A stretch of DNA of 40,232 nucleotides from Bacillota bacterium (GTDB lineage Bacteria; Bacillota; Clostridia; Lachnospirales; WQUN01): NCBI GenBank assembly GCA_009778185.1, contig WRKG01000295.1, forward strand, positions 1 to 40,232, given 5' to 3'. Positions 1 to 40,232 of this stretch are shown here, piece by piece. Within the stretch, counting starts at the first letter, position 1. Each line of letters opens with the position of its first letter. A program made the position numbers and the translations under genes. Below the pieces are notes generated by a model that was given only the letters and a program-made list of their open reading frames with translations, had not been told where the DNA came from and ran no database searches.

Positions 1-41
1 CTGCTCTGCTCTGCTCTGCTCTGCTCTGCTCTGCTCTGCTC
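1..41. repeat. Pentanucleotide microsatellite, at least 8 copies of CTGCT (AGCAG on minus strand), truncated by window edge
   Basis: Bases 1-40 are exactly (CTGCT)8 followed by C; read directly. Confidence 0.97.
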
Positions 42-43
42 AT
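1..43 (-). CDS. Possible 5' end of a minus-strand ORF, ATG then (AGCAG)n encoding M(SRAEQ)n, continuing off the window
   Basis: CAT at 41-43 on plus gives ATG on minus directly abutting the repeat; no stop in any frame of the repeat; no convincing Shine-Dalgarno immediately upstream, so start is uncertain. Confidence 0.35.
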   Translation of the reverse strand, partial: MSRAEQSRAEQSRA

Positions 44-220
44 TATGCTAAAATCACAAATTTGCATATTTGTCAAGTCCTTTCAAAAATATTTTAATTA
101 CGGTTAATTGTAGCACAATAAAAAAATAATTTCAATGGTTACAAAAAATTTCCAAATAATATTAAAAAATTTTATTCAACATCACTATATTATAAATGCG
201 AATCAAAATTTTTTCAAAAC

Positions 221-271
221 GTAGGGGCGGATATTATCCGCCCGTTTTTTCAAATCCGCAATATTTCAATA
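221..271 (+). repeat. Dispersed REP-like intergenic element copy 1 (GTAGGGGCGGATATTATCCGCCCGTTTTTTCAAATCCGCAATATTTCAAT)
   Basis: Near-identical in inverted orientation at 7831-7881; contains palindrome GGGCGGATATTATCCGCCC. Confidence 0.85.
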
Positions 272-361
272 TAATTTGGATTATCTCAACATAACTGAAA
301 TATCTCAACATAATTTGAATTATTTCAACATTACCTGTAATAATTCAACATTTTTCATGCA
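263..361. repeat. Degenerate ~20-bp tandem repeat, about 5 copies (AT[TC]TCAA[CT]ATAA.TTG.AT-like)
   Basis: Units at 263, 283, 302, 322 and 342 all start with A(T/A)(T/C)TCAA(T/C)AT. Confidence 0.6.
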
Positions 362-433
362 ATAAAACGAATGAACGACCCGCTTGTTAGAAGACAAGTC
401 GACCATCCACTTATCTAAAACAACTGCTCAATG

Positions 434-1099
434 TCAATAACTATCCGAACTTTGCCCTGCCAAAACCTTTATAGCAGAACTTGTTCCTAGACGGCTGCAA
501 CCCTCATTTATGAAAGAAACAAAATCGTTGCGAGTACGCATTCCGCCTGCGGCTTTTATTTTTACGTTTTTGCCAATATGCTCCTTAAAGAGCCAAATAT
601 CTTGTATAGTTGCGCCGCCAGTGCCGAATCCTGTTGAAGTTTTAATGTAATCTGCACCGCTGTCGGTTACGCATTTGCACAGCGAAATTTTTTCCGTTGT
701 GTTAAGATAGCAACATTCAATTATAACTTTAAGAATCTTCCCGCCTATTGCCTTTTTTAAGGTGGTCAATTCTTGTGTAATTTTGTCAAAATGTTGCTCT
801 TTTGCGTCGCCTAAATTTATTACAACGTCAAATTCGGCGGCTCCGTCCTTTAATGCTTGCTCGGTTTCGGCTAATTTTGCGGCGGTAGAGTTATATCCCA
901 AAGGAAAGCCTATAACTGTGCAAATATTCACAGTCGAACCATATTTTTCGTGAACCCGCTTTACAAAAGACGGCGGAATGCAAATAGATGCTGTTTCGTA
1001 GCGAATAGATTCCTCGCATATTTGGACAATTTGTTGCCAAGTTGCAGTTGGCGAAAGTAGCGTGTGATCAACTACTGAATAAATTTTGTCATCGTTCAT
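434..1099 (-). CDS. deoC: Deoxyribose-phosphate aldolase
   Basis: VVDHTLLSPTAT, CTVIGFPLG, EFDVVINLG, KVIIECC, DYIKTSTGFGTGGAT, KAAGGMRT motifs of DeoC. Confidence 0.95.
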   Translation of the reverse strand: MNDDKIYSVVDHTLLSPTATWQQIVQICEESIRYETASICIPPSFVKRVHEKYGSTVNICTVIGFPLGYNSTAAKLAETEQALKDGAAEFDVVINLGDAKEQHFDKITQELTTLKKAIGGKILKVIIECCYLNTTEKISLCKCVTDSGADYIKTSTGFGTGGATIQDIWLFKEHIGKNVKIKAAGGMRTRNDFVSFINEGCSRLGTSSAIKVLAGQSSDSY

Positions 1100-1101
1100 A
1101 A

Positions 1102-1884
1102 TTATTCTCCATTTTTATCTGCTGAAATAAGATTTTTTAATGCTTGTATTGCTACTTTTGTTGGAATTTCTGTATCGTGGCTTATTGGATTACTTAAACC
1201 TTGCGATTCTCGCTCCTGGTTGCCGCAAACTAGCAAAACACTGCCTGTTCGCACTCGCAAGTAACTTCCTACAATAAATAATGTGGAAGATTCCATTTCG
1301 GATGCAAGCGCGCCCATTTTTATGTACGCTTGCCAGCTGTTCGCCAAATTGTGAGATATTGGCATTCTTTCTGGGCTGTGCTGTCCATAAAATGAATCCT
1401 TGCACTGGACAACTCCAACATGAAAATTTTGGTTTAGCAATTTTGCCGCCGCAACCAACGAGGAAACCACTTCAAAATCGGCTACAGCGGGATATTCCAA
1501 AGGTGCGTACTCGTTGCCCGTTCCGTCCAAGCGGATTGCACCTGTTGCAATAACCACATCGCCACCGAGTGCATTTGTCGCCATTCCGCCAGATGTTCCC
1601 ACGCGGATAAAAGTATCTGCACCTATCATAACAAGCTCTTCCAAAGCTATTGCTGTGCTTGGACCGCCGATTCCTGTCGATGTTACGCTAACTTTTTCGC
1701 CGTCTAAAAATCCTGTATAAGTTGTGTATTCGCGCAAATCCGCCACCAGCTTGGGATTATCAAAATGCTCGGCTATGCTTTTGCACCGCTTGGGATCGCC
1801 TGGCATAATAACGTATTTTCCAACATCGCCTTTTTGCATTCCTATGTGATACATATGTGAACCCTTAATATGACCTGTTTCCAT
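1102..1884 (-). CDS. udp: Uridine phosphorylase
   Basis: [38 protein letters not shown] motifs; ORF track starts at GTG 1893 but ATG 1884 is better spaced from GAGGTG. Confidence 0.92.
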
Positions 1885-1987
1885 AAAAATCACCTCGCTT
1901 TTTATTTTATTGTACCCTAAATTTTGGATTTTAGCAAAGCAGATTTTTTACAATTTTGTAAATTCAAAAAATTTTTTTCGCAAATAC

Positions 1988-2016
1988 TTGACAGCTTTTT
2001 TACATTGTGTTATAAC
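1988..2016 (+). promoter_or_regulatory. Candidate sigma-A promoter TTGACA-17-TATAAC for the pilus-like operon
   Basis: TTGACA at 1988-1993 and TATAAC at 2011-2016 with 17-nt spacer. Confidence 0.7.
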
Positions 2017-2022
2017 TTAAAT

Positions 2023-2473
2023 AGGAATTTAATTTTGTCCTAAAATGAATGATATTACTTTGAAAAAGGGTAGTTATTAGCACTGAAAAATAACTTGTAA
2101 AAAATTATGAACAGGGGGTGAAAACCGTTGTTGAAATTTTTTGTGTTCTATGATATTATCAATATGGTAACATTGAGAACTGAATTTTGCCGTTTCAAGA
2201 AGAAAGAAAAAGCAAGGCGAAAACCAAGCCGTTACCTTTCTTGTGTAAAATATTCAAGGTATAATGTTAATTTGTCCGCTAAATACGCACCTTTCAAGGC
2301 GTTACCCGCCTGCTGGACGGGCAGGGCAGATGTGTACCGTACGTTGAACGGGAATTTAAGCCCTTGGAGCATCACACTAAACGAGAGTAGTTGCTTTTTA
2401 ACCAAATCGGATGCGTTGAATTGGGAATGGAACATAGAAAATTATAACTTCTTGTAAGTTTTCAGCAACGGAA
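2023..2473 (+). other. Long (~450 nt) leader upstream of the TGase/PilC/PilT operon; may contain a structured RNA or a small ORF (TTG at 2128, 109 aa)
   Basis: Distance from candidate promoter to ATG 2474; GC-rich segment ACCCGCCTGCTGGACGGGCAGGGCAG near 2303-2330 in AT-rich surroundings; AGGGGG ahead of TTG 2128. Confidence 0.4.
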
Positions 2474-3658
2474 TTGGCTATGAGTCATTATGATAAAAGA
2501 AAAACTGTTATTCGGCGAACTATTTTGTTTGTTCCTTTAATTACCGTTTTTTTGTTAGTAGGTTGCGGCGATGATTTAGATGTTGGTGGACTTGTTGACG
2601 GTTTAACTGAAGGAATCACTGGTTTAACTGACGACCTTACTGGAGCATTTGCAGACGGCAGTGGCGGTGGAAACACTGGCGGTGGCGGTTCTGGCGGTGG
2701 TGGTAGCACTGGAGGCGGTGGTGGTGGCGGTGGCGGCGGAAGTACTGGCGGCGGCGGTGGTGGAAACACTGGCGGTGGCGGCGGTTTGAATGCTGCTGGC
2801 AACGACAACGTAGATCCATCCATGTTGCGCACACCAGTGCAACCTGGCAACGTTAGAATGCCGTCTGGACCTGGCGAAAACTATGTTCAAGAGGGTTCAG
2901 TAACATTGGATATATCTAATGTTTCGGGCGGATATTTTATGGTGCGTTACGATGGAACCGCTCCTCGTGTAGCTATGCGGGTTTCCAAACCTGGTGCTAG
3001 TGATATTTACGATTTTAATATATCCACTGATGGCCAATGGAACGTATTTACTTTCTCTAGGGGAAACGGCACTTACGAGGTTCAAATACTGGAGAACGTA
3101 CAAGACCAAATGTTTGCTTTGGTTTTAACTCAAACGATTGAGGTCTCGTTAAGCAACCAGCACTTGCCATTTTTATTGCCCAATCAGTTTGTAAACTTTA
3201 ACCGAAATTCAAACGCTGTTGCTTTGGCGGCACAACTTGCACAAGGTGCAACTAACGAAATTGACGTTATAAACGCCATTTACGACTATATTATTAGTAA
3301 TATAGAATACGATTTTGCCTTAGCAGAGCAAATTATTGGCGGTCAAGTTGTAACCTATGTACCCGATATTGACCGCACTTTGCAAATACGTCGCGGAATC
3401 TGCTTTGATTACGCCTCGTTAATGGCTGCTATGTTACGCTCGCAAGGTATTCCAACTCGCTTGGAAATCGGCTTTGTTTCGGGCGGTATTTTCCACGCTT
3501 GGGTTTCTGTGTATTCCCCTGATGAAGGTTGGGTTCGTATTGCTCATTTTGCTGGAGATGGTCAATTTACACGACTAGATCCTACTTTTTCGGCTAGTGG
3601 CGCAGACGATACTTTCATTGGCGATGGCACTAACTACAGCACAATGTTTATCCATTAA
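2474..3658 (+). CDS. Lipoprotein with poly-Gly/Ser/Thr linker and C-terminal transglutaminase-like (Cys-His-Asp) domain
   Basis: Signal peptide with lipobox LLVGC; low-complexity GGGGSTGGGG linker; RRGICFDYASLMAAMLRSQGIPTRLEIGF...FHAWVSVY...LDPTFSA typical of transglutaminase-like superfamily. Confidence 0.85.
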   Translation: MAMSHYDKRKTVIRRTILFVPLITVFLLVGCGDDLDVGGLVDGLTEGITGLTDDLTGAFADGSGGGNTGGGGSGGGGSTGGGGGGGGGGSTGGGGGGNTGGGGGLNAAGNDNVDPSMLRTPVQPGNVRMPSGPGENYVQEGSVTLDISNVSGGYFMVRYDGTAPRVAMRVSKPGASDIYDFNISTDGQWNVFTFSRGNGTYEVQILENVQDQMFALVLTQTIEVSLSNQHLPFLLPNQFVNFNRNSNAVALAAQLAQGATNEIDVINAIYDYIISNIEYDFALAEQIIGGQVVTYVPDIDRTLQIRRGICFDYASLMAAMLRSQGIPTRLEIGFVSGGIFHAWVSVYSPDEGWVRIAHFAGDGQFTRLDPTFSASGADDTFIGDGTNYSTMFIH

Positions 3659-3675
3659 AAAAATCAAAAATTTTG

Positions 3676-3713
3676 TCAACTGTATTGATGTCTGTTGATG
3701 TCAATGCAGTTGA
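3676..3713 (+). terminator. Imperfect stem-loop between TGase lipoprotein and pilC (possible intra-operon attenuator/processing hairpin)
   Basis: TCAACTGTATTGATGT...ATGTCAATGCAGTTGA inverted repeat. Confidence 0.5.
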
Positions 3714-3795
3714 TTTAATTATATTTAACTACACGAGAGGAGGACGGCGGTTTTCTATAACTTATTTGGTTGTAGATTTCCTTGCCGAAGTTTTT

Positions 3796-4854
3796 ATGAG
3801 TGAAAAAACTAAACGCAAAGATACTTTGTCTTTTTCCGAAATATCAGCGTTTTGTGCGCAAATGTCCATGATATTAAAATCTGGAATATCTCTTGCGGAG
3901 GGAATTGGCATTATGCGTGATGATGCCGAAAACCCTGACGGAAAGGGTATTTTGGCTAGTATACACGAAGATGTTGAAATTGGCGCTCCGCTTTATACTG
4001 CCCTGGAAAAAACGGGCAAATTTCCCGATTATATGCTGACTATGATTGAAATTGGTGAGGCAACTGGTAAACTTGACAACGTAATGGAATCTCTCACGAA
4101 CTATTATGAACGTGAAGAGGCGATTGCCCGAACTATTCGCAGTGCAGTTGCTTATCCGCTAGTTATGATTGCGATGATGTTAGCTGTTATCATTATTTTG
4201 ATTGTGCAAGTAATGCCGATATTTAGCGAAGTTTTCCAAGGATTAGGCGCACAAATGACGGGTTTTCCGTTGGCTGTTATGAACTTTGGACAAACTTTAT
4301 CTAACTATGGCGTTGTTATCGTTATTGTTGTTGCTGTTATTGCGGTTGCTTTTTTGGTTTTGCGAGCTACTCCCGCTGGCAGCGATTTGCTTAACAGGTT
4401 CAAAGAAGGTTTCTTTTTGACACGTGGCTTGTATGCAAAAATTGCATCGGGCAAATTTGCATCGGCAATGGCGCTGATGTTGGCAAGCGGAATGGACACT
4501 GACAAAAGCCTAGAAATGGTACATAAATTAGTGGCAACTCCATCTATACGTAGCAAAATAGCTAAATGTCAAGCGTTGTTAGCCGACGGCACAAACTTTT
4601 CCGATTCGCTTGTTCACGTGGGAATGTTTTCGGGCGTTTACGCTAGAATGGTTAGCGTTGCCTTCAAAACTGGCTCTATGGACAACATAATGGAAAAATT
4701 AGCAATTCGTTACGAGGAAGAAACAAACGCACAAATTAACAATATCATTTCTATTGTAGAGCCATCGCTTGTAGCGGTTTTATCCGTTATTGTTGGCGTT
4801 ATCTTGTTATCCGTTATGTTACCTTTAATGGGAATTATGGCTGCAATAGGATAA
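3796..4854 (+). CDS. pilC: Type IV pilus / type II secretion inner-membrane platform protein (PilC/GspF family)
   Basis: FSEISAFCAQMSMILKSGISLAEGI, MLTMIEIGEATGKLDNVMESLTNYYEREE, IVEPSLVAVLSVIVGVILLSVMLPL; the ORF-track start at 3673 runs through a hairpin, so start 3796 (or TTG 3766) preferred. Confidence 0.9.
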   Translation: MSEKTKRKDTLSFSEISAFCAQMSMILKSGISLAEGIGIMRDDAENPDGKGILASIHEDVEIGAPLYTALEKTGKFPDYMLTMIEIGEATGKLDNVMESLTNYYEREEAIARTIRSAVAYPLVMIAMMLAVIIILIVQVMPIFSEVFQGLGAQMTGFPLAVMNFGQTLSNYGVVIVIVVAVIAVAFLVLRATPAGSDLLNRFKEGFFLTRGLYAKIASGKFASAMALMLASGMDTDKSLEMVHKLVATPSIRSKIAKCQALLADGTNFSDSLVHVGMFSGVYARMVSVAFKTGSMDNIMEKLAIRYEEETNAQINNIISIVEPSLVAVLSVIVGVILLSVMLPLMGIMAAIG

Positions 4855-4864
4855 GAGGTGTTTT

Positions 4865-5206
4865 ATGGGCAGAAAAAATAGATTCGGCGGGCAGGGCAAA
4901 CGCCGCGGCGGAATATCGGGAATGTTGTTGCCTTTAGCTTTTTTTGTGGCTATTGTGGCTATGTTTAATATGGGCATTAGCCAACTTACACAAGCCAACG
5001 AAGAAGAGGCGCTTAATTCTACCAGACAAGCGGTTGTTAGGGCTGCTGTCCAGTTTTATGCACTCGAGGGCAGGTATCCGCCAACTTTGGATTATCTTGT
5101 AGATCGTTTTGGCTTGCAACTAGATACTGACCGCTTTATTGTGCATTACAACGCATTTGCATCTAATGTAATGCCGCAAATTACGGTTTTACCAAGAGAT
5201 TTTTGA
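4865..5206 (+). CDS. Small single-TM protein, pseudopilin-like
   Basis: N-terminal TM then AVQFYALEGRYPPTLDYL helix reminiscent of pseudopilins; operonic position. Confidence 0.55.
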   Translation: MGRKNRFGGQGKRRGGISGMLLPLAFFVAIVAMFNMGISQLTQANEEEALNSTRQAVVRAAVQFYALEGRYPPTLDYLVDRFGLQLDTDRFIVHYNAFASNVMPQITVLPRDF

Positions 5207-5233
5207 CGGAAATTAAATTGAAAAAATTTACAT

Positions 5234-5265
5234 CTGTTTTAGCATCAAAATTGGTGCTAAAACAG
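5234..5265 (+). other. Perfect 11-bp intra-operon hairpin (CTGTTTTAGCA - loop - TGCTAAAACAG)
   Basis: Exact inverted repeat 5234-5244 / 5255-5265, not followed by a T tract. Confidence 0.75.
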
Positions 5266-5284
5266 GGTTGAAGGGGATTTTTAT

Positions 5285-5797
5285 ATGAATACAGGAGGTG
5301 GACGAAACCGCCGCCATATTGTTGATGTTTTATTTACTTTAGCATTGTTTTGTGTGTTTGCAGCAGCTTCTTTAATTGTTGTGTTTATTGGTGCAGAGGT
5401 TTACCGAAATGCGGTCAACCGCATCGACACGGGCTTTGAAGTAAACACAACTTTAATGTTCGTATCTACCAATATAAGACAACGAGATTCCTATAACGCC
5501 GTACGCATCGATGAAATTGAAGGACACCACGCATTAGTTTTGCAACAAGATATAGGCGAACAAACCTTTGAAACTTGGATATTCCATTATGATGGTGCAT
5601 TACGCGAAATTTTTATAAATGCCGAAAATCGAACCGTTTTAGCGTTAGCAGCTGGGCAGCATCTAGTAAATGTGTATTATTTTGACATCGAATTAGTTGA
5701 AGATAGGCTTGTTGCAATAACGGTCGGCAGCGAAAGTGGCTATTCTGCACAAATGTTGGTCGGCTTGCGTAGCGGCTATAACGGAGGTGGCATTTAA
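5285..5797 (+). CDS. DUF4860-like single-TM protein of pilus-type operons
   Basis: N-terminal RHIVDVLFTLALFCVFAAASLIVVFIGAEVYR; pattern and gene context; family name from memory. Confidence 0.55.
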   Translation: MNTGGGRNRRHIVDVLFTLALFCVFAAASLIVVFIGAEVYRNAVNRIDTGFEVNTTLMFVSTNIRQRDSYNAVRIDEIEGHHALVLQQDIGEQTFETWIFHYDGALREIFINAENRTVLALAAGQHLVNVYYFDIELVEDRLVAITVGSESGYSAQMLVGLRSGYNGGGI

Positions 5798-6216
5798 TGG
5801 CAAAATCTAAATCGGGATTATTTTTGATGGAACTTATTATTGCTATTGCGTTTTTTTCGGTATCTAGTGCTATTTGTATTCAACTTTTTGCGTTGGCACA
5901 TACTTTAACTGCAAGTAGCGTAAATATGCAAATGGCGGTTATTAACGCACAAAGTGCCGCCGAAACTTTCAAAGTTGCTGGCGATGACGTTGATTATTTG
6001 CGGCAACTGTTACAAGCCGATATTGTTGACGGCAACGTTGTTGCAAATTTTGACGAGGATTGGAACAGAATTAGCGCCGCCGAAGAAGTTCGCTACAGAT
6101 TGCTTATAAATTCTGATGTAGTTAGCAATATGGCAACGGCAGTAATTACTATTTCCGATTTCATGGACGGCTCGGAGGTTTATTCTTTGACGGTTCATAA
6201 ATATTTGGGATTGTAG
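5797..6216 (+). CDS. Prepilin/pseudopilin-like protein
   Basis: SG-LFLMELIIAIAFFSVSSAICIQLF: Gly cleavage site with Glu+5 and hydrophobic helix. Confidence 0.7.
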   Translation: MAKSKSGLFLMELIIAIAFFSVSSAICIQLFALAHTLTASSVNMQMAVINAQSAAETFKVAGDDVDYLRQLLQADIVDGNVVANFDEDWNRISAAEEVRYRLLINSDVVSNMATAVITISDFMDGSEVYSLTVHKYLGL

Positions 6217-6234
6217 CCTAAAAGGGGGAACAAA

Positions 6235-6669
6235 ATGCGAGCTTCAATAGGCAGTGTTAATATAGGCGGCTCTTCTATATTGGTTATTTTTGTTTTGTTG
6301 TGTTTAACTACTTTTGCGACTTTAGCAATGGTTTCGGCAACTGCCAACCATAGAATTGCCCTACGAACCGTCGAGGCTTCGAATGCCTACTATTTGGCGG
6401 ATTCGCAAGCCGAGGAAATTTTGGCACAAATAAATTTTATTGTAACATCCGAAAATGACGACAATATTGTACAACAACGATTATTAGCTTTAGGTGCAGT
6501 TTTGGAGGAAAATATTATTTCGTACAGCGTACCTATTGACGATGTTCTAAGAATAGATGTAAAATTAGAAATGATTAACGATAATTTGCGAATTGTTTCG
6601 TGGATTATGGTTGCCGATTACGATCCAAGCGAGTTCGGCACTGGCGGCTTAAACGTATGGCCAGGTTAA
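6235..6669 (+). CDS. Minor pseudopilin/PilX-like membrane protein
   Basis: N-terminal hydrophobic helix followed by EASNAYYLADSQAEEIL, a motif common in PilX-type proteins; operonic. Confidence 0.55.
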   Translation: MRASIGSVNIGGSSILVIFVLLCLTTFATLAMVSATANHRIALRTVEASNAYYLADSQAEEILAQINFIVTSENDDNIVQQRLLALGAVLEENIISYSVPIDDVLRIDVKLEMINDNLRIVSWIMVADYDPSEFGTGGLNVWPG

Positions 6670-6693
6670 TCGAAGAATAAAGGGAGTGTTTTT

Positions 6694-7749
6694 GTGGATA
6701 TAATGGATATTTTATCCGAGGCAGTTAGTAACAATTCATCTGATATATTTATCATTGCTGGTATGCCTATAACATATAAAATTAACGAGAAATTTGTTGC
6801 GACTAAAACAAAACCTCTTGGTTTAGCCGATACCGAGGCTTTGGTTGCCCGAATTTACGATAATGTTACTGTTTCTAGTTTAGATAAAGTAAAAAAATTG
6901 GGCGACGATGACTTTTCTTTTGCGTTGCCTGGGTTAAGCCGTTTTAGAGTTAATGTTTACAAGCAACGTGGTTCTTTGGCTGCTGTTATTCGGGTTATTC
7001 GTTTCGATTTGCCTAATCCCGAAACTGTCGGCATTCCAAAAACGGTAATGGATTTAGCCGACCGCCGAAAGGGCTTAATTTTGGTAACTGGCACTGCTGG
7101 CAGTGGCAAATCTACAACATTAGCTTGTATGATTGACAAAATCAACAAAACTAGAACGGATCACATAGTTACACTAGAAGATCCGCTGGAATATTTGCAC
7201 CGCCATGACAAAAGTATAATTAGTCAACGAGAAGTGCATACTGACACGGAAAGTTATGTTAAGGCTTTGCGGGCTTCGTTGCGACAAGCCCCCGATGTTG
7301 TTTTGCTAGGCGAAATGCGCGACCACGAAACAATTTCGGTTGCAATGACAGCCGCCGAAACTGGGCATTTAGTTTTTTCTACACTACATACCGTGGGAGC
7401 CGCCAATACAATCGACCGTATAATTGACGCTTTTGGTGCAAATCAGCAAAACCAAATAAGAATACAATTAGCAATGGTTTTGCAAGCGGTTATATCGCAA
7501 CAACTGTTGCCCACCGAGGACGGCAAATTAACGCCCGCCTTTGAAGTTATGATTGTCAACAACGCCGTTCGCACAATGATACGTGATGCAAAAATACATC
7601 AAATTGACTCGGTAATCCATTCGTCTTCCGCAGAGGGCATGATTACTTTGGATTCGTACCTAATAAATTTGCTAAAGGCTGGCAAAATATCTTCCAAAAC
7701 AGCAATCGCCTACAGCACAAATCCAGAGTTAATGTCTAAAAAAATCTAA
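6694..7749 (+). CDS. pilT: Twitching-motility/retraction ATPase PilT
   Basis: Walker A GTAGSGKSTT, Asp/Walker B boxes (EDPLEY, LGEMRD), His box STLHT, AVRTMIRD resembling PilT AIRNLIRE; GTG start. Confidence 0.92.
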   Translation: MDIMDILSEAVSNNSSDIFIIAGMPITYKINEKFVATKTKPLGLADTEALVARIYDNVTVSSLDKVKKLGDDDFSFALPGLSRFRVNVYKQRGSLAAVIRVIRFDLPNPETVGIPKTVMDLADRRKGLILVTGTAGSGKSTTLACMIDKINKTRTDHIVTLEDPLEYLHRHDKSIISQREVHTDTESYVKALRASLRQAPDVVLLGEMRDHETISVAMTAAETGHLVFSTLHTVGAANTIDRIIDAFGANQQNQIRIQLAMVLQAVISQQLLPTEDGKLTPAFEVMIVNNAVRTMIRDAKIHQIDSVIHSSSAEGMITLDSYLINLLKAGKISSKTAIAYSTNPELMSKKI

Positions 7750-7777
7750 TAAAATAATCATAAAAAGTGGCAAAATC

Positions 7778-7805
7778 AAACAGACCGAAAATGTTCGGTC
7801 TGTTT
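7778..7805 (+). terminator. Terminator hairpin copy 1 downstream of pilT
   Basis: AAACAGACCGAA-AATG-TTCGGTCTGTTT perfect 12-bp stem followed by T-rich stretch. Confidence 0.85.
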
Positions 7806-7830
7806 TGGGTTTTTTAGGGTTATTGTAAAA

Positions 7831-7881
7831 TATTGAAATATTACGGATTTGGAAAAAACGAGCGGATAATATCCGCCCCTA
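7831..7881 (-). repeat. Dispersed REP-like element copy 2 (inverted relative to copy 1)
   Basis: Reverse complement GTAGGGGCGGATATTATCCGCTCGTTTTTTCCAAATCCGTAATATTTCAAT matches 221-271 with only a few differences. Confidence 0.85.
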
Positions 7882-7934
7882 CAAAAAGCCAACCGCCCGA
7901 TATTGCTACATAAAATTTTTTTGAAATTGGTTAA

Positions 7935-7980
7935 AAACAAATCAAACAGACCGAAAATGTTCGGTCTGTTTGATTTGTTT
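7935..7980. terminator. Bidirectional terminator hairpin copy 2, perfect 21-bp stem, between convergent pilT and rny
   Basis: AAACAAATCAAACAGACCGAA-AATG-TTCGGTCTGTTTGATTTGTTT; T/A tracts on both sides. Confidence 0.92.
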
Positions 7981-8026
7981 TTTGTGAAAATTCAAATTTA
8001 CGGTTTTAATATTTTGAAACATTTTT

Positions 8027-9568
8027 TTATTTTGCGTAATCCGTTACTCGGGTTTCGCGGATTAAATTTACCTTAACTTGCCCAGGATATTGTACTTCGT
8101 CTTCGATTCTTTTTGCGACATCTCTGGCTAGCAAGGTCATTCCAACATCGTCAATCATTTCGGGTATTACAATTATTCGCAATTCTCTTCCAGCCTGCAT
8201 AGCAAAAGATTTTTCCACGCCGTCAAAACTTTCGGCGATGGTTTCTAGTTTTTGTAGACGTTTAACGTAAATTTCCAAAGTTTCGCGGCGTGCACCAGGG
8301 CGCGCACCAGAAATTGCATCGGCAGTTTGGGTTATAACGGCTATGATACTTTTCGGGTCAACATCGCCATGATGTGCCTCAACAGCGTTGACAATCGTGT
8401 CCGATTCCTTGTACTTGCGACACAAGCCAACGCCAATCGAAACATGAGAGCCGTCCATATCGTGGCTAACAGATTTTCCGATGTCGTGCAGTAAGCCAGC
8501 GCGTTTTGCCAAGGTAACATCAACGCCAAGTTCGCCAGCCAACAGACCGCATAAATATGCGACTTCTATCGAGTGCTTTAGCATATTTTGCCCATAACTT
8601 GTGCGAAACTTCATTTTGCCCAAAAGCCTAATCAATTCGGGATGTATCCCGTGTACACCAACTTCGAAAGTGGCGGCTTCGCCCTCTTCTCGGATTATTA
8701 CTTCAACATCTTTTTTGGCTTTTTCGACCATTTCTTCAATCCGCGCAGGATGAACCCTGCCATCGACAATTAACTTTTCGAGGGCAATGCGGGCAATTTC
8801 GCGGCGCATGGGATCGAAGCCCGATAAAATAACGGCTTCGGGCGTATCGTCAATTATTAAATCGATGCCAGTGAGTGCTTCTAAGGCACGTATATTGCGA
8901 CCTTCTCTACCGATAATGCGGCCTTTCATGTCGTCATTGGGCAACTGCACAACAGATACAGTGGTTTCGGCAACGTGGTCAACGGCGCAACGCTGTATTG
9001 CCATTCCCAAAATGTTTTTTGCTTTTTTGTCTGCCTCGGCTTTGGTTTTCTGCTCAATATCTCGGATAAGTTTAGCCGCCTCAAACCGTGTTTCGCTTTC
9101 AATAGCCGAAATTAAGGTAGTTTTGGCTTGTTCTTTGGTCAACCCAGAAATACGTTCAAGTTCGTTTTGGTGTTTAGCAAGTGCTTGTGCCACCTCTTCT
9201 TTTTGTAAATCTAGTTGTTCAGTTTTTTTACGTAGCTGTTCGTCTTTTTTCTCTTGGTTATCCAGCTTACGATCTAGGGTCTCTTCTTTTTGAAGTAGAC
9301 GTTTTTCTAAACGCTGCAACTCGTTTCGACGCTCTTTTGATTCTTTTTCCGCCTCATTCTTTGTTTTTATGCTTTCTTCTTTAGCTTCCAAAAGCATTTC
9401 TTTAGAACGTGCTTCGGCAGTCCTTTTTGCGTCTTCCAGAATGTTTTCCGCCTCAATTTCGGCAGATCCCAATTTAGATTCAGCAACTTTTTTTCTATAC
9501 AAAATTCCTGCAAAAAATGCTACAAAAATGCCAAAAACGGCTACAACACCCATAATTATTAGTTCCAT
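8027..9568 (-). CDS. rny: Ribonuclease Y
   Basis: N-terminal TM, long coiled coil, KH domain ([45 protein letters not shown]), HD domain ([17 protein letters not shown]). Confidence 0.97.
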
Positions 9569-9719
9569 GGGTGGATAATGCACCTCCAGTCAATAATGCT
9601 TTATAATTATAGCCTTTTTTTACGGACTTGTCAAATATAAAAATGCTGAATAATTGAAAATTTGTTGATAAATTGTATTTTTTTGTTATTTGTAATATAA
9701 GTGTAATATAAATGCGAAT

Positions 9720-9832
9720 AATTTCAAAATAAATTGCTGCAGGGAAAAATTTTAATCAATTTCAAAATAAATTGCTGTAGGGAAACATTTCAAGCAATTT
9801 CAAAACAAATTGCTGTGCGATAAAACGGGCAG
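9720..9832. repeat. Tandem repeat, 3 copies of a 38-bp unit (AATTTCAAAATAAATTGCTGTAGGGAAA...)
   Basis: Units start at 9720, 9758 and 9796; exact 38-bp period; third unit degenerates into a GC-rich palindrome. Confidence 0.85.
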
Positions 9833-9854
9833 GCGGGTCCGCCCGTATTTCTAC
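9824..9854 (-). repeat. Third, divergent REP-like palindrome (GTAGAAATACGGGCGGACCCGCCTGCCCG)
   Basis: Same architecture (GTAG... CGGGCGGA.. / ..CCGCC..CCCGTTTT) as the elements at 221 and 7831, different core. Confidence 0.65.
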
Positions 9855-9893
9855 AACATACCATTTTTATTAGGTTAAAAAATTTTTTGGGAT

Positions 9894-10313
9894 TTATTGC
9901 AAATTTCTTTCAAAATGTTTGAATCGGCTACCTTGAAAAGTTAGATTACCAAAATCGTTTTCCGCTAGCAATCCAAAATCTTTGTCCGATATTCTAAATT
10001 CCATGCGATCGCCGCTTTCAACTTGAAAAGTTGCAAAATATATGGTTACATTGTTAAATTGGTTTATGTTGCCGTCATTTAGATTATGATTGGCATTATT
10101 TAAGGTTTGTCGGTGGTTGACAGCCATCCGTTTTGTTACAAGATGTGCAGAAACAGTTAGCAACGGCGAATTATTGTTATTGCTCCATTCTGCAAGGTTT
10201 TGAGCAGTGCGAATAATCAAAATTATTGCAAATATCACAAACATCACAAACATTATTATTGCCAAAATTGGAACAATATTGAAAATCGGCGTTACAGGAA
10301 AAGGTGTTGGCAT
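9894..10313 (-). CDS. DUF2500-like membrane protein
   Basis: N-terminal TM; YFATFQVESGDRMEFRISDKDFGLLAENDFGNLTFQGSRFKHFER. Confidence 0.75.
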   Translation of the reverse strand: MPTPFPVTPIFNIVPILAIIMFVMFVIFAIILIIRTAQNLAEWSNNNNSPLLTVSAHLVTKRMAVNHRQTLNNANHNLNDGNINQFNNVTIYFATFQVESGDRMEFRISDKDFGLLAENDFGNLTFQGSRFKHFERNLQ

Positions 10314-10495
10314 AAGATACCTCCTTTAATAGGCTAAATCTCGCAAATCGAAAGTGATTCCCTTTTGAGGGGACAATAAATTTTTTAGGGATTGGTCGGC
10401 TATATTAACAAATAATAAAAAATATTTTTTCATAAAATGAGCAACACAAAAAAACGTTATAATGGAAAAAGTAGCAATAATATACAGGATTTTTC

Positions 10496-10936
10496 CTATA
10501 CCTGCATATCTTCGTCAATCATTTTTAGTCTGTCGGTGTGGCGACCGCCCTCAAATTCAGCGTTTAGCCAAACTTCAACAATCATTTTGGCAAGCTCAAC
10601 GCCAACAACACGAGCTCCCAAAGCAAGAGCATTTGCGTTGTTGTGTCGCCGCGAAAGTAGTGCGGTATATGTATCCGAGCAGTTTGCGCAGCGGATTCCT
10701 GGCATTCTGTTTGCTGCCAACGATATTCCAAAACCTGTACCGCAAATTAAAATTGCCCTTTCGCATTCGCCAGACAAAACCTTTTCGGCTGCCAAACGCC
10801 CAAATACAGGATAATCTGCCGAAACGGAACTATGTGTTCCAACGTCAATTATTTCGTGTCCCAAAGAACGTGCCAAGTCGGCTATTTCTAATTTTAATGA
10901 ATAGCCTGTATGGTCGTTTCCCATTGCTATCTTCAA
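10496..10936 (-). CDS. rpiB: Ribose-5-phosphate isomerase B
   Basis: MKIAMGNDHTGYSLK, GTHSSVSADYPVFG, ILICGTGFGISLAANRMPGIRCA, RRHNNANALALGARVVG. Confidence 0.96.
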   Translation of the reverse strand: MKIAMGNDHTGYSLKLEIADLARSLGHEIIDVGTHSSVSADYPVFGRLAAEKVLSGECERAILICGTGFGISLAANRMPGIRCANCSDTYTALLSRRHNNANALALGARVVGVELAKMIVEVWLNAEFEGGRHTDRLKMIDEDMQV

Positions 10937-10956
10937 AAAAACACCTCCAGTTTTAG

Positions 10957-11505
10957 CTATATGGCTAAATACGTTAAATCAAATTCTATTCCGTTTTGCG
11001 TTCGCAACGGATTTAATAATGATAAATCTTCCAATTTTTTGTCGCCCAAATATCGTTCTACTTGGTTGGAATCTTGCGTTAAATACCAGTGTTCGGTTTT
11101 GGGGGATTTTGAGTATAAATGTTGCTTGAATTTTCGATGTAGTTTTGTGTTGCCTTTTGACCAAACTTCTACAATCAAATCGGGCGAACCGTACAGTTGG
11201 GAATTTTGCTCGATAAATTTATTTTCGTGAAATAGAAGAAAATCGGGCATAACATACTCTGCAACATCATACTCTTCTTCATGGTAATTTTCGTTGTCCA
11301 AATCGTAAAGTCTTAATCCATCAAAATCAAGTATCAGATTACCCAAATAACACAATCGGATATTTTCATGAAAAATTTCCAAATTGCCTTGCCTTATTAA
11401 CGTATCATGTTGGGTAAATATTCCGCCAACAAAGCCACTAACTAGTCTTCCGTGTCGTGGTTTGTTGGACATTGTCGTTATAAAATCTTCAAAAAGAGCG
11501 TCCAT
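10957..11505 (-). CDS. Uma2-family (DUF820) putative endonuclease
   Basis: VMPDFLLF...GSPDLIVEVWSKGNT..KFKQHLYSKSPKTEHWYL; GGAGG before ATG 11505 supports the shorter start. Confidence 0.75.
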   Translation of the reverse strand: MDALFEDFITTMSNKPRHGRLVSGFVGGIFTQHDTLIRQGNLEIFHENIRLCYLGNLILDFDGLRLYDLDNENYHEEEYDVAEYVMPDFLLFHENKFIEQNSQLYGSPDLIVEVWSKGNTKLHRKFKQHLYSKSPKTEHWYLTQDSNQVERYLGDKKLEDLSLLNPLRTQNGIEFDLTYLAI

Positions 11506-11524
11506 AATATCCTCCAAATTAACC

Positions 11525-11552
11525 CTGCTATGCCGAAAAATCAGCATAGCAG
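11525..11552. other. Perfect 9-bp hairpin in the Uma2/YugP intergenic region
   Basis: CTGCTATGC / GCATAGCAG inverted repeat. Confidence 0.6.
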
Positions 11553-11575
11553 AGTCGCATTTCAAATTTATAAAA

Positions 11576-12265
11576 TTAGCTACGACGATTTACCATCGAG
11601 ATAAACCGCAACAGCTGCAACAGCGAAACCAAAGCGGCGGCGACGTAAGTTAATGCAGCGGCGTTTAATACTTTTTTTGCAGGAACTATCTCAATATCGC
11701 TCAAAAACCGCTGTTCTTCAAGCAATGCGAGAGCCCTAGATGATGCGTTAAATTCTACGGGCAAAGTTACCACTTGAAACAAAGTTGCAAACGAAAACAA
11801 GGCGATTCCAGCGTATAACATCCATATCCCAAAAATTTGAGTGGACAATATCATTCCAGCTATAAGTAGCGGCATTGCCATTTTTGAGCCAATGTTCGCT
11901 ACTGGGAAAAGTCCCGTGCGAAAACTAAGTGGTGCGTAACCTTCATCGTGTTGAATTGCGTGTCCAACTTCGTGTGCAGCGACACTTAACGCCGCAAGGG
12001 AAGTTTGGTTGTAAACCGCTTCTGACAATCTAACGGTTTTGTCGCGCGGATCGTAATGGTCGGTCAACTGTCCAGAAATTCCCTCAACGGAAACATCGCG
12101 AATACCAGATGCCGCTAACAATTTTTCGGCAACTTCTCGTCCAGTCATTCCCTTTGCAGAGCCGACTTGTGCAAATTTGTGAAACGTACTATTTACCTTG
12201 TGTTGCGCATAAAACGACAATAAAATTGCGGGCAACAACAATATCAAACTAGGATCGAACACCAT
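11576..12265 (-). CDS. YugP-like zinc metallopeptidase
   Basis: SVAAHEVGHAIQHDEGY HExxH motif; flanking TM segments. Confidence 0.88.
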   Translation of the reverse strand: MVFDPSLILLLPAILLSFYAQHKVNSTFHKFAQVGSAKGMTGREVAEKLLAASGIRDVSVEGISGQLTDHYDPRDKTVRLSEAVYNQTSLAALSVAAHEVGHAIQHDEGYAPLSFRTGLFPVANIGSKMAMPLLIAGMILSTQIFGIWMLYAGIALFSFATLFQVVTLPVEFNASSRALALLEEQRFLSDIEIVPAKKVLNAAALTYVAAALVSLLQLLRFISMVNRRS

Positions 12266-13128
12266 TACGCTTTACCTGTCGAGCCGAACAAGTCCATTTT
12301 TTCTTCAACCGTGGCGATAATTGCCTTAAAACCAGGGTCGAGCAACTTGCGTGGGTCGAAACCTTTGCCTTGCTTATCTTTGCCAGCTTCGATGTATGCG
12401 CGAGTTGCGGCGGCAAAAGATAGTTGACATTCTGTGTTTACGTTGATTTTTGTTACGCCCAAATTGATTGCCGTTTTTATCATTTCTTCGGGGATTCCTG
12501 TTCCGCCGTGCAGAACTAGAGGAATGCCGTTTGTTGCCTTTTGTACTTTTTCTAAAGTTCCGAAATCTAAGCCGCGCCAATTTTCGGGATAAACGCCGTG
12601 AATATTGCCGATTCCTGCTGCCAAAAAGTCAACGCCAAGTTCGGCAATTTGTCGGCACCATTCGGGATCGGCTATTTCGCCGTTTCCAACAACGCCGTCT
12701 TCTTCGCCGCCAATAGAGCCAACTTCGGCTTCGATGGATTTGCCGTTATCGTGAGCAAGTTTAACCATTTCTTTTGTTTTTTGAACGTTTTCGTCAATGT
12801 CGAAGTGGCTACCATCGAACATAATGCTGCTAAATCCTGCATCTACGCAGTCAATACAGCCTTGATACGAGCCGTGATCTAAATGAGTTGCGATTGGAAC
12901 GGTAATTCCCAAAAAGTCGTGAAGTTCGCGAACCATTGCAACGACGGTCTTAAAGCCGCCCATGTACTTGCCAGCACCTTCCGAAACGCCCAAAATTGCG
13001 GGGCTGTTCTTCGCTTGAGCTGCCGTTAAAATTGCCTTTGTCCACTCTAAATTATTGATGTTAAATTGTCCTACAGCGTAATGTCCTTTTAGAGCCTTTT
13101 GCATCATTTCAGTTGCATTTACAATCAT
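12265..13128 (-). CDS. fba: Class II fructose-1,6-bisphosphate aldolase
   Basis: GHYAVGQFNINNLEW, THLDHGS, SIMFDGSH, GGEEDGVVG, LVLHGGTGIP, KINVNTECQL. Confidence 0.96.
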   Translation of the reverse strand: MIVNATEMMQKALKGHYAVGQFNINNLEWTKAILTAAQAKNSPAILGVSEGAGKYMGGFKTVVAMVRELHDFLGITVPIATHLDHGSYQGCIDCVDAGFSSIMFDGSHFDIDENVQKTKEMVKLAHDNGKSIEAEVGSIGGEEDGVVGNGEIADPEWCRQIAELGVDFLAAGIGNIHGVYPENWRGLDFGTLEKVQKATNGIPLVLHGGTGIPEEMIKTAINLGVTKINVNTECQLSFAAATRAYIEAGKDKQGKGFDPRKLLDPGFKAIIATVEEKMDLFGSTGKA

Positions 13129-13143
13129 CTGAAATTCCTCCTG

Positions 13144-14289
13144 TTAAATTAAATTTAATATATCTTGATAGGCTATAAAAACAGCCAATATCATCAAAAT
13201 TACAAAGCCCGCAAGGTGGATAATTCCCTCACGTTCGGGCGAAATTGGTTTGCGGCGCACCGCTTCGACCGTCAAAAATAGCAGACGGCCGCCGTCCAAA
13301 GCTGGCAACGGTAGCAGGTTCATAACGCCGAGATTGGCACTGATTAACGCGCCAAAACTTGCCATATTAAGGAAAATGGATAATGCCAAAATTCCAAAAC
13401 TAACTTGTGCATTTGTGGCGGCTTGCACGGTGGCTTGATATTGCCCATGAATCATATTGCCGATTCCGATTGGGCCCGCAATTTGGTCAACCACGGTTGA
13501 CGGAGCAGTAACAAGGCGAACGAGCGTAAATACGATACTTCGCACAACAAATCCGATACGCATAAAGCCGTCCGTTAGCGTTTCGCCGATTGTTGCGGTT
13601 TGCAAGCCTTCAGTTGGAGCATTGAAAGGGCTAAGCAAGCCAGCACGCGGCGTTGAGTAAATTCCGATTGCGTATCTTCCGTCCATATTTTGCGGAGTTA
13701 TTATTACGTTGTGGCTAAATCCGTCGCGAATATAGCCAATTTCTATTGGACGACCGCCGCCTGTAGCGGTTTCAAAAGCAATGTCGTCCCAAAGAAAAAT
13801 TCGGTTGCCGTTAAGGTGCGTAATGCGATCACCAGCGTTAAGCCCAACAAGCTGTGCAGGGGATTCATCCACTGTACCGCCAACAATAGTAGTGTTGATT
13901 CCTGCAATGCTTGCCACAAGCGAAAACAGGACAAAAGCCAAAACAAAGTTCATAAACGAACCTGCAACCATAACCATTGCTCGCTGCGGGATAGTTTTGT
14001 TGCAATAGGCTTTTTCGGATAAAGTTGGATCGGCTTGCAGCTTTTCGTCGCTTTCTTCCTTGCTAGTGAGAGCATCAGCATCATCGGCGTACAGTTTGCA
14101 AAATCCGCCCAACGGGAGCAATCTAATAGTATAAAGCGTTTCGCCACTTTGAATGCCCACTAATTTTGGGCCCATTCCTATTGCAAACTCTTCTACCCAA
14201 ATTCCGACTTTACGTGCCGCTATAAAATGTCCCCATTCGTGGACAAGCACTACAATTCCAAATACAAGTATTGCCATTAAAATTGACAT
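13144..14289 (-). CDS. rseP: RIP/site-2 metalloprotease
   Basis: VLVHEWGHFIAARKVG, PDZ-like region, NLLPLPALDGGRL; AGGAGG before ATG 14289. Confidence 0.92.
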   Translation of the reverse strand: MSILMAILVFGIVVLVHEWGHFIAARKVGIWVEEFAIGMGPKLVGIQSGETLYTIRLLPLGGFCKLYADDADALTSKEESDEKLQADPTLSEKAYCNKTIPQRAMVMVAGSFMNFVLAFVLFSLVASIAGINTTIVGGTVDESPAQLVGLNAGDRITHLNGNRIFLWDDIAFETATGGGRPIEIGYIRDGFSHNVIITPQNMDGRYAIGIYSTPRAGLLSPFNAPTEGLQTATIGETLTDGFMRIGFVVRSIVFTLVRLVTAPSTVVDQIAGPIGIGNMIHGQYQATVQAATNAQVSFGILALSIFLNMASFGALISANLGVMNLLPLPALDGGRLLFLTVEAVRRKPISPEREGIIHLAGFVILMILAVFIAYQDILNLI

Positions 14290-14436
14290 TTTTACCTCCT
14301 GTATACAAAAAATTAAATTATTGACCATTTGTAAATTGATTTTTTAGGTTAAATTTTGGTACTTTAATTATTGTAACATTAAAATTTGTTTTTGTCTAAT
14401 TTGTTGTTAGGAAATTTTTTGAAATTTTTTGAAATC

Positions 14437-14465
14437 AAAAAGGACGGGGAAATTCCGCCCTTTTT
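14437..14465 (-). terminator. Rho-independent terminator of the ABC transporter operon
   Basis: AAAAAGG.CGG...CCG.CCTTTTT inverted repeat just downstream of the SBP stop. Confidence 0.85.
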
Positions 14466-14488
14466 GGCAATATTTGATATTACAACCG

Positions 14489-16242
14489 TCAATTCCCGCT
14501 TTCGGCGGCTCGCCGCGCGGCATCCATAGCTAAAGCATTTTGCATATCAAACTCCAGCAACTGCTCCAAGCCTAAACCGTAGGCACGTTCTCGCATTTCG
14601 TCTAGCAATGCGTCAAATTCGGCTGCATCATTGGCGTAAACCATTCGCCACGATAGCGGAGTTACTATTCCGCCAATCATGCCGCGCAAGGTTGACAACT
14701 CCGATGGTTCTTCTGGGACGATAAATCCATTCCCAGGAGCTACCATTAGTTTGTTGTTGTTCCGCAAAAATTCCATTGTGTTTAAGGCGTTCATTTGATT
14801 TCGCCAATCTTCTGTTAGCGGATTCGTCATAAAATCACGTTGAACCGATGGCCACATCTCGTATAAAAATGGGAAACCTGTCCGTGGATTTATATCCGTG
14901 CCGATTACCGTCGGAAAATTTAGCTGATTCATTCCATCACGGAGGTTGCCGCCGCCCCATTCTTCAGGCACGGGAACTGTTTCGCCATTTAACAGCGTTC
15001 TTATGCCAAAATCCGTTAAAACTGGCTCGCCGTCTATCATTTCCCAGGTTAAACCTTCTGGTCCTGGCGAAGTTGAAGTATCTCCGCCGCTTGCGTCAAC
15101 TCCCTCTGGAGAATACAGCCAATCTATGAAATCCACCAAACGTTGCGGATCAGCCGCTCGAGGTCCAACTCCGATAAATGTATCGCTGCCGTATGGATTC
15201 GCTCCGTACGAAAATACTTGCATCTCATTGAACGGTGCAAACATGAAGCCTCTTCCCGCTTGCACGTTCTCGGTTGTGTTGAACGCCGATTGTCCCAACC
15301 ATGGCCAAAATGAGAACAAAACTTGTCCGTTTTGATATTTTGTGAAAATGTCGCTCCATGATTGCGTTGCCGATTCTGGATCTAGCAAGCCGCGCCGAAA
15401 TGCTTCGTTGTAAAATCGTAGCGTTTCCATGTACCACGAATCCACATCTAATATTCCTTGAATATTGCCGCCGTCCGCTGCAACAGCAAATATCCCACGT
15501 TGTCGCCGTATCCGAAAAATGCCGCTGGTTGCCGTGCCGCCATCATAATCTCGCTATCCCAATCAGGAAACAGCGAAATCGCATAAACTGGCAATCCGTC
15601 GTCTGTCGTTGGATTCATATTTTGCATTTGTTCCAAAACGTCCAATAAATCGTCTAGCGAATTCATTTCTGGATAACCCAATTCTGCATACAAATCCCAG
15701 CGAAGATAGGGCCCGAATGTTGGTTCAAGCCCCTCCATTGTGTTTGTCGCTGGCTGTGAGGAAACCTCCATTGGCGTGCCGAAAATTCCGTCTTGCGTTA
15801 TCGGGCTGTTTAGACTTTCGATTGCTCGCATGAAATTGTTCAAATTTTGCGAATTTCCCATGTGCGGCGAAATATCCAATAAAAGCCCGCCTGTTACCAT
15901 TTCTTGCATAACTCCGCCGCCTGCTCCAACGATTATTAAATCGCCAATATGCCCTGCAGCCGATCTTGTTTGAAACAACATATCTCCGCCGCCAGCAACG
16001 TTCGGCGCTATTATGTTCAACTCAATGTTGAATTGCTCTCTTATCAGATGCGCGAAGAATCCCGATTGTATGCCCTGATAATTGGCTCTAGCACTGAAAA
16101 CTTCCACTGTTAGCAAATCGTTGCTGGCTGTTCCAGCGGTTGCGGATTCATTCGCTTCGCCTGTCGTTGTGCCAGTTGGTGCATTTTCTGCACACGCCGT
16201 TATTGCCAAAATTAGCAACATTGTTAATAATATCTTTTTCAT
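14489..16242 (-). pseudogene. Sugar-type extracellular solute-binding lipoprotein, split by a -1 frameshift near 15488-15490
   Basis: N-part MKKILLTMLLILAITAC...GYGDNVGY and C-part ...ADGGNIQGILDVDSWYMETLRFYNEAFRRGLLDPES are in different frames; one extra base in the A run at 15488-15490 would join them as GYFAVAADGGNIQG. RBS AGGAGG precedes ATG 16242. Confidence 0.85.
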
Positions 16243-16271
16243 TTTTACAAATCCTCCTAAAAATCCCAAAT

Positions 16272-17159
16272 TTAGCCCTTCACAGAGCCTATCATTATCC
16301 CTTTTACAAAAAACCGCTGTAAAAATGGATAAACCATCAAAATTGGCAACGTTACTATTACCGAAATTGTCATTTGCACGGAAAGCGGCGTTTGCTGCAT
16401 TGCCGCGGCGATTGCGCCCGCTCCTCCAACTCCAGTTTGCTGAATTAACGCTGCCAACGATGCCGCTTGATTTAGATACGTAAACAGCAAAAATTGCAAC
16501 GACCACAAACCTTGATCGGTTATAAACAGCAGCGTATCTTGAAATGCCGACCATTGACCAACTGCCGCGAAAATTGCCACCGTTGCCAAAATTGGCGTAC
16601 TTATCGGCAAAATTACTCTGAAGAAGATTGTGATTATGCCCGCGCCGTCTATTTCGGCGGCTTCTTGCAAGGACGGCGGCAACGATTCGATGTACGTTTT
16701 TACCAAAATAATGTTGAACGGCTGCACAACCGCCGGCAAAATGTAAACCCAAAAACTGTTAGTTAAGCCTAACGTTCGCATTGTCATAAAAATGGGCAAA
16801 AGTCCTGCGTTAAAGTACATTGTTATTACAACCGCTCTGTACCAAAAACTGCGTCCCCACATTTTTTGCTGTGTGAACATGAATCCCAAAAAGCCCGATG
16901 CAAGCACTGTAAACGCCGTGCCGATTACTGTTCTGGCAAGCGAAATTGTCGCCGCTTGCGAAAGCCCTGGCAACCGCAAAATCTCAATGTAATTTTGCAA
17001 GTGAATCTCGCGCGGAAACAGGTTGATTTGTCGCAATGCACTCAAATTGTTCGCACTAATCGAGTTTATCAGCAAATACCAAAACGGATAAACGCAAGCC
17101 AAAGTAAACAGCACGAAAAATACATATACAAATCCCATGAAAATTCTATCTTTTAGCAT
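16272..17159 (-). CDS. Carbohydrate ABC transporter permease (LplC/YtcP type)
   Basis: Six-TM permease with EAAEIDGAGIITIFFRVILPISTPILATV. Confidence 0.9.
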   Translation of the reverse strand: MLKDRIFMGFVYVFFVLFTLACVYPFWYLLINSISANNLSALRQINLFPREIHLQNYIEILRLPGLSQAATISLARTVIGTAFTVLASGFLGFMFTQQKMWGRSFWYRAVVITMYFNAGLLPIFMTMRTLGLTNSFWVYILPAVVQPFNIILVKTYIESLPPSLQEAAEIDGAGIITIFFRVILPISTPILATVAIFAAVGQWSAFQDTLLFITDQGLWSLQFLLFTYLNQAASLAALIQQTGVGGAGAIAAAMQQTPLSVQMTISVIVTLPILMVYPFLQRFFVKGIMIGSVKG

Positions 17160-17169
17160 TTTTATCCTC

Positions 17170-18159
17170 CTAAATTATCGATTCGCCACGTATTTTTTTG
17201 GATATAAAGTTGACCGTGAACAGCAAAACCACGCTAACAATACTTTTTAGCATACTTACGGCTGTTCCCAGCGAAAGGTTGCCAGAGGCGATTCCTACAT
17301 TATAAATGTATAAATCTAGCACCTCGATGTTGGCTCGGTTGAATGCGTTTTGAAACACAAAAAATTGCTCTAAGCCGTTGTTGAGAAAGCCCGCCGTTGC
17401 AAGCAAAAATAGCACAAGATACGTCGGCAAAAGGCTAGGAAAAGTTATGTGCCGCATTAAATGAAACCGATTTGCGCCGTCCACTCGCGCGGCTTCGTAA
17501 AGTTCCTGGTCGATGCCAGCGATTGCCGCCAAATAGATAATACAGCCCCAACCAAGCCCTTTCCAGATTCCCCAACCGAGCATTTGCAACCACGTAAAAC
17601 GGTGCGTATCCAAAAAGCGGATTGGCGTTGTGATTAGGTCTAAATCTTGCAAAAGCGTGTTGACCATTCCAGTTGTGGAAAACAGCATAAACGCCATAGA
17701 ATAAACCAAAATCCAGCTAATAAAATTGGGTAAAGTGGTAAGCACTTGCACATATTTTTTGAACCTTGTAAAGCGAATCTCGTTTAGCAAAATTGCGACA
17801 AACATGGGCAACATGGACGTTCCAAGCGTGAGAAAGCTCATTGCAAAAGTGTTTGTCATAACGCGCCGCAGCTCTTGCACTTGTGCGGGATTTCCGAAAA
17901 GCATTACAAACCAGTTTAGCCCAACAAAATTGCTGCCAGCCAAGCCTAAAGCAGGTCGATAATCCCAAAATGAGTAAATCCAGCCATGTAGAGGAAAATA
18001 TGCAAATGCGAACGTAAGCAATAAAAAAGGCAAAATTAACAAAAAATAGCGGAATCCTTTATCTTTTTTGGTAGATATGCTAGTTTTAGTTGAACCAATA
18101 ATATTTTTTTGCAAAATAATCTTCCTTTCTAGTAGTATGTATTGTGAAAATATTACCAA
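17170..18159 (-). CDS. Carbohydrate ABC transporter permease (LplB type)
   Basis: FPLHGWIYSFWDYRPALGL, ELYEAARVDGANRFHLMRHITFPSLLPT; true start may be downstream of 18159. Confidence 0.9.
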   Translation of the reverse strand: MVIFSQYILLERKIILQKNIIGSTKTSISTKKDKGFRYFLLILPFLLLTFAFAYFPLHGWIYSFWDYRPALGLAGSNFVGLNWFVMLFGNPAQVQELRRVMTNTFAMSFLTLGTSMLPMFVAILLNEIRFTRFKKYVQVLTTLPNFISWILVYSMAFMLFSTTGMVNTLLQDLDLITTPIRFLDTHRFTWLQMLGWGIWKGLGWGCIIYLAAIAGIDQELYEAARVDGANRFHLMRHITFPSLLPTYLVLFLLATAGFLNNGLEQFFVFQNAFNRANIEVLDLYIYNVGIASGNLSLGTAVSMLKSIVSVVLLFTVNFISKKIRGESII

Positions 18160-18253
18160 AATTGGATAAAAACGGCTTGCATAATTCTAACTTTTGGTTG
18201 CACTATTCTGACATTTCGATTATTATATATTAAAGGTAGAGAGGAATTTCACA

Positions 18254-19126
18254 ATGACAGCATACAAAGAGGGCAGGCACGGAACGCCGTATTTACCGAT
18301 AGCGGCATACGAAACGTATCCAGGTTTTGCGGACGAATTTAATAACAGCCACATAGATTGCCATTATCACGACGAATGGGAGTTTTTTTTGGTGGAAACG
18401 GGAAGTGCATATTATGGTTTGAACGGCTTTATGCAAGTGGTTTCGGCGGGCGATGTAATATTTATACCGGCGGGCAATTTGCATTTGTTTAATGCAGTTG
18501 ACAGCCAACCGTGGCAATTTAAGGCGGTTGTATTTAGCCAAGATATAATAATGCCGCTGCACAAAGATTTAGTAGAAACGAAATATATCCGACCGTTGAT
18601 AGATGGCGAATTTACGCTACCGATAGCAATAAATGCGGCGGATATTTTGGCAAAATTTAGCAAGTTGCACAATTTGGTAACAAACAAGCCGCCAATTTAC
18701 GAGATTCGCATAAAAGCGGTTATTTGGGATTTATTAGCACATTGGCTAGAAAACGCACATAAAACGTCGCAAAAGTTTTCGGGGGATAAAGTTGACAGTT
18801 TTGCACAAATAAAATCTACTTTAGAGTATATTCATGTACATTATAACCAAAAAATTTGCGTTGACGAATTAGCCAAAATTGCACACATGAGCGCGGGATA
18901 TTTTGCGAGAATGTTCAAATATTATACAACCAAAAGCCCGATGGATTATGTTATAAAAATAAGGTTGTCAAAAGCGGCGGCTTTGCTAGAGAATAGCGAC
19001 GACAAGTTGTTGAAAATTGCGTTGGATACTGGGTTTAATAATTTGAGTTATTTTATTCGGATTTTTGCTAGGAATTTTGGGTGCAGTCCTAGTGAGTATC
19101 GTAGGCGGCTTGAACTTGCAGAATGA
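18254..19126 (+). CDS. AraC-family transcriptional regulator with N-terminal cupin
   Basis: Cupin HYHDEWEFFLVETGSAYYGLNG; AraC HTH MSAGYFARMFKYYTTKSPMDYVIKIRLSKAAALLENSDDKLLKIALDTGFNNLSYFIRIFARNFGCSPSEYRR. Confidence 0.95.
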   Translation: MTAYKEGRHGTPYLPIAAYETYPGFADEFNNSHIDCHYHDEWEFFLVETGSAYYGLNGFMQVVSAGDVIFIPAGNLHLFNAVDSQPWQFKAVVFSQDIIMPLHKDLVETKYIRPLIDGEFTLPIAINAADILAKFSKLHNLVTNKPPIYEIRIKAVIWDLLAHWLENAHKTSQKFSGDKVDSFAQIKSTLEYIHVHYNQKICVDELAKIAHMSAGYFARMFKYYTTKSPMDYVIKIRLSKAAALLENSDDKLLKIALDTGFNNLSYFIRIFARNFGCSPSEYRRRLELAE

Positions 19127-19136
19127 GGGGAAATAT

Positions 19137-19610
19137 ATGCAGCAATTAGCGGAAATAGCGGGTTTATCGCGAACACAAATAATAGTAATACCAACATTGC
19201 TTGTTTTGGCAATAATAATTTTGTCCAAAACGCCATTTTTTAATGGGATAAATTTGTTAAAGTTGCAAAAATGGACACAAAAATCATTTTTAATTATGAT
19301 TATCGTACCTTTTTTGCTGTTTACTCTGCTTGCGTTTATTGTTATGATTACAGCTGATTTATTCGATATACGTGAATGGTTGACAGAAATTATAGCAACA
19401 ATATTTTTTGGATATATGTTTCGTTTGTTGGTTTATGGAACAGGAGCAATGTTTTCAGCTTGGATTTTGCCAATTTTTATTTTTTTCAGCACGAAAGATA
19501 AGGTGGCTCGGCTGAAAATGTGGAGTTTGACTTTTTTGGTTTATTCTGCGTTTGTTAGTTTAATTTTGGTGAGTGCGGTTTTTATGGGATTGGGGGTTTT
19601 GTTGGGTTGA
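19137..19610 (+). CDS. Hypothetical multi-TM membrane protein
   Basis: Hydrophobic segments; GAGGGG before ATG 19137; ORF-track start 19065 overlaps araC and is less likely. Confidence 0.55.
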   Translation: MQQLAEIAGLSRTQIIVIPTLLVLAIIILSKTPFFNGINLLKLQKWTQKSFLIMIIVPFLLFTLLAFIVMITADLFDIREWLTEIIATIFFGYMFRLLVYGTGAMFSAWILPIFIFFSTKDKVARLKMWSLTFLVYSAFVSLILVSAVFMGLGVLLG

Positions 19611-19825
19611 AAGTTTGGTTTTGTGCAAAGTTTACAAAAATTTTTAATATAACGAGGTAGTTTTGGTGGTTTTTTCTAAAATTGTGATGTTTTTTAATTG
19701 AAAGGTTTTTAGTTAGAAAATAGCACGATATATTGGTTGACAAAAATGGCAAAGTACAGGCAAGCGAACTGTTAAAAATATTACAGTAATTCGGTCGCCC
19801 AAAATTTACCACTTTTACAAACCCC

Positions 19826-21175
19826 TCAAACCTCACCAAGCCCAGTAGGAATCCTCACAAAAACCCTTGTACCTTGATTTTTCGCACTTTCCAATTCGAT
19901 AGTACCTTTGTGATACCGCACAATGTGCTTAACAATGGAAAGTCCCAAGCCTGCGCCGCCTGTGTTTTGGTTGCGCGATTGCTCTACTCGGTAAAACCTT
20001 TCAAAAACTCGGCGCTCTTCTTCTTTTGGAATGCCGATTCCTGTGTCGGTTACGTTTATGTACGCAAACCTTTTTTTGGCGGAAACCGCTATTTTTACCT
20101 CGCCGCCAACTTTGTTATATCTTATTGCATTAGAAATTAAGTTGACAAGTAACATATAAATTAAATGGCGATTTCCCTGTACCATTGCCACAGAATCCAC
20201 TAAAATCAAGTTTATTTGCATTTTGTCTGCCAGGGCTTGCAATGTGCTAATTGCCTCTGTTGCAGGTTGACATAAATCAAACTCGGAATATGCCTCTCTG
20301 CCGTCCATTTCGTCCAATTTGGATAGCAGCAAAATGTTCTCAATCATATCAATCATGCGGCGCGATTCGTTGCCTATCTTGTTCGAAAAATATAGTACAT
20401 CGTTGGGTGCTATGTTTCCCTTGCTGATAATGTCTGCAAAGCCCATTATGCAAGTTAGCGGCGTGTTTAACTCGTGTGATACATTTGCCGAAAATTCGCG
20501 CCGCATTTTTTCTGCCAACTGCCGCTCGGTTACGTCCGCTATCAAAATTATTGCGCCCTTGTCAGAAGACGGAACAAACGAAACTTGATAAATGTTTTCG
20601 GTTTCCATTAACATTTGCCCGCTATGTCCTTGCAAAGCCGCTTTTACTTTGTTGAGAAAAATTGTATCTCGTGTTAAAAAATTTATGTTGTTGCCCTCGC
20701 AATTTTCCACGGCAAATAATTTTACTGCAAAGTGGTTAATTGCAACAACCGTGCTAGAGCTATCCAACATAACAAGCCCTTCTTGCATATTGTCAAATAT
20801 CGAGCGAATTGTATTTGCCTGTTCGGAAATCTCTTGCATATTGCTTTCAATTTGCTTTTGCTGACGTAAAATTGTGCGAACAAAAGCCGAAAGTTCGTCA
20901 TAAATTTCGATATTATCTGGCGAAGTAAAATCTATTTTGTTGATAGAATTGGTAATTTGTTTGGCTGTGTTAAGTGCAAAAAGATAGCTAACAGTGCAAG
21001 CGACAAGCACCAAAATAACGCCTGAAACCACCGCAACAACAGCATTTTCGGAAAACGCGGCTGCTAAGTTGCCAATTTGCGAAGTTGGAACAAGCACAGT
21101 AATTGTTGCAAGAGCGGCTGTTCCCAAAGCAATAACCGTTGACAGGCATATAACCTTAAAAAGTATTTTCCTCAC
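19826..21175 (-). CDS. phoR: Pho-type sensor histidine kinase
   Basis: FSANVSHELNTPLTCIMGF H-box, NLISNAIRYN, GIGIPKEEERRVFERFYRV, GGAGLGLSIVKHIV; adjacent to response regulator and pst genes. Confidence 0.93.
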   Translation of the reverse strand: MRKILFKVICLSTVIALGTAALATITVLVPTSQIGNLAAAFSENAVVAVVSGVILVLVACTVSYLFALNTAKQITNSINKIDFTSPDNIEIYDELSAFVRTILRQQKQIESNMQEISEQANTIRSIFDNMQEGLVMLDSSSTVVAINHFAVKLFAVENCEGNNINFLTRDTIFLNKVKAALQGHSGQMLMETENIYQVSFVPSSDKGAIILIADVTERQLAEKMRREFSANVSHELNTPLTCIMGFADIISKGNIAPNDVLYFSNKIGNESRRMIDMIENILLLSKLDEMDGREAYSEFDLCQPATEAISTLQALADKMQINLILVDSVAMVQGNRHLIYMLLVNLISNAIRYNKVGGEVKIAVSAKKRFAYINVTDTGIGIPKEEERRVFERFYRVEQSRNQNTGGAGLGLSIVKHIVRYHKGTIELESAKNQGTRVFVRIPTGLGEV

Positions 21176-21183
21176 AAAATCAC

Positions 21184-21882
21184 CTACAAACTTATTTTAT
21201 AGCCCACTCCACGAACGGTTTTTATCATATCGCCGCAACTGCCCAATTTTTTGCGGAGTGCTCTAATTTGCATATCAACATTGCGATCGGCTGGACCGCC
21301 GTCATCGCCAGGTCGCCAAACCAAGTCCAGCAGCTGATCGCGAGACATTACCAAATGTTTATGTTTTAACAAGCAATAAAGCAGTTCAAATTCCAGATAT
21401 GTTAAATTTACCTCGTTATTTTCTGTCCAAACTAGCCTAGTTTGGGTATCTAATACAATATTTCCCAAAACTAAACTTGTGTCCTCTTTGGAATTTTTGC
21501 TATCGGTGCGGCGCAAAACGGCGCGAACCCGTGCCAATAGTTCGTCAACCAAAAATGGCTTGGTAATATAATCGTCTGCACCAGAATTTAGCCCTTCGAC
21601 ACTTTTTAAGCTATCTCGGACAGCGGTTAAAATTACAACGGGAATTTTATCTGTATCTTTTGACTGTTTCAAACTTGCCAAAATTTCGAAACCATTTTCG
21701 CCAGGCAGCATAATATCCAACAAAATTAACGAGGGTTTTTCTAGCCGCATATGTTTCCAAAACGGTTTGGCTCCCTCAAAAGTAGTTACTTTGTAACCAT
21801 CCGATTTTAGTGCGTAATACACCAATTCGCGGATGTTCTCTTCATCTTCTATAACAAATATACTCGCCATTCGTTCCTCCAA
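21184..21882 (-). CDS. phoB: OmpR/PhoB-family response regulator
   Basis: FVIEDEENIRELV, LILLDIMLPGENGFEIL, DDYITKPF, winged helix MQIRALRKKLG...IKTVRGVGYKI. Confidence 0.93.
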   Translation of the reverse strand: MEERMASIFVIEDEENIRELVYYALKSDGYKVTTFEGAKPFWKHMRLEKPSLILLDIMLPGENGFEILASLKQSKDTDKIPVVILTAVRDSLKSVEGLNSGADDYITKPFLVDELLARVRAVLRRTDSKNSKEDTSLVLGNIVLDTQTRLVWTENNEVNLTYLEFELLYCLLKHKHLVMSRDQLLDLVWRPGDDGGPADRNVDMQIRALRKKLGSCGDMIKTVRGVGYKISL

Positions 21883-21902
21883 ACATAAAAGATAACACGG
21901 TT

Positions 21903-22580
21903 TTACGTTGTTGCTTTAGCTGGTTTGGGTGCTGATAATTTTTTGTATTTGCCAGTTATGGAAAACTCTACCCATTCGGCTATATTTTCGGCATGATCGC
22001 CTATTCGTTCAAAATATTTTGCAATCATCAGCAAGTCAACCGCTTGTCCTATATTATTGGGATCCAAATGGATTAGAGCGGTTAAATCTTTTTTTACTAA
22101 CAAGAAAAGGCGATCTACTTCGTCGTCATCGCGGCGGACTTTTCTTGCTAATTTTAGGTCTTTTTTAATGTAGGCATCTATTGCGTTTGTTACCATTTTG
22201 GATGCCGCTTCTGCCATTTTGGGAATATCCTCTAGGTCTTTTATGTAAACCTGACCAGCCATTATAATTATTATTTCGGATATATCGGCACATTGATCGC
22301 CGATACGTTCCATATCGGTAATCATTTTCATTGCGGCAGAAATCATTCGCAAGTCGCGAGCAACGGGAGTGTGCAACAGCAGTAATTTTAAGCATAAATC
22401 TTCAATTTCTTTTTCCAGGTCGTCAATTTCTTGATCGCATTTTATGGCATCTTCGGCAAATTCAATGTTTTGCGTTATCATGCCTTTGTGAGTGAGGTCT
22501 ATTGCTTTTTCAACCAAAGTTCCCATTTCGATTAAATATTGGTTTAGATCGTGCAATTTTTCCTCAAAACCCTTTCTCAT
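21903..22580 (-). CDS. phoU: Phosphate transport regulatory protein PhoU
   Basis: MRKGFEEKLHDLNQYLIEMG, AMKMITDMERIGDQCADI, AKYFERIGDHAENIAEWV. Confidence 0.95.
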   Translation of the reverse strand: MRKGFEEKLHDLNQYLIEMGTLVEKAIDLTHKGMITQNIEFAEDAIKCDQEIDDLEKEIEDLCLKLLLLHTPVARDLRMISAAMKMITDMERIGDQCADISEIIIIMAGQVYIKDLEDIPKMAEAASKMVTNAIDAYIKKDLKLARKVRRDDDEVDRLFLLVKKDLTALIHLDPNNIGQAVDLLMIAKYFERIGDHAENIAEWVEFSITGKYKKLSAPKPAKATT

Positions 22581-22591
22581 TTTATCACCTC

Positions 22592-23341
22592 TTAACCAAA
22601 CCGCCCTGTAATGTAATCTTCGGTGGCTTGTTCTTTTGGATTACCGAAAATTTCTTCGGTTTTGTTGCATTCTACTACTTTTCCTAGCAAGAAAAACGCT
22701 GTACGGTGGCTTATACGAGCCGCTTGTTGCATATTGTGCGTTACCATTACTATGCTGTACTTTTCGCTTAACTGCACAGCTAAATCTTCAATTTTTCCTG
22801 TAGATATGGGATCTAATGCAGAAGTTGGTTCGTCCATCAGCAAAATTTCGGGAGAAACCGCCAACGCACGGGCTATACAAAGCCGTTGTTGTTGTCCGCC
22901 AGATAAACCGAGTGCCGATTTTTTTAATCTATCTTTTACTTCGTCCCAAATTGCGGAATCCTTTAGTGCTTTTTCGACGATTTCGTCTAATTCGTGTTTT
23001 TTGCGGATTCCGTGCGTTATTGGACCAAACGCAATATTATCGTAAACGCTCATAGGAAACGGATTCGGCTTTTGAAAGACCATTCCAACTCGTTTGCGAA
23101 GACTGTTTACATCGATATTTTTGTAAATGTCAACGCCATCTAGCAAAATTTCGCCCGTTATGCGGCAACCGTCAATTAAATCGTTCATGCGATTTAGCGA
23201 TTTTAGCAAGGTAGATTTTCCGCAGCCAGAAGGTCCAATTAACGCCAAAATTTCGTTTTGTCCAACGGTTAAATTTATATCGTGCAAAGCGTGAAAATCT
23301 ACATAATAGAGGTTCACGTTTTTAATATCAAAAATGTTCAT
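22592..23341 (-). CDS. pstB: Phosphate ABC transporter ATPase
   Basis: Walker [46 protein letters not shown]. Confidence 0.97.
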
Positions 23342-23349
23342 AATTTATT

Positions 23350-24171
23350 TTATCCTTTCGTAAGTTTTTTTGCAAGAAATGCCGAAAAAGTATTTATTAA
23401 CAACACAACCAACAGCAAAACCACGCCAGTTGCGTACGCTTCATTAAGATGCAACGCTTCGCTAGTTAATACCCACATATGCACGGTTAAGGTTCGCACC
23501 GAGCTGCTTAAGCCCTCTGGAATTTGCGCGACTGTGCCAGCCGTAAAAATAAGAGCCGCCGATTCGCCAATAATACGACCGATTGCCAAAATTACTCCTG
23601 CGAAAATGCCAGGAATTGCAGACGGCAAAACAATTTTGAAAACGGCACGCAATTTTCCTGCACCTAAAGCGAACGCGCCTTCGCGAAAGCCGTCAGGCAC
23701 GGCTTTTAAGGCTTCTTCGGTGGTACGTATTACCATTGGCAAAATCATAATAGAAAGCGTTAAACTGCCAGCCAGCAAAGAAAATCCCATTCCCAAAAAA
23801 ACCACAAAAAACAGCATTCCAAACAAACCGTAAACTATCGACGGGATTCCTGCCAAAAGTTCCGTTGTAGAGCGAATGAAAATTACAAGGCGATTTCCCC
23901 GCTTTACATATTCGACAAGGTAGATTCCTGTGAAAATGCCAAGCGGCACGGCAAACGCAAGCGTTAAAGCAACCACAATTATTGTCGAAACTATTGACGG
24001 AAACATAGAAACATTCTCGGTTGTAAACTGTGTTTCGAAAAGCGATGGATTAAGATGCGGAATGCCGTTGATTAAAATATAAAAGATAATCGAAAGCAGT
24101 GCGAGCAAAGTAACGCCTGCAAACAGCCAAGTAAGCACAAACAGGGCTGTATCAATGATTTTTGTACGCAT
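23350..24171 (-). CDS. pstA: Phosphate ABC transporter permease
   Basis: GIFTGIYLVEY, GIPSIVYGLFGMLFFV, PDGFREGAFALGAGKLRAVFKIVLPSAIPGI. Confidence 0.95.
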   Translation of the reverse strand: MRTKIIDTALFVLTWLFAGVTLLALLSIIFYILINGIPHLNPSLFETQFTTENVSMFPSIVSTIIVVALTLAFAVPLGIFTGIYLVEYVKRGNRLVIFIRSTTELLAGIPSIVYGLFGMLFFVVFLGMGFSLLAGSLTLSIMILPMVIRTTEEALKAVPDGFREGAFALGAGKLRAVFKIVLPSAIPGIFAGVILAIGRIIGESAALIFTAGTVAQIPEGLSSSVRTLTVHMWVLTSEALHLNEAYATGVVLLLVVLLINTFSAFLAKKLTKG

Positions 24172-24173
24172 AA

Positions 24174-25064
24174 TTATACACTCTTTCTAGTAAGCAGGGT
24201 AAAAGTTATGTTAATAATGAGAATAAACACAAACAGCACAACAGCAGTTGCAATAAGAGCATTTCGGTGCAATCCGGCGGCGTATCCCATTTCGATGACG
24301 ATGTTGGCAGTAAGCGAACGCGCGCCGCGCAACAAATGAATGGGCATTCTAGCGTGATTTCCCGCAACCATAACAACAGCCATTGTTTCGCCGATTGCAC
24401 GACCAACGCCAAGCACAACCGATGCGAGGATTCCCGATTTTGCGGCAGGAACCATTACAAAAAATACACTTCGCGTATGGCTTGCTCCCAAAGCTAAAGC
24501 GCCCTCATAATAATTTTTGGGAACAGCCCGCATAGCCGCTTCCGAGATAGCAATAACGGTTGGCAAAATCATAATTCCCAAAATAATTGCGGCGGCTAAA
24601 ATGGACATTCCTGTAGCACCGCCAGGCAAATGCGTTGTAAACCGCATAGCCAAAGTACGCACAATAGGAACAATCATAACCATTCCAAAAAATCCGTAAA
24701 CTACCGATGGGATTCCCGCAAGCAAATTGACAACTGGTTTTAAGAAAGTATACATCTTTTTGGGGCACATATGTGCAAAAAATATTGCAGTGAAAATTCC
24801 GATAGGTACGCCAATAATTATAGCGCCTAACATAAAATAAACGCTACCAACAATCATTGGTAAAATTCCAAATTGTGGGCCAATTTCGCCGCCTTGCATT
24901 GGTGTCCAGTTTGTACCTAGCAGGAAATTTGCCGCACCAATTTCGAATATAGCAGGGATTCCGTTGGCAAATAAAAACCAACAAATCAGCAAAATAGCCA
25001 AAATAGAAGTACAGGCACACAACAGGAAAATTTTTTCCATTATAAATTCTTTTACGTTGTACAT
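24174..25064 (-). CDS. pstC: Phosphate ABC transporter permease
   Basis: LLAGIPSVVYGFFGMV, AVPKNYYEGALALGASHTRSVFFVMVPAAKSGILASVVLGVGRAIGETMAV. Confidence 0.95.
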   Translation of the reverse strand: MYNVKEFIMEKIFLLCACTSILAILLICWFLFANGIPAIFEIGAANFLLGTNWTPMQGGEIGPQFGILPMIVGSVYFMLGAIIIGVPIGIFTAIFFAHMCPKKMYTFLKPVVNLLAGIPSVVYGFFGMVMIVPIVRTLAMRFTTHLPGGATGMSILAAAIILGIMILPTVIAISEAAMRAVPKNYYEGALALGASHTRSVFFVMVPAAKSGILASVVLGVGRAIGETMAVVMVAGNHARMPIHLLRGARSLTANIVIEMGYAAGLHRNALIATAVVLFVFILIINITFTLLTRKSV

Positions 25065-25165
25065 TTGTTTCCTCCTTGTATTAACAAGTCTTTTTTGTGT
25101 AACATAGGAAGTATAATTCCTGTAGATAAAGGTTATACTAAGTTTTTATAAAGTTTTGATAAAAA

Positions 25166-25195
25166 TTGTACACAATCAAAAAAATATGTTATAAT
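25166..25195 (+). promoter_or_regulatory. Candidate promoter of cysK, TTGTAC-18-TATAAT
   Basis: Motifs read at 25166-25171 and 25190-25195. Confidence 0.6.
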
Positions 25196-25239
25196 AAAAC
25201 TGTAAGCAGTTGTTTGAAATTTTAGAAACGAGGTATGAA

Positions 25240-26175
25240 ATGGCAAAAATTGCTAAAAGTTTAACAGATTTAATAGGAAAAACTCCGCTACTTGAAGTAG
25301 TAAATTTTAATGCAAACAATAATGTTAATGCACGATTATTGGTAAAAATAGAATATTTTAATCCAATGAGCAGCGTAAAAGACAGAATCGGCTACGCAAT
25401 GATAGCAGATGCCGAAAAAACAGGAAAATTACAAAAAGACACAACAATTATCGAGGCAACCAGCGGAAACACAGGAATAGCTTTAGCATTCGTAGCGGCA
25501 GCAAGAGGTTACAAGCTAATTTTAACAATGCCCGAAACCATGAGCTTGGAGCGTCGCAATATGTTAAAAGCACTCGGTGCAGAGTTAATTTTAACCGAAG
25601 GTGCAAAAGGCATGAAAGGTGCAATGGCAAAAGCAAAAGAAATACATCAAAGCATACCAAACTCTATAATATTAAAGCAATTTGCAAATTTGGCAAATCC
25701 CGAAATTCACCGCAACACAACCGCATTAGAAATATGGGAAGACACAGACGGCGAAGTAGATATTTTTGTAAGTGGAGTAGGTACAGGCGGTACAGTTACA
25801 GGCGTTGGCGAAATCTTAAAGCAAAAAAAGCCAAGCGTGCAAATTATGGCAGTAGAGCCTGTCGACTCGCCAGTGCTTTCTGGCGGAAACCCAGGACCGC
25901 ACAAAATACAAGGAATCGGTGCGGGGTTTGTCCCTGATGTTTACAATAAAAATATAGTGGACGAAATTTTGCTAGTAAAAAATGAAGAGGCTTTTGAAGG
26001 TTGCCGACAATTAGCCAAAACCGAAGGCTTGTTAGTTGGAATATCCTCGGGAGCGGCTGTTTATGCCGCCGCACAAGTGGCAAAACGTCCCGAAAATAAA
26101 GGCAAAACAATAGTAGCGATTCTTCCAGATACTGGCGAAAGATATTTGTCGACTACGTTATTTGCAGAAGAATAG
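25240..26175 (+). CDS. cysK: Cysteine synthase A
   Basis: [55 protein letters not shown]; start 25240 after GAGGT. Confidence 0.96.
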
Positions 26176-26214
26176 CCAAATTTTACATAGGATTTAGTTT
26201 ATGCGTTGGTTTGT

Positions 26215-26244
26215 CGAGCAATTTTTGCAATATAAAATTGCTCG
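26215..26244 (+). promoter_or_regulatory. Perfect 11-bp leader hairpin upstream of the glycosyltransferase array
   Basis: CGAGCAATTTT / AAAATTGCTCG at 26215-26225 and 26234-26244; no T tract; AGGAGG and ATG follow. Confidence 0.7.
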
Positions 26245-26270
26245 GCAGGTTATCTTAGGAGGAGAATCAA

Positions 26271-27755
26271 ATGCAACCATTATTATCAATAATTATGCCA
26301 ATATATAACAACGAGCGTACGTTAAAAAAGGCGGTCGATAGTATTTTAGTGCAAAAATTTGACGATTGGGAATTATTGTTAGTTGACGATGGTTCAACGG
26401 ATTCTTGTGTGCAAATTGTTGACGAATATGCGAAGTTGGATAATCGTATAAGGGCTTTTCATAAGGAGAATGGTGGAACATATTCTGGATTTAATTATGG
26501 GTTGGAGGAAACTATCGGAAAATATATTACTTTTTGTTGTGCGGATGATACTTATGAACCAATAGCGTTCGAAATAATAAAAAATCAATTAGATGAGTAT
26601 GATTATGATATGGTTCTTATTGCTGTAGTTTCGCATGATTGCGATAATGACCAAAATATTATATTAACGCATCCATATAACAATAAAATCAAAAATTCAT
26701 TCAAAATTATTGATAAAAAATCAATAGAAAGGCAATGGTTTGATTTTTGGGTGGCAGAGTTATTGATGTCTCCAATAAATATATACAAAGCTAGTATAAT
26801 AAAAAAATACCGTTTTAGAGAACGTTTTTATGCTGATGATAGATTTCTAAATATAGTTATAGCAGATGAAATACATTCGATTTCTTACGATTCCACGGAA
26901 ATATATAATTCGTATACGTACGTTCATATTATTGATGAAAATGTTAATATAAGCGGCAACAAATACTACGACTACGAAATAGATATGATTTGCGAACAAT
27001 ACTTATATTACACCGCTTTGTTTGATAAATGGGGCTTGTTAGATAAATATTTAGTTAATTTTGCCAATTTAACTGCTCACAATGTACTTTTACATATTAA
27101 AAAAATATTTGCTTTTAATAACAAAAATGAACCTACAACAAATATCGATATTTTAACAAATTATTACAACGATATAATATTTGAAATAGCTGCCATAGGT
27201 GACAATTTATCAGATATAGATAACGAAATTTTCAAAACGATACACATTATATTTCAACATTATAACGTTTCCACCAATTTTGACAATCCAGTTGTGCAAA
27301 TGATTGTTGCAATAAACAGTACAACAATATCGATTGATGAAGTTAAATTGGAAATTGCTAACGGTTTGTTAGATTATCGCAATCCATACAGAATCGGTTT
27401 TGAAACCTACAAAAATTTATCCGCCAAGTACCCGCAACTATTAAACCGTGAATTACTCGATTATTTAGAAACCGAACAAACGGCAAGAAAATTACTATTT
27501 ACTGGCAACTTTGAACAATCCCTCGATACAACAATCCGATTATTTAATAGCAAAATTTCCACACCAGAGCAATATGTTATATTAGCCCTTTGTGGCTATC
27601 ATTTAGACTTAATCGAAGATGCCAAAAATGCAGTTGAAACAGGCCTGCAACTTTTTCCAAATTATTCAAGATTGGAAGAATTGCAAAATGTTATAAACGC
27701 CGAAAGGAATGAATCAAATGCAACCATTATTATCAATAATTATGCCAATATATAA
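26271..27755 (+). CDS. GT2 glycosyltransferase, array copy 1 (N-terminal class A)
   Basis: LLSIIMPIYNNERTLKKAVDSILVQKFDDWELLLVDDGSTDSC...CCADDT GT-A motifs; extends past the usual terminus because TAA is TCA. Confidence 0.93.
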   Translation: MQPLLSIIMPIYNNERTLKKAVDSILVQKFDDWELLLVDDGSTDSCVQIVDEYAKLDNRIRAFHKENGGTYSGFNYGLEETIGKYITFCCADDTYEPIAFEIIKNQLDEYDYDMVLIAVVSHDCDNDQNIILTHPYNNKIKNSFKIIDKKSIERQWFDFWVAELLMSPINIYKASIIKKYRFRERFYADDRFLNIVIADEIHSISYDSTEIYNSYTYVHIIDENVNISGNKYYDYEIDMICEQYLYYTALFDKWGLLDKYLVNFANLTAHNVLLHIKKIFAFNNKNEPTTNIDILTNYYNDIIFEIAAIGDNLSDIDNEIFKTIHIIFQHYNVSTNFDNPVVQMIVAINSTTISIDEVKLEIANGLLDYRNPYRIGFETYKNLSAKYPQLLNRELLDYLETEQTARKLLFTGNFEQSLDTTIRLFNSKISTPEQYVILALCGYHLDLIEDAKNAVETGLQLFPNYSRLEELQNVINAERNESNATIIINNYANI

Positions 27756-29166
27756 CAACGAACGTACTCTAAAAAAAGCGGTTGATAGTATTTTAGTGCA
27801 AAAATTTGACGATTGGGAATTATTGTTAGTTGACGATGGTTCAACGGATTCTTGTGTGCAAATTGTTGAAGATTATGCGAAAGGGGATAATCGTATAAGG
27901 GCTTTTCATAAGGAGAATGGTGGGACTTATTCGGGGCTAAATTATGGGTTGCAGGAAGCTATAGGAAAATATATTACTTTTTGTTGTGCTGATGATACTT
28001 ATGAGCCTTCGGCTTTCGAAATAATATATAAACAATTAGTCGAATATGATTATGATTTAGTATTTTGCGTTTGTGCTAGCCACTACTGTGACAATAATCA
28101 AAATATTATAGAAAAAAATACCTACACAAATGGTGTTACCGATTCTTTCAAATTTATAGGCAAAAAAATTGTTGAACAAAATTGGCTTAATTTTTGCATT
28201 GCAGGTATGCCATTTCATCCAATCAATGTATATAAATCTAATATATTAAAAAAATATCGATATAGGGAAGACTTTGTGCTTGCGGATAGATTTTTGAATA
28301 TAGCAATAGCAGATGAAATAAATTCTGTTTCTTGTAGTAAAACAATATTGTATAACAAATATTTATACCAAACGAGTACATCAGACGAAAATGTCAACTT
28401 GAGTAATAACAAATATCATGACAATGAGATAGATATGATTGTTCAACAGTATTTGGATTTTACATCTTTGTTTGATAAATGGGGTTTGTTAGATAAACAT
28501 TTAATTGATTTTGCTAATTTAACTGTTCAAGGACTAGTTTACGCCTTGAAAAATATATTTGCTTTTAATAATAAAAATAATCCTACAACAAACATCGATA
28601 TTGTAACAAGTTATTACAACGATATAATATTCGAAACCGCCGCTATAGCCGATAATTTATCAGAAATAGATGACGAAATTTTCAAAACAATACATATTAT
28701 ATTTCAAAATGGCAACGTTTCCGCTAATTTTGACAACCCTGTTGTGCGAATAATTACCGCAATAAATAGCACAACAATGTTGATTGACGAAGTTAAAGTG
28801 GAAATAGCTAATGGTTTGCTAGATTATCGAAATCCCTACAGAATTGGCTTTGAAACCTACAAAAATTTATCTGCCAAATATCCGCAAATATTAAACCGTG
28901 AATTACTCGATTATTTGGAAACCGAACAAACGGCAAGAAAATTACTTTTTACTGGCAACCTTGAACAATCCCTCGATACAGTAATCCAATTATTTAACAG
29001 CAAAATTTCCACACCAGAACAATATGTTATTCTTGCCCTTTGTGGCTATCATTTAGGCTTAGCCGAAGATGCTAAAAATGCAGTTGAAACAGGAATTAAA
29101 CTTTTCCCAAATTATCCAAGATTGGAAGAATTGCAAAATATTATAAATACCGAAAGGAACGGATAA
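27718..29166 (+). CDS. GT2 glycosyltransferase, array copy 2 (class A)
   Basis: As copy 1; start set to MQPLLS ATG rather than 27709; overlaps copy 1 by 38 nt. Confidence 0.93.
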   Translation: MQPLLSIIMPIYNNERTLKKAVDSILVQKFDDWELLLVDDGSTDSCVQIVEDYAKGDNRIRAFHKENGGTYSGLNYGLQEAIGKYITFCCADDTYEPSAFEIIYKQLVEYDYDLVFCVCASHYCDNNQNIIEKNTYTNGVTDSFKFIGKKIVEQNWLNFCIAGMPFHPINVYKSNILKKYRYREDFVLADRFLNIAIADEINSVSCSKTILYNKYLYQTSTSDENVNLSNNKYHDNEIDMIVQQYLDFTSLFDKWGLLDKHLIDFANLTVQGLVYALKNIFAFNNKNNPTTNIDIVTSYYNDIIFETAAIADNLSEIDDEIFKTIHIIFQNGNVSANFDNPVVRIITAINSTTMLIDEVKVEIANGLLDYRNPYRIGFETYKNLSAKYPQILNRELLDYLETEQTARKLLFTGNLEQSLDTVIQLFNSKISTPEQYVILALCGYHLGLAEDAKNAVETGIKLFPNYPRLEELQNIINTERNG

Positions 29167-29167
29167 A

Positions 29168-30625
29168 ATGCAACCTTTGTTATCAATAGTAATAAGTGTA
29201 TATAACGCCGAAATCACTATCAAAAAAGCAATAACTAGTATATTAACCCAAAAATTTGACGATTGGGAAATTATTTTAGTGAACGATGGCTCAACGGATT
29301 CTTGTCCACAAATTATTGACGATTATGCAAAATCGGACACGCGCATAAAGGCTTTTCACAAACAAAATGAAGGTCCATATTCGGGGTTTAACTTGGGAAT
29401 TGAAAAAGCAATAGGCAAATATATTACTTTCATGGGTGCTGATGATACTTACGAACTCGACGCTTTGCAAATAATAGCCAATCAAGCCACCGAATATGAT
29501 TATGATATAATATGTATTTTGCTTAATATTCTTCAATCTGAAGATGATGAGCAAAATATTACAAAAATTTTAGAAAGGCAGGTTTTACCACAAAAATGGG
29601 AAAATGGTATCAAAATAACAAATAAAAAGGATTTTCAATCTTTTTGGTTAATATTTTTGTATGATAACATTATTTCTAACAATATGAATGTATACAAAGC
29701 GAGTATAATAAAAAAATATAAATATAGGGCAATTAAATATGGCGAGGATACTTTATTTAATATAGATTTGGCTGACGATATTTGCTCTGTATCATGCCAT
29801 CCAAAGCCAATATACAATTATTTTTATTATGTCAACAACGAGAGGCTTAATATAAGTATGAATAAATATCATGCTAATTCGCACACAATATTGAATGAAT
29901 GTTATATAAAATGCAAGGAATTGCTAATAAAATGGCATCTTAATAATGATACCAATATTACAACGATTTCAGAAAGACGAATAGTTCACAATTTACCAGA
30001 GTTAGTACATCGATTATATGCACCAAATAATCCAAACACTCCAGAACAAAATATTGACATTGTTACAGGCTACTATGATGATATAGTTTTTGAAACCGCA
30101 AATCATCTGAATTGGTTAGATAAAGTTGACAATCTACTTTTTAGTACGATAGGCGTTATTATAAAGGAAAATCAACTTAAAAATAATTTTGGCAATCCTG
30201 TTGTGCGAATGATTGTCGCAATAAACAACAAAACAATTTCAGTTGACGAAATTAAATTAGAAATAGCCAACGGTTTGCTAGATTGTTGTAATCCCTACAG
30301 AATTGGCTTTGAAGCCTACAAAACTTTATCCACTAAACATACCCAGATTGCTGATTCTGAATTACTCGCTTACCTAGAAACCGAACAAACGGCAAGAAAA
30401 TTACTTTTTACTGGCAACCTGGAACAATCCCTCGATACAGTAATCCAATTATTTAACAGCAAAATTTCCACACCCGAACAATATGTCATTCTCGCACTTT
30501 GTGGCTATCATTTAGGCTTAACCGAAGATGCTAAAAACGCAGTTGAAACTGGCTTGCAAAATTTTCCAAATTATCCGAGATTGGAAGAATTGCAAAATAT
30601 TATAAATACCGAAAGGAGAGAATAA
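29168..30625 (+). CDS. GT2 glycosyltransferase, array copy 3 (class B)
   Basis: MQPLLSIVISVYNAEITIKKAITSILTQKFDDWEIILVNDGSTDSC...MGADDTYE. Confidence 0.93.
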   Translation: MQPLLSIVISVYNAEITIKKAITSILTQKFDDWEIILVNDGSTDSCPQIIDDYAKSDTRIKAFHKQNEGPYSGFNLGIEKAIGKYITFMGADDTYELDALQIIANQATEYDYDIICILLNILQSEDDEQNITKILERQVLPQKWENGIKITNKKDFQSFWLIFLYDNIISNNMNVYKASIIKKYKYRAIKYGEDTLFNIDLADDICSVSCHPKPIYNYFYYVNNERLNISMNKYHANSHTILNECYIKCKELLIKWHLNNDTNITTISERRIVHNLPELVHRLYAPNNPNTPEQNIDIVTGYYDDIVFETANHLNWLDKVDNLLFSTIGVIIKENQLKNNFGNPVVRMIVAINNKTISVDEIKLEIANGLLDCCNPYRIGFEAYKTLSTKHTQIADSELLAYLETEQTARKLLFTGNLEQSLDTVIQLFNSKISTPEQYVILALCGYHLGLTEDAKNAVETGLQNFPNYPRLEELQNIINTERRE

Positions 30626-30627
30626 AA

Positions 30628-32070
30628 ATGCAACCTTTGTTATCGATAGTAATCCCAATATATAACAACGAACGTACATTAAAAAAAATGGTGGATAGTA
30701 TTTTAATACAACAATTTGATAATTGGGAATTATTATTGGTCAACGATGGTTCAACTGATTCTTGTGCACAAATTATTGACGATTATGTAAAACTAGATGG
30801 ACGAATAAAAGCCTTTCACAAAGAAAATGGCGGAACGTACACAGGTTATAATCTCGGATTAAAACGGGCTTGCGGTAAATATATTATTTTTGCAAGTGCC
30901 GATGACATTTTTGATATAACAGCATTTGAAACAGTGGCTAATCAGGCTTACGAATACGACTACGATATTATTTTTATGCAACACGCAATATATCATGTTA
31001 ATAGCGAAAAAAATACTATCGAACCTAAACTTTTGCCAAGCAACAATGCACTAAAATCTATTGGCAAAAAAAATGTAGAAGAATCATGGTATTATTTTAG
31101 CTTAATAAGAGCAACTCATTCACCCGTAAATGCCTATAAAATGGATATAATAAAAAAATATTGCTTTCGAGAGGATGTATACGCAGCAGACACATTTATG
31201 AATCTAGCTATAGCCGATGAAATACAATCTGTATCTTATAATCCTAAAATATTGTACCATCGTTATATGTACATAAATGTATCCGAAGAAAATAAAAATA
31301 TAAGTTCTGGCAAATATTATCCGTATAAGCATGATATGTGCAACGTTTTATATAATGAAAGTAAAAATTTGTTTTCAAAATGGCAACAGCTAGATGAATC
31401 TTGCTTGTATTTAATTGGCTCAACTAGAGTATTTGAGTTATATAATGAACTTGAAATGATATTTGCTTTTAATAATAAAAATACGCCTATCGAAAATATT
31501 GATATTATTACAGGCTATTATAATGACATTACTTTCGAAGCGGCAAATTTTTCTAACGAACTGAATAACATTGACAATCGTATTTTTAGTACAATAGGCA
31601 TTATTATAAAAGAAAATCAAATTAAAAATAATTTTGGCAATCCCATTGTACGAATGATTACCGCAATAAATAACACCACAATATCAGTTGACGAAATTAA
31701 ATTAGAAATAGCTAATGGTTTACTAGATTATCGCAACCCTTATAGAATCGGCTTTGAAGCCTACAAACTTTTATCCGAAAAGTATACTCAAATATCCGAT
31801 TACGAATTACTCAATTACCTAGAAACAGAACGTACCGCACGAAAATTGCTATTTACTGGCAATTTTGAGCAATCCCTCGATACAGTAATCCAATTATTTA
31901 ACAGCAAAATTTCCACGCCAGAGCAATATGTTATACTTGCCCTTTGCGGCTATCATTTAGACTTAACCGAAGATGCCAAAAATGCAGTTGAAACAGGAAT
32001 TAAACTTTTCCCCAATTATCCAAGATTGGAAGAATTGCAAAATGTTATAAATACCGAAAGGAATGAATAA
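30628..32070 (+). CDS. GT2 glycosyltransferase, array copy 4 (class C)
   Basis: MQPLLSIVIPIYNNERTLKKMVDSILIQQFDNWELLLVNDGSTDSC. Confidence 0.93.
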   Translation: MQPLLSIVIPIYNNERTLKKMVDSILIQQFDNWELLLVNDGSTDSCAQIIDDYVKLDGRIKAFHKENGGTYTGYNLGLKRACGKYIIFASADDIFDITAFETVANQAYEYDYDIIFMQHAIYHVNSEKNTIEPKLLPSNNALKSIGKKNVEESWYYFSLIRATHSPVNAYKMDIIKKYCFREDVYAADTFMNLAIADEIQSVSYNPKILYHRYMYINVSEENKNISSGKYYPYKHDMCNVLYNESKNLFSKWQQLDESCLYLIGSTRVFELYNELEMIFAFNNKNTPIENIDIITGYYNDITFEAANFSNELNNIDNRIFSTIGIIIKENQIKNNFGNPIVRMITAINNTTISVDEIKLEIANGLLDYRNPYRIGFEAYKLLSEKYTQISDYELLNYLETERTARKLLFTGNFEQSLDTVIQLFNSKISTPEQYVILALCGYHLDLTEDAKNAVETGIKLFPNYPRLEELQNVINTERNE

Positions 32071-32071
32071 A

Positions 32072-33514
32072 ATGCAACCTTTATTGTCAATAATAATGCC
32101 CATATATAACAACGAACGTACTCTAAAAAAGGCGGTCGATAGTATTTTGGTGCAAAAATTTGATAACTGGGAATTATTATTAGTTGACGATGGTTCAACT
32201 GATTCTTGTGTACAAATTGTTGAGGATTATGCAAAATCGGATATTCGCATAAAGGCTTTTCATAAGAAAAATGGTGGAATGTACTCGGCTTGTAACTGTG
32301 GGCTAGAGCAAGCTATAGGAAAATATATTACTTTTTGTTGTGCAGACGACACTTATGAACCAATAGCATTTGAAATAATAAAAGTTCAATTAGATGACTA
32401 TGATTACGATATGGTTTTTATAGCTTGTTCTTCAAATGATTGTGATAATGATCAAAATATTATATTCACGTATCCTTATGAAAATAAAATTACAAATTCG
32501 TTCAAAATCACTGATAAAAAGACAGTAGAAATGCGATGGTTTGATTTTTTGGTAGCAGAGTTATTGATGTCTCCAATAAATGTATACAAATCTAGTATAA
32601 TAAAAAAATACCGTTTTAGAGAAGATTATTATATTTCTGATAGATTTATGAATAATGCTATAGCAGATGAGATTCATTCTGTTTCTTATAATCCAATAGA
32701 ACAATATAAACATTACAAATATATAAATATAGTTGACTCAAATGTTAATATAAGTATGAATAAATATTACGATTACGAAATGGATATGCTTATAGACCAA
32801 TATTTAGACTATACAAACCTTTTTGCAAAATGGGGTTTATTAGACAAAGTATTAATTAATTTTGCCAACTTAACTATACAAGGATTAGCTTATGCACTAA
32901 CAAAAATATTTGCTTTTAACAACAAAAATGCAACAACAACAAACATCGATATTGTAACCAATTATTACAACGATATAATATTCGAAACCGCCGCTATATC
33001 TGATAGTTTGTTAGAAGTAGATAACGAAATTTTCAAAACTATACTCACTATAATTCAAACTGGGAAAGTTCCTGCTAATTTTGACAACCCAGTTGTACGA
33101 ATGATTACTGCAATAAATAGCACAACAATGTTGATTGACGAAGTTAAACTAGAAATTGCTAATGGTTTGTTAGATTATCGCAATCCCTACAGAATCGGCT
33201 TTGAAACCTATAAAAATTTATCCGATAAATATCCGCAATTATCAAACCCCGAATTACTCGCTTATTTACAAACCGAACAAACGGCAAGAAAATTACTTTT
33301 TACTGGCAACCTTGAAAAAGCCCTCGATACAGTAATCCAATTATTCAACAGCAAAATTTCCACACCCGAGCAATATGTTATTCTCACCCTTTGTGGCTAT
33401 CATTTAGGCTTAACCGAATATGCCAAAAATGCAGTTGAAACTGGTTTGAAAAATTTTCCCAATTATCCAAGATTGGAAGAATTGCAAAACATTATAAACG
33501 AAAGGAACGATTAA
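32072..33514 (+). CDS. GT2 glycosyltransferase, array copy 5 (class A)
   Basis: Same N-terminus and middle type as copies 1 and 2; start reset from 32063 to MQPLLS. Confidence 0.93.
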   Translation: MQPLLSIIMPIYNNERTLKKAVDSILVQKFDNWELLLVDDGSTDSCVQIVEDYAKSDIRIKAFHKKNGGMYSACNCGLEQAIGKYITFCCADDTYEPIAFEIIKVQLDDYDYDMVFIACSSNDCDNDQNIIFTYPYENKITNSFKITDKKTVEMRWFDFLVAELLMSPINVYKSSIIKKYRFREDYYISDRFMNNAIADEIHSVSYNPIEQYKHYKYINIVDSNVNISMNKYYDYEMDMLIDQYLDYTNLFAKWGLLDKVLINFANLTIQGLAYALTKIFAFNNKNATTTNIDIVTNYYNDIIFETAAISDSLLEVDNEIFKTILTIIQTGKVPANFDNPVVRMITAINSTTMLIDEVKLEIANGLLDYRNPYRIGFETYKNLSDKYPQLSNPELLAYLQTEQTARKLLFTGNLEKALDTVIQLFNSKISTPEQYVILTLCGYHLGLTEYAKNAVETGLKNFPNYPRLEELQNIINERND

Positions 33515-33516
33515 AA

Positions 33517-34968
33517 ATGCAACCTTTAATTTCCGTAATTATGGCTGTGTACAACACCGAAATGACTCTAAAAAAAGCTGTACAAAGTATTTTATCCCAA
33601 AATTTTGACGATTGGGAACTTCTTTTAGTTAATGACGGTTCAACTGATTCTTGTCCGCAAATTATCGACGATTATGTAAAATCGGATAACCGCATAAGGG
33701 TTTTTCATAAGGAAAACGAAGGTGCTTACTCTTGCTTTAATGTTGCTATTGAAAAGGCAACAGGTAAATACATAACTTTTCTTGATTCGGATGATACATT
33801 GGAGTTAGATGCCTTAAAAATAGTGGCTGAACAAGCTGCAGAACATTATTACGATATAATATTTATGTGCGTTAATATATTTGAATGTGATGAAAACCAA
33901 AATATTATAAAGTTAGAGCATAAAGATGTTTTGCCTTCCAGTTTAGAAAAAAACTTGCCAATAACAAGTAAAAATGAAGTGGAAAAGTTATGGATAATTT
34001 TATTTTATGCTAATTTAATTTCTAATGTAAAAAATGTGTACAAGTCAACTCTAATAAAAAAATATAAATTTAGAAAACTTTTATACGGCGAAGATCGCTT
34101 TTTGAATTTGGATTTAGCCGATGATGTTCATTCCGCATCATGCCATCCGAAGCCAATACACAACCATTTTTTATACATTAGCAACGATACCTATAATATA
34201 AGCCGTAAATATCACAGCAATGCCTTTGCTATGTTTAGTGAATATTATACAAAATCTAAGCAATTATTTGCAAAGTGGAATTGCTTAGACGAAAGAAGGT
34301 TGTACATACTTTCCGAAAACATGACAACCGTTAATTTGCCAGAGGTATTAAAACAAATATTTTCTCCAAACAACAAAAATACTCCAGAAGAAAATATTGA
34401 CATTGTGGTAAATTACTATAACGATATTATATTTGAAACGGCCGCTATTTCTGATAATTTAGATAAAGTTGACAATCAAATTTTTAATACAATAGGCAAT
34501 ATAATATTGAATAATGAAATATCTGCCGATTTTGATAATCCAGTTTTTAGACTGTTTACAGCTATTAACAATACAACAATTTCAGTTGACGAAATTAAAC
34601 AGGAAATTATCAATAGCTTATTAGATTATCGAAATCCTTACAGAATCGGTTTCGAAGTCTACAAAACTTTATCCGTACAATTTATCCAAATAGCAAACGC
34701 CGAATTACTTGATTATTTACAAACCGAACAAATCGCCCGAAAATTGCTATTTACTGGCAACTTTGAACAAGCCCTCGATACAGTAATCCAATTATTTAAC
34801 AGCAAAATCTCCACGCCAGAACAATACATTATTCTCGCCCTTTGTGGCTATCATTTAGGCTTAACCGAATATGCCCAAAATGCAGTTGAAACAGGCTTGC
34901 AACTTTTTCCAAATTATCCAAGATTGGAAGAACTGCAAAATATTATAAATACCGAAAGGAATGAGTAA
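33517..34968 (+). CDS. GT2 glycosyltransferase, array copy 6 (class D)
   Basis: MQPLISVIMAVYNTEMTLKKAVQSILSQNFDDWELLLVNDGSTDSC...LDSDDTLE. Confidence 0.93.
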   Translation: MQPLISVIMAVYNTEMTLKKAVQSILSQNFDDWELLLVNDGSTDSCPQIIDDYVKSDNRIRVFHKENEGAYSCFNVAIEKATGKYITFLDSDDTLELDALKIVAEQAAEHYYDIIFMCVNIFECDENQNIIKLEHKDVLPSSLEKNLPITSKNEVEKLWIILFYANLISNVKNVYKSTLIKKYKFRKLLYGEDRFLNLDLADDVHSASCHPKPIHNHFLYISNDTYNISRKYHSNAFAMFSEYYTKSKQLFAKWNCLDERRLYILSENMTTVNLPEVLKQIFSPNNKNTPEENIDIVVNYYNDIIFETAAISDNLDKVDNQIFNTIGNIILNNEISADFDNPVFRLFTAINNTTISVDEIKQEIINSLLDYRNPYRIGFEVYKTLSVQFIQIANAELLDYLQTEQIARKLLFTGNFEQALDTVIQLFNSKISTPEQYIILALCGYHLGLTEYAQNAVETGLQLFPNYPRLEELQNIINTERNE

Positions 34969-34970
34969 AA

Positions 34971-36401
34971 ATGCAACCATTATTATCAATAGTAATTCCA
35001 ATATATAACAACGAACGTACGCTCAAAAAAATGGTGGATAGTATTTTAGTACAAAAATTTGACGATTGGGAACTATTACTAGTTGACGATGGCTCAACTG
35101 ATTCCTGTCCACAAATTGTTGACGATTATACAAAATCAGATAATCGCATAAAGGCTTTTCATAAGGAAAATGGCGGAACTTTTACAGCTTGCAACCTTGG
35201 GTTACAACAGGTTACAGGAAAATACACAATTTTTGGTTCTGCTGATGATTTTTTTACCGCAAACGCCTTTGAGGTAATAGTTGCTCAAACCAATGAATAT
35301 GACTATGACATTATTTTAATGAATGTTTTAGGGGTTAAAGTTGATTCAGAACACAAAATATATAAAACGTTTAATATGTATGGATCAAATTTAACAGAGC
35401 CTATAAAATTACTAAACAAAAAAGATTTTGAGGTAAAATTTTCCACATTCATACACGACGGACTACTTACTATGTATTTTAATTGTTACAAATCTTCTAT
35501 AACAAAAAAATTTCCTTATAATCTTGCATATGAATGCGTTGCAGACATAGATATGAATTTAAACATAGCGGATAGTATAAACAGTGTTTCTTACGACCCT
35601 ACATTTGTATACAACTATACTATATACGATGACTCTAACTATAATTTATCCATTGGAAAATACCGTCAAAACGAGCACAAACAGTTAAATGAAATGTACT
35701 TAAAGCAAAGAAATTTATTAAGTACTTGGAATCTTCTAGATAAATTACCTGAAATTGCTATTGTACCAATAATTCTTTTAAGGGAGCGTACACTGCTTTA
35801 TATATTTAATAACTCAAACGGCACAGCTACTCAAAATATTGATATTGTTACAAGCTATTATGATGACATATTATTGGAATGTGCCATATTTACTGGAAAT
35901 TTACAAAATGTATGTATCGCAATTTTTAATACTATAAACACTATTGCAGGATGTAACGATCTTCCTTATGATTTTGATAATCCTATTGTACGAATAATTA
36001 AAGCACTAAATAATAACAAAATAACATTTGAACAAAAAAATTATGAAATCACTAATGGTCTTTTAGATTATAGGAATCCTTACCGAATAGGTTTTGAAAC
36101 CTACAAAACTACATTTGACAAAGAACATTTAAATATTGAACTAATAAATTATATAGAAATGGAGCGCATGGCACGAGAATTATTATTTACATCAAACTTT
36201 GAAGCATCCCTTGATGCAACAATCCAATTATTCAACAGCAAAATTTCCACACCAGAGCAATACATTATTCTCGCCCTTTGTGGCTATCATTTAGGCTTAA
36301 CCGAAGATGCCAAAAATGCAGTTGAAACAGGCTTGCAACTTTTTCCAAATTATCCAAGATTGGAAGAACTGCAAAATATTATAAACGAAAGGAATGAGTA
36401 A
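34971..36401 (+). CDS. GT2 glycosyltransferase, array copy 7 (class C, most divergent middle/C-terminus)
   Basis: Class C N-terminus; middle and KTTFDKEHLNIELINYIEMERMARELLFTSNFEASLDATIQLFNSKIS diverge. Confidence 0.93.
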   Translation: MQPLLSIVIPIYNNERTLKKMVDSILVQKFDDWELLLVDDGSTDSCPQIVDDYTKSDNRIKAFHKENGGTFTACNLGLQQVTGKYTIFGSADDFFTANAFEVIVAQTNEYDYDIILMNVLGVKVDSEHKIYKTFNMYGSNLTEPIKLLNKKDFEVKFSTFIHDGLLTMYFNCYKSSITKKFPYNLAYECVADIDMNLNIADSINSVSYDPTFVYNYTIYDDSNYNLSIGKYRQNEHKQLNEMYLKQRNLLSTWNLLDKLPEIAIVPIILLRERTLLYIFNNSNGTATQNIDIVTSYYDDILLECAIFTGNLQNVCIAIFNTINTIAGCNDLPYDFDNPIVRIIKALNNNKITFEQKNYEITNGLLDYRNPYRIGFETYKTTFDKEHLNIELINYIEMERMARELLFTSNFEASLDATIQLFNSKISTPEQYIILALCGYHLGLTEDAKNAVETGLQLFPNYPRLEELQNIINERNE

Positions 36402-36403
36402 AA

Positions 36404-37861
36404 ATGCAACCATTGTTATCAATAGTAATAAGTGTATATAATGCCGAAATTACCATAAGAAAAGCGATAGCTAGCATATTAACCCAAAAGTTTGACGATT
36501 GGGAAATTATTTTAGTGAACGATGGCTCAACGGATTCTTGTCCACAAATTATTGACGATTATGCAAAATCGGACACTCGCATAAAGGCCTTTCATAAAAA
36601 AAATGAAGGTCCCTATTCGGGGTTTAACTTGGGAATTGAAAAAGCAATAGGCAAATATATTACTTTCATGGGAGCTGACGATACTTATGAGCAAGATGCT
36701 TTGCAAATAATAGCCAATCAAGCCGCCGAATATAATTATGATATGATATTTATTTTACTTAATATTATTGAATGTGATGATGAACAAAATATTATAAAAA
36801 TTTCAGAAAGACAATCTTTACCGCAAAAGTGGGAAAATGGTATGAAAATAACAAATAAAAAGGATGTTCAATCTTTTTGGATAATATTTTTGTATAATAA
36901 AATTATTGCCAACAACACGAATGTATATAAAGCAAGCATAATAAAAAAATATAAATATAGAGCAATTAGATATGGCGAAGATCACTTTTTGAATATAGAT
37001 TTAGCTGACGAAATTTGCTCTGTATCATGCAATCCAAAACCAATATACAACAATTTTATTTATGTCAACAACAACAGTCTTAATATAAGTATAAACAAAT
37101 ATCATGTTCATGCACACGCAATGTTTAATGAATATTATATAAAATACAAGGAACTGTTAACAAAATGGAATCTTAATAATGACCATACTTATTTTATGAT
37201 GCTTTCGGAAATTCAAGTACATCACTACTTGATAGCAATACTAAGTCAAATATTTGCACCGAATAATTCACACACTCCAAAAGAGAATATTGATATTGTT
37301 ACAGGTTATTACGATGATATAATTTTTGAAACGGCAAACAATTTGAATTATTTGGATAAAATTGACAACCAATTTTTTAACATAATTGGTAATATAACTC
37401 TACAAAATAAAATATCTAGTGATTTTGATAATCCAATTTATAGGATGTTTACAGCCCTAAACAACACAACAATTTCATTTGATAGAATGAAATCGGAAAT
37501 AACACACAGTTTATTAGATTATAGTAATCCATACCGAATCGGCTTCGAAGTCTACAAAACTTTATCCACACAATTTATAAAAATAGCAAACGCCGAATTA
37601 CTTGATTATTTACAAACTGAACAAATCGCCAGAAAATGGCTATTTACTGGCAACTTTGAACAAGCCCTCGATACAACAATCCAATTATTCAACAGCAAAA
37701 TCTCAACACCCGAACAATACGTTATTCTCGCCCGTTGTGGCTATCATTTAGGCTTAACCGAAGATGCCAAAAACGCAGTTGAAACAGGCTTGCAACTTTT
37801 TCCAAATTATCCAAGATTGGAAGAACTGCAAAATATCATAAATACCGAAAGGAATGAATAA
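36404..37861 (+). CDS. GT2 glycosyltransferase, array copy 8 (class B N-terminus and middle, copy-6-like C-terminal part)
   Basis: MQPLLSIVISVYNAEITIRKAIASILTQKFDDWEIILVNDGSTDSC; FDNPIYRMFTALNNTTIS...TQFIKIANAELLDYLQTEQIARK. Confidence 0.93.
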   Translation: MQPLLSIVISVYNAEITIRKAIASILTQKFDDWEIILVNDGSTDSCPQIIDDYAKSDTRIKAFHKKNEGPYSGFNLGIEKAIGKYITFMGADDTYEQDALQIIANQAAEYNYDMIFILLNIIECDDEQNIIKISERQSLPQKWENGMKITNKKDVQSFWIIFLYNKIIANNTNVYKASIIKKYKYRAIRYGEDHFLNIDLADEICSVSCNPKPIYNNFIYVNNNSLNISINKYHVHAHAMFNEYYIKYKELLTKWNLNNDHTYFMMLSEIQVHHYLIAILSQIFAPNNSHTPKENIDIVTGYYDDIIFETANNLNYLDKIDNQFFNIIGNITLQNKISSDFDNPIYRMFTALNNTTISFDRMKSEITHSLLDYSNPYRIGFEVYKTLSTQFIKIANAELLDYLQTEQIARKWLFTGNFEQALDTTIQLFNSKISTPEQYVILARCGYHLGLTEDAKNAVETGLQLFPNYPRLEELQNIINTERNE

Positions 37862-37863
37862 AA

Positions 37864-39303
37864 ATGCAACCATTATTATCGATAGTAATCCCAATATATA
37901 ACAACGAACGTACGCTCAAAAAAATGGTGGATAGTATTTTAATACAAAAATTTGACAACTGGGAACTATTATTAGTCAATGACGGTTCAACCGATTCTTG
38001 TCCACAAATTATTGACGATTATGCGAAATCGGATAATCGCATAAAGGCTTTTCACAAACAAAATGGCGGAACATATTCTGGTTACAATCTCGGATTAAAA
38101 TGTGCTTGTGGCAAATATATTATGTTTGTTGGTGCTGACGATACTTTCGAACCAATAGCATTCGAAACAATATACGAACAAACACAAGAATATGATTATG
38201 ATATTATTTTTATAGATACAAATATAATTGCTTGCGATAATGATTATAATACATTAAATAACATTCGTATAATTCCTTTAATGGAATCTCCACTTAAAAT
38301 CATATCAAAAGTTTTAGTACAAAAACATTGGCTATCATTTACAAAATCAAATTTTGTTCAATATTTGTACAAATTAGATATATTAAAAGACTACCAATAT
38401 AGGGAAGACATACATAATGCAGATATGTTTATGATTGTAGAAACGGCAGATAAAATTCATTCAGTTTCCGTTTCACATAAAAGTTTGTATAATTGGTATT
38501 TATATTATCAACCTCAACAAGAACACACAAATATAAGTCAAAATAAATATTACCCCTATTTGCACGATGTACATAACGAAATATATATACAGTACAAGCA
38601 ATTACATATAAAATGGAAAAATTTAGATAACGACACTTTAACTTTACTTAAAGAAATTAGGCTACAACGCTTTATTGAAGAAATAAATTTGATTTTTGCA
38701 CCAAACAACAAAAATACACCTAGCGAAAACGCAAACGAACTTCTAAATATGATGGATGATACAATTTTTGAAGCAGCCGTTTTTGGAGACTACATGCCTG
38801 AGATTGACAATCGTATTTTTAGCACGATAGGCGTTATTATAAAAGAAAATCAAATTAAAAATAATTTTGGAAATCCTATTGTGAGAATAATTACCGCAAT
38901 AAACAACACAACAATATCAGTTGACGAAATCAAATTAGAAATAACTAATGGTTTACTAGATTATCGCAATCCTTACAGAATCGGTTTCGAAACCTACAAA
39001 ACTTTATCCGAAAACAATACTCAAATAGCTGATTTTGAATTACTCAATTACCTAGAAACCGAACTCACCGCAAGAAAACAACTATTTACTGGCAACCTTG
39101 AACAAGCCCTCGATACAACAATCCAATTATTTAACAGCAAAATCTCAACGCCAGAGCAATACGTTATTCTCGCCCTTTGCGGCTATCATTTAGGCTTAAC
39201 CGAAGATGCCCAAAATGCAGTTGAAACTGGCTTGCAACTTTTTCCCAATTATCCAAGATTGGAAGAACTGCAAAATATTATAAATACTGAAAGGAATGAA
39301 TAA
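37864..39303 (+). CDS. GT2 glycosyltransferase, array copy 9 (class C, closest to copy 4)
   Basis: SILIQKFDNWELLLVNDGSTDSC, GYNLGLKCACGKYI as in copy 4. Confidence 0.93.
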   Translation: MQPLLSIVIPIYNNERTLKKMVDSILIQKFDNWELLLVNDGSTDSCPQIIDDYAKSDNRIKAFHKQNGGTYSGYNLGLKCACGKYIMFVGADDTFEPIAFETIYEQTQEYDYDIIFIDTNIIACDNDYNTLNNIRIIPLMESPLKIISKVLVQKHWLSFTKSNFVQYLYKLDILKDYQYREDIHNADMFMIVETADKIHSVSVSHKSLYNWYLYYQPQQEHTNISQNKYYPYLHDVHNEIYIQYKQLHIKWKNLDNDTLTLLKEIRLQRFIEEINLIFAPNNKNTPSENANELLNMMDDTIFEAAVFGDYMPEIDNRIFSTIGVIIKENQIKNNFGNPIVRIITAINNTTISVDEIKLEITNGLLDYRNPYRIGFETYKTLSENNTQIADFELLNYLETELTARKQLFTGNLEQALDTTIQLFNSKISTPEQYVILALCGYHLGLTEDAQNAVETGLQLFPNYPRLEELQNIINTERNE

Positions 39304-39305
39304 AA

Positions 39306-40232
39306 ATGCAACCATTATTATCAATAGTAATTCCAATATATAACAACGAACGTACACTCAAAAAAATGGTGGATAGTATTTTAGTGCAAAAATTTGACGA
39401 TTGGGAAGTATTGTTAGTTGACGATGGTGCAACTGATTCTTGTCCACAAATTATTGACGATTATGCAAAATCGGATAATCGCATAAAGGCTTTTCACAAA
39501 CAAAATGGCGGTGCGTATTCGGGTTTTAATTTTGGGCTAAAAAAGGCAAATGGAAAATACATTACATTCGGAGCGGCTGACGATACTTACGAACCTACAG
39601 CTTTTGCAACAATAGCTGAACAAGCAGCGGAGTGCGATTACGATATAATATTTATGTCTATGAATTGTTATGAATGCGACAACAACCAAGAAAATAAAAA
39701 ACTCTTGTCATCGCATACTCTAAAAAATCCTCTAAAATTGACTGATAAAAAAAGTGTGCAACTAGAATGTATAAATTTTTTGAAAATAGGTTGTATGGAT
39801 TCGGTTATGCAAGTTTACAAGGCAAATATAATAAAAAAATATACATATAGAGAAGACATTATTGCTGCGGATTTATTTGTAAATTTACAAGTGTTAGAAG
39901 ACATTAACTCGGCATCATATTATAACAAACCTTTGTACAATCACTATATATATATATATATATATATACGATATAGATACCAATATTGGAACTGGAAAAT
40001 ATCATTCGTATCAACATGATAGTTCTAATGAACTATACGTCAAATACAAAAATTTGTTTACAAAATGGAATCTTTTGACTAATGAAAATTTATTGTTTCA
40101 TTGTAACCGACGGCTCGAACACTTGACTTTGAACTTGTCATTGATATTTGCTTTTAACAATAAAAATACTCCTACACAAAATATTGAAGAAATTATAGGT
40201 TACTATGACGATATAATTGTTGAGACAGCTTC
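39306..40232 (+). pseudogene. GT2 glycosyltransferase, array copy 10 (class C), frameshifted at (TA)12 and truncated by window edge; candidate phase-OFF gene
   Basis: Frame 1 ends at 40019 shortly after the repeat; homology (DIDTNIGTGKYHSYQHDSSNELYVKYKNLFTKWNLL...FAFNNKNTPTQNIEEIIGYYDDIIVETA) resumes in another frame without stops to 40232. Confidence 0.9.
39945..39968 (+). repeat. Dinucleotide microsatellite (TA)12 inside copy 10
   Basis: 24 nt of alternating TA counted directly between CAC and CGATATAGATACC. Confidence 0.97.

Follow-up and report, generated by a model that had tools for sequence, protein, structure and literature searches.

Why do neighbouring glycosyltransferase genes of one bacterial contig carry the same few codons at their 3' ends, directly ahead of the next start codon, and are these codons kept for the protein that they end or for the gene that follows? 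The window, i.e., the whole stretch of DNA that was analysed (40,232 nt), is the complete contig C295 of a single MAG (3.03 Mb, 296 contigs, 79% complete). From position 26271 to the contig end it contains, on the + strand, ten head-to-tail GT2 glycosyltransferase (GT) genes of about 480 aa each:

26255..26270, +, leader Shine-Dalgarno (SD) site of w1 (ttaggaggagaatcaa), intergenic; differs from the junction motif and is stronger (duplex energy -10.9 kcal/mol)
26271..27755, +, GT unit w1, GT2 plus helical C-terminal domain (PF00535, E=4e-31); junction stop lost (TCA, 27714-27716)
27718..29166, +, GT unit w2, ATGCAACC start
29168..30625, +, GT unit w3 (PF00535, E=5e-31)
30628..32070, +, GT unit w4
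32072..33514, +, GT unit w5
33517..34968, +, GT unit w6
34971..36401, +, GT unit w7 (AlphaFold2 model with a pLDDT of 87; its last helix stops at residue 473; tail sequence ERNE)
36404..37861, +, GT unit w8
37864..39303, +, GT unit w9
39306..40232, +, GT unit w10, truncated where the contig ends, with a frameshift at a (TA)12 tract (39945-39968)

PF00535 scores of 101-110 bits in five units, against a curated cut-off of 23.3, identify the GT2 domain. The nearest solved folds were found by Foldseek (E down to 3e-13); CgT (5hea), RmlT (8bz7), TarS (5tzk), TarP (6hnq) and chondroitin polymerase (2z86) have the N-terminal GT-A domain in common with the units, whereas the fused helical C-terminal domain sets the units apart. 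The GT units are predicted to be GT-A enzymes. The first-pass annotation had placed the array at 29130-39308, an interval that leaves out the first gene with its junction and holds the other eight of the nine junctions. The junctions read as follows:

27702..27720, +, junction w1/w2, GAAAGGAATGAATCAA-ATG, no stop there
29152..29170, +, junction w2/w3, GAAAGGAACGGATAAA-ATG
30611..30630, +, junction w3/w4, GAAAGGAGAGAATAAAA-ATG
32056..32074, +, junction w4/w5, GAAAGGAATGAATAAA-ATG
33500..33519, +, junction w5/w6, GAAAGGAACGATTAAAA-ATG
34954..34973, +, junction w6/w7, GAAAGGAATGAGTAAAA-ATG
36387..36406, +, junction w7/w8, GAAAGGAATGAGTAAAA-ATG
37847..37866, +, junction w8/w9, GAAAGGAATGAATAAAA-ATG
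39289..39308, +, junction w9/w10, GAAAGGAATGAATAAAA-ATG

On the + strand of the window, GAAAGGA occurs only at the first coordinate of these nine lines, each of them a GT-to-GT junction. The annotated motif was found at nine of nine junctions, 9-10 nt ahead of ATGCAACC, with GAA AGG in the upstream frame as Glu-Arg. A spacing of 1-3 nt between genes had also been claimed; the stop-to-ATG gap is indeed 1-2 nt at eight junctions, but w1 and w2 overlap, because the upstream stop TAA is changed to TCA there and w1 continues into w2 in another frame (ORF 26271-27755). The window junctions have two features of translationally coupled pairs: a stop/start overlap or a gap of a few nucleotides, and an SD within the upstream gene (GAAAGGA in frame, 9-10 nt before the ATG). 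Two spacers are shorter by one base, and in these an in-frame ATG (at 27709 and 32063) comes right after the SD and gives a longer ORF call (MNQMQP and MNKMQP, respectively). Gene callers may misplace starts at these two positions; the ATG at 27709, directly 3' of the SD, is unlikely to be used as the start of w2.

Searching the same genome, we found three further arrays (C113, C253 and C260) and a lone first unit on C169. A unit was classed as internal if the next GT start came directly after it, and as terminal if a convergent gene or a spacer carrying its own SD came next; the 16 internal units include the partial a0 and the broken c2 and c3. All 16 GT-to-GT junctions (C295, nine; C113, two; C253, two; C260, three) have GAA-AGG in frame close to the C-terminus of the upstream unit, with the c1/c2 junction reading GAAAGGG. 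None of the four terminal units has it; these end in ANQ-stop (a2), KITSDL (b3), KLNFNL (b4) and AENVENIEKSQQTTVGS (c4). The internal versus terminal contrast corresponds to a Fisher value of about 2e-4, obtained by arithmetic and ignoring the kinship of the arrays; since all arrays come from one MAG and share descent, the 16 junctions cannot be counted as independent and amount to only three to five array-level contrasts. In C113, the C-termini of a1 and a2 are near-identical and diverge exactly at the motif (TERNK versus ANQ). Among 221 other ORFs of at least 200 aa in 400 kb of the same genome, a single one has in-frame GAA-AGG near its C-terminus. The pattern GAAAGGA-N5-9-TAA-N0-3-ATGCAACC was found 16 times in this genome, always at GT-family starts, and a search of 294 further genomes of the order gave it once; thus, the arrays are so far known from one species. 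Neither in 60 relatives nor in about 295 genomes of the order was an array of this type detected, and homologue scans of genome contigs with the full GT protein and with the C-domain alignment yielded no match. The arrays on C113 and C295 have the same junction type and the closest ends, and C113 was considered as a continuation of C295; the two contigs do not overlap. It should be noted that c2 (L023, 5062-6253) is frameshifted and lacks about 250 nt compared with the other units, and has kept its GAAAGGA junction. Palindrome-like short GTAGGGGCG... repeats (69 in 400 kb; L021 3186-3330, L023 9176-9330, and window positions 221 and 7874) sit behind two terminal units.

All internal junctions have a predicted anti-SD pairing of -5.6 to -8.7 kcal/mol; of 1012 internal-ATG controls, 22% reach even -4 kcal/mol. 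By itself the junction motif is weaker than AGGAGG leaders, and the own leader of w1, TTAGGAGGAGAATCAA-ATG, is another and stronger site. The leaders of w1 and b1 both carry other, stronger SDs, and their likeness to the junctions does not exceed background; therefore, the junction cassette is not simply the present leader of each array. Conversely, the cassette was also found without any coding function, before c1 (L023, TTTTGAAAGGAATGGTTAAA-ATG), where the upstream gene is divergent, and before the C169 unit (L024, AACCGAAAGGAATAACCAAA-ATG), 222 nt after the preceding gene. The 16-nt leader of c1 is the same as the c2/c3 and c3/c4 junctions, and the c1 and C169 leaders are closer to the junctions than any of 220 background gene starts. 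The presence of the cassette in non-coding leaders indicates that it belongs to the downstream gene. The start of b5 in C253 (GAAAGGAG) was rejected as a non-coding leader, as it sits in a short open frame behind capE. An mRNA hairpin hiding the SD was rejected as well: the SD is mostly unpaired (0.37-0.79) and the MFE is no stronger than elsewhere in the array, which gives no evidence for an unfolding switch.

The Arg codon of the motif is AGG in 13 of 13 intact internal units versus 24 of 210 Arg codons elsewhere in the GT family. Three to four codons are in use at each of the other five conserved Arg columns, and of the 42 columns in which the amino acid is invariant and the degeneracy is 4-fold or higher, only 3 keep a single codon. 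The first-pass annotation had proposed a check for excess conservation at synonymous sites, and the outcome agrees with its claim: where the amino acid is identical between arrays, the codon is the same in 100% of 82 comparisons at the Glu-Arg pair, compared to 65% (columns 460-480) and 73% (columns 480-492) in the neighbourhood. This comparison between arrays is important because the last 250 nt of the units are about 90% identical within C295, so that the nine window junctions alone are weak evidence.

The AlphaFold2 model of w7 has the tail at or past the end of the last helix, in a block with a pLDDT of 63. Homologues of the C-terminal domain exist as standalone proteins in 12 genomes of the same family; they stop close to the tail position or short of it, and none has ER. 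Taken together with the contrast between internal and terminal units, the model and these homologues suggest that the fold does not need the tail and that the tail depends on there being a next gene. The standalone gene (L047-L058) is single-copy, about 245 aa long and without a Pfam match; in the two neighbourhoods scanned it adjoins lgt, near aspS.

If the ERN(E) tail were needed by the GT protein and resembled an SD by chance, conservation of Glu-Arg in all internal units would be expected, and it is observed; however, the tail is missing in four of four terminal units with an otherwise intact domain, the Arg codon is frozen to AGG, the same letters recur in non-coding leaders, and the tail lies at or past the end of the folded part in the model. 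We regard protein constraint as very improbable. Somewhat less improbable, and still not a reading that we favour, is recent duplication only, i.e., a young, homogenised array in which the motif persists without selection. The high identity of the last 250 nt in C295 and their homogenisation by array speak for it, but GAA-AGG is fully identical between arrays even though silent codons have drifted, and terminal units with the same homogenised C-end miss exactly the motif.

The possibility with the most substance, to which we give a little less than an even chance and which is compatible with the explanation preferred below, is an ordinary tight operon, in which the SD falls within the upstream ORF because of the short spacer and the array adds nothing special. 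In a set of 41 tight ATG pairs taken from 400 kb of this genome, dG is <= -4 in 66%, and in 23 pairs an SD 4-mer starts within the upstream CDS; across 720 genomes, upstream genes commonly contain SD motifs in their 3' region (Huber et al. 2019, PMC6728339). This description is true but incomplete, as it leaves the identical cassette in all arrays and the non-coding leaders unexplained: a single SD within the upstream ORF is ordinary, and the unusual part is a portable ribosome-binding module repeated through a paralogue array. The least probable of all is an assembly artefact that created the tandem units or junctions as short-read chimeras. The fragmentation of the MAG, the location of the arrays on four contigs and the end of one contig inside a unit would be compatible with chimeras; on the other hand, no exact tract common to aligned units is longer than 86 nt, a length that one typical short read covers, the cores are only about 50% identical, and the same junction is present on several contigs.

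The explanation that we consider probable, from sequence comparison, is that the C-terminal codons of the GT genes are the ribosome-binding site of the next gene, embedded in the upstream frame, and that the repeated unit would consist of a ribosome-binding cassette plus a GT2 ORF. Invariant AGG, the pairing energies, the spacing, the absence from terminal units and the non-coding leaders all support the central claim of the first-pass annotation, namely, that the Glu-Arg codons act as the SD of the next gene. Under the cassette-plus-ORF model, the roughly 20-nt cassette of unit k+1 ((A)CCGAAAGGAAT...TAA(A)AA-ATGCAACC) would lie inside the frame of unit k owing to the near-zero spacer, and would be read as the last 4-5 residues of unit k ((T)-E-R-N-x-stop), with the stop codon also coming from the cassette. 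The tail codons would be conserved as part of the leader of the next gene, i.e., as RNA (SD, spacer and stop/start), and not as a conserved GT protein C-terminus; that the last gene of a row has no tail codons suggests that the tail is simply the start signal of the next gene read through. Ribosomes ending unit k would probably be released beside the start of unit k+1, resulting in coupling or re-initiation along the array. We infer that the motif drives initiation and that translation is coupled along the array, and the non-coding leader may represent the ancestral form of the cassette. In known termination-reinitiation with an intragenic SD (PMC6728339; review PMC12548453), the SD likewise lies within the upstream ORF, at its 3' end, the stop nearly touches the start and the genes are co-directional; there, each SD serves one gene pair, whereas in the GT arrays one cassette is repeated and its presence follows array position. 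The literature searched contains general work on coupling and yielded no paralogue-array precedent, an absence that is weak evidence.

The identity of units is U-shaped, about 0.8 at the N-end, about 0.5 in the core and about 0.9 at the C-end. C-end identity is 0.854 within versus 0.764 between arrays (p=3e-4), compared to 0.562 and 0.555 for the core (not significant); similarity of the N-end correlates with that of the core (r=0.47, p=0.008) and not with that of the C-end (r=-0.17). The PHI test is significant for the C295 array alone (p<0.001) and not significant over all arrays together (p=0.96). Mosaic paralogues with homogenised common ends, as seen here, are one feature of recombining (antigenic or phase-variable) gene arrays. 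Tract exchange across the junction is not supported, as the similarities of the C-ends (unit k) and of the following N-ends (unit k+1) are not significantly correlated (r=0.15, p=0.24), and only the w1 leader and the w1/w2 junction share GAATCAAATG. The proposal that the cassette is self-propagating and free to shuffle is only partly supported: the genes are mosaic and their C-ends are homogenised by array, but no significant correlation was seen across the junction. End-homogenisation is supported by these comparisons, and movement of whole modules is plausible; recombination between highly similar ends could swap or homogenise gene ends while each gene keeps its ribosome-binding site, and the arrays may change size. 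Recombining paralogous surface-glycan GT genes are known from Neisseria lgt and the Helicobacter GT pairs. The GT arrays resemble these systems in their similar ends, divergent cores, tandem copies and slippage-prone tracts, and differ in having up to ten units, almost no spacer and a ribosome-binding site in the coding frame, here in one genome.

Slippage-prone tracts were found in two different arrays at the same site, (TA)12 in w10 (39945-39968) and (TA)9 in c3 (L023 6891-6908), at unit positions 640 and 637, and each of these units is frameshifted at its own tract. Only one other (TA)>=8 tract, an intergenic one, is present in 400 kb of the genome. The (TA)n tracts are candidate phase-variation switches. 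A bolder reading, which we put forward tentatively and consider rather unlikely as a whole, is that the units are portable modules of ribosome-binding site plus ORF, whose addition overwrites the upstream C-terminus, so that the last five codons mark a unit as internal or terminal; combined with (TA)n slippage and coupling, one frameshift would lower all units behind it. A CapF-like gene and a CapE-like gene (E=8e-147 to CapE) are interspersed in the C253 array, and these neighbours point to surface glycans with an amino-fucose-type sugar. Flagellin has nine hits in the genome, so that flagellin glycans may be involved too.

Internal and terminal paralogues within one genome amount to a natural experiment, in which selection for an RNA signal and selection for the protein can be compared at the same codons. 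The results suggest a route by which tandem arrays of surface-glycan genes may grow without intergenic control regions. They also serve as a warning that conserved C-terminal motifs of tandem paralogues may represent ribosome-binding sites and not protein function.
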